Assembly: GCA_902613795.1 (NCBI GenBank)
Contig: CACMIP010000001.1
Coordinates: 416,087-480,086 of the forward strand
DNA: 64,000 bases
Source of the DNA: an uncultured OCS116 cluster bacterium
Lineage (GTDB): Bacteria; Pseudomonadota; Alphaproteobacteria; Rhizobiales; TMED25
Reading direction: 5' to 3'
The position numbers and the translations under genes were made by a program. Shown one piece after another: positions 1 through 64,000 of the stretch. The stretch's first letter is position 1. Every line of letters starts with the position of its first letter. The notes under the pieces were generated by a model, which saw only the letters and a list, made by a program, of their open reading frames with translations, ran no database searches and was not told where the DNA came from.

Positions 1-31
1 ACATATAGTTGCTGAAGATTATGCATAATTC

Positions 32-682
32 TTGATTGATAATCAACGAGATTTATCTCATTATGTAATAAGTCCACTGAGAACATTTGTAAGATTGAGA
101 ATATTATTGCTTGATTGGAAAAAAAATATAGAAAAATACACCAATGAGAAGTTAGTAACATTCTATATATCCCTCTTCTCAATTACCGAGAGTGTGGTAA
201 ACCCTGTGCCGGTTGAGGTAATTTTGATACCATCAGTTATCAAGTTTCGAAAAAAATTTATAAAATTCGCACTCATCGCATCGATAATGTCTACAATTGG
301 TGCGTTAATTGGATATCTTCTAGGTTTTTATCTAGAGGAATATATGATCCGTAATTTTATTGATTTATCAGATTTTGGTGAGTTGTATGGAAGCTATGGG
401 CCATTGATAATACTTATTGGAGCCGTTACACCATTCCCATTCAAACTTGTTACAATAGCCAGTGGCATTTTCAAAATTAATGTTTTTTATCTCATCATCT
501 ACAGCTTTATTGGAAGATATTTTAGATATCAGATTGTGACCGCTATGACTTACATTATTGGTCCAAAAATGATTGATATTTATGATAAGATTGATAAGAG
601 TAAGAAAGTGATGATTAGATCATTGATAATTCTAACTTTAATTGCAATATTAATAATACTCTATATCTATGATAGGTTTTAA
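32..682 (+). CDS. YqaA family (SNARE-associated/DedA-like) inner-membrane protein
   Basis: Polytopic membrane protein of the YqaA branch of the VTT/DedA superfamily; members are thought to act in lipid or envelope homeostasis, but no precise reaction is known. Visible are hydrophobic segments at roughly residues 43-60, 78-100, 125-150, 155-180 and a C-terminal helix at 192-213, plus the family-like stretch TESVVNPVPVEVILIP where relatives have SFAESxxFPIPPDVLLIP. The dsbB gene follows after 2 nt, a pairing common in Alphaproteobacteria, so co-transcription is likely. The start is uncertain: there is no ATG at the N-terminus; TTG at 32 gives 216 aa, TTG at 95 would match the usual family N-terminus (RILLLDW). 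Confidence 0.8.
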   Translation: MIDNQRDLSHYVISPLRTFVRLRILLLDWKKNIEKYTNEKLVTFYISLFSITESVVNPVPVEVILIPSVIKFRKKFIKFALIASIMSTIGALIGYLLGFYLEEYMIRNFIDLSDFGELYGSYGPLIILIGAVTPFPFKLVTIASGIFKINVFYLIIYSFIGRYFRYQIVTAMTYIIGPKMIDIYDKIDKSKKVMIRSLIILTLIAILIILYIYDRF

Positions 683-684
683 GT

Positions 685-1206
685 ATGAATTTTAGAATAT
701 CTATCCCGTTAATTATTGCAATTTATGCAGCCTGTGTTATTGCATCGGCTTATTTCATTGAGTATGTTCTAGGATACAAACCCTGCGAGTTATGTATTAT
801 CCAGAGATATCCATATTACTTCATTATTTTATCCAGTATTACAGTATTTGCTCTCAAATCTAGAATAATCCCAATCAACTTATCACATTTTTTGTTCAAA
901 AGAATCTCAACGGCAGCCTATGTTGTTATTATACTAGCCTCCATCATAGGATTTTCTTTTGCAACTTATCATTTTGGTATTGAAAATAATTATTGGCAAA
1001 ATTTTTCAGGATGCTCTGACAGACTATCTGGTATTAATCTAAACGCGACAAATCTACTTGAAGATATAAACAAGATTGAGCCAAATTGTTCAGACCCTCT
1101 GAAGTTTTTTGGGCTATCCCTATCCGGCTACAATATAATTTCAAATACACTGATAGCTGTCTTAGTCATCTATGATCTAATAAATAAAAAGAAAAATTAT
1201 ATCTAA
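685..1206 (+). CDS. dsbB: Disulfide bond formation protein B (DsbB)
   Basis: Inner-membrane quinone reductase that reoxidises periplasmic DsbA and passes electrons to ubiquinone. The 173-aa protein has four hydrophobic segments (about 7-29, 43-58, 77-98, 142-166). The first periplasmic cysteine pair is C34-x-x-C37 (PCELC) followed by the quinone-site arginine context IIQRYP; the second pair is C110 (FSGCS) and C135 (PNCSDP). Length and cysteine layout match the family. It starts 2 nt after the YqaA gene and its stop lies 7 nt from that of the convergent esterase. No dsbA is in the window. Confidence 0.93.
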   Translation: MNFRISIPLIIAIYAACVIASAYFIEYVLGYKPCELCIIQRYPYYFIILSSITVFALKSRIIPINLSHFLFKRISTAAYVVIILASIIGFSFATYHFGIENNYWQNFSGCSDRLSGINLNATNLLEDINKIEPNCSDPLKFFGLSLSGYNIISNTLIAVLVIYDLINKKKNYI

Positions 1207-1213
1207 GCGCTGA

Positions 1214-1819
1214 CTATAAATTCTCTAAAAATATAATAAGATCATCTAGTTCATCTTGGCTAATACTATGTCCCAGGTTGGGATAGGATTTTGCTTGGTA
1301 CTCTATGCCGTGATGATCTAATTGCTGTTTTGTTTTATTATAAAAATCGATTGGTAAAACGTCATCCTCTTCACCATGCATCACAAGAATATTGGGTTGC
1401 ATTTCACCTATGGGATTAATATCATCTACGAGCAATCCAGAAAGACAAATTGTGGCCAAAGGTTTATCTTTTGTTGTTAAGCTTGTTGATAGCGCGACCA
1501 TTCCACCTTGACTGAACCCACAGAGTATAACATCTGATATTTTGATATGGCGATTTTGGGTCTCTTGTAAGATTATATCTGAGAAAACCTTTGCTGAAAC
1601 TTTCTCAACCTCCGCGTTGTAAGAATAGTCGCGATCCGGGGATAGTTTAAACCACTGAAAACCGTATGGATTAGAGTCACAAATCTCAAATGCATCTGGT
1701 GCAAAATAGTCTAATTCAAATTTTGTTACTGCCTTTTTTATATAATCTCCAATTGGCATTAAATCCATACCATTAGCACCATAACCATGCAATAGGATAA
1801 GTAGTTTTTTATCTTTCAT
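1214..1819 (-). CDS. Phospholipase/carboxylesterase family alpha/beta hydrolase
   Basis: Cytoplasmic serine hydrolase of the PF02230 (acyl-protein thioesterase/YpfH-like) family, acting on short-chain or acyl esters; the physiological substrate cannot be read from sequence. The fold signature is clear: LLHGYGANGMDL near residue 10, nucleophile elbow GFSQGG with Ser103, acidic residue Asp152 or Asp153 (GEEDDVLP), and His184 (NLGHS). At 201 aa it is of normal length without a signal peptide. It is transcribed alone, convergent with dsbB and divergent from the HIG1 gene. Confidence 0.87.
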   Translation of the reverse strand: MKDKKLLILLHGYGANGMDLMPIGDYIKKAVTKFELDYFAPDAFEICDSNPYGFQWFKLSPDRDYSYNAEVEKVSAKVFSDIILQETQNRHIKISDVILCGFSQGGMVALSTSLTTKDKPLATICLSGLLVDDINPIGEMQPNILVMHGEEDDVLPIDFYNKTKQQLDHHGIEYQAKSYPNLGHSISQDELDDLIIFLENL

Positions 1820-1973
1820 AATAATTAACCCCTGCCAAAAAATAATGTTGTGTTACTGCAATCTTACAATAGGTTATGTGAATTCAAAAAATATTTTTCA
1901 ATTCAATGTTGGATAAACTTTGAAATTACTGAACTCAGTCATTAAATAAGATACTATAAATAGTGGTATCATA

Positions 1974-2162
1974 ATGTCTGGTCTATTGAATATAATAATA
2001 ACAATTTCAGTTCTTTCTGTAGCTTTAGTTCTTGTTTTAGGTCTAGCAAATATGCTAAAGAGGGGGAGCGCCAACAGATCACAAAAATTAATGAGATTCA
2101 GAGTGGTCGCACAGTTCATTGCGGTCGTATTAATTATGATATTTTTTTACTTTAATTATTAG
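1974..2162 (+). CDS. HIG1-domain twin-transmembrane small protein
   Basis: A 62-aa protein with two predicted membrane helices (about 5-26 and 44-60) joined by a basic loop that contains LMRFRVVAQF, the core of the HIG1 (hypoxia-induced) domain. Mitochondrial relatives associate with respiratory supercomplexes; the bacterial role is not established. In Alphaproteobacteria this small gene typically precedes a cobalamin adenosyltransferase and etfBA, exactly as here. Its stop codon region overlaps the Shine-Dalgarno of the next gene, indicating translational coupling. Confidence 0.85.
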   Translation: MSGLLNIIITISVLSVALVLVLGLANMLKRGSANRSQKLMRFRVVAQFIAVVLIMIFFYFNY

Positions 2163-2165
2163 GGG
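2161..2165 (+). promoter_or_regulatory. Ribosome binding site for the ATC-initiated adenosyltransferase gene
   Basis: AGGGG, overlapping the HIG1 stop codon, lies 8 nt before the ATC codon at 2174. It decides the start because no ATG, GTG or TTG occurs in frame between the upstream stop at 2153 and the conserved N-terminal motif. Confidence 0.6.
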
Positions 2166-2173
2166 TCAAGCAA

Positions 2174-2761
2174 ATCGTAATCTTAAATAAGATATATACA
2201 AAAACAGGAGACGACGGTACAACCGCCCTTGGCAATGGGGAGCGTATCGCGAAGAGTTCAAAAAGAGTGTCCGCATATGGGTCAGTGGATGAATTAAACT
2301 CCTTCATCGGATTGGCAAGATCTTTTATTGAATCAGATAAATTGCAGGAATTAGACAAAATACTTGCTACAATTCAAAATGATTTATTTGATCTTGGAGC
2401 AGACCTTTGCATTCCAGATAAAGATAAAAACGCTGATAGCCTCAAAATAATAAACAGCTATGTAAAAAACCTTGAAAGAGAAATTGATAAACTGAACAGC
2501 CAACTTGAGCCGCTGAGATCTTTTATTCTGCCCGGCGGCACAAAAGTCTCAGCGTATATTCATATAGCAAGAACAATCGCTAGACGTTGCGAAAGGGAAA
2601 TGATAGAACTAAGACAAATTGAGGAGGCTGAAATCAGTAAGGAAGCGGTACAATATATCAATAGACTATCCGACTTTCTATTTGTTGCAGCAAGATATGT
2701 GAATTTGAAATCAGATTTTGATGATATACTTTGGATACCAGGTAATAATTACGAGGAGTAA
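2174..2761 (+). CDS. Cob(I)yrinic acid a,c-diamide (ATP:corrinoid) adenosyltransferase, PduO type
   Basis: Transfers the adenosyl group of ATP to cob(I)alamin to make coenzyme B12. Seen are the P-loop-like N-terminal motif NKIYTKTGDDGTT (residues 5-17), YGSVDELNS, ILPGG, RTIARRCERE and the C-terminal RLSDFLFVAARY, all hallmarks of PduO-type enzymes; length about 195 aa is typical. The first ATG-type start (GTG at 2267) would remove the ATP-binding motif, and none exists upstream in frame. Start is therefore placed at ATC 2174 behind AGGGG; ATC 2180 is an alternative. The stop is 12 nt before etfB, in one apparent operon. Confidence 0.85.
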   Translation: MVILNKIYTKTGDDGTTALGNGERIAKSSKRVSAYGSVDELNSFIGLARSFIESDKLQELDKILATIQNDLFDLGADLCIPDKDKNADSLKIINSYVKNLEREIDKLNSQLEPLRSFILPGGTKVSAYIHIARTIARRCEREMIELRQIEEAEISKEAVQYINRLSDFLFVAARYVNLKSDFDDILWIPGNNYEE

Positions 2762-2773
2762 CGGAGAACAATT

Positions 2774-3523
2774 ATGAAAATACTTGTGCCAGTAAAAAGA
2801 GTTGTTGATTACAACGTTAAGATTAGAGTCGACAAAGAAACAAATGCGGTCGACTTAAATAATGTTAAGATGTCCATAAATCCCTTCGATGAAATTGCTG
2901 TTGAGGAAGCGATAAGAATAAAAGAAGGCGGGAAATGTGATGAAATAGTTGTAGTTTCTCTTGGGCCTGAACAATCAAAAGAAACTATTAGGAATGCACT
3001 AGCAATGGGTGCTGACAGGGGCATTCATGTAAAAACAGAGCACTCTCCAGAGCCACTTCTTGTTGCAAAAGTTCTGGCAAAAATAATTGAAAAAGAATCA
3101 TTTGATCTAATAATATTAGGAAAACAATCAATTGATGATGATTGCAATCAAACCGGTCAAATGCTATCAGCTCTCTTGGATTGTTCAATTGGCACATACG
3201 CATCAAAAATTGAAATTGAGAATGACTCATTTGTTGTGACAAGAGAAATAGATGGAGGTCTGCAAACAATCAAGCTCGCAAAACCTGCCGTACTAACAAC
3301 TGATTTACGTTTAAACGAACCAAGATACGCCTCGTTACCAAACATTATGAAAGCAAAGCAAAAAACTATTGATGAAGTTGACCCTGCGGACTTACAGATT
3401 GAGATGCAACCTAAAGTTGTCACCAAAAAAGTAGAAGAGCCACCTGCAAGAATAGGGGGTGGAAAGGTTGACTCAATAGAGGATTTAGTGGATAAATTAA
3501 AAAACGTTTCAGGAGTGATATAA
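2774..3523 (+). CDS. etfB: Electron transfer flavoprotein beta subunit
   Basis: Small subunit of the soluble ETF heterodimer, which takes electrons from acyl-CoA and other flavin dehydrogenases and passes them to ETF:quinone oxidoreductase. The 249-aa protein opens with MKILVPVKRVVDYNVKIRV and carries the adenine-nucleotide-binding fold with DLIILGKQSIDDDCNQTGQ around residue 115, standard for AMP-binding EtfB. ATG is preceded by GGAG. Its TAATG-type junction joins etfA directly, the two reading frames sharing one base, so balanced synthesis is expected. Confidence 0.96.
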   Translation: MKILVPVKRVVDYNVKIRVDKETNAVDLNNVKMSINPFDEIAVEEAIRIKEGGKCDEIVVVSLGPEQSKETIRNALAMGADRGIHVKTEHSPEPLLVAKVLAKIIEKESFDLIILGKQSIDDDCNQTGQMLSALLDCSIGTYASKIEIENDSFVVTREIDGGLQTIKLAKPAVLTTDLRLNEPRYASLPNIMKAKQKTIDEVDPADLQIEMQPKVVTKKVEEPPARIGGGKVDSIEDLVDKLKNVSGVI

Positions 3524-4467
3524 TGAGTATTTTAGTATTAGCAGAGCATAACAATGAAATTCTAAAAGAGGCAACGAAGAAAGCAATTACGGCTGCCTCA
3601 AAAATTGGGGATCCTGTGCATGTGCTAGTTGCAGGCACTGATTGCGCAAATGCTGCAAATGATGCGGCTTCAACGGAAGGCGTAGAGAAGGTTCTGCATG
3701 CTGAAAACTCACAATATAAAAATATGTTATCAGAACCTATTTCTGAATTATTAATTGATCTGATGAGCGAGTATGATTATCTGGTATCTGCTGCAACCAC
3801 AAATGGAAAAAATATACTGCCGAGAGTTGCAGCAAAATTAGATGTTAGCCAAATATCAGAAATTATTAGTGTTATTAACGGAAAAACATTTCAAAGACCA
3901 ATATATGCAGGTAACGCAATAGCAACAGTTGAGAGTTCAACGGATAAAAATGTCATAACAATTAGGACAACAGCATTTGAAACTGCCAAAGAGAGTAAAT
4001 CAACAGCCGAGATAAGCTCCATCGGAATAGAAAAGAATCCAGGCTTATCTGAATTTATCGAAGAAAAGGTTTCGGGTGGTGAAAGACCAGAACTGACATC
4101 AGCTGGAACCATAGTTTCCGGTGGGAGGGGAATGCAATCTGGAGATAATTTTAAATTGCTAGAGTCTGTTGCAGACAAACTCGGAGCTGCTGTAGGGGCA
4201 AGCCGTGCAGCTGTTGACGCAGGTTTTGTTCCAAATGAGTACCAAGTGGGGCAAACTGGGAAAGTTGTTGCTCCTGAACTTTATATTGCGGTTGGCATAT
4301 CCGGAGCTATTCAGCATCTTGCAGGTATGAAAGACTCTAAAGTCATTGTTGCAATAAATAAGGATGATGAAGCACCTATATTTGAGGTTGCTGATTATGG
4401 CTTAGTAGCCGATTTATTCGATGCAGTTCCTGATCTAGATAAAGAACTCGAAAAAATACAAAAATAA
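3523..4467 (+). CDS. etfA: Electron transfer flavoprotein alpha subunit
   Basis: FAD-carrying large subunit of ETF. The N-terminal half is the AANH-like domain; the C-terminal FAD domain shows SGGRGM at about 205 and the signature [16 protein letters not shown]...[29 protein letters not shown] (about 224-280). The 314-aa length is normal. It overlaps etfB by one nucleotide and is followed 3 nt later by a 3-hydroxyacyl-CoA dehydrogenase, tying this operon to fatty-acid or hydroxybutyrate oxidation. Confidence 0.96.
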
Positions 4468-4470
4468 AAA

Positions 4471-5280
4471 ATGGTTACTCAGGTCGGTATTGCTGGTTGT
4501 GGATTAATGGGATCTGCGATCGCAGATACAAACCTGCAAGCGGGGTTTGACGTTGTTATTTTTGATATAAAAGAAAGACAGCTTTCGAATGCTAAAGAAA
4601 AACTTGATAAAAAAATCAACGAATCAAATCAGCTAGCTACAGTAAAATATACAAATAAAATATCGTCATTGGAAAACTGTGATTTAATCATCGAGTGTTT
4701 GACTGAAGATGAGAATATAAAATCAAATTTCTTTAAAAAAATCGAGGAAAATTGCGATAGTAAAACTATTATTGCTACCAATACATCTTCGATATCAATT
4801 AATAGATTAGCGAGCAGTCTTCAATATCCTGAAAGATTTCTCGGTCTTCATTTTATGAACCCACCGCAGATAATCAAGCTTGTTGAAATAATCAATCATA
4901 ACGCACTTGATAAGAGAGTTCTGAAAGAAATAACGCAGTATCTTGATGTAATGGATATGATATCAATCGAATGCAATGATAAACCTGGTTTTATAGTGAA
5001 TAGAGTGTTGTTACCGATGATAAACGAAGCAATTTATTGCTATGAAAATGGTACATCGGATGCTAAATCTATTGATACAGCATTAAAAGTTGGAGCAAAT
5101 CATCCAATGGGACCTCTAGAGTTAGCAGACTTTATCGGTTTAGATACTTGTTTATCAATTCTTAGGATACTTCAGAAAGATTTCAACGACGCAAAATATA
5201 AACCCTGTCCTTTGTTAGAAGAATACGTCCAGTGTGGAAAGCTGGGCCGCAAAACAAAGGAAGGATTTTATAAATATTAA
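4471..5280 (+). CDS. 3-hydroxybutyryl-CoA dehydrogenase
   Basis: NAD(P)-dependent 3-hydroxyacyl-CoA dehydrogenase, 269 aa, single-function. The Rossmann motif GIAGCGLMGSAIA (residues 7-19) opens the protein; NTSSISI and GLHFMNPP (catalytic His near 131) and NDKPGFIVNRVL identify the family. In Alphaproteobacteria the gene directly after etfBA is usually this enzyme (often called hbd). A thiolase of the acetyl-CoA acetyltransferase type lies at 16393-17583, so both ends of an acetoacetyl-CoA/3-hydroxybutyryl-CoA interconversion are encoded in the window. The start ATG is only weakly preceded by a ribosome site. Confidence 0.92.
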   Translation: MVTQVGIAGCGLMGSAIADTNLQAGFDVVIFDIKERQLSNAKEKLDKKINESNQLATVKYTNKISSLENCDLIIECLTEDENIKSNFFKKIEENCDSKTIIATNTSSISINRLASSLQYPERFLGLHFMNPPQIIKLVEIINHNALDKRVLKEITQYLDVMDMISIECNDKPGFIVNRVLLPMINEAIYCYENGTSDAKSIDTALKVGANHPMGPLELADFIGLDTCLSILRILQKDFNDAKYKPCPLLEEYVQCGKLGRKTKEGFYKY

Positions 5281-5348
5281 ATAAATTATTATCTTTTTGC
5301 CGTCATAATTATTATAATATTTCAACTTTACTCGAGCATGGAAGTATA

Positions 5349-6734
5349 ATGACAAATAAAATGTGGGGTGGTAGGTTTTCAAAAGCCACAAATGAGCTAC
5401 TGGAAGATCTTAACGCATCAATAAAATATGACTATCGTCTTGCAAAATATGACATTGAAGTCTCAATTGCTCATATAATGATGCTTGCAAAATCGGGTGT
5501 TATCCAGAAAGAAGAATGCAATCTGATTGTTGATGGATTAAAAAAGGTACAAAAAGAAATCAGTGACGGTAAATTTGAATTCAAGAAAAAACTTGAAGAT
5601 ATTCATATGAATATTGAGAGTCGACTCACGGAGATTATTGGTCCTATTGCAGGTAAACTTCATACTGCAAGATCGAGGAATGATCAAGTCGCAACTGATA
5701 TCAGATTGTTCTTAATCGATAAAATTAACGGCCTCGTAGAGCTAATTGAAGAAAATCAAAAAACGCTTTCACAGCAAGCTCTAGATAATTTTGATGCCAT
5801 AATGCCAGGATATACGCATCTACAAATTGCACAACCAATTACACTCGGACATCACCTGCTCTCTTATGTTGAATTGTTTAATAGAGATAAACTAAGATTG
5901 ACAGATAGCCTAAAGAGATTAGATGAGAGTCCTCTCGGCGCTGCTGCAATGGCCGGCACATCCTACCCAGTAGACAGAGAATATTCTGCAAAATTACTTG
6001 GCTTTAATAAACCAATGTCAAACTCTATTGATGCCGTATCATCTAGAGATATGCTTCTTGAGACATTATCAAATATTGCCATTCTATCGGTAAATTTATC
6101 CAGACTTGCAGAAGAAATCATCCTGTGGGTTTCTACAGAATTTAATTTCATAAGCTTACCCGACTCTCTTACAACGGGATCATCAATTATGCCACAGAAA
6201 AGAAATCCAGATGGCGCAGAAATTATTCGTTCAAAGGCCGGAAGGGTCATCGGATCCTTAAATACTTTGTTAGTCGTCATGAAGGGTCTTCCACTGACTT
6301 ACAATAAGGATCTGCAGGAGGATAAAGAACCATTATTTGATGCAATAGATACAATAGAATTATCACTAGTTGTTATGAGTCAGATGATTACTGATATGAA
6401 GCCAAATAGAGACAGAATGCTTCAATCAGCTAAGAATGGATTTTCTATTGCAACGGATATTGCTGATGTTTTGGTCCAGGATTTAGGTATTCCGTTCAGA
6501 GAGTCCCATAATATCGTTGGGTCAATTGTTAGCTACGCGGAGTCAAACAATAAGTCTCTAGACGAACTTCTTGTTGAAGATTATCAGAAAATTGATCCAA
6601 GAATTACAATAGAACTAGTAAATAAAATATCATTTGATAGAATTATTCACAATAAGACTTCACAGGGTGGAACTGCACCAAAAAATGTGAAAAAAGAAGC
6701 AGAAAAATGGTTGAAAGCTCTAAAAATAAAATGA
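5349..6734 (+). CDS. argH: Argininosuccinate lyase
   Basis: Final step of arginine synthesis: argininosuccinate to arginine and fumarate. The 461-aa protein starts MWGGRFS after a short leader and carries the fumarase-superfamily signature GSSIMPQKRNPD at about 277-288, plus HTARSRNDQ and TPGYTHLQ-like segment GYTHLQIAQP. No truncation. Its TGA overlaps the ATG of the following lipoprotein gene (ATGA), and argH-lipoprotein-lysA is the usual alphaproteobacterial order. Confidence 0.97.
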   Translation: MTNKMWGGRFSKATNELLEDLNASIKYDYRLAKYDIEVSIAHIMMLAKSGVIQKEECNLIVDGLKKVQKEISDGKFEFKKKLEDIHMNIESRLTEIIGPIAGKLHTARSRNDQVATDIRLFLIDKINGLVELIEENQKTLSQQALDNFDAIMPGYTHLQIAQPITLGHHLLSYVELFNRDKLRLTDSLKRLDESPLGAAAMAGTSYPVDREYSAKLLGFNKPMSNSIDAVSSRDMLLETLSNIAILSVNLSRLAEEIILWVSTEFNFISLPDSLTTGSSIMPQKRNPDGAEIIRSKAGRVIGSLNTLLVVMKGLPLTYNKDLQEDKEPLFDAIDTIELSLVVMSQMITDMKPNRDRMLQSAKNGFSIATDIADVLVQDLGIPFRESHNIVGSIVSYAESNNKSLDELLVEDYQKIDPRITIELVNKISFDRIIHNKTSQGGTAPKNVKKEAEKWLKALKIK

Positions 6735-6883
6735 ACAAGCAGCAAAAAAGAAATGCGCTGACAAAATTAATTATGGTGTGTCTGATATTAATTACACTTA
6801 GTGCATGCGGCGTTAAAGGCGACATCGAACTAGAAAAAGAATCAATCTCTGAAAAAACAAGTTTTTTGGACAGATTGATCTAA
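6731..6883 (+). CDS. lptM: Small LptM-like outer-membrane lipoprotein
   Basis: A 50-aa precursor with a signal peptide of about 25 residues ending in lipobox LSAC at residues 23-26, followed by GVKG, the pattern of YifL/LptM lipoproteins (CGxKGPL in relatives). LptM is known in Escherichia coli to assist LptD disulfide maturation in LPS export; the same role here is inferred. The gene overlaps argH by 4 nt and precedes lysA, the position it holds in many Proteobacteria. The rest of the LPS export set seen here is lptC-lptA-lptB at 33.7-35.6 kb. Confidence 0.75.
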   Translation: MNKQQKRNALTKLIMVCLILITLSACGVKGDIELEKESISEKTSFLDRLI

Positions 6884-6924
6884 ATAATTTTTCTTTCAGT
6901 AGACTAAAAAGTAATAAATATAAA

Positions 6925-8184
6925 ATGATAACTCCAATAAAATATAAAAGTAATAATCTATACATTGAAGGATTGAGCGTCGAAAAGCTTGCCGACGATA
7001 ATCAAACTCCTTTCTATTGTTATTCTGAAAAATATATTGAAGATCAATATCAAGCATTAAAATCCGCGTTTGATATGGATGCAAAAATATTCTACTCAAT
7101 GAAGGCAAATTCAAATTTATCAATCTTAAAGCTACTGCTCAATAAAGGTTCTGGGATTGATGTTGTATCAGGTGGTGAGATCGAGCGTGCACTTCATGCG
7201 GGGGCAACTGGTAAAGATATTATATATGCTGGGGTTGGAAAAACTGATGAAGAATTAACTTATGCGATTAAAACAAAGATCCACTGTATCAATGTCGAGT
7301 CCCAGTCAGAGTTAACGAGAATAAATGATATATGTGAAAAACTTAATACTAAACAGAATATATCATTGAGGGTAAATCCCGATGTTGATGCAAAAACCCA
7401 TGTTAAAATAACGACAGGTAAAGCTGAAAATAAATTTGGCATTGAATTTGATTACATTAAAAGTATGTATGCAATAGCTTCCGAGTTACCTAATGTAAAT
7501 ATTATTGGGATCTCTGTACACATTGGAAGTCAAATTACCAACCTCAAGCCGTTCAAAAAAGCTTTTCAGATCATCTATGATTTGATTAATGATCTTCGAG
7601 GCCTTGGGCATAAAATTAAACATGTAGATCTGGGTGGCGGACTTGGTGTGACCTATTCAGATGATGATAACGTGCCAACTTTTAAGGAATATGCATCTCT
7701 CATACAGAGCATTTTTGGTAATTTAAATATTGAAGTATATATAGAGCCCGGTAGACTTTTGGTCGCAAATAGCGGTCTACTAGTGACCCGTGTCGTAGAT
7801 ATTAAAACAACAAGTCAGAAAACTTTTGTTATCGTGGATGCGGCCATGAATGACTTCATCAGACCAACTTTATATAATTCTTACCATGAGATACTGCCTG
7901 TTAAAAATAATCTAGGAACTTCGAACAAGCTATATGATATCGTTGGACCAATCTGTGAAACAGGTGATTATTTCGCAAAAAATAGAAATATGAACTCGGT
8001 ACAAGTTGGTAGCTTGATTGCAATTAAGTCTGTTGGTGCTTATGGCTCTGTACTATCCTCACATTATAACTCGAGGCCACAAATCGCGGAAATAATTGTT
8101 CAAAACGATAAATATGAAGTTATTCGTGAGAGGGTTGAGGTGAAAGATATACTTGCCCGAGAGAGGATTGCAAATTGGCTATAA
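6925..8184 (+). CDS. lysA: Diaminopimelate decarboxylase
   Basis: PLP enzyme converting meso-diaminopimelate to lysine. Fold-type III (alanine racemase-like) barrel with the PLP lysine at residue 60 (FYSMKANSN), HIGSQ, GGGLGVTY, EPGRLLVANSG, and the substrate loop CETGDYF near residue 345. At 419 aa it is full length. ATG follows a 41-nt spacer after the lipoprotein gene; FtsE begins 14 nt downstream, so lysA is embedded in a long co-directional run from etfB to plsC. Confidence 0.96.
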   Translation: MITPIKYKSNNLYIEGLSVEKLADDNQTPFYCYSEKYIEDQYQALKSAFDMDAKIFYSMKANSNLSILKLLLNKGSGIDVVSGGEIERALHAGATGKDIIYAGVGKTDEELTYAIKTKIHCINVESQSELTRINDICEKLNTKQNISLRVNPDVDAKTHVKITTGKAENKFGIEFDYIKSMYAIASELPNVNIIGISVHIGSQITNLKPFKKAFQIIYDLINDLRGLGHKIKHVDLGGGLGVTYSDDDNVPTFKEYASLIQSIFGNLNIEVYIEPGRLLVANSGLLVTRVVDIKTTSQKTFVIVDAAMNDFIRPTLYNSYHEILPVKNNLGTSNKLYDIVGPICETGDYFAKNRNMNSVQVGSLIAIKSVGAYGSVLSSHYNSRPQIAEIIVQNDKYEVIRERVEVKDILARERIANWL

Positions 8185-8198
8185 ATTTTTAGGATAAA

Positions 8199-8873
8199 AT
8201 GGCAGATACCCTATTATCGTTAGAAAATGTTTATCACAGATATAGTATATCCCGAGATATTTTTAATGACATAAGTTTGAATATCAAAGAGGGTGATTTT
8301 TATTTTATTACAGGATCTTCCGGTGCAGGGAAAACGACCTTTCTAAAACTTCTGTCGTCGTCATTAAGGCCGACAAGCGGTAGCGTGCTATTTAGTGGAG
8401 TAAATTTAAATACAATCCCACAAAATAAGATTTACCTCATAAAACGGAAAATCGGCTTTGTTTTTCAGGATTTTCGATTACTACCCCATTTAACTACATA
8501 CGAGAATGTTGCATTACCATTAAAAGTTCAAAATAAAAAAGAAAAAAACTACAAAAAAGATGTTGTTGAGCTGCTCAATTGGGTTAATCTCGAGCATTGT
8601 ACCCATAGCTATCCAAATTATCTATCTGGGGGGGAACAACAGAGGGCCGCAATTGCAAGAGCTGTTATATCAACTCCAAAGCTAATACTAGCTGATGAAC
8701 CGACTGGTAACGTCGATTATGAAAATTCAAAAAAAATTCTCAGTCTCTTTAGTGAAATGAATAAATTAGGAACAACTATTATCATAGCCACACACGATGA
8801 AAGTCTGATATCCCATAAGAGAGCGAGCATTATTAAAATAGAAAATAATGGAATTAGGATACGAAGTAAGTGA
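8199..8873 (+). CDS. ftsE: Cell division ATP-binding protein FtsE
   Basis: Cytoplasmic ATPase of the FtsEX complex, an ABC-type mechanotransmitter that controls septal peptidoglycan hydrolases. Walker A GSSGAGKT at 39-46, signature LSGGEQQRAAIARA near 144, Walker B LILADEPTGNVD and the switch histidine in IIIATHDE are all intact in 224 aa. The stop codon overlaps the GTG start of ftsX (GTGA), so the two are translationally coupled. The ATPase looks normal although its partner is shortened. Confidence 0.95.
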   Translation: MADTLLSLENVYHRYSISRDIFNDISLNIKEGDFYFITGSSGAGKTTFLKLLSSSLRPTSGSVLFSGVNLNTIPQNKIYLIKRKIGFVFQDFRLLPHLTTYENVALPLKVQNKKEKNYKKDVVELLNWVNLEHCTHSYPNYLSGGEQQRAAIARAVISTPKLILADEPTGNVDYENSKKILSLFSEMNKLGTTIIIATHDESLISHKRASIIKIENNGIRIRSK

Positions 8874-9508
8874 ATATAATTAATAAGATGATAGATAAAT
8901 CTGAAGCAAAAAGAGTAATGAAACAACTTGCTCCAAAACCATCATCAATTATTTCAAGTACTAATTTTCACAGTAAATATCTATTTATTGTAATATCTCT
9001 TTTGAGCTATTTAATAGCAATACTTTTGACATCATTTGTCATCCTTATTGGTCAGCCTGAATTTTCAGCATTATCCATAGGTATGATACAAACTAGCCTA
9101 ATATCTTGGGTAACGTTAATTTTTATAATTTTTATTATTATCTCATACATAATTATGTATGGAACTCACACATCAATCATTTATAATAGAAATACTATAA
9201 ATCTATTAATACAACTTGGTGCTTCAAATAATTTTGTAATAAGCAAAATTGTCTACTCTTTCACAAAAATAGGTTTAACTGCTGGATTGACTGGATCATT
9301 TGCTGGATTAATAACAATTATCTTTATCAATCCATTCCTACTTCAAATTAGTGGGTTCTTTAATAATATCTCTGATTTGGTCGTGGTGTCATCCAACTCA
9401 GTGTATGCTCAGTATTATATATTTATGTTAATACCTCTTTTTATTATTGCCGTCTGTTCTATATCATCATATGTGACCGTCAAAAGATTAGTAAAGAAAT
9501 ATTATTAA
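8870..9508 (+). CDS. ftsX: Cell division protein FtsX, lacking the periplasmic domain
   Basis: Membrane partner of FtsE. Four helices are predicted at about 37-60, 74-97, 132-158 and 181-203, and the stretch NTINLLIQLGASNNFVISKI between helices 2 and 3 aligns with the conserved coupling segment of FtsX. Only about 13 residues separate helices 1 and 2, where family members normally carry a periplasmic domain of roughly 100 residues or more that contacts hydrolase activators; total length is 212 aa rather than about 300. The frame is open throughout, so this is a clean internal deletion, not a frameshift. GTG start overlaps ftsE. Confidence 0.85.
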   Translation: MNIINKMIDKSEAKRVMKQLAPKPSSIISSTNFHSKYLFIVISLLSYLIAILLTSFVILIGQPEFSALSIGMIQTSLISWVTLIFIIFIIISYIIMYGTHTSIIYNRNTINLLIQLGASNNFVISKIVYSFTKIGLTAGLTGSFAGLITIIFINPFLLQISGFFNNISDLVVVSSNSVYAQYYIFMLIPLFIIAVCSISSYVTVKRLVKKYY

Positions 9509-9523
9509 ATTAATAATAGCAAG

Positions 9524-10117
9524 ATGTATAAATCACTAAAAATACTGAAAATAACAGCTTCAATTATGTGTGTCTTTATTCTTACACTTGATATCGTTGA
9601 TTTTGTAAGAATATTCAACGCGAAACCAACCATTATTGAAAAATCAAACACCATAGATGGAATAGTGGTATTTACAGGTGGTGAAGATCGTATAAAAACC
9701 TCAATTGATCTTCTATCCAGTGGTATTGCAAAACACCTGTTTATATCTGGCGTTAATCCGGATACAAATAAATATAACATATCAGAGCAAATACATATTG
9801 ACGCCAATCTAATTGACTGTTGTATAGACCTGGGAAATAACGCAAAAGATACCTTTGAAAACGCAGTAGAGTCCACTGGGTGGATTAGAGAAAATCAATA
9901 CAAAAATATAATTATCGTAACTTCTGATTACCACATGAAAAGAAGTTTACTGATTTTAAAAAATTTAAGTGAGGATGCCAACTTTTTCCCTTATCATGTT
10001 AAAAGTAAGCTACTCAATGATATGAATATTACAAAATTTGAAAAGCTAAGGATAATCGTACTTGAATATTCAAAATATCTATTTACACGTTTAAGATTAT
10101 TGTTTGTATTTAATTAG
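9524..10117 (+). CDS. YdcF/SanA/ElyC family (DUF218) membrane-anchored protein
   Basis: A 197-aa protein with one N-terminal membrane helix (about 8-30) and a DUF218 domain: VVFTGGEDRIKTSIDLL, LFISGVNPD, NAKDTFENA and IIVTSDYHMKRSLLIL are the four conserved segments. Relatives (ElyC, SanA, YdcF) affect envelope integrity and lipid-carrier metabolism, without a settled reaction. ftsEX-DUF218-plsC is a recurrent alphaproteobacterial order, and spacing here is 15 nt upstream and 9 nt downstream. Confidence 0.88.
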   Translation: MYKSLKILKITASIMCVFILTLDIVDFVRIFNAKPTIIEKSNTIDGIVVFTGGEDRIKTSIDLLSSGIAKHLFISGVNPDTNKYNISEQIHIDANLIDCCIDLGNNAKDTFENAVESTGWIRENQYKNIIIVTSDYHMKRSLLILKNLSEDANFFPYHVKSKLLNDMNITKFEKLRIIVLEYSKYLFTRLRLLFVFN

Positions 10118-10126
10118 GTGATTTGA

Positions 10127-10834
10127 ATGATAAGAGGAGTTCTTTATTATATTATTTTTTCATTAAACCTATTAATATTTTCTATCATTTTTTTACCTTT
10201 ATTTTTCCTCCCAAGATCAATCGGGTTAATTATCTTGAGTTTTTGGGCAAAAGTTTCTCAGAGTATACTCTTCTATTTGTGTAAGGTTGATTTTGAAATT
10301 TATGGGCAAGAATTTATTCCAAAAGAGCAAGCATTAATTGCTTCGAAGCATCAATCAACTTGGGAGACAATCAATTTTCTCCATATCTTAGATCAGCCGC
10401 CCATAATGATATTAAAAAAAGAATTACTATTTATTCCATTCTTTGGTCAATATGCACTAAAATTTGGTAATATTCCAATCAACAGAAAAGCTGGTATTTC
10501 TGCTATAAAAGATATGGTAAAAAAAGCAAAAAAAAGCAAAGACCAAAAGAGATCCATATTAATATTCCCAGAGGGTACGAGAAGTGTAATTAATTCAGAC
10601 CCAGAATATAAAAGAGGTATATTAGCTTTATATAAGAATTTAAAAATACCATGTGTGCCTGTTGCGTTAAATTCAGGGCTGTTTTGGCCAAAAAATAAAC
10701 TGAGAAAGAGACCAGGTAAGATATTGGTTGAATTTCTAAAGCCCATTGAACCCGGTCTTGGTGATGATGATTTCATGGTGCAATTAGAAACAAGGATTGA
10801 AGAGGCAACAAATCGACTTGTCAAGCAACTCTAG
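10127..10834 (+). CDS. plsC: 1-acyl-sn-glycerol-3-phosphate acyltransferase
   Basis: Acylates lysophosphatidic acid to phosphatidic acid at the inner membrane. An N-terminal membrane segment (about 5-30) is followed by the acyltransferase motifs: H75-QSTW-E80, the HX4E variant of the HX4D site common in this clade, PINRKAG near 117-123, and FPEGTRS at 147-153. The 235-aa length is normal. Last gene of the forward run; its stop is only 5 nt from the end of the convergent tyrA. Confidence 0.93.
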   Translation: MIRGVLYYIIFSLNLLIFSIIFLPLFFLPRSIGLIILSFWAKVSQSILFYLCKVDFEIYGQEFIPKEQALIASKHQSTWETINFLHILDQPPIMILKKELLFIPFFGQYALKFGNIPINRKAGISAIKDMVKKAKKSKDQKRSILIFPEGTRSVINSDPEYKRGILALYKNLKIPCVPVALNSGLFWPKNKLRKRPGKILVEFLKPIEPGLGDDDFMVQLETRIEEATNRLVKQL

Positions 10835-10839
10835 GTGTA

Positions 10840-11748
10840 CTATTCGGAATCTAATTTTTTTATTGAGTCTAAGATTTTATTACGTTTGTTACGCGTCTCT
10901 GTGAATAGACTTTCAAGTTTATTTCCATTTTCCATTTTAATACTATCTTTTAGATCAGCTAAGCCGTCTATAAAGCTGTCAAGTATTTCTATTACTGCGT
11001 CTTTATTATTTAAAAAAACATCTCTCCACATGATTGGATCCGATGATGCAACCCTCGTATAATCAAGAAATCCCCCTGCTGCATATTTTGTGACTTCGTA
11101 ATCTTTTTTATTTTCAAGTTTCGAGGCTGTATCAACAAGATTAAACGCAACTAGATGGGGTAAATGACTGATAGTCGCGAGTACAAGATCATGCATTTCA
11201 GGTGACATAACATCGACAAACATCCCGAGTTCTTCCCAAAAGAAAACCACCTTATCCAAATGCACTTTATCTGTATCAGTGTAAGGCGTTAATAGACAAC
11301 ATTTTTTGTAAAATAATTCAGCAAAACCTGACTCAGGACCTGAAAACTCAGTGCCTGCGATCGGATGCCCTGGTATAAAACTGACACCATCTGGTAAATA
11401 TTTATCAATTTGGTCAATAACTGCTTTTTTTACAGAGCCAACATCTGTTATTATAGTGCCCTTTTTCAGATGTCCTTGGATATTTCTCATAATTTCGGCA
11501 TTTGATCCAACAGGGGCGCACAAGATTATTAAATCAGCATCATTTACTGTTTCAACTAATGTATCAAAAATTTTATCCATATAACCAAGCTCCCTAGCTT
11601 TCGCTCTAGTTGAAGCTGTTTTGGCATAACCAAAAACATTTCTGGCAATTTTATTTTTTTGAATACCCCTAGCAATTGATGACCCTATGAGTCCGATACC
11701 AACAATTGCAACTGTATCAAATATTATATTTTCTGATTTCATTTTCAT
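10840..11748 (-). CDS. tyrA: Prephenate (or arogenate) dehydrogenase
   Basis: NAD(P)-dependent oxidative decarboxylation in tyrosine synthesis. Rossmann motif VAIVGIGLIGSSIARG at 13-28, then VGSVKKAVID, GHPIAGTEFSG (catalytic His region, about 128-138) and YDYTR-like GGFLDYTRVASSDPIMWRD. 302 aa, no fused chorismate mutase. It is the last gene of a minus-strand operon chorismate mutase-hisC-tyrA, an aromatic/histidine-family cluster typical of Alphaproteobacteria. Whether prephenate or arogenate is preferred cannot be told. Confidence 0.93.
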   Translation of the reverse strand: MKMKSENIIFDTVAIVGIGLIGSSIARGIQKNKIARNVFGYAKTASTRAKARELGYMDKIFDTLVETVNDADLIILCAPVGSNAEIMRNIQGHLKKGTIITDVGSVKKAVIDQIDKYLPDGVSFIPGHPIAGTEFSGPESGFAELFYKKCCLLTPYTDTDKVHLDKVVFFWEELGMFVDVMSPEMHDLVLATISHLPHLVAFNLVDTASKLENKKDYEVTKYAAGGFLDYTRVASSDPIMWRDVFLNNKDAVIEILDSFIDGLADLKDSIKMENGNKLESLFTETRNKRNKILDSIKKLDSE

Positions 11749-11775
11749 AATCTTATCTTTTATTTAAAGCAGAAA

Positions 11776-12906
11776 TTATTTGGTATTACAAACTTGTTCT
11801 ATATATTCCCGTATTTTATCAAGAACGGTTCTATTTTGCTCTTTGCTACCAATCGTAACTCGGAGATGGCATGGAAGTCCATAATCTGAGACATTCCTTA
11901 CAAAAATATTATTTTTTATAAGATAATTATTCAGACCAACTACCATTTCTTGCTGCATTGTAGAATTTTTTTTAGCAAGATTTGTTAGATCTAATAGTAA
12001 AAAATTTGCAGCGCCACCGTGAACATGAATCTGAGCCTCTTCATATGCCTTTTGTAATTGAACCTTTTCATTAGAATTTAATTCAACAGATTTAGCCACG
12101 TGATCATGATCCTCGATAGCAGCAGCACCGGCGTTTATTGCAGCAGTCGAAAGATTAAAGGGACCTCTAATTTTATTTAGAACTTCGATTATGTGTAATG
12201 GCGCATATGCCCACCCAATTCTTAGTGCGGCAAGGGCATAAACCTTAGAAAAGGTTCTTGTCATTACAGTATTGGCTGTCTCTGAAATTAGACTTTTTCC
12301 ATCAATATAATCCTGCTCTTGGGCATATTCGGCATATGCGCCATCAATCACCAATAGCACTCGCTCAGGTAATCGATCCCGGAGTTCATATAACTCGTTT
12401 TTATTTAAATATGAACCAGTAGGGTTATTTGGATTTGCAATAAATACAATCTTTGTTTTTTTTGTGACACAGTTTATAATGTTATCTATATTTGCCTTTA
12501 GCCCAACTTCTTTTGCCGCGATTGGCGTACCATTATTTGTTAATGTGATTATTTTATATAATAAAAAAGCATGCTCGCTGTATATAACTTCATCACCCGG
12601 CATCAGATAAGCACAAGCAATCAAGTTTAAAATTTCATCGGATCCTGCGCCACATATAATATTATTTACATTTACATCATGCAGTTCTGCTATTTTTTCT
12701 TTCAAAAGAGTACTGTTGCCATCCGGATATATCGAAAGAGACTTAGCTGAGTCAATATACGCTTTTACAGCTCTATCACTTGGCCCTAAGGGCGACTCAT
12801 TTGATGATAGCTTTATTGCACCAATTGCCTGACTGCCCTTTCCGCCTTTGTAGCGACTTATGCCACGAATACCATCGCGGGGTTTTATCAAATTACTCAA
12901 CTTCAT
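11776..12906 (-). CDS. hisC: Histidinol-phosphate / aromatic aminotransferase
   Basis: Class I/II PLP aminotransferase, 376 aa. The PLP lysine lies in RTFSKVYALAALRIGWAYAP; IANPNNPTGSYL and DGAYAEYA are the cofactor-binding segments; KLSSNESPLGPS is the N-terminal substrate region. In this operon setting the enzyme may serve both histidine synthesis and transamination of aromatic 2-oxo acids (established for related Zymomonas-type HisC). It overlaps the upstream chorismate mutase gene by 14 nt. No other his genes are adjacent; hisD is at 48.2 kb. Confidence 0.92.
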   Translation of the reverse strand: MKLSNLIKPRDGIRGISRYKGGKGSQAIGAIKLSSNESPLGPSDRAVKAYIDSAKSLSIYPDGNSTLLKEKIAELHDVNVNNIICGAGSDEILNLIACAYLMPGDEVIYSEHAFLLYKIITLTNNGTPIAAKEVGLKANIDNIINCVTKKTKIVFIANPNNPTGSYLNKNELYELRDRLPERVLLVIDGAYAEYAQEQDYIDGKSLISETANTVMTRTFSKVYALAALRIGWAYAPLHIIEVLNKIRGPFNLSTAAINAGAAAIEDHDHVAKSVELNSNEKVQLQKAYEEAQIHVHGGAANFLLLDLTNLAKKNSTMQQEMVVGLNNYLIKNNIFVRNVSDYGLPCHLRVTIGSKEQNRTVLDKIREYIEQVCNTK

Positions 12907-13705
12907 CTCCGATTATTATTGGCGTGGCATATCTGCCGATGCATTGAATTTCGTCAATTATCGAAATATTATTAAATCCATTATCTACTTTATCTTTTAT
13001 TGCTAACAAATAAAATTCCTCTGATAATTTTTTTATGAACTTATAGTCATCATCCAAATAGTCTTGAAGCAAAGTGGAAAGATATTCTTTATCTATCAAT
13101 TTTTTCTTCTCAATCTTAATTTTATAAAGATACGTATCATCTTCTGTAAAAAATTGATCAGGTTGACCAATAATATAAAGAGTTGGCTCTTCACTATTGC
13201 TTTGTATCTGGGGCAGTGTGCCGATTACAGATAGTTTTTTACCATCAATATCAAGCAATGAGGTACTATCATTTCTTATTACAAGAATACATGAGTCTAT
13301 ATTTTTTTCTTTCTTTAGCAAATCAATTGCATTCTCATCCTCAATAAGATTATTAATTGAACCGAAATTATGAAGTATCAAATCTCGATTATTTTTCTTA
13401 ATATTTTTCTCCATAATTATATTAAGCTTTGATTGTATCGCCGTATTAGCATTAATTATCCCTCGCCATATACCCCAAATCTGCTTCAGGTTGAACGAGC
13501 CTAAATTTGAATTATTTAATTCTCTTAATATTTCCATTTCACGAGATGGTTGAAAAACCGATAGATTGTTTACATTCTTGACTTTTGCAACTTGTTTTAC
13601 AATATCTGCCCTCTCAAGAATAATTCCCTGCAAACGAGTATTAATCTGATCAAGGCGTATCCTCAACGCTCTGAGTTCATTATTGATTTTTGTTTCTTCT
13701 ACCAT
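12893..13705 (-). CDS. Chorismate mutase with C-terminal extension
   Basis: Residues about 10-95 form an AroQ-class chorismate mutase: LRIRLDQINTRLQGIILERADIV, then VKNVNNLSVFQPSREMEIL and a third helix WRGIINAN. The remaining ~175 residues do not match a domain I can name with confidence; alphaproteobacterial homologues have a similar tail that may be a degenerate ligand-binding domain. A free prephenate dehydratase is encoded at 60932-61795, so this tail is not needed for phenylalanine synthesis. First gene of the minus-strand operon, divergent from metX across 189 AT-rich nt. Confidence 0.85.
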   Translation of the reverse strand: MVEETKINNELRALRIRLDQINTRLQGIILERADIVKQVAKVKNVNNLSVFQPSREMEILRELNNSNLGSFNLKQIWGIWRGIINANTAIQSKLNIIMEKNIKKNNRDLILHNFGSINNLIEDENAIDLLKKEKNIDSCILVIRNDSTSLLDIDGKKLSVIGTLPQIQSNSEEPTLYIIGQPDQFFTEDDTYLYKIKIEKKKLIDKEYLSTLLQDYLDDDYKFIKKLSEEFYLLAIKDKVDNGFNNISIIDEIQCIGRYATPIIIGDEVE

Positions 13706-13894
13706 TTTGCTTAAGTGATTGATAGTTCCATAGTTATTTTTTGAAATATATCGTAAATATTATTACTATATAAAGCATATAGTTGTTAAATAATAGACAA
13801 TATTTAAATTTAAATATATCTAAGTTATTCTAATATTAGAGAATTATTAAAATTTCTATGCATTAATGCGAATATAATAAACCAGTAAAATAAG

Positions 13895-14998
13895 ATGACA
13901 AAATTAGTCAAATATACCACTAATGATTTTAATTTAGCTTCAGGAAAATCAATTTCACCCCTCGAAATTGCATACGAGACTTATGGAAAGCTCAATAAAG
14001 ACAAAACAAATGCCGTTCTAATATGTCACGCACTTACCGGTGATCAATATGCATGCGCTATTAATCCAATAACAAAAAAACCAGGTTGGTGGGATATTCT
14101 CGTTGGAAAAGGTAAACCAATCGACACTGATAAATATTTCATAATTTGCTCAAATGTTTTGGGGGGTTGTATGGGGACAACCGGTCCAAAATCACAAAAC
14201 TTAATCACGAATGAACCATATGGGCTTAATTTTCCAGTAATAACAATCAGCGATATGGTAAAATCACAAGTATTACTCTTGGACCACTTAGAAATACCAA
14301 AAGTTTTGACAGTAATTGGTGGATCAATGGGGGGCATGCAGGTACTGGCATGGATGTCTGAATATCCAGATCGAATAAAATCAGCAATTCCTATTGCTAC
14401 TGCTGCGTATCATACCTCGCAAAATATTGCGTTCCATGAAGTTGGGCGGCAAGCAGTAATGGCTGACCCAAAATGGCATGAAGGTAAATATTTTGAACAT
14501 AATACCTCTCCTGAAAAAGGTCTATCGGTAGCACGAATGACAGCCCATATTACCTATTTATCTGAAGTTGCCCTACAAAATAAATTTGGAAGAAATCTAC
14601 AAAATAGAGCAAAAAAAACATTTAGCTTTGATGCTGACTTTCAAGTCGAGAGCTATCTACGATATCAAGGTGTTAATTTTGTTAAAAGATTTGATGCAAA
14701 TAGTTATCTTTTCTTAACAAGAGCTATGGACTATTTTGATTTGATTTCGGAAAATGATGGGGTTTTAGCGAATGCATTTAATGATTTAAATGCCTCTGTT
14801 TGTGTCATTTCTTTCACAGGTGATTGGCTATTTCCATCCATCGAAAGTAAAAAAATTGTGCATGCATTAAATTCAAAGGGTGTTGATGTAAGTTTTATAG
14901 ATATTGAGTCGAACAAGGGGCATGACGCATTTCTTATGGATGAGCCAGCAATGTTTAAAACGATACGTGGTTTTTTGGAAGCACAATATGTTAAATAA
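13895..14998 (+). CDS. metX: Homoserine O-acyltransferase (MetX)
   Basis: Alpha/beta-hydrolase-fold acyltransferase that activates homoserine for methionine synthesis with acetyl-CoA, or succinyl-CoA in some Proteobacteria. Nucleophile elbow GGSMGGMQ with Ser144, oxyanion segment CHALTGDQ (44-51), FTGDWLFPS and [10 protein letters not shown] carry the triad. 367 aa, intact. A perfect TATAAT lies at 13873-13878, 16 nt before the ATG, but without a convincing -35; I searched the 189-nt leader for a SAM-II-like riboswitch and saw none. metW follows after 17 nt. Confidence 0.94.
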
Positions 14999-15015
14999 TC
15001 ATGGATAGGTCATAG

Positions 15016-15633
15016 GTGGATATGAGTAATAGGTTTGATTTTTTAATTATTGAAGAAATGGTGGAGCTTGGTTCTAAGGTTTTGGATATTGGGTGCGATG
15101 ATGGATCCCTATTGAAAATGCTGCAGGATAAAAAGAAAGTTGATGCGCGTGGTATAGAATTATATTCAGATCGGGTAAATTTATGCCTCGAAAAAGGGCT
15201 TCCTGTCGTTCAAGGAGATGCAAACTTTGACCTTGAAATGTACCCGGATAATAGCTTTGATTATGTCATTTTGAGTAAAACCCTTCAATCTGTAAATAGG
15301 CCGCGGGATATACTTGAGCAGCTACTTCGTATTGGTAAAAAAGCAATTGTCTCCATTCCAAATTTTGGTCATTGGAAGGTCAGACTTTACCTGGCACTAA
15401 ATGGACAAATGCCTATGACTCCATCACTGCCAGCTAAGTGGTATAATACTGAGAATATACACCTATGTACTATTAATGATTTTTTGAGTTTATGTGATGA
15501 AATTAACATTAAAATTATCAAATCTGTAGCTCTCGATAGAAATGGGGCACAGTTAAACTTTGCAAACCGAATACGTTCTGTTAACTTGATAGGTGAACAA
15601 GCAATATTCTTACTTAAAAAAAATAATGACTAA
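15016..15633 (+). CDS. metW: Methionine biosynthesis protein MetW (methyltransferase fold)
   Basis: SAM-methyltransferase-like protein of the MetW family, almost always paired with MetX and thought to assist homoserine acylation. Motif I reads VLDIGCDDGSLL (relatives usually GCGDG), followed by RGIELYSD, VVQGDANFDL and FDYVILSKTLQSV; C-terminal NFGHWKVRLYLALNGQMP is diagnostic. The GTG start sits 6 nt after AGG; an ATG two codons on is an alternative. Its 3' end overlaps the gloB start by 8 nt. Confidence 0.92.
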   Translation: MDMSNRFDFLIIEEMVELGSKVLDIGCDDGSLLKMLQDKKKVDARGIELYSDRVNLCLEKGLPVVQGDANFDLEMYPDNSFDYVILSKTLQSVNRPRDILEQLLRIGKKAIVSIPNFGHWKVRLYLALNGQMPMTPSLPAKWYNTENIHLCTINDFLSLCDEINIKIIKSVALDRNGAQLNFANRIRSVNLIGEQAIFLLKKNND

Positions 15634-16396
15634 ATTTGAAATACATCAATTTATATGCAGGACAGATAATTATGGAGTTCTTGTCTCAGATGCCGATACA
15701 GGCTTAACAATGTCTGTTGATGCCCCTGATGCTAAGAGAATTGATGAAGAACTTGAAAAAAAGAAACTGAATTTAACTCACCTTTTAATTACACACAAAC
15801 ATCAAGATCACATTGACGGAATTGAATATTTAAAAAATAAATACAACTGCATTGTGTTGGGTCCTGAATCAGAAAAAGACCAAATACCTCATTTGGATAT
15901 AACACTCATCGGTGACGAATATATAGACTTCTCAGGATCACCAATTAGGGTGATAGAGACACCGGGTCATACTCTCGGTCACATTGTTTTCTTTTTTGAA
16001 AGAGAGAAAATTTTATTTGCTGGTGATACATTATTTCTTATGGGTTGCGGCAGAGTTTTTGAAGGAACCCACGAGCAGATGTTTGAGTCAATCAAAAAAA
16101 TTAGGGATTTACCCATTGATACAGTTATATATTGTGGACACGAGTACTCTTTGGCAAATGCAAAATTTGCCATATCAATTTATCCAGATAATGAAAATAT
16201 TGGTAATAGATATGAGCATATACAAAAAGCAGTCTCAGAAAAAAAGTGCTGTCTGCCTACAACTTTAGAACGAGAATTGAGGACAAACCCATTCTTAATG
16301 TATGATGATCCTGTTTTGAAAAATAAATTAGGTAAGATTAAATCAACAGACTTAGAAGTTTTTTCCGAGACGCGAACACAAAAAGATAATTTCTAG
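15626..16396 (+). CDS. gloB: Hydroxyacylglutathione hydrolase (glyoxalase II)
   Basis: Metallo-beta-lactamase-fold enzyme that hydrolyses S-D-lactoylglutathione, ending methylglyoxal detoxification. Dinuclear metal motif THKHQDH at 56-62, GHTLGHI, FAGDTLF and CGHEYSLAN are all present; 256 aa with the C-terminal glutathione-binding domain. I place the start at ATG 15626, where the family N-terminus begins; an upstream TTG in frame would add 11 residues inside metW. The TAG stop lies within CTAG, which also supplies the stop of the convergent thiolase gene. Confidence 0.93.
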   Translation: MTKFEIHQFICRTDNYGVLVSDADTGLTMSVDAPDAKRIDEELEKKKLNLTHLLITHKHQDHIDGIEYLKNKYNCIVLGPESEKDQIPHLDITLIGDEYIDFSGSPIRVIETPGHTLGHIVFFFEREKILFAGDTLFLMGCGRVFEGTHEQMFESIKKIRDLPIDTVIYCGHEYSLANAKFAISIYPDNENIGNRYEHIQKAVSEKKCCLPTTLERELRTNPFLMYDDPVLKNKLGKIKSTDLEVFSETRTQKDNF

Positions 16397-17583
16397 TTAT
16401 ATCTTTCTACGCACAAGGCGACTCCCATGCCACCGCCAACACAGAGAGAGGCAAGGCCCTTTGATGCCTTTCTTTTTACCATTTCATGTAATAGTGTGAC
16501 AAGTATCCTTGCACCGGAAGCGCCAACTGGGTGTCCAAGGGCAATAGCACCACCATTTACATTCAATTTATCCGCAGGAATATTTAAATCCTTAGCGCAA
16601 GCACATGCTTGCGAGGCGAATGCCTCATTTAACTCAAATAAATCAATATCATTAATATTCCAATCTATATTCGATAATGCACTTTTAATTGCGGGAATTG
16701 GACCGGTCCCCATTATTGCAGGATCAACAGCGGCTTGCCCCCAACCTACAATTCTAGCTAATGGCTCCAGCCTCATTGACTTTGCTTTTGCATAAGACAT
16801 TAATAAAACACCGGCAGCTCCATCATTTATACCAGAGGCGTTGGCAGCAGTTACAGTTCCGCCCTCTTTTTTAAATATTGTATTGAGCGAGGCTATATCA
16901 TCCATACTAATATTTTTTCTTATGTACTCGTCTTCTAATACAATTTCTTTATTTTTCTTTTGCTCGATATGAACAGGGCAAATTTCATCAATAAATTTTC
17001 CATCATCTTGAGCTTTTGCCGCTTTCATTTGGGAGTCGAATGCAAACTTGTCTTGCGCGTCACGTGATATAGACCATCTATCAGCAACATTTTCAGCTGT
17101 TACTCCCATATGATAATTATTAAAAAAATCAATCAGTGCATCGCTAATCATTGTATCCTGCATTTGTAAAGCACCCATTTTCTGACCTTGTCGAATATAT
17201 GAAACATGGGGTGCTTGTGTCATGCTTTCTTGCCCGCCTGCAATTAATATCCGACCAAAATCCTCCTTTATCTGCTGGTGCGCTATTATAACAGATCTTA
17301 ATCCTGACGCACAAAGCTGATTGATAAGCCAAGCTGGCGTCTCAAATGGCATACCGGCATCAATTGCTGCCTGCCTCGCTGGATTTTGTCCCTGCCCTGC
17401 TGTTAAGATTTGCCCAAGAATTACTTCGTCAATGTCCGACGCTTTCATATTTATCTTGCCTAATAGCGATTGAATAACTGCAGATCCGAGCTTATAGGGT
17501 GCTACATCTCGAAAACTTCCGTTAAAGCTCCCAATGGCAGTTCTTGAAGCAGTAACTATAACTGTGTCTGTGTCTTTATACAC
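16393..17583 (-). CDS. Acetyl-CoA acetyltransferase (thiolase)
   Basis: Condenses two acetyl-CoA to acetoacetyl-CoA or the reverse. 396 aa; acylated Cys in NQLCASGLRSV (about residue 89), catalytic His in GGAIALGHPVGASGARI and second Cys in SLCVGGGMGVALCVE. The sequence resembles biosynthetic PhaA/AtoB thiolases, and ELNEAFA is intact. No phaB/phaC genes are next to it. The gene's last four bases overlap gloB's stop. An MFS remnant lies 3 nt upstream on the same strand. Confidence 0.93.
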   Translation of the reverse strand: MYKDTDTVIVTASRTAIGSFNGSFRDVAPYKLGSAVIQSLLGKINMKASDIDEVILGQILTAGQGQNPARQAAIDAGMPFETPAWLINQLCASGLRSVIIAHQQIKEDFGRILIAGGQESMTQAPHVSYIRQGQKMGALQMQDTMISDALIDFFNNYHMGVTAENVADRWSISRDAQDKFAFDSQMKAAKAQDDGKFIDEICPVHIEQKKNKEIVLEDEYIRKNISMDDIASLNTIFKKEGGTVTAANASGINDGAAGVLLMSYAKAKSMRLEPLARIVGWGQAAVDPAIMGTGPIPAIKSALSNIDWNINDIDLFELNEAFASQACACAKDLNIPADKLNVNGGAIALGHPVGASGARILVTLLHEMVKRKASKGLASLCVGGGMGVALCVERYN

Positions 17584-17586
17584 TTA

Positions 17587-17916
17587 TTATCCTTTATTCA
17601 TAATTATTTGCGCACTCTTCTTCTCACTTATGTCTGCCCTTAAAGTCATAAATATAACTAAAAGACTTAGTGGCACGCACAAGATATTCATAATTTCCCA
17701 ACCCACGAGTGTCAACATAAAACCTGCGGATAGGCTCGCTATTGCTTGCATTGAAAAGACAACAATTTCATTAAACCCTTGAGCCTTAAACTTTTCTTCT
17801 TCTCTATATGAAATAACTAACAGACTTGTTGAGGTAATGAATAGAAAATTCCATCCAAGACCCAGAAATGTAAGGGCGATAAGATAATTAATATAAGTTG
17901 TCTCGAAGTAACTCAA
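17587..17916 (-). pseudogene. C-terminal remnant of an MFS transporter
   Basis: An open frame of 109 codons starting at TTG encodes only the last three or so helices (about 10-34, 50-71, 75-93) of a major facilitator permease: LGLGWNFLFITSTSLLVISYREEEKFKAQGFNEIVVF matches the region around helices 10-11 of a family whose members run about 400 aa. Immediately upstream in the same frame come three consecutive TAA codons ending selO, so the N-terminal two thirds are absent, not shifted. A deletion remnant is the simplest reading; an expressed mini-protein cannot be excluded. Confidence 0.7.
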
Positions 17917-17943
17917 ATTATTTAGCCTGATGTCTATTTATTA

Positions 17944-19401
17944 TTATGTGCCACAGAATGTTTGATATACGCGTTCTCGTGGCTCAGGTGGTATCTGGTA
18001 AGGCTTTGATTTACCATCCGCCTTGAAGGGTTCTTTTAATACCTCTAAAAAATCTCTAAAATGCTTAAAATCACCATGAGTCGCAGCGCTTATTACTCGC
18101 TCAACCTGATGATTTCTTGGTATAATTATTGGGTTAATATTTCTCATCATTGCCACAGAAGTATCCCAAGATTTACTATTTTTTTGTAATCTACTTTTCC
18201 ATTGCTTATACCAAGTTTGAAAAGATGATGTTTCATATATTATTTCTGTTGGTTTTTTACCATCACTAAGATCACGAAATGTGTTTGTAAAATCGGCATC
18301 ATTATTATGCATCCAATCTAAAAGATCTTTAATTAATATTTGGTCCTCTGGTTGATCACCAAGTAAACCGATCTTCGAACGCATCATAGTTAGCCATTTT
18401 TGTTTATAAATATCAGAAAATTTATCTATTAACTTTTCGCCCAGTTTGACAGCGTTATCTGCATTATTATCAATCAGAGGTAATAGTGCTTCAATTAATC
18501 GAGCTAAATTCCATTGAGCAATCAATGGCTGATTCATAAATGAATAACGGCCTCCCCTATCGATAGAACTAAAAAATGTATTTGGATCATAATTATCCAT
18601 AAAAGCACAAGGCCCGTAGTCAATCGTCTCACCCGAGAGGGTCATATTATCAGTATTCATTACGCCGTGTACAAATCCGACACGCATCCAATGAACAATC
18701 AAATCAGATTGTTTCTGCATCACATTTTCAATAAGACCAACTGCTTTATTTGAGGAATCAAAAACCTCTGGGCAGTGTCTATTTATTGTATAATCCAGTA
18801 ATGATTTTAGGAGCCCCTCATCTTTTTGGTTGGCTGCAAACTCAAAAGTTCCGACCCTGATATGAGAACTTGCAATGCGCGTTAATATTGATCCAGGTAA
18901 TAAAGCTTCGCGTCTTACTTCTTGGCCGGTGGTTATAATTGCGAGACTTCTTGTCGTTGGAATACCTAAATGATACATTGCCTCTGAAATGAGGTACTCG
19001 CGTATCATTGGACCGAGCGCCGCTCTGCCGTCTCCACTTCTTGAGTATGGAGTTTTTCCTGATCCTTTTAATTGGATATCGAGTCGTATTCCATTGGGCG
19101 TAATATGTTCCCCAAGAAGATGAGCCCGGCCATCTCCTAGCATGGTGAAATATCCAAATTGATGGCCTGCATAGGCCTGCGACAGTGGTGTTGATCCATC
19201 AGGTAGTTCATTCCCAGAAAATAGTTTTGAAAGTTTTTTTTGTGTGGTTGAGGTCAAATTAAGGCCAATTTCCTGAGCAAGGTCATAGTTAATATGAACA
19301 ATCATGGGATTTTGGACACGTTCGGGTCGTTGTTTCACAAAGAATTGTTTTGGCAAGCCAGTATACGTTGTATCAAAATTAAAGTTAAATACGTTGGTCA
19401 T
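17944..19401 (-). CDS. selO: SelO family protein adenylyltransferase (pseudokinase)
   Basis: SelO AMPylates proteins and is tied to redox stress responses in bacteria and mitochondria. Visible: YAGHQFGYFTMLGDGRAHLLGE, QLKGSGKTPYSRSGDGRAALGPMIREY, VHGVMNTDNM and DYGPCAFMD, the inverted ATP site of the family. A cysteine lies third from the C-terminus (FCGT), the position of Sec or Cys in SelO. I use ATG 19401 (MTNVFNF), 1 nt after the DUF2237 stop, giving 485 aa; an upstream in-frame start would overlap that gene. Ends in a triple TAA. Confidence 0.93.
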   Translation of the reverse strand: MTNVFNFNFDTTYTGLPKQFFVKQRPERVQNPMIVHINYDLAQEIGLNLTSTTQKKLSKLFSGNELPDGSTPLSQAYAGHQFGYFTMLGDGRAHLLGEHITPNGIRLDIQLKGSGKTPYSRSGDGRAALGPMIREYLISEAMYHLGIPTTRSLAIITTGQEVRREALLPGSILTRIASSHIRVGTFEFAANQKDEGLLKSLLDYTINRHCPEVFDSSNKAVGLIENVMQKQSDLIVHWMRVGFVHGVMNTDNMTLSGETIDYGPCAFMDNYDPNTFFSSIDRGGRYSFMNQPLIAQWNLARLIEALLPLIDNNADNAVKLGEKLIDKFSDIYKQKWLTMMRSKIGLLGDQPEDQILIKDLLDWMHNNDADFTNTFRDLSDGKKPTEIIYETSSFQTWYKQWKSRLQKNSKSWDTSVAMMRNINPIIIPRNHQVERVISAATHGDFKHFRDFLEVLKEPFKADGKSKPYQIPPEPRERVYQTFCGT

Positions 19402-19402
19402 G

Positions 19403-19783
19403 TTAATGTGCAGGGTTGATTGCAAATTCTTTTAATATATTAAGTTGAACATACTTGAGGGCCGCTTCATCACAGGCCTCTAGAATCACAGCTGGTGCTA
19501 CCCCTTCCTCCCATGCCTCTTTCCATCTCAAAGCACAAAGGCACCACCTATCCCCTGGTAATAAACCAGGGAAATTATATTCCGGTCTAGGGGTTGAAAG
19601 ATCATTACCACGACTTTTTGAAAACTCTAAAAATCCAGCCGTAACCTCAGCGCAAATAACATGGCTACCAAGGTCGGTATCGTCTGTTCGACAAAATCCA
19701 TCTCTAAAATATCCAGTTTTTGGGGCATGGCAGCATGATTGTAGCACTCCACCCAAAACATTTTTTTTAATCTCTCTACTCAT
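19403..19783 (-). CDS. DUF2237 family protein
   Basis: A 126-aa protein of the DUF2237 family, recognised by [41 protein letters not shown] and [24 protein letters not shown]. Function unknown; several cysteines (CC near 17-18, C31, C44, C80, C82) and the absence of a signal peptide suggest a cytoplasmic, possibly redox- or metal-related protein. It is 1 nt upstream of selO, so coupled translation and a shared role are plausible inferences. Confidence 0.85.
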
Positions 19784-19836
19784 ATATTCACATTCTTTGC
19801 TTGCACAGCATTATACGACGTTATTTATGACTCAAA

Positions 19837-19926
19837 TGGCGGAGAGAGAGGGATTCGAACCCTCGATAGTATTGCTACTATACACGCGTTCCAGGCGTGC
19901 GCCTTAAACCACTCGGCCACCTCTCC
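19837..19926 (-). tRNA. tRNA-Ser (anticodon GGA)
   Basis: Class II tRNA of 90 nt with encoded CCA. Acceptor GGAGAGG pairs with TCTCTCC, D-arm GCCGAGTGGTTTAAGGC, anticodon loop CTGGAAC giving GGA, a long variable arm pairing around TATAGTAGCAATACTAT, and T-arm GAGGGTTCGAATCCCTC. Reads UCC and UCU. Confidence 0.96.
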
Positions 19927-19935
19927 ATAATCAAA

Positions 19936-20799
19936 TTATTCCATAGATATTTTTCTACATGATTTTGGCAAATCAGACAACAACATCCATTTACGTATTT
20001 TTGTTGAGTTTGATTCAAAAAGCTTATCTTTTTTCATCCAAAAATCTAATTCGCTCCCGCAGCCACTTGAATTATTCACATCAGCTTGATTAATACATAG
20101 CTCTGAATTTTTTGGGCAACTCAATCTGACATGAAAATGATTGTAATGACCAGCCCATGGGCGCATCTTTTTTAGCCAATCCATATCATTCTTCTCTTCT
20201 GCCATCACACATAGTTCTTTCTTGATTAATGGGTTAACAAAAATTCTCGTTACCCTATCGTCTTTTGTTGCTATTTTTAGTAAATCATAATGATAATCTG
20301 ACCATAAATCCTCATTTATTTCCCTTTGATTTGGCGAAAGAACGGACCTTGGTTTGAATGTTTCAAGCTCAAACCTGTTCATTGCTAAGTCTGGTTTTCT
20401 TTCATAAAAAATATCGACATCCAGACCCGTCTGATGGCTTTTATGGCCATAAGGCATCGGTCCACCTCTTGGCATTGATAAATCTCCCAGAATAAGACCA
20501 TTTCCATGAGTCTCAAATACCTCTTTTGATGTATTTTTTATATAGCTTATTAGATTTGGATGACCCCAAAATCTATTCCTTGATGGTTTTAGCGCCTCAT
20601 AGTGACGACTGTGGTTTGGTAAGTATTCAGCTCCAGCTAAACAACCTTTTGAGTAGGAGCCAATGCTCTTTGCTTCAGAATTAGTTTCCGTTCTTATCTT
20701 GAAGAATATTTCACTTGCATATTCTTTTGATAAGACCAGGTTTATGTCAAATAAAAAAATTAGAATAAATAAGATGAGTTTGGTAGAAAAGCTTGTCAT
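19936..20799 (-). CDS. mepA: Penicillin-insensitive murein endopeptidase
   Basis: Periplasmic LAS-family zinc metallopeptidase that cuts D-Ala-meso-DAP cross-links in peptidoglycan. Metal ligands lie in GPMPYGHKSHQTGLDVDIF and in AGHYNHFHVRLSCP; GSYSKGCLAGAEYLP is the family N-terminal block. From ATG 20799 the protein is 287 aa with a signal peptide of about 24 residues; a longer frame to 20874 would overlap lepA and bury the signal. The gap to lepA is 16 nt. Confidence 0.9.
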   Translation of the reverse strand: MTSFSTKLILFILIFLFDINLVLSKEYASEIFFKIRTETNSEAKSIGSYSKGCLAGAEYLPNHSRHYEALKPSRNRFWGHPNLISYIKNTSKEVFETHGNGLILGDLSMPRGGPMPYGHKSHQTGLDVDIFYERKPDLAMNRFELETFKPRSVLSPNQREINEDLWSDYHYDLLKIATKDDRVTRIFVNPLIKKELCVMAEEKNDMDWLKKMRPWAGHYNHFHVRLSCPKNSELCINQADVNNSSGCGSELDFWMKKDKLFESNSTKIRKWMLLSDLPKSCRKISME

Positions 20800-20815
20800 C
20801 AGGGCAGATCTAAGT

Positions 20816-22642
20816 TTAATAATCAGCTTTAAGCGCTGCAATAAAGGCTTCTTGGGGAATCTCAACTTTTCCATATTTTCTCATTTTCTTTTTACCTTTC
20901 TTTTGCTTTTCAAGCAGCTTCCGTTTACGTGTCACGTCTCCACCGTAACATTTTGCTGTTACATCCTTTCTAACCGCAGATATCGTCTCCCTTGCTATAA
21001 CCTTCCCGCCAATAGCTGCCTGTAATGGTATTTTGAATAAATGTCGTGGAATTAAATCCTTTAGTTTTTCTATTATAATCCTTCCCCGGTTTTCAGCAAC
21101 ACTTCTGTGAACAATCATTGCCAATGCGTCAACTGACTCTTCATTAACTAAAATCTGCATTTTAACGAGATCAGACGCGTCGTAATTTGCTATTGAATAA
21201 TCAAAGCTGGCGTATCCTTTTGAGATAGATTTTAATTTATCATAAAAATCAAAAACAACCTCATTCAATGGAATTTGATATGTGATTACAGCACGGTTAC
21301 CTGAGAAATTAAGCTCCTTTTGCACTCCCCTTCTTTCCTCGCAAAGCTTCAATATTGCACCAAGATATTCCTCAGGTACAATAATTGATGCATCAATCCA
21401 AGGCTCTTCAATTTTTGCTATTCTTTCTTGGGGTGGTAAATCAACGGGATTATGTAACTCGATTACATTACTGTCTGTCGTATGCACCTTATAAATTACG
21501 CTTGGTGCAGTTGTAACCAGATCAATATTATATTCTCTATCAATTCTTTCACAAATAATTTCGAGGTGAAGTAGGCCTAAAAAACCACACCTATAGCCTA
21601 ACCCTAAAGCAGCTGATGTTTCTTTCTCATATTGAAAGCTTGCGTCATTGAGGCTTAACTTTTCTATTGCATCTCTTAAACCTTCAAAATCTGACGTATC
21701 CTGTGGGTATAGACCACAGAAAACTACGGGCTGTGAGGGCTTGAAACCGTCCAGAGCAGCAATATCTTGTGCCTTTGCATCAGTAATAGTATCTCCAACC
21801 CTCATATCCGATACTTGCTTTATGGATGCTGTAAAAAAACCAATCTCACCTGGACCAAGCTCATCAAGCATTTTTTGTTTCGGCTGAAACACGCCAATTC
21901 TTTCTATCTGATATGTTGCGGCGTTGGATAAGAGTTTAATTTTCTGCCCTTTTTTTATTGATCCATCATAAACTCTTACCAAAACAACAACACCTAGGTA
22001 AGTATCATACCAAGAATCAACAAGTAGCGCTTTTGTTGTCTGGCTTACATCACCTGAGGGGGGCGGTAGCTTCTCTGTCACCTTTTCAAGCAGATCATTG
22101 ATACCGAAACCTGTTTTTGCTGAAATTTCAATCGCATCACTTGTATCTAAACCTATTACGTCTTCAATTTGTGCTTTAACCCTTTCTGGATCGGCAGCTG
22201 GTAGGTCTACCTTGTTTAAAACAACTAAAATTTCATGATTATTCGCAATAGACTGATAAACATTAGCAAGTGTCTGTGCTTCCACCCCTTGACTTGCGTC
22301 AACTACCAATATGGATCCTTCACAAGCCGCAAGTGATCTATTAACCTCATATGCGAAATCTACATGACCTGGTGTATCTATGATGTTTAGTGTAAATTCT
22401 TCATTTTTATTACTCTTGTATTTCAAGCTAACCGACTGTGCTTTGATTGTTATGCCTCGTTCTCTCTCAAGTTCCATTGAGTCAAGTACCTGATCCTTCA
22501 TTTCTCTTTGTTCAAGCCCACCTGTTATTTGAATCAACCTATCAGCGAGCGTCGATTTGCCATGATCTATATGAGCAATTATCGAAAAATTTCTGATTTT
22601 TGATAAATTATGCATGTTATCTGAACTTTTTTGGGAATCCAT
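20816..22642 (-). CDS. lepA: Elongation factor 4 (LepA)
   Basis: Ribosome-associated translational GTPase. G1 AHIDHGKST near residue 22, G3 DTPGHVDF, G4 [10 protein letters not shown], followed by EF-G-like domains and the LepA-specific C-terminal domain with [20 protein letters not shown] close to the end. 608 aa is close to the usual ~600. It starts 2 nt after pheT ends, so the order IF3-L35-L20-PheS-PheT-LepA-MepA may be largely co-transcribed. Confidence 0.97.
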
Positions 22643-22644
22643 AT

Positions 22645-25053
22645 CTAAGATCTAATTTCAGCTTCGAATTTATTTCCTACTTCAGATATAATCATTCTTG
22701 ATATTTCTTCAATTTCGAGATCTGTTAGTGTCTTTTCATATGATTGAATTATAACATTGATCCCAATTGATTTCTTATTTTTCGGTATATTTTTCCCAGA
22801 ATAAATGTCAAATATTTTAATATCTTCAATCATAGTATTTTTAATTCTTTTTATTACGTTAAGAATCTCTTGGGCTTTTGTATCTTTATCCACTATAAAA
22901 GCAAAATCGCGGCTTACCGGCATAAAGTTACTTATTGTAAATCCAGGTCTTACTCTTAACTTATTTCTTGTTTTTGATGATATTTTACCAAGGAATATCT
23001 CGAAAGCAAAGATTGGGGTGTCTATGTCAAGGTCACTTAAAATAGTTGGATGAATTTCACCAAAATGACCTAATATGTTCATTGGGCCCTGTCTTATAAC
23101 CCCTGACTTACCTGGATGATAGTATTTGGGGGCATCTTGAGTAATTTTGTAATTACTATCATCTATACCTTCAGATCTTAAAATTGCAATTATATCCTCT
23201 TTAGCATCAAATGAGTCATAATCTCGTGAATTACCTCTCCAGTCACCATTTCCTCCATGTGAGATTGCTTTGCCAAGCCTAACGCCGGATGCAAACTCAA
23301 ATTGATCTTCGGGATTAACTCCACTGTAACAATTACTCACCTCAAATAGAGATATATCTTTTTGACCTTTATCTAAATTTCTTTTAACTGATAAAAGCAG
23401 ACTTGGCATCAAAAGCTGTCGCATGACATTCAACTCCATTGATATGGGATTTAGAAGACGCAAATCATCATTAACTTGATAAAAAAGTTTTGCAATTTTA
23501 TCCGAAATAAATGAGTAGCTAACTGTTTCCATCATCCCCCTGCTAGCCAATATCCTTTTTATATTAAATCTAATTTTTTGCGCCCTATTTATCTTCTTAG
23601 ATGCTACGCCAACAGATTTTTTGAGAGGAATTGGCTTTATATTGTCAGTTCCCTTGATACGCATGATTTCTTCAACAATGCACGCATTCTCAGAAATATC
23701 ATGTCTCCATGATGGTACGGTGATTTCAATTTTCTTATTTTTTTCTGATAATGAAAATCCTAACCCTGTAAGTATCTGATTTATATCAGATTTTTTAAAG
23801 GATACACCGAGTAGCCTTGATACTTCATCCAAATTAAAATTTATCTTTTCTTGACGATTCAGGGGCTTTCCCACTGATTTTATATTTGATATTTCGCCAC
23901 CACATATTTCCTTTATCATCTCAACGGCCTTATCCAAACCACTGTTATTGAATCCGCTATCTATCCCTCTCTCATTTCTATATCTCGCGTCGGAGTTGAT
24001 GTTTAACTCCCTGCCAGTATCCGCGATATTAATTTTGTCCCAAACTGCACTTTCGACTAAGACGTTCACAGTATCCATATTACAGCCAGTTCTTTTTCCA
24101 CCGATAATACCTGCGATTGACTCCGGATTATTATCATCTGAGAAAATTGTATGAGATCGACTGAGGTTATACTCTTTGTCATCGAGTGCAAGAATCCTCT
24201 CGCCAGCTTTTGCTTTTCGAATCTCTAAGCCCTTATTGATTTTATCATAATCAAATACATGCAAAGGACGATTCAAATCATATGTTAGATAATTTGTTAC
24301 ATCAACAAGCGCATTAATCGATCTTAATCCTATTGCCTCTAACCTGTTCTTCAACCATTTTGGTGACTCGCAATTTTTTATATTTTTAATTAATCTAAAG
24401 CTTGCATATATATTATTTTCGACATCTTTATTTATTTTTATCTTTTTTTGAATATCATACTTTCCAATAATCTTTGTCGCTTTCAGGGGCTTTAATTTTC
24501 CGATATTCGCTGCGCTTAGATCGCGCGCAATACCTCTCACACCGAGTGCATCTGACCTGTTAGGTGTTATGGATATTTCAATTACGGGGTCTGACTTATT
24601 AATTTGATCGTAAATATTATTACCAATTTGAGATTTTGGATCTAGCTCCAATATACCATCATGCTCATCAGAAAGTGACAATTCTCTCTCAGAAAGTAGC
24701 ATTCCACTTGACTTGACACCTCGGATCTTTGTGGCTTGTAAGGTCATTGATAGTCCTGGAATGTAAGAGCCTTCTGGAGCAAAAACCGCTTTCATACCTT
24801 CTTTGACGTTATTAGCCCCACAAACCACATCCTGTATTCCGTTTATAGTATTTAAAGTACAAATTTTTAACTTATCAGCATCCGGATGTTTTTTTATGCT
24901 TGAAATCTCACAGATGGTAAAATCTTTGTAAATCTCAGATGGATCAAAAACATCCTCTACTTCGAGACCAATCATATTTAATTTATCGCAGATCTCATCC
25001 AAACCTGCATTTGTGGTAAGATGGTCTTTTAGCCATGATAGTGTGAATTTCAT
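22645..25053 (-). CDS. pheT: Phenylalanyl-tRNA synthetase beta subunit
   Basis: Large subunit of the (alpha-beta)2 enzyme charging tRNA-Phe. 802 aa: N-terminal tRNA-binding OB fold (about 40-150, [18 protein letters not shown]), B3/B4 editing region ([18 protein letters not shown]), B5, catalytic-like core, and a C-terminal anticodon-binding FDX-ACB domain. All regions are continuous. Its ATG overlaps the pheS TGA by 4 nt. Confidence 0.96.
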
Positions 25054-26138
25054 TCAGATAGTCCCCTTGATAGAGACGGTATATCAAGTGCCCGAAAACC
25101 ATAATGCCTGAGCCAACGTAGATCTGAGTCAAAAAAAGACCGGAGATCTGTCATGCCATATTTTAGCATAGCCAAGCGATCTATACCCAATCCGAAGGCA
25201 AATCCTTTATATTTACTTGGATCTAAATTAACATTTCTTAATACCTGCGGATGGACCATTCCGCTCCCTAAAACTTCTAGCCAGTCACTGCCTTCCCCGA
25301 CAATTAAACGATTTTTATCCTTTTGACATGCAATATCAACTTCTAGAGATGGCTCTGTGAATGGGAAATAACTTGGCCTGAGTCTCATCTTTATATTTTC
25401 AACTTCAAAAAAAGCTTTGCAAAACTCTTCTAAGCACCATTTAAGCTGACCCATATTTGCATCTTGATCTATCACTAAGCCCTCAACCTGATGGAACATT
25501 GGTGTGTGTGTTTGGTCAGAGTCAGATCTATATGTTCTACCCGGTGCTATAATTCTTATTGGTGGCTCCTCTCGCATCATTGTCCTGATCTGAACTGGAC
25601 TCGTGTGGGTTCTGAGTAGCCTCGAATTGCCATCTTTTCCCGGTAGATAAAAAGTATCAACCATCTGCCTAGCAGGATGACTTTCTGGTATATTTAAAGA
25701 GTTAAAGTTGTGATGTTCATCTTCAATATCAGGTCCTTCAGCTATGTTAAAACCCATATCTGAAAATATTTCAATTATCTCTTCGGTAACCTGACTAATG
25801 GGGTGAATTTTACCGTTTTCAAGATTAGTATTTGTCAGTGGAAGAGTAACATCTATAACGTCTTGGCTTATTTTTTTTGTGATCTCCGCTTGCTGCAAAG
25901 CTGATTTACAGATTTCAATTTCGTCAGTGATTTGTCTCTTAAGCGCATTTACCTGCTCGCCAAAATCCTTACGGACCTCAATTGTTTGTGATGAAATATT
26001 CTTTAAAAGTGATGTAATAGCACCTTTTTTTCCAAGTGCAGACACTCTTATATTATCAAGTTGATCCAATGACTTGATATCATTGATCTCTTTCAATAGC
26101 TTAACTCGGAGATTTGAGATGTCTGGGAATTTACTCAT
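25050..26138 (-). CDS. pheS: Phenylalanyl-tRNA synthetase alpha subunit
   Basis: Catalytic subunit with class II motifs: motif 1 region HPARQMVDTFYLP, motif 2 APGRTYRSDSDQTHTPMFHQVEGL and motif 3 GFAFGLGIDRLAMLKYG. N-terminal coiled coil spans about 1-90. I choose ATG 26138 (MSKFPDIS), giving 362 aa; an in-frame TTG six codons earlier is less likely. Preceded by rplT after a 72-nt spacer; pheT overlaps by 4 nt. Confidence 0.96.
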   Translation of the reverse strand: MSKFPDISNLRVKLLKEINDIKSLDQLDNIRVSALGKKGAITSLLKNISSQTIEVRKDFGEQVNALKRQITDEIEICKSALQQAEITKKISQDVIDVTLPLTNTNLENGKIHPISQVTEEIIEIFSDMGFNIAEGPDIEDEHHNFNSLNIPESHPARQMVDTFYLPGKDGNSRLLRTHTSPVQIRTMMREEPPIRIIAPGRTYRSDSDQTHTPMFHQVEGLVIDQDANMGQLKWCLEEFCKAFFEVENIKMRLRPSYFPFTEPSLEVDIACQKDKNRLIVGEGSDWLEVLGSGMVHPQVLRNVNLDPSKYKGFAFGLGIDRLAMLKYGMTDLRSFFDSDLRWLRHYGFRALDIPSLSRGLSE

Positions 26139-26210
26139 ACGCAAGGTACCTATCAATTATTTTATAATAGAAATATTACGACATTTAGATAAATGAATGG
26201 TAAATAGAAA

Positions 26211-26567
26211 CTACTTAAGTTCTGCCTGAACCTTGCTCAGTATCTCCATAAATGCTTGCGGTTCATTAACAGCAAGATCAGCTAAAATCTTTCTATCGAT
26301 GCTAATTCCGGCCTTTTTTAAACCATGCATAAAAGTTGAATAGCGCATACCATGTTCTCTGACCATTGCATTTATGCGCTGGATCCACAAACTTCTAAAG
26401 TCTCTTTTTCTAACTTTTCTATCTCTATAGGCATATTGTGCTGCTTTTTCTACAGCTTGCTTTGCTACACGGATTGTATTCTTTCTTCTACCATAATACC
26501 CTTTTGCTTTTGACAAAACTTTTGCATGTCGAGCATGTGATGTTACGCCTCTTTTAACTCTCGCCAT
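26211..26567 (-). CDS. rplT: Large ribosomal subunit protein bL20
   Basis: 118-aa rRNA-binding protein needed early in 50S assembly, starting [31 protein letters not shown], the invariant N-terminus, with [21 protein letters not shown] in the globular part. Ten nt downstream of rpmI. In E. coli L20 represses its own operon through rpmI-leader RNA; the 100-nt gap between infC and rpmI showed no structure I could assign to that. Confidence 0.97.
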
Positions 26568-26577
26568 CTATTCTATC

Positions 26578-26775
26578 CTAATTATATGGTAAAAACTGCT
26601 TAACAATCTTTTGATCAGCTTCGGCTAATACCGACATTCCTCGGGCATTTCGAATAAATTTATTAGTTCTTTTAATCATGCCATGTCGTTTCCCTGCTTG
26701 GGCACACATTATCTTGCCACTTTTTGTGACCTTAAATCTTTTCTTTGCACCAGATTTTGTTTTTAGCTTTGGCAT
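26578..26775 (-). CDS. rpmI: Large ribosomal subunit protein bL35
   Basis: 65-aa basic protein, [22 protein letters not shown]...[17 protein letters not shown], standard bL35. Preceded by a GAGAG-type ribosome site. Lies between infC and rplT in the canonical infC-rpmI-rplT order; separated from infC by 100 nt of very AT-rich DNA in which I see no gene. Confidence 0.97.
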
Positions 26776-26875
26776 TTTCTCTCAGGTTTTTTTTGAATTA
26801 ATAAACTATGAGACTTTATAGGCTAGGTAAGAACTATTTACAACAGAAAAATAAAAAATATTTGATTAAAAATAT

Positions 26876-27418
26876 TTATTTTGGTGCCAACACCATGATG
26901 ATTTGCCGTCCTTCAAACTTTGGCTCAAGCTCAACTTTCGCAAACTCATCTGTATCATTTTTTATGCGATCAAAAAGTTTTACACCAAGCTCCGAATGCG
27001 ACATCTCTCTCCCGCGAAACATAAGCGATATCTTAACTTTATCTCCGAATTCTGTGAATTTTTTCATATTTTTTAACTTTACTTCATAGTCATGTGTGTC
27101 GATGTTGGGACGCATCTTGATCTCCTTAACACCGATTACCTTCTGCTTCTTTTTGGCTTCAGCAGCTTTCTTCTGGGCTTGATACTTAAACTTACCATAA
27201 TCCATTATTTTACATACTGGTAAGTCTGTATTTGGGGAAATTTCTACAAGGTCTAGTGAAAATTTTTCAGCCTCTTGCAAACCAATATCTAGAGTTACTT
27301 CACCATAATTTTCGCTGTTTGGTCCTATAAGTCTTATATTTCCTGCGTCTATCAAGTTATTTATTTTATGTGCAGGCTCAGTTTTTTTTCTTGCGAAATC
27401 TTCTGTTCTTCTGGCTAT
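26876..27418 (-). CDS. infC: Translation initiation factor IF-3 with ATA start codon
   Basis: IF3 keeps 30S subunits free and enforces start-codon and initiator-tRNA selection. N-domain EISPNTDLPVCKIMDYGKFKYQAQKKAAEAKKK leads through the linker into the C-domain VKEIKMRPNIDTHDYEVKLK and MFRGREMSH, all conserved. Only TTG at 27355 offers a usual start, which would cut the basic N-terminal block ARRTEDFARKK and the following HKIN region. In frame upstream, before the stop at 27434-27436, the sole plausible initiator is ATA at 27418 behind TGGAGA; this gives 180 aa, the E. coli length. Rare AUU starts on infC are established as autoregulatory. Confidence 0.93.
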   Translation of the reverse strand: MARRTEDFARKKTEPAHKINNLIDAGNIRLIGPNSENYGEVTLDIGLQEAEKFSLDLVEISPNTDLPVCKIMDYGKFKYQAQKKAAEAKKKQKVIGVKEIKMRPNIDTHDYEVKLKNMKKFTEFGDKVKISLMFRGREMSHSELGVKLFDRIKNDTDEFAKVELEPKFEGRQIIMVLAPK

Positions 27419-27424
27419 TGTAAA

Positions 27425-27430
27425 TCTCCA
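27425..27430 (-). promoter_or_regulatory. Ribosome binding site that fixes the ATA start of infC
   Basis: TGGAGA on the minus strand lies 6 nt before the ATA codon at 27418. No ATG, GTG or TTG follows it in the infC frame until 21 codons into the protein. Confidence 0.7.
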
Positions 27431-27500
27431 ATTTTAGTTTTACTAAGAATTATAAATATATATAAAAATTTGGACAAATCAAATATTTATTGCGAAGTAA

Positions 27501-28373
27501 TTACCTGTTAAGCTCCTCCTTTAAAATATCCTTTAAACCCAGTTTATAATTCGGATATTTTAATTCGAGACCTAACTTTTCTTTTATTTTCTGATTTCTG
27601 ATGTACTTTGTCTCTGAGTAGAAACTTCTTGCCATTTCAGATAAGCTTGCTTCACTAAAAATAACAGGCTCTGGTGGATCTGTGTTTAATAATCTTGCCG
27701 CAAACTCAACAACATCTTGTGGGGGAGCAGGCATATCGTCCGAAATATTAAATATATCTGATTTAATATCTGAAACTGATAGCATGTAAATAATTCGAGC
27801 GATATCGGCAACATGTATTCTATTAAAAACATGCCCTTCCTTGATAATTCTCTTTGCTGTACCGTTAATCAAATTTCTAATTTGATTTCTACCTATACCA
27901 TAGATACCAGATAGCCGAAGTATATTAAGCGTGACGCCAAATTTATCACATAAATCAGTCCATTGCCTTTCTGCAAGTATTCGACTCTTCGCACGATCCG
28001 ACTGAGGATTTATCTTATATTTTTCATCTACAGATGAACCATTTGCGTCACCATAAACAGCAGTTGTTGACAGATAAATAACTCTTTTAACTGAAGTTTT
28101 TAATGCGTTGGCTATATCTTCATAATTTGACTTTAGTACAACATCCCCGTTTTTATCAGGAGCAATTGATATCAAGAGAATTTTTGAACTTGCTAATGAC
28201 TCGCTCAGATATATTTTACCTTTATTAGGATTATACTCTATTAACTCAATATTTGGATTTACTTTTTTATTTGTATCACGGGTTGTCCCTGAAGCAATCC
28301 AATTCTGATCATTAAAATATTCACAGGTCTGCAACCCTGTAAAACCAACACCAAAGCAAAATAATTTATTCAA
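27501..28373 (-). CDS. NAD(P)-binding SDR/epimerase-like protein (YeeZ-like)
   Basis: Extended short-chain dehydrogenase/epimerase-like protein, 290 aa, with the nucleotide motif FGVGFTGLQTCEYF near residue 7 (G-x-G-xx-G relaxed), VIYLSTTAVYGDANGSSVDE and the shortened active-site region RILAERQW. Substrate unknown. It follows queG with a 3-nt gap, and GST-queG-SDR is a common alphaproteobacterial trio. Confidence 0.8.
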   Translation of the reverse strand: MNKLFCFGVGFTGLQTCEYFNDQNWIASGTTRDTNKKVNPNIELIEYNPNKGKIYLSESLASSKILLISIAPDKNGDVVLKSNYEDIANALKTSVKRVIYLSTTAVYGDANGSSVDEKYKINPQSDRAKSRILAERQWTDLCDKFGVTLNILRLSGIYGIGRNQIRNLINGTAKRIIKEGHVFNRIHVADIARIIYMLSVSDIKSDIFNISDDMPAPPQDVVEFAARLLNTDPPEPVIFSEASLSEMARSFYSETKYIRNQKIKEKLGLELKYPNYKLGLKDILKEELNR

Positions 28374-28376
28374 TAT

Positions 28377-29486
28377 CTAACCCCATTCACTCACAACTAG
28401 AGGATCTTTTTCTTCTAAGATATATATCTTACGCAATTTTTGAAATTCTTTTTTTGAGATAATTTTTTTTAATGCCCATATTGCACTTGCCCGTATAATT
28501 GATGACTCGTGTCTGAGGAATTTTTTAACCTTTATTGATATTTGCTGTGATCCAGAGTTTCCTGCCGCAATGAGTACATTTCTGAGAAATCGATCCTTAC
28601 CAATTCTCTTTATTGGCGAGGTTTTGAAGAATTTATTAAATGCATCATAATCAAAGTCTAGAAAAAAGGAAATATCTGGCATGTTCAAGATCTTTTTTGC
28701 CTTCAACTGAATATCCCTTGTCTGGGATGCAAACTTGTTCCATGGACAGACGGCTAGGCAATCATCGCAACCATATATACGATTGCCAATTAGCTCCCTA
28801 AATTCCTCTGGAATATGCCCTTTATATTCTATCGTTAGATATGATATACATCTTCTAGAATCAAGTTTGTAAGGTGAAATAATGGCATTTGTTGGACATA
28901 TATCTATACAGGAAGAACAGCTCCCACAATGATCTAATTCCGGAGACGAAGCATCAAGCTTGATTGGTAATAGGATAACTCCCAAAAAAAACCAAGATCC
29001 CAATTTGCGGCTGACAAGATTTGAATGTTTTCCTTGCCATCCGATACCTGCTATTTGCGCAATTGGCTTTTCCATAATTGGAGCGGTATCAACAAAAATT
29101 TTTGTTTCAATTCCATACTCATCCAGGAGCCATATACTCAACTTTTTCAGGCTTTTTTTCATCAATTCATGATAGTCATCAGCTCTAGCATATACAGAGA
29201 TATTTGCCTTAAGTGTCTCTTTAATATTGTGCAGTGGATTTTCTTGAGGACCATAATTTTTGGATACCACAATGACCGACTTTGCATCTTGCCACACATT
29301 ACTTGGATGTGATCTCCTTTCTTTATTTTTTTCAAGCCAGATCATATCTCCATGGTAGCCATTTTTTAGATATTCCTCTAAACTTTCTTTTTGATCAGGT
29401 ATATCAGTAATATCGGTAAAGCCAATATCATCAAAGCCAAGCATCTCTATTTTAGATTGTAAGACTTCTTTCGCTATTGCTTTCAT
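28377..29486 (-). CDS. queG: Epoxyqueuosine reductase
   Basis: Last step of queuosine synthesis in tRNA: reduction of epoxyqueuosine, using cobalamin and two [4Fe-4S] clusters. Cluster motifs CGSCSSCIDICP (about 187-198) and GCDDCLAVCPWNK (about 238-250) are complete; VSKNYGP and AGIGWQGKHSNLVSRKLGSWFFLG belong to the cobalamin-binding half. 369 aa with a C-terminal HEAT-like tail. Its B12 requirement agrees with the adenosyltransferase gene in this window. Confidence 0.95.
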   Translation of the reverse strand: MKAIAKEVLQSKIEMLGFDDIGFTDITDIPDQKESLEEYLKNGYHGDMIWLEKNKERRSHPSNVWQDAKSVIVVSKNYGPQENPLHNIKETLKANISVYARADDYHELMKKSLKKLSIWLLDEYGIETKIFVDTAPIMEKPIAQIAGIGWQGKHSNLVSRKLGSWFFLGVILLPIKLDASSPELDHCGSCSSCIDICPTNAIISPYKLDSRRCISYLTIEYKGHIPEEFRELIGNRIYGCDDCLAVCPWNKFASQTRDIQLKAKKILNMPDISFFLDFDYDAFNKFFKTSPIKRIGKDRFLRNVLIAAGNSGSQQISIKVKKFLRHESSIIRASAIWALKKIISKKEFQKLRKIYILEEKDPLVVSEWG

Positions 29487-29494
29487 GTTATTGT

Positions 29495-30187
29495 TTAAAA
29501 ATCAGGATTTGAGTAGTGGTTGGGTGGCTGAAATCCAGCTAAACGATCTTCTAATATAGAAGAAAATGATGGTCGAGATTTTATTCTTGCGTACCAGTTT
29601 TTTATTTCTGACCATTTATCCCAATCAATTTTGTTTAAATAATCGAGACATGATATATGTGTTGCCGCCGCTATATCAGCCTGTGAAATTGCATCCCCGG
29701 CAATCCAGCGTCTAGTGCTAATTAGATGAGAGAGGTATTCAAAATGATATATCGAATTTTCTTGAGCTATTCTCAGTGACTCCATATTTGGACTTTTATC
29801 TTCAGTTCTATTTTTCATATAATACTTATCGATTAATTCCCTCAATATTATTTTACTTACTTCATTATAAAATTTATTGTCATACCAATCAACTAACCTT
29901 CTGATCTCAGCTTTAGCTTTAAGGTTGCCTGAAATAAGTGAGGTATCGTTTAGTGGCTGGCTAAATTTTTCTTCAATATATTCAATTATTGCATAATTAT
30001 TTATAATTATATCATCTGCCTCATCTATCAAAACAGGGAGAGTGCCCGCAGGATTAATAGCAAGAAATTCCTTTCTTTTATTCCAGATTATTTCGTCAAT
30101 TGTCACGAAACTTATATTATATTCTTCCAGTGTAAATCTTACTCTTCTGGAAAAGGGGCAGAGTTTAAATTGAAATAGTTTAATCAT
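29495..30187 (-). CDS. Glutathione S-transferase family protein
   Basis: A 230-aa thioredoxin-fold plus helical-domain protein: FQFKLCPFSRRVRFTLEEY with Cys10 at the usual catalytic or structural place, NPAGTLPVLID (cis-proline), and C-terminal helices ending DIAAATHISCLDYL. Resembles alphaproteobacterial GSTs of the FzlA-like type (FtsZ-binding in Caulobacter), but that role is only a possibility. Starts 93 nt from the divergent pirin gene; queG follows after 8 nt. Confidence 0.87.
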   Translation of the reverse strand: MIKLFQFKLCPFSRRVRFTLEEYNISFVTIDEIIWNKRKEFLAINPAGTLPVLIDEADDIIINNYAIIEYIEEKFSQPLNDTSLISGNLKAKAEIRRLVDWYDNKFYNEVSKIILRELIDKYYMKNRTEDKSPNMESLRIAQENSIYHFEYLSHLISTRRWIAGDAISQADIAAATHISCLDYLNKIDWDKWSEIKNWYARIKSRPSFSSILEDRLAGFQPPNHYSNPDF

Positions 30188-30275
30188 ATTATTATTTAAG
30201 TTATATTATCTAAAATTTGTAAAAAACATTCTTTAATAATAAGTTACTTTCTTCCTAAAAAAAGGTTTCACTAGT

Positions 30276-31181
30276 ATGAGTTGGCTGCCCACATCAAAAA
30301 AAGAATTAGAAGACAATCAGTATATTGATGCTGTAGTACTTCCAAGGACTAGTGATATTGGCAATTTTGAAGTTCATAGAGCGCTGCCTTCAAAAGAAAG
30401 ACAAATGGTTGGCCCGTTTATTTTTTGGGATCAGATGGGTCCAGGAGAATTCCTCTCCGGGTCGGGTTTAGATGTGAGACCGCACCCGCATATTGGGTTA
30501 TCTACAATTACTTATCTCTTCAAGGGTACGATGGATCATAAAGACTCTCTTGGTAATGATGTAAGAATTGTACCTGGAGACATAAACCTCATGTCAGCAG
30601 GTGGAGGGATTGTCCACTCGGAGAGAACGGGTGAGGATATACGTCAATTGCCATCAGAATTATTTGGAATACAGAGCTGGATTGCGCAACCAAAAAAATA
30701 TGAGGAGTCGAAGCCGTCATTTCAAAACATATCTTCAAATGAAATTACTAAGATTGATAGTGGAGGTGTCAATGGGAAAGTTCTATTTGGCGAACTGGAT
30801 GGATTAAAGTCATCAATCGACTCACAATGGGCTACACTCTATCTAGACGTCACAATTGAGGCAAAAAATAAATTTAATATCCCACCAACCTACATCGAAA
30901 GAGCTATTTACATAATCTCAGGGAATGCATATATTCATGAAACAAAAATACCATTAAACACATTAATTGTCCTGAAGCCATCGGTAAATATTACTCTTCA
31001 GGCAACCAGACGTACAAGATTACTTGTTCTTGGTGGTGAGCCAATGGATGGACCAAGATACATTTACTGGAACTTTGTTTCATCAAGAAAAGATAAAATT
31101 GAAGATGCAAAAAATAAATGGCTCCAAGGTAAATTCCCTCTGATTATAAACGACAAAGAAGAATTTATTCCACTTCCCTGA
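30276..31181 (+). CDS. Pirin family protein
   Basis: Bicupin metalloprotein, 301 aa. The N-terminal cupin shows DVRPHPHIGLSTITYLFKGTMDHKDSLG, with the metal-binding histidines of pirin, then GIVHSE and the C-terminal pirin domain ILVLGGEP-like LVLGGEPMDG. Some pirins are quercetin dioxygenases, others regulate metabolism; no specific role is shown here. Monocistronic or co-transcribed with uppP 45 nt downstream. Confidence 0.9.
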   Translation: MSWLPTSKKELEDNQYIDAVVLPRTSDIGNFEVHRALPSKERQMVGPFIFWDQMGPGEFLSGSGLDVRPHPHIGLSTITYLFKGTMDHKDSLGNDVRIVPGDINLMSAGGGIVHSERTGEDIRQLPSELFGIQSWIAQPKKYEESKPSFQNISSNEITKIDSGGVNGKVLFGELDGLKSSIDSQWATLYLDVTIEAKNKFNIPPTYIERAIYIISGNAYIHETKIPLNTLIVLKPSVNITLQATRRTRLLVLGGEPMDGPRYIYWNFVSSRKDKIEDAKNKWLQGKFPLIINDKEEFIPLP

Positions 31182-31213
31182 GTAAATTTACTTTAATAAA
31201 GCAATCAATATAC

Positions 31214-31219
31214 TATAAT
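31214..31219 (+). promoter_or_regulatory. Candidate -10 box for uppP
   Basis: Perfect TATAAT ends 7 nt before the uppP ATG, and no Shine-Dalgarno sequence lies between them. If used, transcription would start at or next to the ATG, giving a leaderless mRNA. The -35 candidate (CTTTAA at 31191, 17-nt spacing) is poor, so this is tentative in AT-rich DNA. Confidence 0.3.
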
Positions 31220-31226
31220 CCCTTAC

Positions 31227-32012
31227 ATGGTTGAGTATTTACTAATTCTCTCACTAGTACAGGGTATAACAGAGTTTCTTCCGATAAGTTCATCAGCTCA
31301 TTTAATGATACTAAATTTGTTTAGTGAAGCTAATGACCAATCTGTCTCGGTAGATTTAAGTTTACATATTGGCTCACTTTTAGCTTTGATAGTTTATTTT
31401 TTGCTAAACCCACTTAAATCAACAAAAATAGCGAATTTCAATTCAGATTTTTTGTCAACTAAGGAGGCTATTTATCTAATTTTATTCAGTGCATTGCCAA
31501 CGATGGTATTTGCATATATTTTTCTGAATTATAATACAATTTATATTATTAGAGAGAATATCCACGTAATAGTGTGGTGTAATTTAATATTTGCAATACT
31601 TCTATTTTTTGGTGATTACTTTGGCAAAAAATCAAATAAAAGGCTTACAAAAAGAAACTTGATTTTTTTGTCAGTATTTCAATCAATCTCATTAATTCCT
31701 GGTGTTAGCAGGTCTGGTATTTGCATAACTGTCTCGAGATTTTTAGGCTTTGGCAGAACGGAGTCGTCTATCATTTCGACAATTATGTCTTTTCCAATAT
31801 TATTTGCAAGCCTCATTTTTATCGCAACAACAATTTATCAAAAACAGGATATTTTTCTAACGAATACAATATTTCTGGCCATAACCCTCTCATTCATAAC
31901 ATCTTACTTATCGATAAAAATAATAATTGAATTTATTGACCGAATAAAATTATATCCATTCGTAATTTACAGAGTCTGCCTTAGCTTGATAATTTTGTAT
32001 GTTATTAGCTGA
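31227..32012 (+). CDS. uppP: Undecaprenyl-diphosphatase
   Basis: Integral membrane phosphatase (BacA/UppP family) that regenerates undecaprenyl phosphate for peptidoglycan and other envelope polymers; confers bacitracin tolerance. Active-site blocks QGITEFLPISSSAHL (residues 11-25) and PGVSRSGICITVSRFLG (about 155-171) are intact; multiple hydrophobic helices; 261 aa. Convergent with the NDUFA9-like gene, stops 4 nt apart. Confidence 0.94.
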   Translation: MVEYLLILSLVQGITEFLPISSSAHLMILNLFSEANDQSVSVDLSLHIGSLLALIVYFLLNPLKSTKIANFNSDFLSTKEAIYLILFSALPTMVFAYIFLNYNTIYIIRENIHVIVWCNLIFAILLFFGDYFGKKSNKRLTKRNLIFLSVFQSISLIPGVSRSGICITVSRFLGFGRTESSIISTIMSFPILFASLIFIATTIYQKQDIFLTNTIFLAITLSFITSYLSIKIIIEFIDRIKLYPFVIYRVCLSLIILYVIS

Positions 32013-32016
32013 AAAC

Positions 32017-32961
32017 TTAACTTGAAAAACGCCCCAAATACTCAGGGATTATATTTTTTGCCGAAGATGCTTCAATATCATAATCTTCGAGCTTACCGAT
32101 CTCTTCATTTTTAGTTTGTAACAGGATATTATCGGTTTTTAGTGACTCGAGTTGATCAAATGTGATTGGTCTCTTTGGTAAAACTTGCATTGGCGTTATG
32201 AATATTTTTGATAGCGAAAATGGTATTGGGATTAAGACTCTTTTCTTGCTGATGGTAGCCAAAATTAACTCAATCACTTCCCTAAGAGAATAGATTTCTT
32301 TACCACCAATTTCATAAATATTTTTCCTATTCTTATCTTCTATGTGCGAAATTATTAGCCTAACTAAATCTAGCACATAAACTGGCTGGAATTTTGTATC
32401 TCCATTCCCAATTAACGGAAAAATTGGAAACAAGGACAGGATCCTCGCGAATTGATTAAAAAAATTATCATCATAACCAAAAACAACAGATGGTCTGATT
32501 ATTGTATAATTTGAGCTTTCGCGCTGAATAGAAGTCTCACCCATTGCCTTACTTCTTTGATATTTTGAACTTGAATTAATATCTGCACCTAAAGATGACA
32601 TATGTATGAATCTTCGCACATTATAGTCAACGCAAATCTTAGCAATAATCCCAGGTAACTCAGCGTGAATATATTGGAATTTTTGCCTTTTCCTCTCTTC
32701 CAAAATACCAACTAAATTTACGACATAGTCGGATCCTTGAATAAATTTATTTATTGAACGCTCATCATTCACATTAACTCTAGAAACCTCTATCTGTCCT
32801 GGAACACCAGAAACATAGAGATGATTTGCAGTTGCCGGATTTCTGGTCCCAATTTTTATTCTATAGCCATCTTTCGCGAGTTCTCGAACCAAATTACGGC
32901 CAATGAAGCCATTCCCACCCAAAATGGAAACAATTTTACTCTTATTTGATGGTATATTTAT
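32017..32961 (-). CDS. Complex I NDUFA9-like NAD(P)-binding protein, apparent ATA start
   Basis: Atypical SDR/epimerase related to mitochondrial complex I subunit NDUFA9; binds NAD(P)H, bacterial role unproved. KIVSILGGNGFIGRNLVRELA at the N-terminus is strand 1 and the GGxGFIG dinucleotide loop; IHMSSLGAD and YQRSKAMGE are the active-site equivalents. The first usual start (TTG 32922) lies within strand 1 and would destroy the fold. No ATG/GTG/TTG exists upstream in frame, but ATA at 32961 stands 7 nt after GAGGA and yields about 314 aa, the normal length. ATT at 32934 is a second candidate. Confidence 0.85.
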   Translation of the reverse strand: MNIPSNKSKIVSILGGNGFIGRNLVRELAKDGYRIKIGTRNPATANHLYVSGVPGQIEVSRVNVNDERSINKFIQGSDYVVNLVGILEERKRQKFQYIHAELPGIIAKICVDYNVRRFIHMSSLGADINSSSKYQRSKAMGETSIQRESSNYTIIRPSVVFGYDDNFFNQFARILSLFPIFPLIGNGDTKFQPVYVLDLVRLIISHIEDKNRKNIYEIGGKEIYSLREVIELILATISKKRVLIPIPFSLSKIFITPMQVLPKRPITFDQLESLKTDNILLQTKNEEIGKLEDYDIEASSAKNIIPEYLGRFSS

Positions 32962-32968
32962 TTTTCTA

Positions 32969-32973
32969 TCCTC
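32969..32973 (-). promoter_or_regulatory. Ribosome binding site for the ATA-initiated NDUFA9-like gene
   Basis: GAGGA on the minus strand, 7 nt before ATA at 32961. It supports translation beginning upstream of the only conventional start codon, which lies inside the first beta strand. Confidence 0.55.
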
Positions 32974-33069
32974 GGTCGAAGTTATAATAGAATAATATAA
33001 TTTAATTAATTGAGAATATAATATATATTCAATATAAAAAAAATAGAAATTACGAAAAAAGGATAAGAA

Positions 33070-33696
33070 TTGGATAGTGATATATCAAAAATTTATCTAT
33101 ACAATGATGATCTACCCAGTAGTTTGCAACTAAGCAATCAGGTCGCAATAGATACAGAAACTCTAGGTCTTAATCCATCAAGAGATAGGCTTTGCTTGAT
33201 CCAAATTAATGATGGAAGCGATAGCACACATTTAATCAGGGTTTCTGCACCTATAAACCCTGCTCCAAATCTCATAAAAATCCTTCAGAGTGAAAAAATA
33301 CAAAAGTTATTTCACTTTGCCCGTTTTGATGTCGCTGTGATTACAAAGTCTTATGGTGTATCCATAAACAATGTTTACTGTACAAAAATTGCGTCTAAGA
33401 TAGCCAGAACCTATACTGACAAGCACAGCTTAAAGTCACTCTGTGAGGAGCTGCTTAATATTTCACTCTCAAAGGAAGAGCAAAGTTCGGATTGGGGTGC
33501 TAAGAAGCTTACGGAAAGTCAGAAAAAATATGCAGCAAATGATGTGATATATTTACATAAAATCAAAGAATGCCTCGACTCAATGCTTGAGAGAGAAAAT
33601 CGAATTGATCTCGCAAAATCATGCTTTGAATTTATAAATACGCAAGCGGAATTAGATCTAAGAGGCTGGGGCAATCAAAATATTTTCGATCACTAA
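33070..33696 (+). CDS. rnd: Ribonuclease D-like 3'-5' exonuclease
   Basis: DEDDy exonuclease processing tRNA and other small RNAs. Exo I AIDTETLGLNP (about 26-36), Exo II HFARFDVAVI, Exo III KYAANDVIYLHKI with Tyr and Asp. At 208 aa it has only the exonuclease domain and no HRDC, the short form usual in Alphaproteobacteria. TTG start after AGGATAAG. Directly abuts lptC (stop then ATGATG), heading an rnd-lptC-lptA-lptB-rpoN run. Confidence 0.92.
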   Translation: MDSDISKIYLYNDDLPSSLQLSNQVAIDTETLGLNPSRDRLCLIQINDGSDSTHLIRVSAPINPAPNLIKILQSEKIQKLFHFARFDVAVITKSYGVSINNVYCTKIASKIARTYTDKHSLKSLCEELLNISLSKEEQSSDWGAKKLTESQKKYAANDVIYLHKIKECLDSMLERENRIDLAKSCFEFINTQAELDLRGWGNQNIFDH

Positions 33697-34371
33697 ATGA
33701 TGACAAATACTTCTGAGAATACTATAAAAAAAACAAAAAATGATGAAATTGACCGAGCAAATTCTCATACAAGGAATTTAAAGTTAATAAATAACCTCAT
33801 ACTCTTACTTATTATTTTGGGTGTGGGGACTTTGGTTTACTTCATAAATTTTAAAGGTCAGAAGGTTACAGAGTTAGAGAATGCAACGCCCGTTTCTATT
33901 GAAAAAGACACCTCAATGGCTGAAAATACTGTTGAGATAAAGAACTCCATTATTTCAGGCATTGATGGGCAGAACCAATATTATGAAATAAGTGCAGACA
34001 GAACATGGAATACAATAATTAATAAAGATATCGTTGAAATGTCTGGCATAAAGACAAAGTTATTACTTAAGAATGATATTGAAATTAACATAATTGGCAA
34101 AAGTGCTCGATTTAATTATAAAACACAGCATCTGCAACTAGAGAATGATATCGTAATATCATCTAATGAGAATGTTGGGGTTTTCATTGAAAATATTGAT
34201 ATCGATCTGCAAAAAAAAATAATTTCCAGCCCGCGTCCAGTGAAGATTGCATTCGAAGATATATGTATTGAAGGGAAGAATTTTGAAATAAATAATAATG
34301 GAGATAAGATAAAATTTACAAATGGTGTTAGCTTAATTATTGGGGAGAATACTCGATGCATAATGTCCTAA
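33697..34371 (+). CDS. lptC: LPS export protein LptC
   Basis: Bitopic inner-membrane component of the LPS transport bridge. One membrane helix at about 28-47, then a periplasmic beta-jellyroll (NTVEIKNSIISGIDGQNQYYEISADR). Sequence is weakly conserved; the call rests on topology, length (224 aa) and position between rnd and lptA. Overlaps lptA by 16 nt. Confidence 0.85.
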   Translation: MMTNTSENTIKKTKNDEIDRANSHTRNLKLINNLILLLIILGVGTLVYFINFKGQKVTELENATPVSIEKDTSMAENTVEIKNSIISGIDGQNQYYEISADRTWNTIINKDIVEMSGIKTKLLLKNDIEINIIGKSARFNYKTQHLQLENDIVISSNENVGVFIENIDIDLQKKIISSPRPVKIAFEDICIEGKNFEINNNGDKIKFTNGVSLIIGENTRCIMS

Positions 34372-34853
34372 GACAGTTACTCTTGATAATTTTTGTTTGC
34401 TGCGTATCAACGCAAAGCATTTCTTCTGAGAAAATCAAATCCCTCTTTAGTAATTCAGTATTAAATATAGAAAGTTCAAGTTTAGAAATTATTGATAGTG
34501 AAAAAAAAGCAATATTTAAGGGTCAAGTAAGGATCTTAAACGAAGATGCATTACTTGCGACGGATAATCTAATGTTACTCTATTCGTTTGATGATATTAC
34601 TGGCGATATTCAGGTTGAAAAAATAACATGCGAAGGAAATGTGCTAATCGAATATGAGAGTCAAGTAATAACAAGTCTGAACGCAGTATATGATGCCAAG
34701 ACAAATCAATTGGTATTTAGTGATGAGGTAATTATTAGTCGTGATGAGGGTAATGCAATAAAAGCTGATAAAGTCTCTGTTGATTTGAATACCATGAGAA
34801 TAAAGATGGACTCAAAAAGCCGAGTCAAGGCATTCATTACCCCAAATAATTAG
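34356..34853 (+). CDS. lptA: LPS export periplasmic protein LptA
   Basis: 165-aa OstA-like protein that bridges the periplasm between LptC and LptD. Signal peptide of about 24 residues (LLLIIFVCCVSTQSISS), then the beta-jellyroll repeats IIDSEKKAIFKGQVRILNEDALLATDNL and ITCEGNVLIEYESQVITSLNAVYD. Start ATG lies inside the end of lptC. lptB follows after 69 nt. Confidence 0.88.
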   Translation: MHNVLRQLLLIIFVCCVSTQSISSEKIKSLFSNSVLNIESSSLEIIDSEKKAIFKGQVRILNEDALLATDNLMLLYSFDDITGDIQVEKITCEGNVLIEYESQVITSLNAVYDAKTNQLVFSDEVIISRDEGNAIKADKVSVDLNTMRIKMDSKSRVKAFITPNN

Positions 34854-34922
34854 CATAGAAGTGGCGCAACAGAAGATGTCACGGACGAATTAAAAAAGTA
34901 TGATGTAATAACAGAAGATAAC

Positions 34923-35648
34923 ATGCAAGATCTACTCACAATCGAAAATGTTGCAAAGGACTATAACGGTATAAATGTTATAAATGATATTTCTATTTCA
35001 GTAAAACCTGGAGAAATAATTGGTCTTCTTGGCCCAAACGGAGCAGGTAAAACAACGCTTTTTTATATTATTATGGGCCTTATTAAACCACGGAAAGGCG
35101 CAATTAAAATAAATAATAACGATATTACAAATCTTGCCATGTATAGTCGAGCCCGGCTTGGTATTAGTTACTTGCCACAAGAACCCTCAATTTTTAGAGG
35201 CATGAATGTTCGAGATAATATAAACTCTATTTTGGAAATAACGGAGAAAAATAAAAAGTTGAGGAAAATTAAATTGGAGAAACTGCTTGAAATATTCGGA
35301 CTTGAAAAAATACAAAAAAATTCAGCACGTCTGCTTTCTGGAGGTGAAAGAAGAAGGGTAGAAATTGCCAGAGCTATTGCAGGTCAACCCAAATACATAT
35401 TAATGGATGAACCATTTTCTGGAGTTGATCCGATAGCGATTGAAGAAATAAAAAATATTATAAAGTCCCTGAGTGCGAGTAATATTGGGGTTTTAATCAC
35501 GGACCATAATGTTAGAGAAACACTGAGTCTTATTGATAGAGCCTACATTATATATGAAGGAAATATTTTGGTTGGTGGTACCTCTGATGAAATACTCAAA
35601 AGTGAAGAGGCTAAAAGAGTTTATTTAGGTAGTGAATTTAACATATAG
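34923..35648 (+). CDS. lptB: LPS export ABC transporter ATP-binding protein LptB
   Basis: Cytoplasmic ATPase powering LptB2FGC. Walker A GLLGPNGAGKTT (about 34-45), Q-loop YLPQEPSIFR, signature LLSGGERRRVEIARA, Walker B YILMDEPFSGVDP and switch His in LITDHNVRETL; 241 aa. ISYLPQEPSIFRGM is characteristic of LptB. lptF/lptG/lptD are not in the window. Nine nt before rpoN. Confidence 0.96.
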   Translation: MQDLLTIENVAKDYNGINVINDISISVKPGEIIGLLGPNGAGKTTLFYIIMGLIKPRKGAIKINNNDITNLAMYSRARLGISYLPQEPSIFRGMNVRDNINSILEITEKNKKLRKIKLEKLLEIFGLEKIQKNSARLLSGGERRRVEIARAIAGQPKYILMDEPFSGVDPIAIEEIKNIIKSLSASNIGVLITDHNVRETLSLIDRAYIIYEGNILVGGTSDEILKSEEAKRVYLGSEFNI

Positions 35649-35657
35649 TTTTTTATA

Positions 35658-36980
35658 ATGGGTCTTGGTCTAACAAATATTGCAACAATAAATCAGGCAC
35701 AAACGCTATCACCGCAAGTGCAATTAACGATAAAATTGTTAAGTCTCAACAATGTCGAGCTCGAGAGCTATTTAGAAAAAAAAATAGAGGATAATCCTCT
35801 CTTGATTGAAAAACAAAACACAAAAGAACACGAGCTCAGAATTCAAAAATTTACAGATAAGTATTCCCGAAATTCTTCAAATTTAGATCTATTAAATAAT
35901 ATAAGCTATGCAAAATCTCTACGAGAACATCTTCTGGACCAATTGCTCATCTCAAAGATGAATAATAAAGAAAAAATTATCGCGACTTACCTTATAAATA
36001 TTTTAGATGAAGCTGGTTACTTGACTGAAAATGATGAAATAATTTGCACAAAGCTTGGAATTGATACTGAGGTATACGAAAAGATTTTGATAAGTTTACA
36101 AAATTTCGAGCCGACTGGAGTATTTGCAAGGACCCTCAGTGAATGTATTTATTTGCAACTTAGAGAGAAAAATTTAATTAATGAAGAATTATCAGAGCTT
36201 CTGGCGAATATTGAACTCATTGCGGAAGACAATTATAGGGAATTAACTTCCCGCCTAAATATTGGTAAGGAAGATTTGTATAAGTTAATAAATGTGATAA
36301 GAAAATGTAATCCTAAGCCAGGTTTAAATTACTCACGTGATACTCTTGAAATTATTGCCCCTGATATCATTATCGAAAAGAACTCGAGTGGTGTGTATGC
36401 AATAAGGCTCATACAAAATTACTTTTCAAACATTACTGTCGACCAAACATACAGCGATATAATACTAGAATCAAAAAAGAAAAAAGATGAATTCATAACA
36501 AACCACTATCGAGATGCAAAGATGTTGATCAGTAGCATAGCGCAAAGACAGAGAACTCTGTTAAAAATTGCATATGAGGTAATGTTACAGCAAAGAGGTT
36601 TTCTTGAGAATGGAATTAATCATATGCGGCCATTAAATTTAGATAAAATTTCAAAAATGACAAATCTTCACATTTCCACAGTGAGCAGATCTATTCAAAA
36701 TAAATTTATTGAAACACCAAGGGGGACATTTGAGATGAAGTATTTCTTCGATAAAGGTACTTACGGAGAAGAACAAGATACGCAAATTTCATCAAAGACA
36801 ATAGAAAATAGAATTAAAGAACTCATAAAAAACGAGACCCCGTCAAATATCTTATCTGATGACAAAATTGTAAACCTATTAAAAAAATATGATATAAATA
36901 TAGCAAGAAGAACAGTAGCAAAATACCGTACAAAATTGAATATTTTACCTTCATCCAAAAGAAAGAACCGTTATCTTTAG
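35658..36980 (+). CDS. rpoN: RNA polymerase sigma-54 factor
   Basis: Alternative sigma factor requiring AAA+ enhancer-binding proteins. Region I (QAQTLSPQVQLTIKLLSLNNVELESYLEKKIEDNPLL), the core-binding domain (TGVFARTLSECIYLQLR), the helix-turn-helix (ISKMTNLHISTVSRSIQNKFIETPRGTFEMKYFF) and RpoN box ARRTVAKYR near residue 418 are all present in 440 aa. No enhancer-binding protein is in the window. hpf and ptsN, usual downstream neighbours, are absent; a catabolic gene starts 19 nt after. Confidence 0.95.
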   Translation: MGLGLTNIATINQAQTLSPQVQLTIKLLSLNNVELESYLEKKIEDNPLLIEKQNTKEHELRIQKFTDKYSRNSSNLDLLNNISYAKSLREHLLDQLLISKMNNKEKIIATYLINILDEAGYLTENDEIICTKLGIDTEVYEKILISLQNFEPTGVFARTLSECIYLQLREKNLINEELSELLANIELIAEDNYRELTSRLNIGKEDLYKLINVIRKCNPKPGLNYSRDTLEIIAPDIIIEKNSSGVYAIRLIQNYFSNITVDQTYSDIILESKKKKDEFITNHYRDAKMLISSIAQRQRTLLKIAYEVMLQQRGFLENGINHMRPLNLDKISKMTNLHISTVSRSIQNKFIETPRGTFEMKYFFDKGTYGEEQDTQISSKTIENRIKELIKNETPSNILSDDKIVNLLKKYDINIARRTVAKYRTKLNILPSSKRKNRYL

Positions 36981-36999
36981 GAATATTTTTTAAAAGGAT

Positions 37000-37017
37000 A
37001 TGACAATGACAATGACA
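37000..37017 (+). repeat. Three tandem ATGACA hexamers at a start site
   Basis: ATGACA repeated three times gives three in-frame ATG codons (37000, 37006, 37012) at the beginning of the amidohydrolase gene. The AAAAGGA ribosome site ends one base before the first ATG, so the second (37006) has the best spacing. Confidence 0.8.
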
Positions 37018-38001
37018 ATAGATATGCACACCCATGTAGCACCTAGACAAGCTATAAAAATTGCAGAAAGTGGAGGAAAATGGCATGGTGTAGAATTTTA
37101 TCGTGATAAAAATGATAAGCTCACAACATCCTATGGTGATCTAAAGATGTCCCTGCCATGGCCAAAAAAAATGGAAACGCCAGATGAAAGACTCAATTCC
37201 ATGGACGCTCGTAAAATTGATATGCATATATTGAGCATTAGCCCTCTTATGCATTGGCACGGTCTGGATAATACAAATGCAGTAGCGTACGCAAAAGATG
37301 TTAATGATGACATATCAGACTATGCAAGCATTAATGGGAACAGATTTAAATCATTCTGTTTTTTACCACTACAAGATCCTAAAGCATCGGTAATTGAACT
37401 TGAAAGATGTGTAAATTCAAAAAAGATGCTGGGTGCTATGGTTGCAACAAATGTAAATGGAATGGATTGGGATGATAAAGAGTTATATCCGGTTTTAGAA
37501 GCTGCCAATGATTTAAAATGTCTAATTTTTTTTCACCCCACACGGGGTAGAGCAGACTCATGGCTAAAGAATTATCATTTAAGAAATCTTATTGGTAATC
37601 CATTGGAAACAACGGCAGCTATGGGATCTATTATTTTTGGGGGGATTTTAGATAAACTTCCTGACCTCAACCTATGTTTTGCTCATGCTGGGGGATTTAT
37701 TCGCCAAGGCATAGGTAGATTTGATCATGGGTACAGAGTTAGGGAAGAAGCAAAAGAAAATATTTCTAACTTACCGTCTTCTTATCTAAAAAATTTTTAT
37801 TATGACACCATAACACACTCGGAAAGCGGTCTCAGAAATCTAATTGATATTGTTGGCATAGATAAAATATTTTTAGGAAGTGACTACCCGGCTGATATGG
37901 GTGAACCTTATCCAGTTGACTTTGTAAGTAATTGTCAGTCTTTATCAAAGGAAGAAAAAAATAAAATCTTCAGTGAAAACATATCAAGATTTATAAAATA
38001 G
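37006..38001 (+). CDS. ACMSD-type amidohydrolase
   Basis: Metal-dependent hydrolase/decarboxylase of the amidohydrolase-2 family (PF04909), which holds 2-amino-3-carboxymuconate-6-semialdehyde and resorcylate decarboxylases. Metal-site residues: DMHTH near the N-terminus, FFHPT around 178, CFAHAGG around 227 and LGSDYP around 290. About 331 aa. It opens the accessory block behind rpoN and is followed 10 nt later by a CMD-like gene. Substrate unknown; an aromatic or muconate-type carboxylate is a reasonable inference. Confidence 0.87.
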   Translation: MTMTIDMHTHVAPRQAIKIAESGGKWHGVEFYRDKNDKLTTSYGDLKMSLPWPKKMETPDERLNSMDARKIDMHILSISPLMHWHGLDNTNAVAYAKDVNDDISDYASINGNRFKSFCFLPLQDPKASVIELERCVNSKKMLGAMVATNVNGMDWDDKELYPVLEAANDLKCLIFFHPTRGRADSWLKNYHLRNLIGNPLETTAAMGSIIFGGILDKLPDLNLCFAHAGGFIRQGIGRFDHGYRVREEAKENISNLPSSYLKNFYYDTITHSESGLRNLIDIVGIDKIFLGSDYPADMGEPYPVDFVSNCQSLSKEEKNKIFSENISRFIK

Positions 38002-38011
38002 GAAACTTACA

Positions 38012-38422
38012 ATGAAAAGAAAAGAAAAGAATGAAAAAAACAGCAAGCTTGCTGAGGCATTCGCCGAAAGAAGGAGTCATGTATACCCTGCGCATGAATG
38101 GTTAGCTGAAAAATTTCCAGAATATGTTCAAATTATGCTTGATTTAGATTTTGAAATAAGACAAAAAACAAAAATTTACGATGAGAAGATGCATGAGCTT
38201 TTCCACATAATTGCACTTGCAGTTAAAGGCTCCAATCCTCATAATCAACCACATCTTAAAGCGCACATAAAGAAAGGTTTAAAATTGGGTTTGAAACCTG
38301 AAGAGATTGCCGAAGCATTAATGGTTTGTGTGAATCCTGGAGGCGCAATGGTCCTAACTTACAGCGTCACATGTATGCTTGAAGCCCTTGAAGAATTGAA
38401 GGAAGAAGGTTGGCAAGGATAA
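38012..38422 (+). CDS. Carboxymuconolactone decarboxylase (AhpD-like) family protein
   Basis: 136-aa all-helical protein of the CMD fold: ELFHIIALAVKGSNPHNQPHLKAHIKKGLKLGLKPEEIAEALMVCVNPGGAMVLTY. The CxxC of redox-active AhpD-type members is missing (NPHNQPH in its place), so it is unlikely to be a peroxidase. Paired with the ACMSD-like gene, 10 nt apart, suggesting a two-step ring-cleavage-product pathway. Ends 9 nt before a convergent oxidoreductase gene. Confidence 0.82.
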   Translation: MKRKEKNEKNSKLAEAFAERRSHVYPAHEWLAEKFPEYVQIMLDLDFEIRQKTKIYDEKMHELFHIIALAVKGSNPHNQPHLKAHIKKGLKLGLKPEEIAEALMVCVNPGGAMVLTYSVTCMLEALEELKEEGWQG

Positions 38423-38431
38423 AATAGGAAA

Positions 38432-39535
38432 CTAAATGTTAGCCAAAGGCACCGGTTGGCCTGTTTCTGATGCTTCTGCCATAGCAAGAGTTACAGCCAA
38501 AGTTTGCCGAGCCTCTTTTGCTGTTGTGAGATGGCATTTCGCTCCTGTTGATTGTGAGTCAAGCCATTCTTTTGTTTCATCTGCTATACGACCGAACATA
38601 ATTCCATCTGCCCACTCACCAGAGGATCTACTACCCAAAAATGCTAAGTTTAATTTTTGATCGGGAGCATAAGCATTGCTGTATCCATGTTCAGAATACA
38701 TAATTTGATCTCGGTGATCATCATCTATTAGTATAACACCATCCCGACCCATTACTTCAAGCCGAACACTTTGTCCTGTTGTTGGGAAGCCTCCCGGTAA
38801 GGCATAGCATATATCAAATGAAAAAACGGCTCCGGTTGAATATTTTACCATTGTTAAACTAATATCATCAACATCAAATCCTTGGTTTCTGAAGATAGTT
38901 CCATGACCCATTGCCTGAACTTCTACTGGTGAAACATCGGGACCAAGACACCACCCAATATAATCAACGTTATAGGTAATAATATCCAATATTGGTGTTG
39001 CCTCTGGACATCTTTTAAGAATTTCAAGCATATTTGTTCTCGTGTTATAAACACGTGTCATACCACCTAGTATTGGACCAAGTTTTCCTTTCGAAATTTC
39101 ATCATGTGCCACAAAATATTTTTGAAGAAATCGCTGGGAATAACCAATCCTCAGATCAACACCTTTTTCTTGAGCTAATTTTGATAACCGGTCACCATCG
39201 TCTATTGTCAGGGCGAGTGGCTTTTCAACTAATACCGACTTGCCTGCCATAATTGCAGCTTCAACCGAGTCCCTGTGTTGATCTTCGGGCGTTGATACAA
39301 TAACTACATCAACTCTTGGGTCATTAATTAATTCTAAATTATCCGTTGAATATCCATTTGCCTTTGATATTTCGGCTAATTTTCTTGCTTGATCTTCATT
39401 GACGTCACCAACAACAAGATAGCTAACTGCAGGATGAAGAGATGCTAATCTTGCCCTGTGCGAGCCCATTCTTCCGGAACCCACTACAGCAACGCCTAAT
39501 TGGCGCTTTTTGAACTCATTGCCTGAGAGGATCAT
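38432..39535 (-). CDS. Gfo/Idh/MocA family oxidoreductase (1)
   Basis: NAD(P)-dependent sugar/polyol-type dehydrogenase, 367 aa. Rossmann motif VAVVGSGRMGSHRA at about 16-29, DVVIVSTPEDQH, and EKPLALTIDDG with the catalytic Lys in EKP. The C-terminal beta-sheet domain carries the substrate site; substrate not identifiable. Its ATG overlaps the stop of the upstream TauD-like gene by 4 nt (ATGA), forming a minus-strand operon Gfo-TerC-TauD-Gfo. Confidence 0.88.
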   Translation of the reverse strand: MILSGNEFKKRQLGVAVVGSGRMGSHRARLASLHPAVSYLVVGDVNEDQARKLAEISKANGYSTDNLELINDPRVDVVIVSTPEDQHRDSVEAAIMAGKSVLVEKPLALTIDDGDRLSKLAQEKGVDLRIGYSQRFLQKYFVAHDEISKGKLGPILGGMTRVYNTRTNMLEILKRCPEATPILDIITYNVDYIGWCLGPDVSPVEVQAMGHGTIFRNQGFDVDDISLTMVKYSTGAVFSFDICYALPGGFPTTGQSVRLEVMGRDGVILIDDDHRDQIMYSEHGYSNAYAPDQKLNLAFLGSRSSGEWADGIMFGRIADETKEWLDSQSTGAKCHLTTAKEARQTLAVTLAMAEASETGQPVPLANI

Positions 39536-40557
39536 GCAACTTCTTTCTTTGGAATCCCACCCCTCTCAACATAAGAGTATCTCTCCATTAAGTCTGGCGC
39601 TAAAGCTCTTCTGAATTCTTTTGGGAATGAAATCCACATTCTAAGTAGATGCCTTTTAAGCTTTGGATCCTCATGATCTATAAAGTCCTCTCTGGCATGT
39701 AATATCTGATGATTATTGATAAATTGTATATCACCTTCGTGAAAATCCATAGAAAGACGAAGTGACTCGCGCTCGCCAATTTCTTGGACAACATCGAGTG
39801 CCTCTCTTTGCATTTCTGTTAACCCAAGATGCTCACCGTGGCGCGTGACTGACTCAAAAAAAGCTCGTGATGTAAGACGAGATGTCAGCTTTCCACCAAA
39901 ATGACTGTACATTGGGCAAGTGTACCATGGTTGTTCACCTTCAGGATTTTCACCTCTCCAATCAAGATTAAAAGGACTATGCAGTATATCTATAAGGTCA
40001 GGTCTCTCTTCCCTAATAACATTATGAATTGTTAGCGCTGACACTAGGAAGCTTGCGCCTCCTTTCTTTGCTTTTCTTTGACAAAATAAGCCCACAACAT
40101 CAACAGGCAACTGATCTGAATGAAAATCCATTTTCAATGTAGTTTGATAGAGTCTTGTGGTAGGGTCAGACATCTTTTTCCCCTCATCAGTCACATGTCC
40201 AAGCAGATGTCCTCTTGTATTTTGCGATACAGGCCGGCCTAAATACAAACCAATACCCCAATAAATTAATTCGCACTCTAGATCTGTGTACCTATCACGA
40301 TCAATGCCTCTCAACAGAACAAATCCCAGTTGATTTTCCAAAACATCATATAAAGAGGTAATCTTTTTTGAGAGCGTTGGTAGACTGAAGTCTTCTTTGT
40401 TAAATGGTATACTTAAATTTCGTTCTTTTACCGATTGAAGCGCGCTATGTATTTCTTCAAGTTCCACTTCATCTAAATGTATCAACCATTCACTTGAATT
40501 TTGAATATCAGGACCAAACCATGCAGCCCTCTCATTAATAAGACCATCATATACCAT
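39532..40557 (-). CDS. TauD/TfdA family Fe(II)/2-oxoglutarate dioxygenase
   Basis: Non-haem iron oxygenase, 341 aa. The facial triad is visible as H-x-D in MDFHSDQ (about residue 134-140) and the distal His in NNHQILHARE (about 292); HLLRMW supplies the 2-oxoglutarate-binding Arg. The N-terminal GPDIQNSSEWLIHLDEVELEEI places it in the large group of TauD-like proteins not specific for taurine. Its ATG directly follows the TerC stop (TAGATG), implying coupled translation. Confidence 0.86.
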   Translation of the reverse strand: MVYDGLINERAAWFGPDIQNSSEWLIHLDEVELEEIHSALQSVKERNLSIPFNKEDFSLPTLSKKITSLYDVLENQLGFVLLRGIDRDRYTDLECELIYWGIGLYLGRPVSQNTRGHLLGHVTDEGKKMSDPTTRLYQTTLKMDFHSDQLPVDVVGLFCQRKAKKGGASFLVSALTIHNVIREERPDLIDILHSPFNLDWRGENPEGEQPWYTCPMYSHFGGKLTSRLTSRAFFESVTRHGEHLGLTEMQREALDVVQEIGERESLRLSMDFHEGDIQFINNHQILHAREDFIDHEDPKLKRHLLRMWISFPKEFRRALAPDLMERYSYVERGGIPKKEVA

Positions 40558-41250
40558 CTAATTACTTCCTTTTTCTCTAAACTTCGAAATAAAATATGAA
40601 CAAGCAACAACAATCATAGCACACGCGATTGATGCTTGTAAAATATTATCCTTTGTGACGAATGGCAATAAACCTTGGGTACCAATGTCCGTGAAAAGTA
40701 AATGCCCAGCAATCCACCCGAGTAGAGCCCCACCAAACCATATCAAAATTGGTAATTTCGTAAATACCCTCAGCAGAAATGCACTACCGATGAATAGCAA
40801 AGGAATGGAAAATAATATTCCAAAAATAATTAAAATTACCGATCCATGAGCTGCAGCAGCTACAGCAAGTACATTATCCAAACTCATTGCTGCATCTGCG
40901 ATCGCGATAGTTAAGATAACCTTCCATAAAGTCTTAGCCTCGCCATGCTCTGGCTGATCACTCTCTTTTTCTGGCAATATCAGCTTTATTGCAATCCACA
41001 GTAATAAGATACCGCCAACTGTTCTGATGTAGGGCATGTCAAGAATCAGAGTGATTATGCTTGCAAAAAATATTCTTAAAATAATTGCAGTTGCAACTCC
41101 AAAAACCATGCCAATTTTCTTCTGATGTTCAGGCAACCCTCGGCATGCAAGGGCAATAACAATGGCATTATCCCCGCTCAATATTAAATCAATCCATATA
41201 ATTTGGAGAATTGGAATTAAATCAATATTTGAAAGTATATTCTGTATCAT
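40558..41250 (-). CDS. TerC/YjbE family integral membrane protein
   Basis: 230 aa with about seven hydrophobic helices. Conserved intramembrane acidic motifs IDLILSGDNAIVIALACRGLP (about 20-40) and IAIADAAMSLDNVLAVAAAAHGS (about 115-137) define the TerC superfamily, members of which export Mn2+ or are linked to tellurite resistance. It sits between a Gfo/Idh gene and the dioxygenase and shares a TAGATG junction with the latter, an unexpected partner; a role in metal supply or efflux for the iron-dependent enzyme is only speculation. Confidence 0.88.
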   Translation of the reverse strand: MIQNILSNIDLIPILQIIWIDLILSGDNAIVIALACRGLPEHQKKIGMVFGVATAIILRIFFASIITLILDMPYIRTVGGILLLWIAIKLILPEKESDQPEHGEAKTLWKVILTIAIADAAMSLDNVLAVAAAAHGSVILIIFGILFSIPLLFIGSAFLLRVFTKLPILIWFGGALLGWIAGHLLFTDIGTQGLLPFVTKDNILQASIACAMIVVACSYFISKFREKGSN

Positions 41251-41274
41251 TTAATTATGAGATATACCATCGCA

Positions 41275-42324
41275 TTATACAAAATCATTTCTTGGTAAAG
41301 ACACAGGCTCACCAAGCTTCACAGACATATCTGCAGCTTGAGATACTTGCATAACTAACTTTGCCTCTTCACCCGAGATCATAACAGGATGATCAAAAAC
41401 TATTGCACTCAAGAAGTGATTAATCTCTTCGTGCATTGAACCTGCAAAAACATGATCTATCTGCTCACCAGGCATGGATGACATTGGATATTGTATGCCG
41501 TCCTTAATCGTACTCAACTGAATATCTTTATGAGAGTCATCTATTGTTAGTGTCCCCTCCGTTCCAACAATCTCAATAAATGCCTGTACATAATTTGGAG
41601 TGTGAGGAGGTAGAATCCAACCAATACCAACAGTTATAGTTGTTCCATCATCCATTGTTATCATGCACCACTGATGATCGGGGTTGTTGCTATTCTTTGA
41701 AAATAGCTTACCTGATGTTTGAGAGTAAACCCTTACAGGTTTTCTTGGCTGCATTGCCCAAAGTATGTAATCAAAATCATGAACTCCAGCGATAGATGCA
41801 GGCGATAGATCGGATCGACCGGTTATCTTCATTCCTAATTCTCGTGTAGAATGGCGTGATATTAAACAAGTTACAGGATCCCCGATCAAACCACCTTTTA
41901 GTGCTTTGTTCATATACGCATATCTGGGATCAAATCTTCGTGAATATCCAATCGTTAATTTTAAATTATTTTTTTTTGCTAATTGGAGCGCCTCATCTGC
42001 TTCTTTTATGGTTGGAGCAAGTGGTTTTTCAACAAATACGTGTTTTCCTCTCTCAAGGCACTCCATCACTAGAGGAAATCGTTTTGTCTCAGGAGTCATT
42101 GATATTACAATCGCATCAACGCCATTATCATCAACGAGATCTTGCCAGTTATCAGTAATTATGTCAGGTTCAAGTTCAGCTTGCAGCTCTTGCTGCCTTT
42201 TCTCGTCAATTTCTGCAATATATAATTTATCAACAATCGGATTTTTCTTCACGGCAGTGGCCCGAATTCCACCAACCCATCCAACACCAACAACACCTAC
42301 ATTTATTTGATTGATTTTCGCCAT
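41275..42324 (-). CDS. Gfo/Idh/MocA family oxidoreductase (2)
   Basis: 349-aa Rossmann dehydrogenase: VGVVGVGWVGGIRATA at 8-23, IVISMTPETKRF, and FVEKPLAPTIKEAD with the catalytic Lys. Distinct in sequence from the two other family members in this block. First gene of the minus-strand set, divergent from the MmgE/PrpD gene across about 130 nt that should hold the control region for both directions. Confidence 0.88.
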   Translation of the reverse strand: MAKINQINVGVVGVGWVGGIRATAVKKNPIVDKLYIAEIDEKRQQELQAELEPDIITDNWQDLVDDNGVDAIVISMTPETKRFPLVMECLERGKHVFVEKPLAPTIKEADEALQLAKKNNLKLTIGYSRRFDPRYAYMNKALKGGLIGDPVTCLISRHSTRELGMKITGRSDLSPASIAGVHDFDYILWAMQPRKPVRVYSQTSGKLFSKNSNNPDHQWCMITMDDGTTITVGIGWILPPHTPNYVQAFIEIVGTEGTLTIDDSHKDIQLSTIKDGIQYPMSSMPGEQIDHVFAGSMHEEINHFLSAIVFDHPVMISGEEAKLVMQVSQAADMSVKLGEPVSLPRNDFV

Positions 42325-42454
42325 AAAATATACTTAACAACAAATATTTAGCAACATCAAGCCTAAAGATATATTCCTTATTGGTATTGACAGATCATCT
42401 ATTATTAGTAACCTATTATACTTGATCAAAGATATACAGCGAGGGAGACAAAAA

Positions 42455-43837
42455 ATGGATATCGCAAGACAATACGCTGAGTATGCCAAAAATTTAGATT
42501 ATAATGACCTGCCCGAAGAAGTAATATTGCATGTTAAAAAAGCAGTACTAGACATCATGGGTAATGATATTGGTGGCTACGAATGGATGGAATCAGGGCC
42601 ATCAATTATAGATGGTATAAGGGTAATTAATAGAGGTAATGGCGGCGCAACTGTCCTTGCAACAGGTGAGAGCATGGCTCCTGAATGGGCTTCTTTCGCA
42701 AATGCTTCGATGGCTCACAGCCTTGATTATGACAATCACCACGCCAAAGGAGTTATTCACGCTGGCGGTTCAGTTGTAAATTGCGCTCTCGCTGCTGCCG
42801 AAGAAAATAATTCTAATGGAAAAGAACTTATCGTCTCCGTGGTGATAGGCTACGAAATTGCCTGCAGGCTTGCAATGGCATTGGGACCTCACTCCTCACA
42901 TGAAATGGGATTTCATCCAACAGGTACCTGCGCAACATTTTCGGGCTCTGCTATAATTGGCCGAAATAGAAAAATGTCTGAGGATGAGATTGTAAATGCG
43001 ATGGGCTTGAATGGCTCCCAAGCGGCTGGATCCATGCAGTACGTGGTAAATGGAGCATGGAATAAGCGGACACATCCTGGTATAAATACTCACAGCAGTT
43101 TTATTGCAGCTACTTTGGCACAATCTGGTTTTATTGGCGCCGCTGAAGTTTTTGAGGGTAAGCAAGGATTTTTGCAAGGTTATGCTCTCAGACCAATTCC
43201 AGAAAATGCAACAAAAACACTTGGCAAGAGTTATGAAACTCTTGAGAATGCAATAAAGCCATTTCCTTTATGTCGATATAATCATCAAACACTTGACTTG
43301 GTAATTGATTATCAAAAAGAAAACAACATAGATACAAAAAAGATATCTTCAATCACTATTGATATGCCAAAATATGGCGTACAACTATGTGGTTCTCCCA
43401 TTGAGCAAAAAAGGAATCCGCAATCTCCTGTTGATGCACAATTTTCTGGTTGTTTTGCAGTTGCACTAGCGCTAACTCAGCAAAGAGCTGATATGACAAC
43501 CTTCACTGGTGCTCTTGATAGAGGATTATCGGATGAATTTAAAAGGCTTATGTCAATAACAAACATAGAGCAAGCCGATGACTTAGATGCCATTCATCCA
43601 GAGTTCTGGCCAGGAAGGGTCAAAATGATAATTGATGGTGATGAGGTTGAGCTCTATGGCAAACACATGCGCGGAGAAAGAGAGAGGCCAATGACCATTG
43701 AAGAAGTTCAGGATAAATTTAGAGATCTCAGCCCAAAGCATGATGAGAAAAATAGAAAGGAAGTTTTTGACGCAATAAATAATCTAGAAAACGCGTCGAT
43801 TGATGATCTTCTAGCACCACTAAGAAAAACTAGTTAA
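42455..43837 (+). CDS. MmgE/PrpD family protein
   Basis: 460-aa protein of the family containing 2-methylcitrate dehydratase, cis-aconitate decarboxylase and iminodisuccinate epimerase. Family blocks: LDIMGNDIGG, AHSLDYDNHHAKGVIHAGG (about 88-106), NGSQAAGSMQYVVNGAWNKRTHPG and FPLCRYNHQTLDLV. I prefer ATG 42455, preceded by GAGGGAGA, over an upstream TTG. Leads a forward operon with an enolase-superfamily enzyme and two dehydrogenases, which points to breakdown of a hydroxy- or sugar-acid. Confidence 0.87.
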   Translation: MDIARQYAEYAKNLDYNDLPEEVILHVKKAVLDIMGNDIGGYEWMESGPSIIDGIRVINRGNGGATVLATGESMAPEWASFANASMAHSLDYDNHHAKGVIHAGGSVVNCALAAAEENNSNGKELIVSVVIGYEIACRLAMALGPHSSHEMGFHPTGTCATFSGSAIIGRNRKMSEDEIVNAMGLNGSQAAGSMQYVVNGAWNKRTHPGINTHSSFIAATLAQSGFIGAAEVFEGKQGFLQGYALRPIPENATKTLGKSYETLENAIKPFPLCRYNHQTLDLVIDYQKENNIDTKKISSITIDMPKYGVQLCGSPIEQKRNPQSPVDAQFSGCFAVALALTQQRADMTTFTGALDRGLSDEFKRLMSITNIEQADDLDAIHPEFWPGRVKMIIDGDEVELYGKHMRGERERPMTIEEVQDKFRDLSPKHDEKNRKEVFDAINNLENASIDDLLAPLRKTS

Positions 43838-43863
43838 TTATTTAATTTAGGAGAATACAATAG

Positions 43864-44964
43864 ATGTTTAAAATTGCAAAAATTGAAGCTTGTGCTGTAG
43901 CTATACCATTAAAAATGCCGATAAAAATGTCAGGTATTTTAATAGAAACTTGCGATAACCTCATTGTTAAAGTAACAGATACTGAGGGAAATGTTGGCTG
44001 GGGAGAGGCTTCATCAGCGCCAACAATGACTGGAGAAACAGTTGAAGGGCTGGTGGCTGCAACCAATTTCATGGCGCAGCGGCTTGAAGGAACTGAGATA
44101 CAAGACCAAAATCAACTTGTCACAACCATCGAGCCTTTAATGGTTGCAAATCATAGTGCTAAATCTGCCATTGATGGAGCACTTTACGATCTTATCGGAA
44201 AGCACACCAATAAACCGATGTATGAGCTTCTTGGAGGCAAAAAAAGGGATCAAGCTCCAATGTTTTGGATGATTGCAGGGAGTAAGGATGAAATGGAATT
44301 AGCGCAAGCAAGAATAGATGAAGGATACATAGCCTTTAAAGTTAAGGTTGGTCCAAATCCTCCTGAATACGATCTTGAACGCTCGGAAAAATCAAGAAAA
44401 ATTTGTGGTGACAATGTTCATGTCTCAGCTGATGCAAACCAGGGATATAGCCCAGAGAATGCATTTATATTTGCCAAAGGCGCAGGTAATGCAGGCTTAG
44501 ATTTTTTTGAGCAACCAGTCCATGGACACGATATTAAGTCCATGAGCAAATGCGCAGAACTATGTGATGTTCCAATTGGTGCGGACGAGGGTATTCATTC
44601 CATCGAAGACATACAAAAACATTATGATGCAAGTGCAGCCATGGGCGGAAGTCTCAAGCTGATAAAGCTTGGAAGTGCTCAGGGAGTTATGGAAGGTGCA
44701 AGATTAATGCAGTCATTATCAATGTCAGTTAATTTGGCCGGTAAGACAGCCGATACTAGTATAGCAAGCGCTGCAATATCTCATTTAGCTGTTTCATTGC
44801 CAACACTAGAATGGGATGCAAGCGTTACAAATCAATATTTAACTGATGATATTGTCAAGAACCCAATACCGGTCGTTAATGGTCACATAGTAACTCCTGA
44901 CGGACCAGGTCTCGGTATCGAAGTGGATGAGAGTAAAATCGATCAATACAGAAGAGCTGTCTAA
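43864..44964 (+). CDS. Enolase-superfamily (MR/MLE) enzyme, muconate-lactonizing subgroup
   Basis: 366 aa. Acid/base Lys pair in FKVKVG (K-x-K, about 159-163), metal ligands in SADANQ (about 191), EQPV (about 217) and GADEG (about 241), and a lysine in LIKLGSAQG (about 266). The KxK...K arrangement indicates the MLE subgroup (muconate cycloisomerase, dipeptide epimerase, hydroxyproline-betaine epimerase and similar). Substrate not assignable. Preceded by TTAGGAGA; 26 nt after the PrpD-like gene. Confidence 0.86.
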   Translation: MFKIAKIEACAVAIPLKMPIKMSGILIETCDNLIVKVTDTEGNVGWGEASSAPTMTGETVEGLVAATNFMAQRLEGTEIQDQNQLVTTIEPLMVANHSAKSAIDGALYDLIGKHTNKPMYELLGGKKRDQAPMFWMIAGSKDEMELAQARIDEGYIAFKVKVGPNPPEYDLERSEKSRKICGDNVHVSADANQGYSPENAFIFAKGAGNAGLDFFEQPVHGHDIKSMSKCAELCDVPIGADEGIHSIEDIQKHYDASAAMGGSLKLIKLGSAQGVMEGARLMQSLSMSVNLAGKTADTSIASAAISHLAVSLPTLEWDASVTNQYLTDDIVKNPIPVVNGHIVTPDGPGLGIEVDESKIDQYRRAV

Positions 44965-44967
44965 GGT

Positions 44968-45966
44968 ATGGATACGGTAAATCTTGGAATAATTGGGCTT
45001 GGGAATTGGGGAAATAAGCTTGCGACATCGTTGCAAAAAATTCCAGAAGCAAATTTAATTTCATGCTTTGCTAGAACTCAGAAAAAGAGGGAGGACTTCG
45101 CAAATAAACATAACTGTGTTGCTAAGGAGAGCCTAGATCAGCTTCTTGAAGATAAGGATTTAGATGGGGTAATAATATCGACACCACACTCAACACATAA
45201 AGGCTTAATTCTCGAAGTTGCGAACTCGAAAAAACATATAATGGTTGAAAAACCTCTGACACTAAATAGCGATGACGCAAAAGTTTGTATTGATTGTGCC
45301 AAAAAAAATAATGTCTTTATACAAGTTGCTCACTATAGGCGCCTCTTGCCAGCCACTAGGCTTCTAAAAAAATATATTGAAGATGGTCGGCTTGGTAGAA
45401 TCCACCATTTTGAGTCAAATTTTAGCCGACCCTTCGGACCAGACCCAAATCGTCCATGGAGAGACTCGGAAGATGAAGCACCGGCTGGTGCATTTACTGC
45501 ATTAGGCGTTCACATGATTGATAATCTATTTTATCTTGGAGGAAATTTTGAAAAATTGTGTGCACTCAGCAGCATTCTTGATAATAGTTCCCCTTTAGAT
45601 GACATAACAACGGTAATGATTAAATATGAAAGCGGAGCGCATGCAGTAATTAACACGTCTCTTCGGCTTCCGTTTATAGCATCAATTTCAGCGCATGGCG
45701 ACAAAGGTTCCGCTTGGAGTCTCGCAGATGGCTCAAAGTTCTTATTCCAAGGTATCAATGAAGAGACGCAGACTGAAGTCACTGTCAATCAACTCGATGG
45801 AGTAATTGAGAATTTAAAAAATTTTTGCAGCTCAATAAAAACCTCAACTGTTCCTGAAACTTCAGGATATGAGGGACTCAAAGTTGTTCGGGCTTTAGAG
45901 GCAATAACTGAGTCTGTGGAAGCAAATAACTCTTTCATTGACATAAACCTGAAGAGGTGGTCGTGA
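44968..45966 (+). CDS. Gfo/Idh/MocA family oxidoreductase (3)
   Basis: 332 aa: LGIIGLGNWGNKLATSL at 6-22, GVIISTPHSTH, MVEKPLTLNSDDAK, then AHYRRLLPATRLLKKYI in the substrate domain. Third paralogue of this family within 7.5 kb. It begins 3 nt after the enolase-like gene and its 3' end overlaps the next gene. Confidence 0.88.
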   Translation: MDTVNLGIIGLGNWGNKLATSLQKIPEANLISCFARTQKKREDFANKHNCVAKESLDQLLEDKDLDGVIISTPHSTHKGLILEVANSKKHIMVEKPLTLNSDDAKVCIDCAKKNNVFIQVAHYRRLLPATRLLKKYIEDGRLGRIHHFESNFSRPFGPDPNRPWRDSEDEAPAGAFTALGVHMIDNLFYLGGNFEKLCALSSILDNSSPLDDITTVMIKYESGAHAVINTSLRLPFIASISAHGDKGSAWSLADGSKFLFQGINEETQTEVTVNQLDGVIENLKNFCSSIKTSTVPETSGYEGLKVVRALEAITESVEANNSFIDINLKRWS

Positions 45967-46859
45967 AAATAAAAAAAATAGGGCTAATCGGTATGGGTTT
46001 AATGGGGCAAGCATTTATAAAAAATCTTGTCAAGGCACAGATACATGTCCAGGGATTTGATACTGATCAAGAAAGAATGTCCCAACTTAAAGACATCGGT
46101 GGCACCCCATTGAACTCACCACATCTTGTCGGTAAGGATGTAGATTTTGTATTAACCTCACTTCCAAATAGTACAATTGCGAGGGATGTGTTCTTCGGTG
46201 ATGGAGGGCTTGCAGATAATAACTATCGTGATTTAATTGTCTGCGATACAACAACATCAAGACCGGAGGATAGCGAGGATATCGCCCGAGAACTGTCAAA
46301 TTTTGGGATACATTTTTTAGATACAGCTGTAAGTGGAACAAGCGCGATGGCAGAGGTAGGAGATTTGGTTATCATTGCTGGTGGCTCAAAAGAGATATAC
46401 GACAGGGCAATTCCAATATTAAATACATTTTCTAGAGCATCATACTATATGGGCCCATCTGGGTCGGGAGCGCGAACAAAACTTGTTATAAATCTTGTTT
46501 TAGCAGGAAACCGTCTTTCGCTAGCGGAAGGGCTTGTATTGGGAGAAAAGTCAGGTTTAAACCTTGATTCATTACTCGCAGTCGTAAAAGATGGCGCATG
46601 CTCATCGAAAACAATGATTGATAAAGGGCCCAAGATGATCGATGGTGATTTCAAGACACAAAGCCTTGTCACAAATGTACTTAAAGACTCCAGATTAATG
46701 CTTGAGCAAGGACAAAAATTTGGTTCGCCAATGTTAATGACAAATATCTGGTCTCAACTCATGCAGGCCTCAGAAGAGGCAGGTTATGGGGAGAAAGATG
46801 TCACAAGCTTTATTGAAATCCTTCGAGGTATGGCGGGACTTAATAGTAGGATAGATTGA
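45963..46859 (+). CDS. Beta-hydroxyacid dehydrogenase (3-hydroxyisobutyrate dehydrogenase-like)
   Basis: NAD(P)-dependent enzyme of the 6PGDH/HIBADH/tartronate-semialdehyde reductase family, 298 aa. N-terminal IGLIGMGLMGQAFIKNL, substrate-binding DTAVSGTSAMAEVGDLVIIAGG (about 119-140) and catalytic Lys in GARTKLVINLVLAGNRLSLAEGL (about 171). The start is GTG 45963, 5 nt after GAAGAGG; it overlaps the preceding gene by 4 nt. It would reduce or oxidise a short hydroxy acid produced by the upstream enzymes. tRNA-Phe lies 9 nt beyond on the other strand. Confidence 0.89.
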   Translation: MKIKKIGLIGMGLMGQAFIKNLVKAQIHVQGFDTDQERMSQLKDIGGTPLNSPHLVGKDVDFVLTSLPNSTIARDVFFGDGGLADNNYRDLIVCDTTTSRPEDSEDIARELSNFGIHFLDTAVSGTSAMAEVGDLVIIAGGSKEIYDRAIPILNTFSRASYYMGPSGSGARTKLVINLVLAGNRLSLAEGLVLGEKSGLNLDSLLAVVKDGACSSKTMIDKGPKMIDGDFKTQSLVTNVLKDSRLMLEQGQKFGSPMLMTNIWSQLMQASEEAGYGEKDVTSFIEILRGMAGLNSRID

Positions 46860-46868
46860 AAAAATTTA

Positions 46869-46944
46869 TGGTGCCCTGACCTAGATTTGAACTAGGGACA
46901 CAACGATTTTCAGTCGTTTGCTCTACCAACTGAGCTATCAGGGC
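46869..46944 (-). tRNA. tRNA-Phe (anticodon GAA)
   Basis: 76 nt with encoded CCA. Acceptor GCCCTGA pairs with TCAGGGC, D-arm AGCTCAGTTGGTAGAGC, anticodon loop CTGAAAA giving GAA, T-arm CTAGGTTTGAACTAGG read in reverse. Marks the boundary between the accessory block and the yacG-maf-hisD-murA region. Confidence 0.97.
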
Positions 46945-46976
46945 ACATGATATTCCTATTTATATGAATTTTTTAA

Positions 46977-47180
46977 TTAGAAGTCTAGCTTATCTTTTTT
47001 TATTATATCAATTATCTCAGGGTTCTCATTAATCATTTCATCATTCACTTTTTCACCTGGTATATAATATTTTCCGGTTAGCCAATTGCCCAGATCTTTG
47101 TTTGCGCATTTCTCTGAACAAAAGGGCTCGAATTTCGTGCTAGATAATTGTTTGCACATTGGGCATTTTTCTTTTTTCAT
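46977..47180 (-). CDS. yacG: YacG zinc-binding DNA gyrase inhibitor family protein
   Basis: 67-aa zinc-ribbon protein with Cys6-x-x-Cys9 and Cys21-x3-Cys25 and the family block DLGNWLTGKYYIPG. YacG inhibits DNA gyrase by binding GyrB in E. coli. It keeps its place next to tRNA-Phe, but the ribonuclease G gene that usually precedes it in this clade is not here. Confidence 0.92.
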   Translation of the reverse strand: MKKEKCPMCKQLSSTKFEPFCSEKCANKDLGNWLTGKYYIPGEKVNDEMINENPEIIDIIKKDKLDF

Positions 47181-47221
47181 AACCTATATCCACATTATTA
47201 GCTGTAAATTAATTACTATTT

Positions 47222-47623
47222 TTAATTAACATAAAATTCTCGAGCTTTTGTTTTAGTACCATCAATCATGATGAGGTACAAGCTAACCTTTGATGTTGAT
47301 GGTGGAATAGTTCTATATTTCTCGACTTCCTTAATCTCACTTTTACACATTGGCAAAACAAGAATATTATTTGGTTTTGCATTATTAATTCCATACCTTA
47401 CCTCTTTTATCAAACATCTTTTTTTTATGAGATACGGGAATTCCATGACCAAATTATTATTAATCAACTTATAGCTAATCCAACTCTCCTCATCATCAAA
47501 ACTATTACTTTGTGTATTTAAATGAACGAAATAAAAAAATAACATCATTAACATCAAAATAAGTAATCCTGAGTATATCGAATGATAAATGAGTTTATTT
47601 TTTTTTCGGTTTATTTTGCTCAT
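47222..47623 (-). CDS. Hypothetical single-pass membrane protein
   Basis: 133 aa from ATG 47623; a longer version would reach 47638. One membrane helix at about 14-35 (basic N-terminus inside), then a ~95-residue outside domain with Cys at about 71 and 95 that could pair (KKRCLIKEVRYG, LPMCKSEIKEV) and a C-terminal KTKAREFYVN. No family recognised. It overlaps the 3' end of maf by 29 nt and occupies the slot where rng is normally found. Low-complexity hydrophobic and AT-rich, but the overlap and operon position argue it is expressed. Confidence 0.6.
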   Translation of the reverse strand: MSKINRKKNKLIYHSIYSGLLILMLMMLFFYFVHLNTQSNSFDDEESWISYKLINNNLVMEFPYLIKKRCLIKEVRYGINNAKPNNILVLPMCKSEIKEVEKYRTIPPSTSKVSLYLIMIDGTKTKAREFYVN

Positions 47624-48200
47624 TAAAGCCAATTCCATTAAGTAAATTTAAAGTCTCATTTAGAGGTAGACCGACGACTGAGGTGTATGAGCCAATAAGC
47701 TTTACCACAAATCCACCTGCAAACCCTTGTATGGCGTATGCCCCTGCCTTACCCCTCCATTCATCAGTATTGAGATAGCGATATATTTCACTTTCAGATA
47801 ATGTCTTAAATTTAACCCGTGTCTCAACATTCCTATTATAAAAAATACCTTTTTGATCTCGTACACATACAGCAGTAAAAACTCTGTGGTTACGGCCAGA
47901 CAATAAATTCAAGATTTCTCTTGCCTTTTCAATATCTTCAGTTTTTTCTATAATTTTCCTGCCGATTGCAACAACTGTGTCTGCAGCTAATATATAATCA
48001 TTTTTATATTGCTCATTCTCGGATATAGAATGCGCTTTTTTCCTTGCGAGCATCAGGGCTATCTGATGCGGTGGCAAGCTCTGATCATAGTTAGTTTCAT
48101 CCACGTTACTTGGGTCAACAATATCAGGGACAATCCCAACTTGACCTAATAAATCATATCTACGGATTGAGTTACTAGCTAATATTAAGCGTGGAGCCAT
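47595..48200 (-). CDS. Maf-like nucleoside triphosphate pyrophosphatase
   Basis: House-cleaning enzyme hydrolysing non-canonical (methylated) or dTTP/UTP nucleotides. 201 aa: ILASNSIRRYDLLGQVGI at the N-terminus, ILAADTVVAIGRKIIEKTEDIEKAREIL with the catalytic Asp, and EWRGKAGAYAIQGFAG. Subfamily (YhdE or YceF) not decided. Follows hisD by 5 nt. Confidence 0.92.
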   Translation of the reverse strand: MAPRLILASNSIRRYDLLGQVGIVPDIVDPSNVDETNYDQSLPPHQIALMLARKKAHSISENEQYKNDYILAADTVVAIGRKIIEKTEDIEKAREILNLLSGRNHRVFTAVCVRDQKGIFYNRNVETRVKFKTLSESEIYRYLNTDEWRGKAGAYAIQGFAGGFVVKLIGSYTSVVGLPLNETLNLLNGIGFNEQNKPKKK

Positions 48201-48205
48201 CTTCC

Positions 48206-49507
48206 TTAATCATCTTTTCGGTTTAATCTCGCCCTTAATGAGTCAGCATGTGACTTAAGACCCTCTTGCTCAGCAATGGTAATCGCGCTTGGGGCTATTT
48301 CGTTAAAGTTCGACTTACCGCACTCAACAACAGATGTTCGTTTCATAAAAGTTTGAACCGATAGCCCAGACGAAAATCGTGCTGTTTGCATTGTAGGTAA
48401 TACATGATTTGTGCCAACAACATAATCACCAACTGCTTCTGGTGTATATTTACCGACAAATATTGCCCCAGCATTTTTAACTTGCTTCGATAAATCACGC
48501 GCATCTGGCGTGCATAATTGCAAATGTTCAGGGGCTAGTTCATTTATAAATTTTATGATTTCTTCGTTTGTATCACATATTATTATGCATCCATATCGGG
48601 TCCAACTATTTTTCAGTGTTACGCCATCATCAAGATCCTGTAATCTTTGAGTTATTCGTTCCAAAACTCTTTTTGCAAAACCAATATCCTTTGTCACTAG
48701 TATTGATTGGGCATTATCGTCGTGCTCTGCTTGCGCAAAAAGATCTTCTACAACCCATTCTAAATCCATGTCTGCATCCGCAACAACCATTACCTCTGAG
48801 GGTCCCGCGACCATATCAATACCCACATCACCAAAAACCTGTTTTTTTGCAGCTGCTACATAACTATTTCCTGGACCTACAATCATATCAACTTTATCTA
48901 TTTGATCAGTCCCATAGGCAAGAGCTGCGATGGCTTGGGCCCCACCGATATTATAGACTTCTTTTACATTACAGATGCTTGCTGCCGCCAGTATCGAATT
49001 ATTAAGGATGCCATTCATTGATGGTGTTACCATTACAATACGCCTTACACCCGCAACTAGTGCCGGTATAACATTCATAAGAACACTGCTTGGATATATT
49101 GCCTTCCCACCTGGTACATAGACACCAACCGACTCTACTGGTGTCCATCTTTGCTCGATTTTAATATCAATTTGATCAGTGTAAGACAAATTTTCAGGTT
49201 TTAAATTTTTATGGTATGCAAGAATTCTATCATGGGCATATTTTAAGGAACTTAAAAGTTCTTTGCTGATATTTTCAATGCTTTTACTCAACATATTCTT
49301 ATCGAGTTTTATATCTTCTTGAGATAGCTGATTATTATCAAACTCATTTGTATAACTTAGAAGTGCGGAGTCTTTATCTTTCTTGATTGATGAAATAATA
49401 GCATCAACTTCACCGGATATTTCATTAAAATTGAGCTTCCTGTTGGCTTGCTGCCGATAAAACTCATCCATTGACTTCACGTCGTTAATGTTAAATATTT
49501 TTTTCAT
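48206..49507 (-). CDS. hisD: Histidinol dehydrogenase
   Basis: Zn2+- and NAD-dependent last step of histidine synthesis. 433 aa from ATG 49507, matching E. coli length (434). VYVPGGKAIYPSSVLMNVIPA, DMVAGPSEVMVVADADMD, EHDDNAQSILVT and NHVLPTMQTARFSSGLSVQTFMKRTS show the active site. A longer frame to 49546 would overlap murA and is rejected. Nine nt after murA. Confidence 0.95.
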   Translation of the reverse strand: MKKIFNINDVKSMDEFYRQQANRKLNFNEISGEVDAIISSIKKDKDSALLSYTNEFDNNQLSQEDIKLDKNMLSKSIENISKELLSSLKYAHDRILAYHKNLKPENLSYTDQIDIKIEQRWTPVESVGVYVPGGKAIYPSSVLMNVIPALVAGVRRIVMVTPSMNGILNNSILAAASICNVKEVYNIGGAQAIAALAYGTDQIDKVDMIVGPGNSYVAAAKKQVFGDVGIDMVAGPSEVMVVADADMDLEWVVEDLFAQAEHDDNAQSILVTKDIGFAKRVLERITQRLQDLDDGVTLKNSWTRYGCIIICDTNEEIIKFINELAPEHLQLCTPDARDLSKQVKNAGAIFVGKYTPEAVGDYVVGTNHVLPTMQTARFSSGLSVQTFMKRTSVVECGKSNFNEIAPSAITIAEQEGLKSHADSLRARLNRKDD

Positions 49508-49515
49508 TCTTGGTC

Positions 49516-50793
49516 CTATCTTATTCTCTCTATCTCTGCACCGCAATTTGATAATTTTTTTTCTAAATTTTCAAAACCTCGATCTAGATGATAAACTCTA
49601 TTTATTAAGGTTTCGCCTTCTGCACATAAGGCTGCAATTACAAGAGATATGGATGCCCTGAGATCTGTAGCCATTACTTGCGCACCCACTAAATTTGCTT
49701 TACCAGTTATTATAGCTTTGTCTCCATCTAAATAAATATCTGCCCCCATTCTAACTAATTCCTGTACGTGCATAAATCTATTTTCAAATATTTTTTCACT
49801 TATTACTGAAACCCCGTGTGCTTGTGTAAGTAATGCCATAAACTGTGCCTGTAAATCTGTTGGAAAACCAGGATAGGGTTCTGTTATAAGATCAATGGGT
49901 TTAATTTCATTTGTCAAAAAACCATCAACATGTATGCCATTATCGATTTCTTTTATTTGGAAACCAATATTTCTTAGCTGATAAAGAGGTAATTCCAAGA
50001 TACTTGGATCGCAACCCTGTAATATTAAATTTCCTCTTGTAATACATGCTGCGATTGCAAAAGTTGCAGCCTCAATCCTGTCAAACATAACTGAATGCGA
50101 TGCACCATGAAGTGTTTCCTGCCCATCAATAAGTATATTTTTTTTGTCTATCTCAATATTTGCTCCCATTTTTTTTAAGCAATCAATCAAATCTAAAACT
50201 TCAGGCTCAATTGATGCGTTGCTTATTTTCGTCTCGCCCTTTGCAAGTGTTGACGCCATAATTAAATTTTGAGTCGCGCCCACAGATGGTTTTTCTAATT
50301 GAATACGGTTACCTGTCAGGCCTTTCTTTGCCTCCGCTATAACAAATCCCTTCTCAACTTTGATATCTGCACCTAATGTTTTTAGACCGTTTAAATGAAT
50401 ATTAACCGGGCGCGTCCCAATAGCACAGCCACCTGGCATTGAAACACGAGCGTAACCCTCTCTTGCAAGTAAAGGGCCGATTACCAAAAAGCTTGCCCTC
50501 ATTTTGGAAACATTTTCGTACCCAGCTGTTGTGCTGGCTATGTTAGCCATATTGATGGAAATAGGACCGCTGAGATCACTATTTTTTACCCTAATTTGAT
50601 TTATGCTTGCGCCAAGCTCCTCCAGAATAAATGTAAGCGTTTTTGTATCTGTTAGCTTAGGCACATTATGTATTTGTAATACATCATCTGTTAGAATGGA
50701 CGAAATCATAATCGGAAGTGAGGAGTTTTTTGAACCGGAAATAGAAACTTTCCCGTTTAACCTATTACCGCCAATGATTCGAATTTTATCCAT
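49516..50793 (-). CDS. murA: UDP-N-acetylglucosamine 1-carboxyvinyltransferase
   Basis: First committed step of peptidoglycan synthesis: enolpyruvyl transfer to UDP-GlcNAc. 425 aa with NRLNGKVSISGSKNSSLPIM at the N-terminus and the catalytic loop MPGGCAIGTRPVNIHL carrying the Cys that fosfomycin attacks. Its ATG lies inside the end of a conserved small gene (8-nt overlap). Confidence 0.95.
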   Translation of the reverse strand: MDKIRIIGGNRLNGKVSISGSKNSSLPIMISSILTDDVLQIHNVPKLTDTKTLTFILEELGASINQIRVKNSDLSGPISINMANIASTTAGYENVSKMRASFLVIGPLLAREGYARVSMPGGCAIGTRPVNIHLNGLKTLGADIKVEKGFVIAEAKKGLTGNRIQLEKPSVGATQNLIMASTLAKGETKISNASIEPEVLDLIDCLKKMGANIEIDKKNILIDGQETLHGASHSVMFDRIEAATFAIAACITRGNLILQGCDPSILELPLYQLRNIGFQIKEIDNGIHVDGFLTNEIKPIDLITEPYPGFPTDLQAQFMALLTQAHGVSVISEKIFENRFMHVQELVRMGADIYLDGDKAIITGKANLVGAQVMATDLRASISLVIAALCAEGETLINRVYHLDRGFENLEKKLSNCGAEIERIR

Positions 50794-50917
50794 CTTTTGC
50801 TTCGTTATTATTTACTTTCTTTTCTCTTTTCTTGATTGCTTGAGCTTTTCGTTTCTTCAAATTCTCTTTCAAAGCTGTTGCTAATTTTTGATTGTCTTTT
50901 TTTCTTAATTTTGCCAT
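50786..50917 (-). CDS. Small basic conserved protein upstream of murA
   Basis: A 43-aa, lysine/arginine-rich protein: MAKLRKKDNQKLATALKENL then KKRKAQAIKKREKK. The LxxALKxNLKKRKAQ core is one I associate with a tiny uncharacterised gene just upstream of murA in Alphaproteobacteria. The reading frame overlaps murA by 8 nt. Probably one amphipathic helix; nucleic-acid binding would be a guess. Below common length cut-offs and easily missed. Confidence 0.65.
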   Translation of the reverse strand: MAKLRKKDNQKLATALKENLKKRKAQAIKKREKKVNNNEAKDG

Positions 50918-50969
50918 ATTTCGAGTTGTATTTTGTTTGATTGATTAATATTCTACAAATGCATATGAA

Positions 50970-51044
50970 GCCGCAGTAGCTCAGTGGTAGAGCGCACCCT
51001 TGGTAAGGGTGAGGCCGAGTGTTCAATCCACTCCTGCGGCACCA
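50970..51044 (+). tRNA. tRNA-Thr (anticodon GGT)
   Basis: 75 nt with encoded CCA. Acceptor GCCGCAG/CTGCGGC, D-arm AGCTCAGTGGTAGAGC, anticodon arm CACCCTTGGTAAGGGTG giving GGT, T-arm GAGTGTTCAATCCACTC. Reads ACC and ACU. Confidence 0.96.
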
Positions 51045-51110
51045 TTTACCATAAATATATAATTAAAAGATTATATTGAAAATCCTTTCTTTGTTATTTA
51101 CTCTAAATTG

Positions 51111-51575
51111 ATGATGAAGAAACTACTTATACTATCAAATTTACCAACAAAAAATACTGAGATATTACTTTACGAGACACAAAAAGGTGCCAAATCTATC
51201 GAGTCAGATAATATTAAAATATTGGCTTGCGATGCTCGAGAAGTAAACCATAACCATATCCTAGACTCAGCTGGGATAATAATTGGCACTACCGAAAACC
51301 TTGGTTATATGAGTGGGGTTGTCAAAGATTTTTTTGATAGAAATTATAATCACTGTATCGATAAAACAAATGGTATGCCTTACGCATTATACATTCGAGC
51401 TGGTCATGATGGTACAGGAACCGAGGTTAATATAAAAAGAATAATAACTGGTTTAAAGTGGAAAGAGGTACAAAAACCACTTATACTCAAGGGTAGTTGG
51501 AATGACAATTTCAAAGACCAATGCTTCCATCTAGGCGCAACGATCGCGGCTGGACTGGATGCAAATATATATTAA
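51111..51575 (+). CDS. Flavodoxin/NAD(P)H:FMN reductase-fold protein
   Basis: About 154 aa. LLILSNLPTKNTEILLYETQKGA forms the FMN-phosphate loop region of a flavodoxin-like fold; GIIIGTTENLGYMSGVVKDFFDR resembles the WrbA/NADPH-dependent FMN reductase second loop, and YALYIRAGHDGTG the third. Function unknown. Two adjacent ATG codons (51111, 51114) compete as start. Likely co-transcribed with the aminopeptidase 20 nt downstream. Confidence 0.75.
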   Translation: MMKKLLILSNLPTKNTEILLYETQKGAKSIESDNIKILACDAREVNHNHILDSAGIIIGTTENLGYMSGVVKDFFDRNYNHCIDKTNGMPYALYIRAGHDGTGTEVNIKRIITGLKWKEVQKPLILKGSWNDNFKDQCFHLGATIAAGLDANIY

Positions 51576-51595
51576 ATTTAATGTAATGAGATAAA

Positions 51596-52954
51596 ATGTT
51601 CACAAAAAATATAAATAATGCAATTGAAATTGAGCTTATAAGTAAAAATAAATTAAACAACTATATCAAAGAAAACCCAGATCAAAGAAGATGGATCGAG
51701 CAAAATACATTTACAGCTGATCCTGGTGAGCTGGTCATAGTCCCACAAGATAAAGATAATATAAAAAAAGTTTTACTAGGGAAAACAAATGAAAATGATG
51801 TTTACTCTAAATTTATTTGCAGTAATTTGCCAAAAAAATTACCCGGCAATAATTATTACATTTCAAATTTAGATCCTGACGATATTTTACCGTATATAAG
51901 CTGGGCTCTGGGTTGTTATAAATATGATAGTGCACCAATTTCCACTTCAAAACTTTTCCTTCCGGATAAGATCCATAATGAGGTAAGTATTCATGTAGAG
52001 AGTATCTTTTTCACAATGGATCTTATAAATCATCCAGCCAATAGACTTACAACAGAGGAGTTTGCAAAAATAATTGGAGAATATTTTACGAATAAAAACT
52101 GTAAAGTCACTGAAATAATCGGAGAAGATCTGCTGAAGCATAATTTCCCTCTGATATATGAGGTTGGAAAAGCAAGCTCGCATAAACCAAGGTTAGTTGA
52201 GATTCAGTGGGGGAAAAAAAATGATCCAAAAGTTACACTAGTTGGAAAAGGCATTACTTTTGATACAGGTGGCTTAGATATTAAACCTTCATCTGGTATG
52301 CTTCTAATGAAAAAAGATATGGGCGGGGCGGCGAATATATTGGGCCTCGCAAATATGATAATTGGAAATAAACTGAATTTAAACTTGAGAGTATTGATAC
52401 CAATTGCCGAGAACTCAATTTCAAGTAATTCTTTCAGGCCAGGCGATATTTTAAATTCAAGATCAGGTTTGACGGTTGAGATTGGAAACACTGATGCAGA
52501 GGGTAGATTGATATTAGCAGACTCTCTAACTCTCGCTGATGAAGGCTCCCCAGACTTAATCATCGATATGGCTACCCTGACAGGAGCCGCAAGAGTGGCG
52601 GTGGGACCGGAGATAGTTCCATTCTTTAGTACTAGTGAGGCAATTTCTAATATCCTAAAAAAAGTTTCACAAAATGTTCAAGATCCAGTTTGGGAACTTC
52701 CATTTTTTGCCCCATACGGAAAATGGCTCAATAATGAGATCTCAGACCTGAATAATTCACCAAATACACCGTTTGCAGGCTCTATTATCGCAGCAGAATT
52801 TTTGAAAAAATTTATTACCAACACAAATAATTATTTACATTTCGATGTTTATTCCTGGAATAATGGTACAAACAGGTATATCCCCAAAGGTGGAGCCGCA
52901 CAGGGCATCAGAGCTATTTACCAGCTGATAAAAGAGCTTTATGTTAATAAATAA
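51596..52954 (+). CDS. Leucyl aminopeptidase family (M17) metallopeptidase
   Basis: Dizinc cytosolic exopeptidase, 452 aa. C-terminal catalytic domain: LVGKGITFDTGGLDIKPSSGMLLMKKDMGGAA, then NTDAEGRLILADSLTLA (the M17 signature, about 302-318) and DMATLTGAARVAVG. The N-terminal domain is divergent. Pairs with the C40 peptidase gene immediately downstream, a common alphaproteobacterial couple. Confidence 0.92.
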   Translation: MFTKNINNAIEIELISKNKLNNYIKENPDQRRWIEQNTFTADPGELVIVPQDKDNIKKVLLGKTNENDVYSKFICSNLPKKLPGNNYYISNLDPDDILPYISWALGCYKYDSAPISTSKLFLPDKIHNEVSIHVESIFFTMDLINHPANRLTTEEFAKIIGEYFTNKNCKVTEIIGEDLLKHNFPLIYEVGKASSHKPRLVEIQWGKKNDPKVTLVGKGITFDTGGLDIKPSSGMLLMKKDMGGAANILGLANMIIGNKLNLNLRVLIPIAENSISSNSFRPGDILNSRSGLTVEIGNTDAEGRLILADSLTLADEGSPDLIIDMATLTGAARVAVGPEIVPFFSTSEAISNILKKVSQNVQDPVWELPFFAPYGKWLNNEISDLNNSPNTPFAGSIIAAEFLKKFITNTNNYLHFDVYSWNNGTNRYIPKGGAAQGIRAIYQLIKELYVNK

Positions 52955-52957
52955 TTT

Positions 52958-52964
52958 GAAGGTG
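52958..52964 (+). promoter_or_regulatory. Ribosome binding site for the ATT-initiated C40 peptidase gene
   Basis: GAAGGTG lies just after the aminopeptidase stop; its AAGG core ends 6 nt before ATT at 52969. It is the only Shine-Dalgarno-like sequence at the head of the C40 reading frame. Confidence 0.55.
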
Positions 52965-52968
52965 TAGC

Positions 52969-53760
52969 ATTCAACGCATTATTACAATTCCCAAAACGGA
53001 TATTAAAAAAGAGCCATCACATTCTTCTGAAACAATATCAGAAGCTCTTTACGGTGAATTCATAGGAATTGAAGATGAAGATGAAACGTGGATATATGGA
53101 AGATTATCAAATGATAACTATCGTGGTTATGTAGTAAAAACCGCAACTAAAGTTAAGGACCACAAATTAAATAATTCTTCTCTTAAAATCAGTGCGAATA
53201 GTTCCCACATATATTCCGCTCCAGACCCAAAATCACCTATTAAAAAAACTTTATTCAGAAATTCAAGAGTACTTTGTGACCTGTCCACTGTAAAAAATGA
53301 TTTCGTAAAAGTTAATTTTGAGGATGGGTTTATAAATATCAGTCATGTTCGGCGAAATCTCGAAAAAAAAACAGATTTTGTTGATGTAGCAAAAAGTTAT
53401 GTTGGGGCACCATACAAATGGGGTGGAAGGACTATTCTTGGAATAGATTGTTCTGGATTAGTTCAAACTTCACTCAATGCGGTTGGTCAGGAGTGCCCGC
53501 GAGATAGTATACAGCAATGTGAACAATTCTGTGGCACTACAGATATTGATCCAGAAATCAGTAATTTACGAAGGGGTGATATTATTTTTTGGGAAGGTCA
53601 TGTAGCGATATATGCGCAAACAAATAAAATCATTCATAGTAATATGACCAGTATGGATGTACGAATTGAAAATTTTACAAAGATTAGAGAAATATTAGAT
53701 AAGGAAGATAATCACATTAAGTCAGTCGCTAGAATGATACCTGAATTTATTTTTATGTAG
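52969..53760 (+). CDS. C40 (NlpC/P60) peptidase with SH3-like N-terminus and ATT start
   Basis: Cell-wall gamma-D-glutamyl-diamino-acid endopeptidase-type protein, about 263 aa. Two bacterial SH3-like segments (WIYGRLSNDNYRGYV; VKVNFEDGFINISHV) precede the NlpC/P60 domain with WGGRTILGIDCSGLVQTSL (catalytic Cys), RRGDIIFWEGHVAIY (catalytic His) and IIHSN. The frame is open from the TGA at 52957 to TAG 53758, yet has no in-frame ATG, GTG or TTG until close to its 3' end, well after the active-site motifs. ATT 52969 behind GAAGGTG is the best start; ATT 52978 and 52981 are alternatives. Its stop abuts the yejF stop (TAGCTA). Confidence 0.88.
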   Translation: MQRIITIPKTDIKKEPSHSSETISEALYGEFIGIEDEDETWIYGRLSNDNYRGYVVKTATKVKDHKLNNSSLKISANSSHIYSAPDPKSPIKKTLFRNSRVLCDLSTVKNDFVKVNFEDGFINISHVRRNLEKKTDFVDVAKSYVGAPYKWGGRTILGIDCSGLVQTSLNAVGQECPRDSIQQCEQFCGTTDIDPEISNLRRGDIIFWEGHVAIYAQTNKIIHSNMTSMDVRIENFTKIREILDKEDNHIKSVARMIPEFIFM

Positions 53761-55362
53761 CTAACCCAATAGGGCTGAAGAAATTAATTTTTTTGTATAC
53801 TCATTTTTAGGCTTATTAAATATATTTTCTGTGTAATCCATCTCAATAATTTCACCAGAGTTTAAAACCATCACTCTATCCGATATATATCTTATGACAC
53901 GAAGATCATGGCTTATAAAAATATATGAAGTATTAAATTTATCTTGTAATTTTTTGAGCAAATTTAGTATTTGCAGCTGAACAGTTGCATCCAAAGAACT
54001 CGTTGGCTCATCTAAAACAAGTAATTTTGGCCTTAATATAATCGCTCTTGCTATTGCAATTCTCTGTCGCTGACCACCAGAGAACTCATGCGGGTATCTA
54101 TTCAATTGGTCAGGCTCCAGGCCAACATCCTTGAGTATTTCGAGAACCCTCTCCTTTCTGCCATTTGCATCCAACTCGATTTTTTGCGCAATCAATCCTT
54201 CTTCAATTATCTGCTCTACTGTCAATCTTGGTGATAGTGATCCGAAAGGGTCCTGAAATACAATCTGTAAATCTTTTCTAATTCTTTTAAGGGCTTTGAA
54301 GGATTTTCTTGCAAGATCATCCCCCATAAAGATAATATTACCATCAGATTTTATGAGTCTTAAAATTGATAATCCAATAGTTGTTTTACCTGAACCTGAC
54401 TCGCCAACTAAACCAATTGTTTCCCCTAAGTTAATTGATAAATTGATATTACTGACAACTTTATTGACTCTTGTCTTACGAAATAATTTATTCTGTTCAT
54501 ATTGGGCGCTAAGGGAGTTAAGTTTCAATATCTCGAGTGACTTATTTCTTTTTCGTCTTTTTCCCACAAGATTTCTTGCATTGACCAATCTCTTTGTATA
54601 AGCATCGCTTGGCTTACTGAATATACTGTCCGTTGAACCCTCTTCCACTAAACATCCATTTTGCATCACATAGACATAATCCGTGAAATTTTTTACAATA
54701 CTTAAGTCATGCGTTATGAATAATATAGTCAGATCTAATTCACTCTGAAGAGTTTTCAATAGCTTTAGTATTTCAAATTGTACAGTAACATCAAGTGCAG
54801 TTGTTGGTTCATCTGCAATGAGAAGTTTAGGATTATTTGATAGAGCCATTGCAATCATAACTCTTTGCCTCTCCCCACCAGATAACTGATGTGGATATCG
54901 TGTGAGCTTTGTCTCTGGTTCATTAATCCTTACTTTATGCATTAAATCGATAACTGCTCCTCGAATGTCTTGGGATTTTTTCGTCTTATGCAATATAAGA
55001 GCTTCACTAATTTGTTTTTCAACTGTATGTAATGGGTTCAATGAACTGAGTGGTTCTTGAAAAATCATAGATATTTCATTACCCCTAATTGCGTTCAATT
55101 CTTTCTTATCTATTTTTAGTATATCTCTACCTGAAAAAATAATCTTACTATCATTTGAAATGATGGATGTATTTGGGTTAAGCCTTAATATTGATAATGC
55201 TGTAAGAGTTTTACCTGAACCTGACTCACCGACAATAGAAATTGTTTTACCTTTAGGAATTGATATATTTAAATTCTTAATCCCAAACTCTCCATTACCA
55301 CTAGCAGGAAAGTTGAGCGCGAAATTTATTATTTGCAGTATATTTTTATTGCTCTCAATCAT
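53761..55362 (-). CDS. yejF: Oligopeptide ABC transporter, double ATPase subunit YejF
   Basis: 533 aa with two fused nucleotide-binding domains. First: Walker A GESGSGKT near 47, signature LSGGERQRVMIAMA, Walker B LLIADEPTTALD. Second: GESGSGKTTIGL near 335, FSGGQRQRIAIARA, LLVLDEPTSSLD. Start placed at ATG 55362, 1 nt after the yejE stop; an in-frame extension upstream overlaps yejE. Energises import through YejBE. Confidence 0.93.
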   Translation of the reverse strand: MIESNKNILQIINFALNFPASGNGEFGIKNLNISIPKGKTISIVGESGSGKTLTALSILRLNPNTSIISNDSKIIFSGRDILKIDKKELNAIRGNEISMIFQEPLSSLNPLHTVEKQISEALILHKTKKSQDIRGAVIDLMHKVRINEPETKLTRYPHQLSGGERQRVMIAMALSNNPKLLIADEPTTALDVTVQFEILKLLKTLQSELDLTILFITHDLSIVKNFTDYVYVMQNGCLVEEGSTDSIFSKPSDAYTKRLVNARNLVGKRRKRNKSLEILKLNSLSAQYEQNKLFRKTRVNKVVSNINLSINLGETIGLVGESGSGKTTIGLSILRLIKSDGNIIFMGDDLARKSFKALKRIRKDLQIVFQDPFGSLSPRLTVEQIIEEGLIAQKIELDANGRKERVLEILKDVGLEPDQLNRYPHEFSGGQRQRIAIARAIILRPKLLVLDEPTSSLDATVQLQILNLLKKLQDKFNTSYIFISHDLRVIRYISDRVMVLNSGEIIEMDYTENIFNKPKNEYTKKLISSALLG

Positions 55363-55363
55363 G

Positions 55364-56476
55364 TCAATCAATAAATACCTTTCTTGGATCAAAGGCATCT
55401 CTTACACCTTCACCGATAAAAATCAATAAACTTAGCAAAACAGCAATACCAAAGAAACTAGTCAAACCTAGCCATGGTGCATGAATATTATTTTTACCTT
55501 GCGATAGGAGCTCTCCGAGTGATGCCGATCCAGGGGGTAGGCCAAAACCCAGAAAATCGAGCGACGTGAGAGTGACAATTGATCCATTTAATATGAAAGG
55601 TAAAAATGTTAAAGTTGCAACCATTGCATTTGGTAGAAGGTGCTTGAACATGATTTTGATATTTGACACTCCTAAGGCTTTCGCAGCTAACACATATTCA
55701 AAATTTCTTGCCCTCAAAAATTCTGCTCTAACCACCCCAACCAAACTAACCCATGAAAAAAGTAATAAAATCAATAAAAGAAGCCAGAAGGATGGTGTTA
55801 TGACGGCAGATATTATAATGAGCAGATACAATGATGGAATTGAATTCCATATTTCGATTAATCTCTGTGAAAACAGATCAGTTAGGCCACCAAAAAAACC
55901 TTGTAATGCACCTACAATTATCCCGATACAGGATGATAAAACTGTTAAAATTAAACCAAATATAACAGAAATACGAAAACCATAAACTAATCTTGCCAAA
56001 ACATCCCTGCCTTGATCATCAGTACCTAGCCAATTCCAATTCCAAATATTGCAATTTTTATCATCGATGCCTCCCGGATAATTCTGACATCGCATTTCCC
56101 TCTCTATTAAAAAAGATGGTGGTGAAGGTGCTGGAGATGGAATCTCATAATTGATTGTTTGGTAATTATACCGAACTAAAGGCCACAAAATCCAGCCATT
56201 TGCCTCAATCTCATCTGAGATAAATGGGTCCCTGTAGTCAGTTACCGCCAGAAATCCACCAAATTTTTCTTCGGGATAATCGATAATAATGGGCGTAAGT
56301 ATTTCACCCTTGTAATAGGCGATTACCGGCTTATCATTAATTAAAAGCTCAGAAAATAATGATATTAGGAAAAGAAGAAGGAAAATCCTCAATGATACGA
56401 AAGCACGTCTATTTTTTTTAAAATTATTCAGCCTTCGTCTTGTTACTGGGGTAATATTTTTGTATGGGTTCCACAT
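55364..56476 (-). CDS. yejE: Oligopeptide ABC transporter permease YejE
   Basis: 370-aa membrane protein. N-terminal helix at about 29-48, then a periplasmic loop containing NYPGGIDDKNCNIWNWNWLGTDDQGRDVLARLVYG, the block preceding the permease domain in DppC/OppC/YejE proteins, and EAA-type loop EYVLAAKALGVSNIKIMFKHLLPN. Ends FDPRKVF. Located 24 nt after yejB. Confidence 0.92.
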   Translation of the reverse strand: MWNPYKNITPVTRRRLNNFKKNRRAFVSLRIFLLLFLISLFSELLINDKPVIAYYKGEILTPIIIDYPEEKFGGFLAVTDYRDPFISDEIEANGWILWPLVRYNYQTINYEIPSPAPSPPSFLIEREMRCQNYPGGIDDKNCNIWNWNWLGTDDQGRDVLARLVYGFRISVIFGLILTVLSSCIGIIVGALQGFFGGLTDLFSQRLIEIWNSIPSLYLLIIISAVITPSFWLLLLILLLFSWVSLVGVVRAEFLRARNFEYVLAAKALGVSNIKIMFKHLLPNAMVATLTFLPFILNGSIVTLTSLDFLGFGLPPGSASLGELLSQGKNNIHAPWLGLTSFFGIAVLLSLLIFIGEGVRDAFDPRKVFID

Positions 56477-56500
56477 TTATATATATCTGAACTGCCTCGC

Positions 56501-57598
56501 CTATATCTCTCTCGTTTCAAAATCAATCCTTGGGTCAATCCAATGATACAAGAGGTCAGAGATTAGATTTATCAATAAACCAATAAATGAAAAAATATAT
56601 AGCGTCGCAAAAACTACTGCATAGTCCCTGTTTATAATTGATTCAAAACTCAATAAACCTAGTCCATCTAATGAGAAAATTGTCTCGATTAGAAGTGAAC
56701 CGGTAAAAAATGCTGAAATAAATGCTGCGGGAAAACCAGATATTATGATTAGCATTGCATTACGAAAAACGTGCCTTTTTAGAACTTGATTATCAGTCAA
56801 ACCTTTTGACTTTGCCGTCAGAACGTATTGCTTTCCAATTTCATCTAAAAATGAGTTTTTTGTCAATAAGGTGGTCGTCGCAAACGCAGCAAGTACCATT
56901 GAAAAAAGAGGTAGTGTTATGTGCCACATATAATCAATTATTTTTCCAAATAGACTCAAATCGTGAAAGTTATCTGATGTTAAGCCTCTCAACGGAAACC
57001 AATCAAGATAGCTCCCACCAGCAAAAAAAATTATCAAAAATATCGCTATCAAAAAACCTGGTAGAGCATAACTAACGACAATAATCGTCGAAGTCCATAG
57101 ATCAAATTTTGTGCCATCTCTAATTGCCTTCATCATTCCAAGTGGAATTGAAATTATATAAGATATGAGAGTCATCCAGAGCCCTAAAGATATTGATACG
57201 GGCAGTTTTTCCTTGACGAGATCTATGACTTTTATATCGCGATAATAACTCTCGCCAAAATCAAACGTCATGTAATTGATTATCATATGATAGAATCTCT
57301 GAATTGGAGGCTTATCAAAACCAAATTGTTTTTCGAGCTCTAAAATAAAGTCTTCGTCCAAGCCCTGACTGCCCCGGTATTTACTGTTTGTATCCGAATT
57401 TTGAATACCTTGGCTGAAATCCCCACTGTAACCTCCAGAAATTCTTGATAAGGCTGAGCTGTCAGTCCCCTCAATTTGGGCAATTATCCTTTCAATTGGT
57501 CCGCCAGGAGCAAATTGGATAATTACAAAGCTTATTGCCATTATGCCAAGAATAGTTGGTATTATTAGAAGTAGTCGTTTGATTGTGTATGCAAGCAT
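56501..57598 (-). CDS. yejB: Oligopeptide ABC transporter permease YejB
   Basis: 365-aa permease with the family N-terminus MLAYTIKRLLLIIPTILGIMAISF, a 60-residue insertion typical of YejB (GGYSGDFSQGIQ...), FGESYYRD, and EAA loop QYVLTAKSKGLTDNQVLKRHVFRNA. Six or so membrane helices. Co-transcribed with yejA (31 nt upstream) and yejE. Confidence 0.92.
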   Translation of the reverse strand: MLAYTIKRLLLIIPTILGIMAISFVIIQFAPGGPIERIIAQIEGTDSSALSRISGGYSGDFSQGIQNSDTNSKYRGSQGLDEDFILELEKQFGFDKPPIQRFYHMIINYMTFDFGESYYRDIKVIDLVKEKLPVSISLGLWMTLISYIISIPLGMMKAIRDGTKFDLWTSTIIVVSYALPGFLIAIFLIIFFAGGSYLDWFPLRGLTSDNFHDLSLFGKIIDYMWHITLPLFSMVLAAFATTTLLTKNSFLDEIGKQYVLTAKSKGLTDNQVLKRHVFRNAMLIIISGFPAAFISAFFTGSLLIETIFSLDGLGLLSFESIINRDYAVVFATLYIFSFIGLLINLISDLLYHWIDPRIDFETREI

Positions 57599-57629
57599 AG
57601 TAACTGATCAATATTTTGATATATGGGGT

Positions 57630-59447
57630 TTATTTACTCCACCAAGTAAATAAGTTTACATTGTAGTCAGGTAGATTATCAGAATATTCGAATTTATTCC
57701 ATCTTGCCACTCTTAACCCTTCTGAATAATAGTGAGGGACAACAAAATAGTTCCATTTTAATACTCTATCCAATGCTTTTGTTGTTGATATAAGCTCAGC
57801 CCTTGTATCTGCATAGATAATTCCATCAATAAGCAGATCAATCGCTTCATCTTTAATACCAATTATATTTCGACTACCTTCAGAGTCAGCGGCCTCCGAG
57901 CCCCAATAGTCTCTCTGCTCATTGCCAGGCGACAGACTTTGCGGAAAAGTTGCAACTATAATATCAAAGTCAAACTGATCCGTCCTTAATTGATATTGCG
58001 CAGTGTCTACCAATCTTATGCTAACTTCAATACCAATAGATCTCAGGTTAGTTTGGAATTGCGTTATAATTCTTTCCATATCCGGTTGCGATATGAGGAA
58101 CTCAATAACAAAGGGTTTATTTGTATTTTTATCAATCAGTTTGCCATCAACAATTGTATAACCTGCATCCATTAATAGTGTCTGAGCTTCTCTCAGATTT
58201 CTTCTCATATTTTGTGGACTGCCACCAATAGGATTCTCATAAACCTCATTAAAAACTACATCCGGAATCAAATTACTTATTTCTAACAATATCTCATACT
58301 CCTGCCCGTCAGGCAAAGATGTAGACTCCAACTCAGAATTATCAAAAAAACTATCGATTCTCTGATATTGATTATAGAATAAATTTGAGTTCAGCCATTC
58401 GAAATCGAAGGCAAGATTAAGAGCTTTTCTTACAGCTAAATCTTGAAACTTTGGCTTTCTTAAATTCATTGCAAATGCTTGCATACCTTGAACATTTTTA
58501 AGTTTAAAGAGCTCAAGTTTTACATCTCCATTATCCCTTGCAGAAAAATCATAACCGGTAGCCCATCTCTTTGAGGAGTTTTCAAAAATAATATCTATCT
58601 CGTTTGCCTTAAATGCCTCCAACTGCACTTGGCGATCCCTAAAGTATTCAAAAATAATAGTATCAAAATTATTGAATCCTCTATTTACTGATAAATCTTC
58701 CCCCCAGTAATCTTTGACCCTTTCATATACTACCTTTTTATTGACTTGAACCTCTGCATATTTATATGGTCCTGAACCTAATGGAAAATCCAGTATTGTC
58801 TCACTAAAATCCCTTGTCTGGTCACTCCAAAAATGTTTTGGTAATATTGGAAATTGCCCTGTAATTAGTGGCAGCTCTCGATTGCCTGATTGATCAAATT
58901 TAAACTGAATTGTTTTTTCATTTATAATATTTATTTCACTGACATTACTGTAGTAATATTGATAATTTGGATTATATTCCTTCAGGGTTTCAAGTGACCA
59001 TTTAACATCTTCTGCTGTTATTTTTTTTCCGTCATGCCATCGCGCATTATCTCTTAATTTATAAATTACATACGAAAAGTCAGCGGGGTGGTATATAGCT
59101 TCTGCTAACAACCCATAATAGGAGAAAGGCTCGTCGTCTGAATTTTTAAGCAAGCTATCATATATGTAATAGCTTCCCATTGCCGGTACACCTTTTAGAT
59201 TAAAAGGATTAAGTGTATCAAATGACCCAATTGCTGGCTGCGTTAGGCTTCCTCGCTTTGGGGCTGTTGGATTGACGTAATCAAAATGGGTAAAATTACT
59301 TGAATATTTTAATTCATCCCCAAGGGTTAAAGCATATTCCCATGATATATCATCTAAGTCTCGATAATCTTCTGAAGCTATAGAATTAGTTGTTCCAAAT
59401 AAAAAAAACACAATCAGAAGAAGTATTTTGATTTTTCTAAAAGGCAT
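57630..59447 (-). CDS. yejA: Oligopeptide ABC transporter substrate-binding protein YejA
   Basis: 605-aa periplasmic binding protein of SBP family 5 with a signal peptide of about 25 residues (ILLLIVFFLFGTTNSIAS). WEYALTLGDELKYSSNFTHFDYVNPTAPKRGSL and FNLKGVPAMGSYYIYDSLL mark the YejA group; DNARWHDGKKITAEDVKWSLE is the SBP5 signature. E. coli YejABEF imports microcin C and peptides; general oligopeptide uptake is likely here and would feed the aminopeptidase nearby. Confidence 0.92.
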   Translation of the reverse strand: MPFRKIKILLLIVFFLFGTTNSIASEDYRDLDDISWEYALTLGDELKYSSNFTHFDYVNPTAPKRGSLTQPAIGSFDTLNPFNLKGVPAMGSYYIYDSLLKNSDDEPFSYYGLLAEAIYHPADFSYVIYKLRDNARWHDGKKITAEDVKWSLETLKEYNPNYQYYYSNVSEINIINEKTIQFKFDQSGNRELPLITGQFPILPKHFWSDQTRDFSETILDFPLGSGPYKYAEVQVNKKVVYERVKDYWGEDLSVNRGFNNFDTIIFEYFRDRQVQLEAFKANEIDIIFENSSKRWATGYDFSARDNGDVKLELFKLKNVQGMQAFAMNLRKPKFQDLAVRKALNLAFDFEWLNSNLFYNQYQRIDSFFDNSELESTSLPDGQEYEILLEISNLIPDVVFNEVYENPIGGSPQNMRRNLREAQTLLMDAGYTIVDGKLIDKNTNKPFVIEFLISQPDMERIITQFQTNLRSIGIEVSIRLVDTAQYQLRTDQFDFDIIVATFPQSLSPGNEQRDYWGSEAADSEGSRNIIGIKDEAIDLLIDGIIYADTRAELISTTKALDRVLKWNYFVVPHYYSEGLRVARWNKFEYSDNLPDYNVNLFTWWSK

Positions 59448-59512
59448 AATAAAAATATAATTTAATAACGGGGGAAAGTCTAATTGAAAGATTATATCTT
59501 CCTTCCCAGCAT

Positions 59513-60061
59513 TTACTCTATTGTTGATTCTGAGTCAGGCGAAATATCGTGCAAATAAACAATAAGGTCGGCTCGGTCTTTCGGCTTTCTTATGCCAGCA
59601 TAACCCATAATGGTTCCTGGTAACCATTTTTTTGGATTTTCAAGGAAGTGAAAGAGGTTTTCAAATGTCCAACTCTCATTATTGGCACCTCTTTCATTTA
59701 TAGCGTTGGAATATGCAAAACCATCCATTATGCCCATTTGCCGATCGACTATATTATAGAGATTGGGTCCAATTTTATTTGCTGATCCAGCTTCGAAATT
59801 ATGGCAAGAAACGCATTTTTTTGCTACTTTTTGACCATTCTCAAGGCTCGCCATTACAAGTAATTCCATTACATCTACTTCAACAACCTCTAACGTGTCA
59901 TCTGCAACAGGCATATCCATGTCTGGCACATCAACTACATAGGCCTGCTGTTCAAGTTCAGGTTCGGAATATAGGAAGTCTGTTACAATGGTTAAGACTA
60001 GGATGAATAGGGCGGTCGCACAAATTGCACCAAAAATTTTATTAATTTCAAAACTATCCAT
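59513..60061 (-). CDS. Membrane-anchored class I cytochrome c
   Basis: 182 aa: an N-terminal uncleaved anchor (about 8-30), an acidic linker rich in Asp/Val/Met, then a cytochrome c domain with haem motif CVSCH (about 88-92), KIGPNLYNIVDRQMG and the axial Met region GTIMGYAGI. Resembles CycM-type cytochrome c552 that carries electrons to terminal oxidases. cytochrome c/kdsB/pheA is a recurrent alphaproteobacterial neighbourhood; divergent from kdsB over 121 AT-rich nt. Confidence 0.92.
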   Translation of the reverse strand: MDSFEINKIFGAICATALFILVLTIVTDFLYSEPELEQQAYVVDVPDMDMPVADDTLEVVEVDVMELLVMASLENGQKVAKKCVSCHNFEAGSANKIGPNLYNIVDRQMGIMDGFAYSNAINERGANNESWTFENLFHFLENPKKWLPGTIMGYAGIRKPKDRADLIVYLHDISPDSESTIE

Positions 60062-60182
60062 ATTGTATCAGTCCAAGTCCTTTTTTTATAATATAAATGG
60101 ATTAGTAAAACCACAAAAAAATTTACTAATATTCAATAATTCTAATATTTAATTATATATATTTTTAATTAAAATATTCCAG

Positions 60183-60929
60183 ATGAATAATAGTGATAAA
60201 TCAATAATACTAATACCAGCGAGAATAGGCTCCACAAGGCTGCCCAAGAAGCCACTTCTAAAAATAGATGGCAAAGAAATGGTTCTAAAAGTTTGGGAAA
60301 ACGCCCAGATGTCCAATGCAGATTTAGTTATGATTGCAACAGACTCGATTGAAATCGCCGAGGTCCTCAAAAAAAATAATGCGAAATATTTTATAACCCA
60401 AAACACACACATGAGTGGAACTGATAGAATTTATGAAGCGCTAGAAGTAATAGATCCTGAGAAAAATTATAAATACGTGGTCAATTTACAGGGTGATATC
60501 CCTAATATCAAATCGAGCATTATTGATAAAGGGTTAGAAAAAATAAAAAGTACGGATGCTGATATTCTGACTTATGCAAGAAAAATAGAAAATCAGAAAG
60601 ATATTCTAAATCCAAATATTGTTAAAATTGCAACTAATGTAAAAGATAAAAATAACATCGAAGCGATTTATTTTTCAAGATCTCCAATTCCGCATGGCGC
60701 CAAAGTTTATCTTGAGCATATTGGAGTATATATATACAAAAGAGAAGCACTTGATAAATTTACCTCCATAGAGCAATCTACCCTTGAAAAAGAAGAGCGG
60801 CTAGAACAACTACGTGCGATACAAAATTCACTAAAGATAAATTTAATTCTAATTGATGACAAAATTATTAGCATTGACACGTTAGATGATGTAGAAAGAT
60901 TAATGAAAGCCCAAAAAGGTCAGGATTAA
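60183..60929 (+). CDS. kdsB: 3-deoxy-manno-octulosonate cytidylyltransferase
   Basis: Activates Kdo with CTP for lipid A core synthesis. 248 aa; IPARIGSTRLPKKPLLKIDG near the N-terminus is the nucleotide-binding signature, followed by ATDSIEIAEV, HMSGTDRIYEAL and VVNLQGDIPNI, and IGVYIYKREAL. Together with lptCAB it shows the organism makes lipopolysaccharide. Two nt before pheA. Confidence 0.95.
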   Translation: MNNSDKSIILIPARIGSTRLPKKPLLKIDGKEMVLKVWENAQMSNADLVMIATDSIEIAEVLKKNNAKYFITQNTHMSGTDRIYEALEVIDPEKNYKYVVNLQGDIPNIKSSIIDKGLEKIKSTDADILTYARKIENQKDILNPNIVKIATNVKDKNNIEAIYFSRSPIPHGAKVYLEHIGVYIYKREALDKFTSIEQSTLEKEERLEQLRAIQNSLKINLILIDDKIISIDTLDDVERLMKAQKGQD

Positions 60930-60931
60930 AT

Positions 60932-61795
60932 ATGAAAAATAAGATAGTTTTCCAGGGAGAAATGGGAGCATATTCACATATAGCATGTGTAAAAAAATAT
61001 CCTAGTATGATACCTGTCCCAGCTGCAACTTTTGAAGATGCTTTTACCCAGGTGAAGAACAAAAAAGTAGATTATGCGATGATACCCATCGAGAATTCTT
61101 TGGCTGGAAGGGTCGCAGATATACATCATCTCCTACCCACATCGGACCTGTATATTATTGATGAATTTTTTCTTCCAATTGAACACCAATTAATTGGTGT
61201 TCATGAATCAGATGAGAAGACAATTAAAAATGTTATGAGCCACAGACATGCGCTTGGTCAGTGCAGAAATATCATTAATGAATTAAAGTTAAATCAAATA
61301 GTTGGGGCTGATACAGCAGGTTCTGCAAAAATTATTTCTGAAACAAATGATAAGACAACCGCAGTCTTAGCAAGCGAATTGGCTGCAGAATATTATGACT
61401 TAAAAGTAATTAGAAAAAATGTTGAGGACGAAAATCACAACACCACAAGATTTATAATTCTATCGCATGAACCAGATGATGCTGAGCCTGACGGGAAACC
61501 AACCATCACAAGTATTGTTTTCCGCGTAAGGAATGTTCCAGCAGCGTTATATAAGGCAATGGGTGGTTTTGCAACAAATAGCGTAAATTTAACAAAGTTA
61601 GAGTCCTACATTATTGGTGGTAGCTTTTCTGCTGCCCAATTCTATGTTGATATTGAAGGTCATCCTCATGATGATAACGTCAGATTAGCACTAGAAGAGT
61701 TAGATTTCTTTTCTAGTGAACTCAAAATACTTGGGGTATATCATGCGAGTGAAATGAGATCAAAAACTGAGAGTCATGATCATTATCTCAAATAA
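60932..61795 (+). CDS. pheA: Prephenate dehydratase
   Basis: Decarboxylating dehydration of prephenate to phenylpyruvate. 287 aa: MKNKIVFQGEMGAYSHIAC, MIPIENSLAGRV, DTAGSAKIISE and the catalytic NTTRFIIL block (about 170-176), then an ACT domain with KLESYIIGGSFSAAQFYVDIEGH for phenylalanine feedback. Monofunctional: no chorismate mutase domain, which is separate at 12893-13705. Confidence 0.95.
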   Translation: MKNKIVFQGEMGAYSHIACVKKYPSMIPVPAATFEDAFTQVKNKKVDYAMIPIENSLAGRVADIHHLLPTSDLYIIDEFFLPIEHQLIGVHESDEKTIKNVMSHRHALGQCRNIINELKLNQIVGADTAGSAKIISETNDKTTAVLASELAAEYYDLKVIRKNVEDENHNTTRFIILSHEPDDAEPDGKPTITSIVFRVRNVPAALYKAMGGFATNSVNLTKLESYIIGGSFSAAQFYVDIEGHPHDDNVRLALEELDFFSSELKILGVYHASEMRSKTESHDHYLK

Positions 61796-61860
61796 TACTC
61801 TACCTACAAATATCTACTAAATAACAATAAGTATTTATACCAATATTGAATATGATTTGT

Positions 61861-61866
61861 TATAAT
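61861..61866 (+). promoter_or_regulatory. -10 box of the SRP RNA promoter
   Basis: Perfect TATAAT ending 5 nt before the 13-bp terminal stem of the 4.5S RNA, correct spacing for a start at about 61872. No strong -35 hexamer was found upstream. Confidence 0.6.
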
Positions 61867-61870
61867 CTCA

Positions 61871-61971
61871 TGTGAGAAGTTAGTGTTGGACGTAATTATC
61901 GCCAATCGGGTCAGGTCCGGAAGGAAGCAGCCACAACGATTTTTTTGCGGGTCATTAGCTAACTTCTCACA
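61871..61971 (+). ncRNA. ffs: Bacterial small signal recognition particle RNA (4.5S)
   Basis: About 100 nt closed by a perfect 13-bp stem (TGTGAGAAGTTAG at 61871-61883 with its complement at 61959-61971). The universally conserved domain IV GGTCAGGTCCGGAAGGAAGCAGCC, with the GGAA tetraloop and Ffh-binding internal loops, sits at the tip, flanked by AATCG/CGATT (61904-61908 and 61937-61941). A run of seven T lies on the 3' side within the hairpin. Upstream of dnaX, as in many Alphaproteobacteria. Confidence 0.96.
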
Positions 61972-61998
61972 AATTGCTGCATTAGTGAGAGTAATAAT

Positions 61999-63540
61999 TT
62001 GTCTGAAAATACCAACTACAGAATACTTGCGAGAAAATATAGACCGACTTCATTTGATGAGCTTGTTGGACAAAGCAACTTAGTTGATACTATAAGTAAC
62101 TCTATTCGATCAGGTAGGCTGTCTCAAGCTTACCTATTCACTGGCATAAGAGGCGTAGGTAAAACAACAACTGCAAGAATTCTTGCACGAACAATAAATT
62201 ATACATTAGATAATGCTGAGTATACCCCTTTGATCAAAATTGAAAAAAAAGGATTAAACTGCGATGCAATCATGGAGTCACGTCATCCTGACGTATTCGA
62301 AATGGATGCTGCATCTAATACTGGAATTGATCATATTCGGGAAATTATTAGTTTCGCTCAAACAAAACCTACAATGGCAAAATTTAAAATCTTTATCATT
62401 GATGAAGTGCATATGTTATCAAAACAGGCCTTTAATGGGTTACTCAAGATACTGGAGGAACCACCAGAGCATGTAGTTTTTATATTTGCAACAACTGAAA
62501 TAGAGAAAATTCCTGTAACCGTATTATCACGATGTCAAAAATTTAATTTAAAAAGAATAGATAATGATGTCATGTCTGAATATTTAAAAAAGGTAACCAA
62601 AGAAGAAAATGTCGTAATTAACGATGAGAGTATTCAGCTAATATGCAATGCATCAGAGGGCTCAATGCGAGATGCCTTATCAGTTCTAGACCAAGCCATA
62701 TCGCTCTGTGAGGGAAATATATCTGAAGAAAAATTATCTGAAATGTTAAATCTCAATAATATAAATTTCATCATAGATCTTTTTGAAAAACTGATACTAA
62801 GTCAGGTAGAACAGATTCCAGAAAAAATTAATGAAATTTATCAAAATGGATTTGAGTCGATGTCTGTAATTCGAGATCTGTCAAAAATTACTCATATAGC
62901 CTCACTTATGAAATTAAATATTCCGATACAAAATGATATATTGTCTGGTAAACAGAAGGAAATTTTGGAGAAGCACATTGTGAATACTGATATATCCTCA
63001 CTGGTGTATATGTGGCAAATGCTTCTAAAGGGATATAATGATGTGAAAAATTCATTTAACCAAAATATAGCTCTCGAGATGTTGTTTATAAAACTGTGTT
63101 ATTCAAATCAATTACCCCCAATTGACAGTCTGATTAGCGATTTAAAAGCTACAGTTCAAAAAGACTCAAAAAAAATACAAAGCACAACATCTGAGCAAAT
63201 AGAAGACCTCACTGAGTCCGTCAATATACCTGAAACATTTGATGAGATAAAATCAATGCTTATCGATAATGATATCAGACTCTCAGATGAAATAGATAAG
63301 CTGGATTTAATTGAATATAAAATTGGGCATATAGAACTCACATCAAATGAGGAGTTTGATAATCAGCTAATTAGTAATATACAATCAGCATTGAGAAACA
63401 TGACAAAAATGGATTGGATAATTAATATTTCAGGAAATAATCCAAAAAAAGAAAATCAAATTACAATTAGTAGTATAAAAGAACATTTCCCAGAAGCGGA
63501 AGTAGTCAATGAAGATGATAATATACAGAATGGGGGTTGA
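61999..63540 (+). CDS. dnaX: DNA polymerase III subunit gamma/tau, zinc cysteines largely lost
   Basis: Clamp-loader AAA+ ATPase organising the replicase. Walker A GIRGVGKT at 49-56, FIIDEVHMLS near 131, sensor 1 FATTEIEKIP and arginine finger SRCQKF region intact. The zinc module between Walker A and DAASNTGID, normally four Cys, keeps only Cys88 (GLNCDAI); the first position is Tyr68 and the middle pair is absent. 513 aa, shorter than many, with the alphaproteobacterial C-terminal domain retained. TTG start with GTGAGAG upstream. Abuts ybaB. Confidence 0.94.
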   Translation: MSENTNYRILARKYRPTSFDELVGQSNLVDTISNSIRSGRLSQAYLFTGIRGVGKTTTARILARTINYTLDNAEYTPLIKIEKKGLNCDAIMESRHPDVFEMDAASNTGIDHIREIISFAQTKPTMAKFKIFIIDEVHMLSKQAFNGLLKILEEPPEHVVFIFATTEIEKIPVTVLSRCQKFNLKRIDNDVMSEYLKKVTKEENVVINDESIQLICNASEGSMRDALSVLDQAISLCEGNISEEKLSEMLNLNNINFIIDLFEKLILSQVEQIPEKINEIYQNGFESMSVIRDLSKITHIASLMKLNIPIQNDILSGKQKEILEKHIVNTDISSLVYMWQMLLKGYNDVKNSFNQNIALEMLFIKLCYSNQLPPIDSLISDLKATVQKDSKKIQSTTSEQIEDLTESVNIPETFDEIKSMLIDNDIRLSDEIDKLDLIEYKIGHIELTSNEEFDNQLISNIQSALRNMTKMDWIINISGNNPKKENQITISSIKEHFPEAEVVNEDDNIQNGG

Positions 63541-63861
63541 ATGGATTTTTCCGAGATAATGAAACAAGCCAGCAAAATTCAAGATCAGATGAAATCAGCG
63601 AAAGAAGAACTGAAAAATATTGAAACTGAAGGAACTTCAGGTGGTGGACTTGTTAAGGTAACTATTAATGGCGATCATGAACTAAAAAAAATCGATATTG
63701 ATCCATCCATTTTAGTTGCAAGTGAGAAGGAAATAATAGAAGACCTAATAATAGCAGCGTTCACCGATGCAAAATCAAAAATTAATAGTGAAATTGCAAA
63801 AAAAATGAAAGACATAACGGGTGGCCTTCCGATTCCTCCAGGATTTAATATTGGTTTTTAA
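63541..63861 (+). CDS. YbaB/EbfC family nucleoid-associated protein
   Basis: 106-aa dimeric DNA-binding protein. DFSEIMKQASKIQDQMKSAKEEL helix, GTSGGGLVKVTINGDHELKKIDIDPSI sheet, and C-terminal MKDITGGLPIPPGF are all standard. Starts immediately after the dnaX stop and precedes recR, the universal dnaX-ybaB-recR operon. Confidence 0.95.
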   Translation: MDFSEIMKQASKIQDQMKSAKEELKNIETEGTSGGGLVKVTINGDHELKKIDIDPSILVASEKEIIEDLIIAAFTDAKSKINSEIAKKMKDITGGLPIPPGFNIGF

Positions 63862-63864
63862 TTG

Positions 63865-64000
63865 ATGAATTTCGACGACAAAAATGAGATGAATAATTTC
63901 ATAAAGCTCTTATCAAAATTACCTGGTCTTGGACCAAGATCAGGGAGAAGGGCAGCTCTTGCAATAATTAAACAAAAAGAGAAACTGCTAATTCCTTTGA
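63865..64000 (+). CDS. recR: Recombination protein RecR (5' part, cut by window end)
   Basis: 45 codons are visible: the helix-hairpin-helix [24 protein letters not shown] is the RecR N-terminus. RecR works with RecFO to load RecA at gaps. Start ATG 63865, 3 nt after ybaB; the zinc finger and Toprim domain lie beyond the window. Confidence 0.93.

Follow-up and report, generated by a model that had tools for sequence, protein, structure and literature searches.

The usual picture of FtsEX is that of a mechanotransmitter switching on cell wall hydrolases. What such a complex does when the outward-facing part of FtsX is gone is the question raised by the DNA analyzed here, a stretch of 64,000 nucleotides (the window) from an uncultured OCS116 cluster bacterium with a genome assembly of 1.32 Mb in 10 contigs. 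Its ftsX gene (positions 8870..9508, + strand) encodes a protein of 212 residues without a periplasmic domain. A sequence-only reading of this locus had offered three answers: the complex signals differently, relies on another protein, or serves membrane functions only. For comparison, a section of review PMC11627006 presents FtsX as a transmembrane (TM) domain plus an extracellular domain (ECD) that binds its partner.

An FtsX with a short first loop

The gene starts with a GTG codon that overlaps the stop codon of ftsE (8199..8873, +), which encodes the ATPase of the complex (224 residues). FtsE had been read as complete, and this was borne out: the protein reaches 268.7 bits with TIGR02673 (cut-off 264.85), its LolD score is far under the LolD cut-off, and Walker A, Q-loop, LSGGE, Walker B and H-loop are all intact. 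Downstream of ftsX lie a DUF218 (YdcF-like) gene (PF02698; 9524..10117, +) and a gene for a PlsC-like acyltransferase (PF01553; 10127..10834, +). The order ftsE-ftsX-ydcF-plsC is kept at family loci L002, L005, L010 and L047 and in relatives of the order with full-length FtsX (L015, L018, L020), and the short ftsX thus sits directly behind a bona fide ftsE in the neighbourhood of its ortholog.

Elsewhere, the window carries a sigma-54 (RpoN) gene near lptC/lptA (35658-36980), in a genome of 1.3 Mb, and a bacterial small SRP RNA (61874-61971). A 109-residue ORF (17587-17916) matches only positions 88-174 of MFS_1 and is possibly a gene fragment, and a 150-residue ORF (19455-19907) overlaps a tRNA on the opposite strand (19840-19926) and is probably non-coding.

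For FtsX, AlphaFold2 (mean pLDDT 75.7, pTM 0.67) predicted four long helices at residues 33-61, 70-105, 120-164 and 178-211. When the protein was aligned with homologues of the order (314-345 residues), one large gap of ~100 residues was found, ending just before TM2, while TM1 and TM2-TM4 were in register. TM1 (residues 33-61; 8966..9052, +) is an AlphaFold2 helix that aligns with TM1 of full-length FtsX; TM2 (within helix 70-105; 9101..9184, +), TM3 (within helix 120-164; 9242..9334, +) and TM4 (helix 178-211; 9401..9502, +) were placed by alignment and model together. Between TM1 and TM2 there are about 13-16 residues, compared with an ECD of ~100 residues normally, in agreement with the earlier description of four helices with only ~13 residues separating the first two. 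The alignment places the remnant of the first periplasmic loop, the site of the missing ECD of ~100 residues, at residues 62-77 (9053..9100, +). Its 'PEFSALSI..Q' sits where the first ECD strand begins, and 'SALSIGM' is aligned with the first strand 'SQVTVQI' of full-length homologues.

The cytoplasmic coupling region (9185..9241, +) contains the invariant residues N106, L113, G117, A118 and F122. Within the genus, conservation is highest at residues 96-124 (84%), and between the two genera of the family no FtsX segment strongly stands out. By analogy with type VII ABC proteins, this region is presumably the coupling helix, and residues 96-124 are taken to face FtsE. The second periplasmic loop (residues 156-177; 9335..9400, +) is the least conserved internal segment, with 15% identity between the two genera.

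FtsX chains were the top solved matches of the model in Foldseek, the best being 8tzj_C with an E value of 1.6e-3 and none at or below 1e-3. In VIA-align, 8tzj_C superposed on 174 residues at an rmsd of 2.8 (Z score 16.6). The heme exporter HrtB (7w7a_J) did equally well, with a Z score of 17.1, and Lol proteins align as well. In the model, the TM helices superpose on those of solved FtsX structures 8tzj, 8hd0, 8w6i, 8i6o and 8idb, in all of which, unlike in the window protein, TM1 and TM2 are separated by a periplasmic domain. The curated FtsX model TIGR00439 scored the window protein at 8.6 bits against a cut-off of 255, but three full-length homologues of the order also reached only 56-71. 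Since the model fits FtsX and HrtB/Lol alike, the fold alone indicates only a type VII ABC permease, and it is the alignment and the gene order that establish descent from FtsX. The protein has the four-helix membrane core of type VII systems, which can be aligned with that of orthologs, and the large periplasmic domain is absent by alignment and by ECD profile; the window protein is FtsX by descent only and not a full FtsX.

These fold matches, together with LolF as the best sequence match of a short-form FtsX profile, would also suit a complex repurposed as a transporter or extractor in the manner of the type VII systems LolCDE and HrtBA. We regard this as highly improbable, as FtsE scores as FtsE rather than LolD, the neighbourhood of ftsX is unchanged, and LolCDE/HrtBA-type transporters handle their substrates via periplasmic domains.

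Loss of the domain and its partners in the family

Every one of the 14 family genomes, of which 12 belong to this genus and 2 to another, has the short FtsX, with lengths of 211-221 residues. Its carriers, from two genera, include single-cell assemblies as well as MAGs. The artifact against which the sequence-only reading had cautioned, a deletion introduced by assembly at about 9050-9090, is therefore ruled out as the cause. The close relatives that carry names are OCS116-cluster, 'Rhodobiaceae' and TMED25 assemblies, with titles that read Rhizobiales/Hyphomicrobiales or Alphaproteobacteria; we take the OCS116-cluster/TMED25 relatives to be marine. The proposed survey of FtsX lengths thus returned a short form in all family genomes examined, whereas full-length, ECD-bearing relatives are confined to the order's other families.

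To follow the domain itself, a profile was built from the ECDs of 12 homologues of the order, since the Pfam model PF18075 (FtsX_ECD) was uninformative, matching none of 61 genomes, ECD carriers included. The best solved match of the new alphaproteobacterial profile was 6tpi_B, the periplasmic domain of E. coli FtsX (E 6.6e-4). It matched 46 of the 47 genomes of the order outside the family, and the sole exception, G060, is 84% complete and gave no match to FtsX either. No detached copy of the ECD was detected with this profile in any of the 14 family genomes. As judged from these sequence comparisons, the loss is genuine, and the domain is gone from the genome rather than moved. A protein without sequence similarity to the ECD might still supply the lost periplasmic function in trans, as an unrelated and unrecognised substitute, but given the absence of a detached ECD we attach very little weight to this idea.

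We then turned to the partners of the domain. In many genomes, a single-sequence search with E. coli EnvC failed to tell EnvC apart from other M23 proteins. A profile was therefore built from 14 homologues of the order; the solved matches of this profile include EnvC chains 8hd0_E and 6tpi_A. Strong matches were obtained in 47/47 other genomes of the order (in G059 cut at a contig end), and EnvC/LdpF was not found by this profile in any of the 14 family genomes; weak matches in six of them are the M23 part of a different protein. The usual neighbour of envC, ctpA, is present in 13 of the 14, the exception being G007 (73% complete). At all five family loci read (G000, G008, G010, G011, G012), the order is proA-nadD-rlmH-ctpA-rppH with envC gone, and in G000 only 2 bp lie between rlmH and ctpA. 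In the four other loci of the order that were read (L145, L146, L148, L154), rlmH-envC-ctpA and the deacetylase are in place. The five family genomes read (L178-L182) have all lost this polysaccharide deacetylase gene, which is divergent and located between ctpA and rppH, along with envC.

Similar results were obtained for the Amidase_3 class (AmiA/B/C type), which was detected in 46 of the 47 order members outside the family, with the single miss in G038 (67% complete) and a match under the curated cut-off in G054, and in none of the 14 family genomes. At the level of gene content, the loss of ECD, EnvC/LdpF and Amidase_3 is concerted. With EnvC/LdpF and the amidase class that it activates both missing, no canonical recipient is left, and the option that the complex relies on another protein fared poorly, as the detached domain was equally missing.

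With three linked parts of the pathway gone from a small genome of 1.32 Mb, FtsX might be regarded as a vestige whose gene is decaying during genome streamlining. However, the ftsX frame is free of internal stops in all 14 family genomes, and pairwise dN/dS is 0.06-0.21 in seven of eight pairs, while the eighth (0.93) has a dS of 0.03 and says little. ftsX is under purifying selection, and with the FtsE motifs intact as well, a vestigial FtsX is scarcely plausible.

A wider survey addressed whether this co-loss is a rule in the class. Among 385 genomes, 295 had an FtsX match and 90 had none. All FtsX matches listed at or above 191.6 bits span the ECD positions; lengths were not read for matches between ~191 and 151 bits, nor for G256, G319 and G384. 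Among 80 genomes searched again (78 from the class sample, mostly with weak matches, plus G002 and G012), only three, all family members, were without ECD positions. Confinement of the short FtsX to this family within the class is suggested by these searches and not fully shown.

Amidase_3 was absent in 64 of the 385 genomes. Among the 20 of these that were listed, some, such as G071 and G120, keep EnvC, and seven (G066, G073, G080, G084, G133, G144, G170) have no full-length match to the EnvC profile, which was built from Rhizobiales and has limited sensitivity outside the order, and yet retain an FtsX of 292-323 residues spanning the ECD positions. ECD loss is thus not automatic from loss of EnvC and the amidase, and amidase loss as its cause is not supported as a rule. 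We count these seven alphaproteobacterial genomes against the explanation favoured below.

A proposed role for the short FtsEX

In E. coli, FtsEX uses its FtsE subunit to bind FtsZ and also acts on FtsA, and deletion of the FtsX loop (FtsEX delta-lp) abolishes EnvC binding while division is still supported, as described in a portion of PMC7343993. In Caulobacter, according to an excerpt of PMC5607218, the FtsX ECL binds the LdpF coiled coil in a two-hybrid assay, FtsE affects Z-ring assembly and FtsX could not be deleted. Like FtsEX-EnvC-AmiA/B of E. coli and FtsEX-LdpF of Caulobacter, the family has the FtsE ABC motifs, the FtsX TM core and the ftsE-ftsX pair; unlike both, it is without ECD, EnvC/LdpF and Amidase_3. 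It resembles the laboratory construct FtsEX delta-lp, with which E. coli still divides in the same portion of PMC7343993, but the loss is natural, family-wide, covers nearly the whole domain and comes with loss of EnvC and the amidase.

Given the inside and outside roles of FtsEX in E. coli and Caulobacter, the simplest reading, we infer, is that the family gave up the outside role and has retained the inside one. By analogy with E. coli, the short complex is probably a natural separation-of-function FtsEX that retains its cytoplasmic role (Z-ring/divisome, septal synthesis) and has dropped hydrolase activation, and we lean, if only slightly, towards the view that the whole family uses it as a purely cytoplasmic, ATP-driven divisome switch without periplasmic output. 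An internal deletion would have removed the periplasmic domain of FtsX in the ancestor of this marine alphaproteobacterial family (OCS116 cluster, TMED25), and EnvC/LdpF and the Amidase_3 amidase would have been lost together with it. What remains would be an FtsE2X2 core driven by ATP, in which each FtsX contributes four membrane helices and the region coupling FtsX to FtsE is intact; FtsE may dock this core at the cytoplasmic side of the Z ring. From there, FtsEX would control divisome assembly and septal peptidoglycan synthesis on the FtsA/FtsZ side, activating no wall hydrolase. Cell separation would then fall to other wall enzymes, for example an M23 endopeptidase or hydrolases under an NlpD/DipM-like protein.

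Candidates for this task are encoded in the window genome. The sequence-only reading had proposed a search for EnvC/NlpD-like LytM proteins and amidases. Of the two LytM types, EnvC was not recovered and an NlpD/DipM-like protein was, a LysM-LysM-M23 lipoprotein of 334 residues encoded after surE. Its catalytic motifs are degenerate, and it resembles ActS, DipM and NlpD with all scores under their cut-offs. A second M23 protein (430 residues; ShyA/ShyC/MepM-like) has intact HxxxD and HxH motifs. The lipoprotein gene (L046:4427-5431 on G000:C5, also at L050) is kept though no Amidase_3 was detected in the genome. For Caulobacter, part of PMC10336132 reports interactions of DipM with transglycosylases in addition to AmiC; by analogy, the NlpD/DipM-like protein could retain a role without Amidase_3. 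Within the window itself, peptidoglycan synthesis genes are present, namely one for BacA/UppP and an EPSP_synthase-family gene, which is read as murA.

The retention of both M23 proteins also bears on whether the complex continues to send signals to the outside, by way of the loop remnant, the second loop or a membrane-anchored partner contacted laterally, and thereby controls the NlpD/DipM-like protein or an M23 endopeptidase. Residues S66, S69 and Q74 of the remnant do not vary among the nine family sequences aligned; such invariance could point to an interaction and counts against a purely cytoplasmic role. A new hydrolase partner, which might be sought among Amidase_2, transglycosylase and NlpC/P60 enzymes, is likewise conceivable. 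However, the second loop is poorly conserved and neither EnvC nor the domain known to bind it has left any trace, which makes outward signalling unlikely, though it deserves more consideration than the other alternatives. Among the three answers offered initially, the last, membrane functions only, is thus favoured and extended to a cytoplasmic role in the divisome, with a minor chance left for signalling through the short loops.

Implications for division in the family

We found no report in the open-access literature of an FtsX without the loop, of a short FtsX or of OCS116/TMED25 division genes. To our knowledge, the FtsA/FtsZ-side role of FtsEX has so far been separated only with engineered mutants. 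A family in which domain, adaptor and amidase are lost while FtsEX stays under purifying selection offers a natural test of this role, and its short FtsEX is a minimal complex for structure and biochemistry. Division in the family also raises the question of how cells separate without Amidase_3. If the proposed cytoplasmic role is correct, ftsEX can be maintained by selection for control of septal synthesis alone.

Follow-up and report, generated by a model that had tools for sequence, protein, structure and literature searches.

An AUU conserved across a genus is the probable start codon of a C40 peptidase gene in OCS116-type alphaproteobacteria

Where does translation begin in a peptidase gene whose reading frame offers no ordinary start codon ahead of its catalytic motifs? 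The question is raised by a frame in the window, the whole 64-kb (64,000-nt) stretch of DNA analyzed here, which comes from an alphaproteobacterial assembly of 1.32 Mb in 10 contigs. In agreement with the sequence-only reading, the frame at 52960-53760 is open for 266 codons between an upstream TGA (52957-52959) and a closing TAG (53758-53760), and its first ATG, GTG or TTG is an ATG at codon 229, past the DCSGL and GHVAIY motifs. A Shine-Dalgarno (SD) sequence, AGGTG (52960-52964), precedes an ATT (52969-52971) with a spacer of 4 nt. Read from this AUU, the coding sequence occupies 52969-53760 on the plus strand (263 codons plus TAG), and Pfam assigns an SH3_16 domain (PF18348) to residues 17-60 and an NLPC_P60 domain (PF00877) to residues 149-239 (E = 3.9e-19). 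The gene for an M17 (leucyl) aminopeptidase (51596-52954, plus strand) lies directly upstream, its stop 14 nt from the AUU, and the gene downstream is in convergent orientation. Elsewhere in the window, an ORF on the minus strand (50808-51026) is antisense to tRNA-Thr(ggt) (50970-51044) and is probably spurious.

We compared the locus with named relatives from OCS116-cluster or Rhodobiaceae assemblies. Of the genus's 12 genomes, 11 carry the C40 gene, and the one in which it was not found is about half complete. A canonical start was sought between the upstream in-frame stop and the ATT and found in none of the 11, and the next canonical codon after the ATT varies from codon 28 to 226, within or past the first SH3 domain. 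All 11 genes share GGTG-N4-ATT, at protein identities from 98% down to about 46-50%; the window's clade reads AAGGTGTAGC-ATT, and the two distant clades (46-51% identity) read TTGGTGCAAT-ATT or close to that. The distance from the M17 stop to the AUU is likewise held at 13-17 nt in all 11 members with the gene. By sequence, then, the gene behaves as an AUH-start gene (AUU, AUC or AUA), with no usable canonical codon and a fixed SD-AUH spacing in every member. Between the two options that the sequence-only reading had offered, AUU initiation and an error in the start region, the genus-wide motif supports the first. We put the probability that the AUU at 52969-52971 is the real start of the gene at about 0.88, judging from these comparisons.

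Across the 11 start regions, every SD and ATT column is invariant; variation is seen in three of the four spacer columns and in the codons after the ATT. Since the alignment rows were anchored on the SD-ATT motif itself, independent support comes from a resampling test of chance. The exact in-frame motif GGTGNANNATT arises in 0.9-2e-4 of resampled intervals for each of three divergent sequences. A looser pattern, any SD plus any AUH, arises in 6-7%, so it is the exact conservation that carries the argument. The SD match of 5 nt is also a good one; just 27 of 149 ATG genes have a match that is as good or better. No special RNA structure is predicted at the start (z = 0.41). Nearly all assemblies of the genus lack the 16S gene, which would supply the anti-SD sequence, and in genome G010 it is cut off at a contig end.

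Outside the genus the start is different. In the sister genus, the C40 gene has a slightly longer N terminus and an ATG start, and thus the AUU is not needed for function. This distribution suggests that the ATG was lost, and the AUU gained, in the genus.

The protein read from the AUU is complete. An AlphaFold2 model based on 27 sequences including outgroups has a mean pLDDT of 89.6, with the first strand formed by residues 2-5; an earlier model from 11 sequences without outgroups was poor (pLDDT 60). By sequence, the nearest proteins of solved structure are the Bacteroides dipeptidyl-peptidases VI 3pvq and 3npf. VIA-align superposes residues 1-262 of the model on residues 32-312 of 3pvq (Z = 26.3, r.m.s.d. 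= 2.8, 249 residues), and Foldseek concurs with the dipeptidyl-peptidase VI match (E = 2e-16). Among the 27 sequences, the catalytic Cys 161 is invariant and His 211 and His 223 are nearly so. The protein has the Cys-His-His set of NlpC/P60 enzymes, the N-terminal SH3 domains and the dipeptidyl-peptidase VI fold. Over the first 56 codons, dN/dS is about 0.1-0.3 in close pairs, indicating purifying selection. Together, the complete fold, the catalytic residues and the low dN/dS from the AUU onward indicate that initiation there would give a complete enzyme, which no canonical start would. The best explanation of the product is an intact cytosolic muropeptide peptidase of family C40, dipeptidyl-peptidase VI/YkfC-like. 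Its predicted role, following from the family, would be to cleave L-Ala-gamma-D-Glu/DAP peptides and so release L-Ala-D-Glu type dipeptides in murein recycling, beside the aminopeptidase.

Other starts for this gene are conceivable. Several ATT codons come after the first one in the window, and initiation could in principle occur slightly downstream, at the ATT at 52978, 52981 or 52987. We regard this as unlikely, as only the first ATT keeps one shared position in every clade and is properly spaced from GGTG, and in the model a downstream start would probably cost part of the first strand. Rather less likely is a start upstream in another frame (ATG 52941, TTG 52956 or GTG 52962) followed, close to the TAG at 52965, by a +1 shift into the C40 frame. 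By reading, a short peptide, MLINNLKV*, precedes the C40 frame and a single +1 step would join the two, but the elements of this route are not shared: the ATG at 52941 reads ATA in L004, the TTG is absent in L003 and L006, and GTG 52962 is followed by TAG, TAA or CAA TAT TAA depending on the clade, leaving no common slip site. This GTG is without an SD of its own and is better taken as the core of the SD itself. A longer N terminus in another frame plus a frameshift, which would have refuted the AUU start, was sought in the relatives, and the comparison did not refute it. A frameshift fusion of the C40 frame to the M17 gene or to the upstream mini-ORF is likewise rejected on the relatives' sequences.

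A decaying pseudogene, or an internal fragment translated from a downstream canonical codon, is very improbable. One member, genome G007 (L006/L035), does have a frame break near codon 137, from assembly error or recent decay, which would fit a pseudogene. However, the conserved catalytic triad and the N-terminal dN/dS well below 1 argue against decay, and the scatter of downstream canonical codons (codons 28 to 226) argues against a fragment. Finally, the idea that the window's genome alone lost an ordinary start, through a recent mutation or a mistake in sequencing or assembly, is barely credible and was excluded as the second of the two offered options: the fragmented assembly of 10 contigs would favor it, but ten other genomes, from separate assemblies, share the missing canonical start together with the SD and ATT.

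The AUU of the C40 gene is accompanied by other AUH starts in the lineage. A non-canonical start for the peptidase had been proposed from the window's letters and is borne out; its conservation throughout the genus, and at least four further AUH genes including infC, had been missed. The infC gene (IF3; 26876-27418, minus strand; TIGR00168, E = 9e-67) serves as a positive control for a non-canonical start: it begins at an AUA (27416-27418) behind the SD GGAG, and the AUA is found in 12/12 genomes of the genus and 2/2 of the sister genus. Gene callers would place its start at an internal TTG (27355).

A PduO-type cob(I)yrinic acid a,c-diamide adenosyltransferase gene (2174-2761, plus strand; TIGR00636, E = 4e-62) starts at an AUC (2174-2176). 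Its start is never canonical in 11/11 genomes of the family (AUC in 9, AUU in 1, AUA in 1), and outgroups carry ATG or GTG exactly at this position. A third case is a gene for an NAD-dependent epimerase/SDR protein (NDUFA9-like; Pfam Epimerase; 32017-32961, minus strand) with an AUA start at 32959-32961 and the SD GAGGA; the AUA at 32953-32955 is an alternative. Across 11 loci of the genus the start is AUA, AUU or AUC, and in two of them (L135 and L137) in-frame stops stand directly before the AUU or AUC. The sister genus tentatively has AUU, and gene callers would begin the SDR gene at a TTG (32922). Outside the window, an MFS-like transporter gene starts with AUU; the copy of the window's own genome is near 94044-94196 of contig C3 (G000:C3), and another (L214) is at about 197060 of G010:C4. 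In 13/13 genomes from both genera it reads GAGGA or AAAGGA/T, 4-6 nt, and then AUU-CGN. Its paralogues use ATG.

How frequent such starts are was estimated from stretches of genome. A screen for all-canonical alignment columns (ATG 786, TTG 41, GTG 6) was too strict, as start positions drift, and two pairwise screens were used instead. These yielded 407 conserved genes on three contigs of G010, of which five have AUH starts, a lower bound near 1%. Most of the other flags from the pairwise screens trace to overlapping or leader sequence that is conserved, both genomes having an ATG. Four of the five AUH genes lie inside the 64-kb window, above its share of the 407 genes, by chance or as a cluster.

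What might a weak start do in the C40 gene? The 30S subunit and fMet-tRNA would reach the AUU through the SD 4 nt upstream and through ribosomes that terminate at the M17 stop; re-initiation by ribosomes finishing M17 is a plausible helper. IF3 would reject the AUU and so slow initiation, leaving little C40 peptidase relative to M17 from the same message, and the level of the peptidase would follow IF3, as with infC. Decoding of the AUU by fMet, coupling to M17 and low output are steps that we infer, and control by IF3, for which the argument is the codon itself and the analogy to infC, is somewhat favored. In Staphylococcus aureus, AUU and AUA starts yield about 10% of the output of AUG (PMC13009471), and the GTC start of sigR is repressed by IF3 (PMC5472188). 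An altered initiator tRNA was considered and rejected, as by reading the tRNA-Met(CAU) of G010 has C1 and A72 unpaired like normal initiators.

The AUH codons of the conserved genes swap among AUU, AUC and AUA without reverting to AUG, a pattern that suggests selection for weak initiation itself. The best explanation is that weak, IF3-sensitive starts hold expression low across the AUH genes, the regulation being presumed from the codons. IF3 of the genus is itself unusual, with Met at Arg 129 (E. coli numbering) in 12/12 genomes, Lys at the position of E. coli Arg 116 and, in most cases, Lys at 112. Arg 129 is retained in the sister genus and in the other members of the order. The sister genus nevertheless has AUH starts in infC and in the cobalamin adenosyltransferase, SDR and MFS genes, four of the five, and so the AUH habit cannot have arisen from R129M. 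Only the C40 gene gained its AUU in the R129M genus, a single coincidence, and the substitution is a lead only. It is accordingly a speculative and rather doubtful proposal that the family's C40, cobalamin adenosyltransferase, SDR, MFS and infC genes form an IF3-tuned translational regulon of selected AUH starts, tied in the window's genus to R129M.

The textbook gene with a rare, weak start codon is infC. The C40 gene resembles it in its AUH start, SD site and conservation, and the infC of the same window has its own AUA; however, the infC starts (AUU, AUA or AUC) are autoregulated, whereas the C40 product is not a translation factor and has no evident feedback logic. Both infC and pcnB of E. 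coli are classic AUU starts (cited in PMC1780047). Of the two, pcnB (Binns and Masters 2002, cited in PMC1780047 and PMC13009471) is closer to the present case as a non-infC enzyme gene with AUU and low expression, although protein and lineage are unrelated and the C40 gene is distinguished by its place just behind the M17 gene. In S. aureus, cvfC1 (AUU) and ccpN (AUA) combine a conserved AUH start with a strong SD (PMC13009471), as does the C40 gene; theirs were proven by ribosome profiling and reporters and belong to a regulator and a small protein, whereas the C40 peptidase is known from sequence. As a protein, it resembles the dipeptidyl-peptidase VI/YkfC-like enzymes (3pvq, 3npf and 3h41) in its SH3 and NlpC/P60 domains, with a Z of 26 and an alignment that begins at residue 1. 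Elsewhere in the order, orthologues from other families begin with ATG and have an extended N terminus, unlike the window's genus with its AUU.

To our knowledge, few natural bacterial genes besides infC are documented with a start other than AUG, GUG or UUG. On the sequence evidence, the C40 gene adds a case to the genes with conserved non-canonical starts, best known from infC. The window holds three such genes besides infC, and a fourth lies outside it, each backed by conservation in the genus or family. Gene callers limited to ATG, GTG and TTG would miss the C40 peptidase wholly and would shorten the other AUH genes. If the weakness of these starts is indeed selected, they would represent translational control in streamlined marine bacteria.
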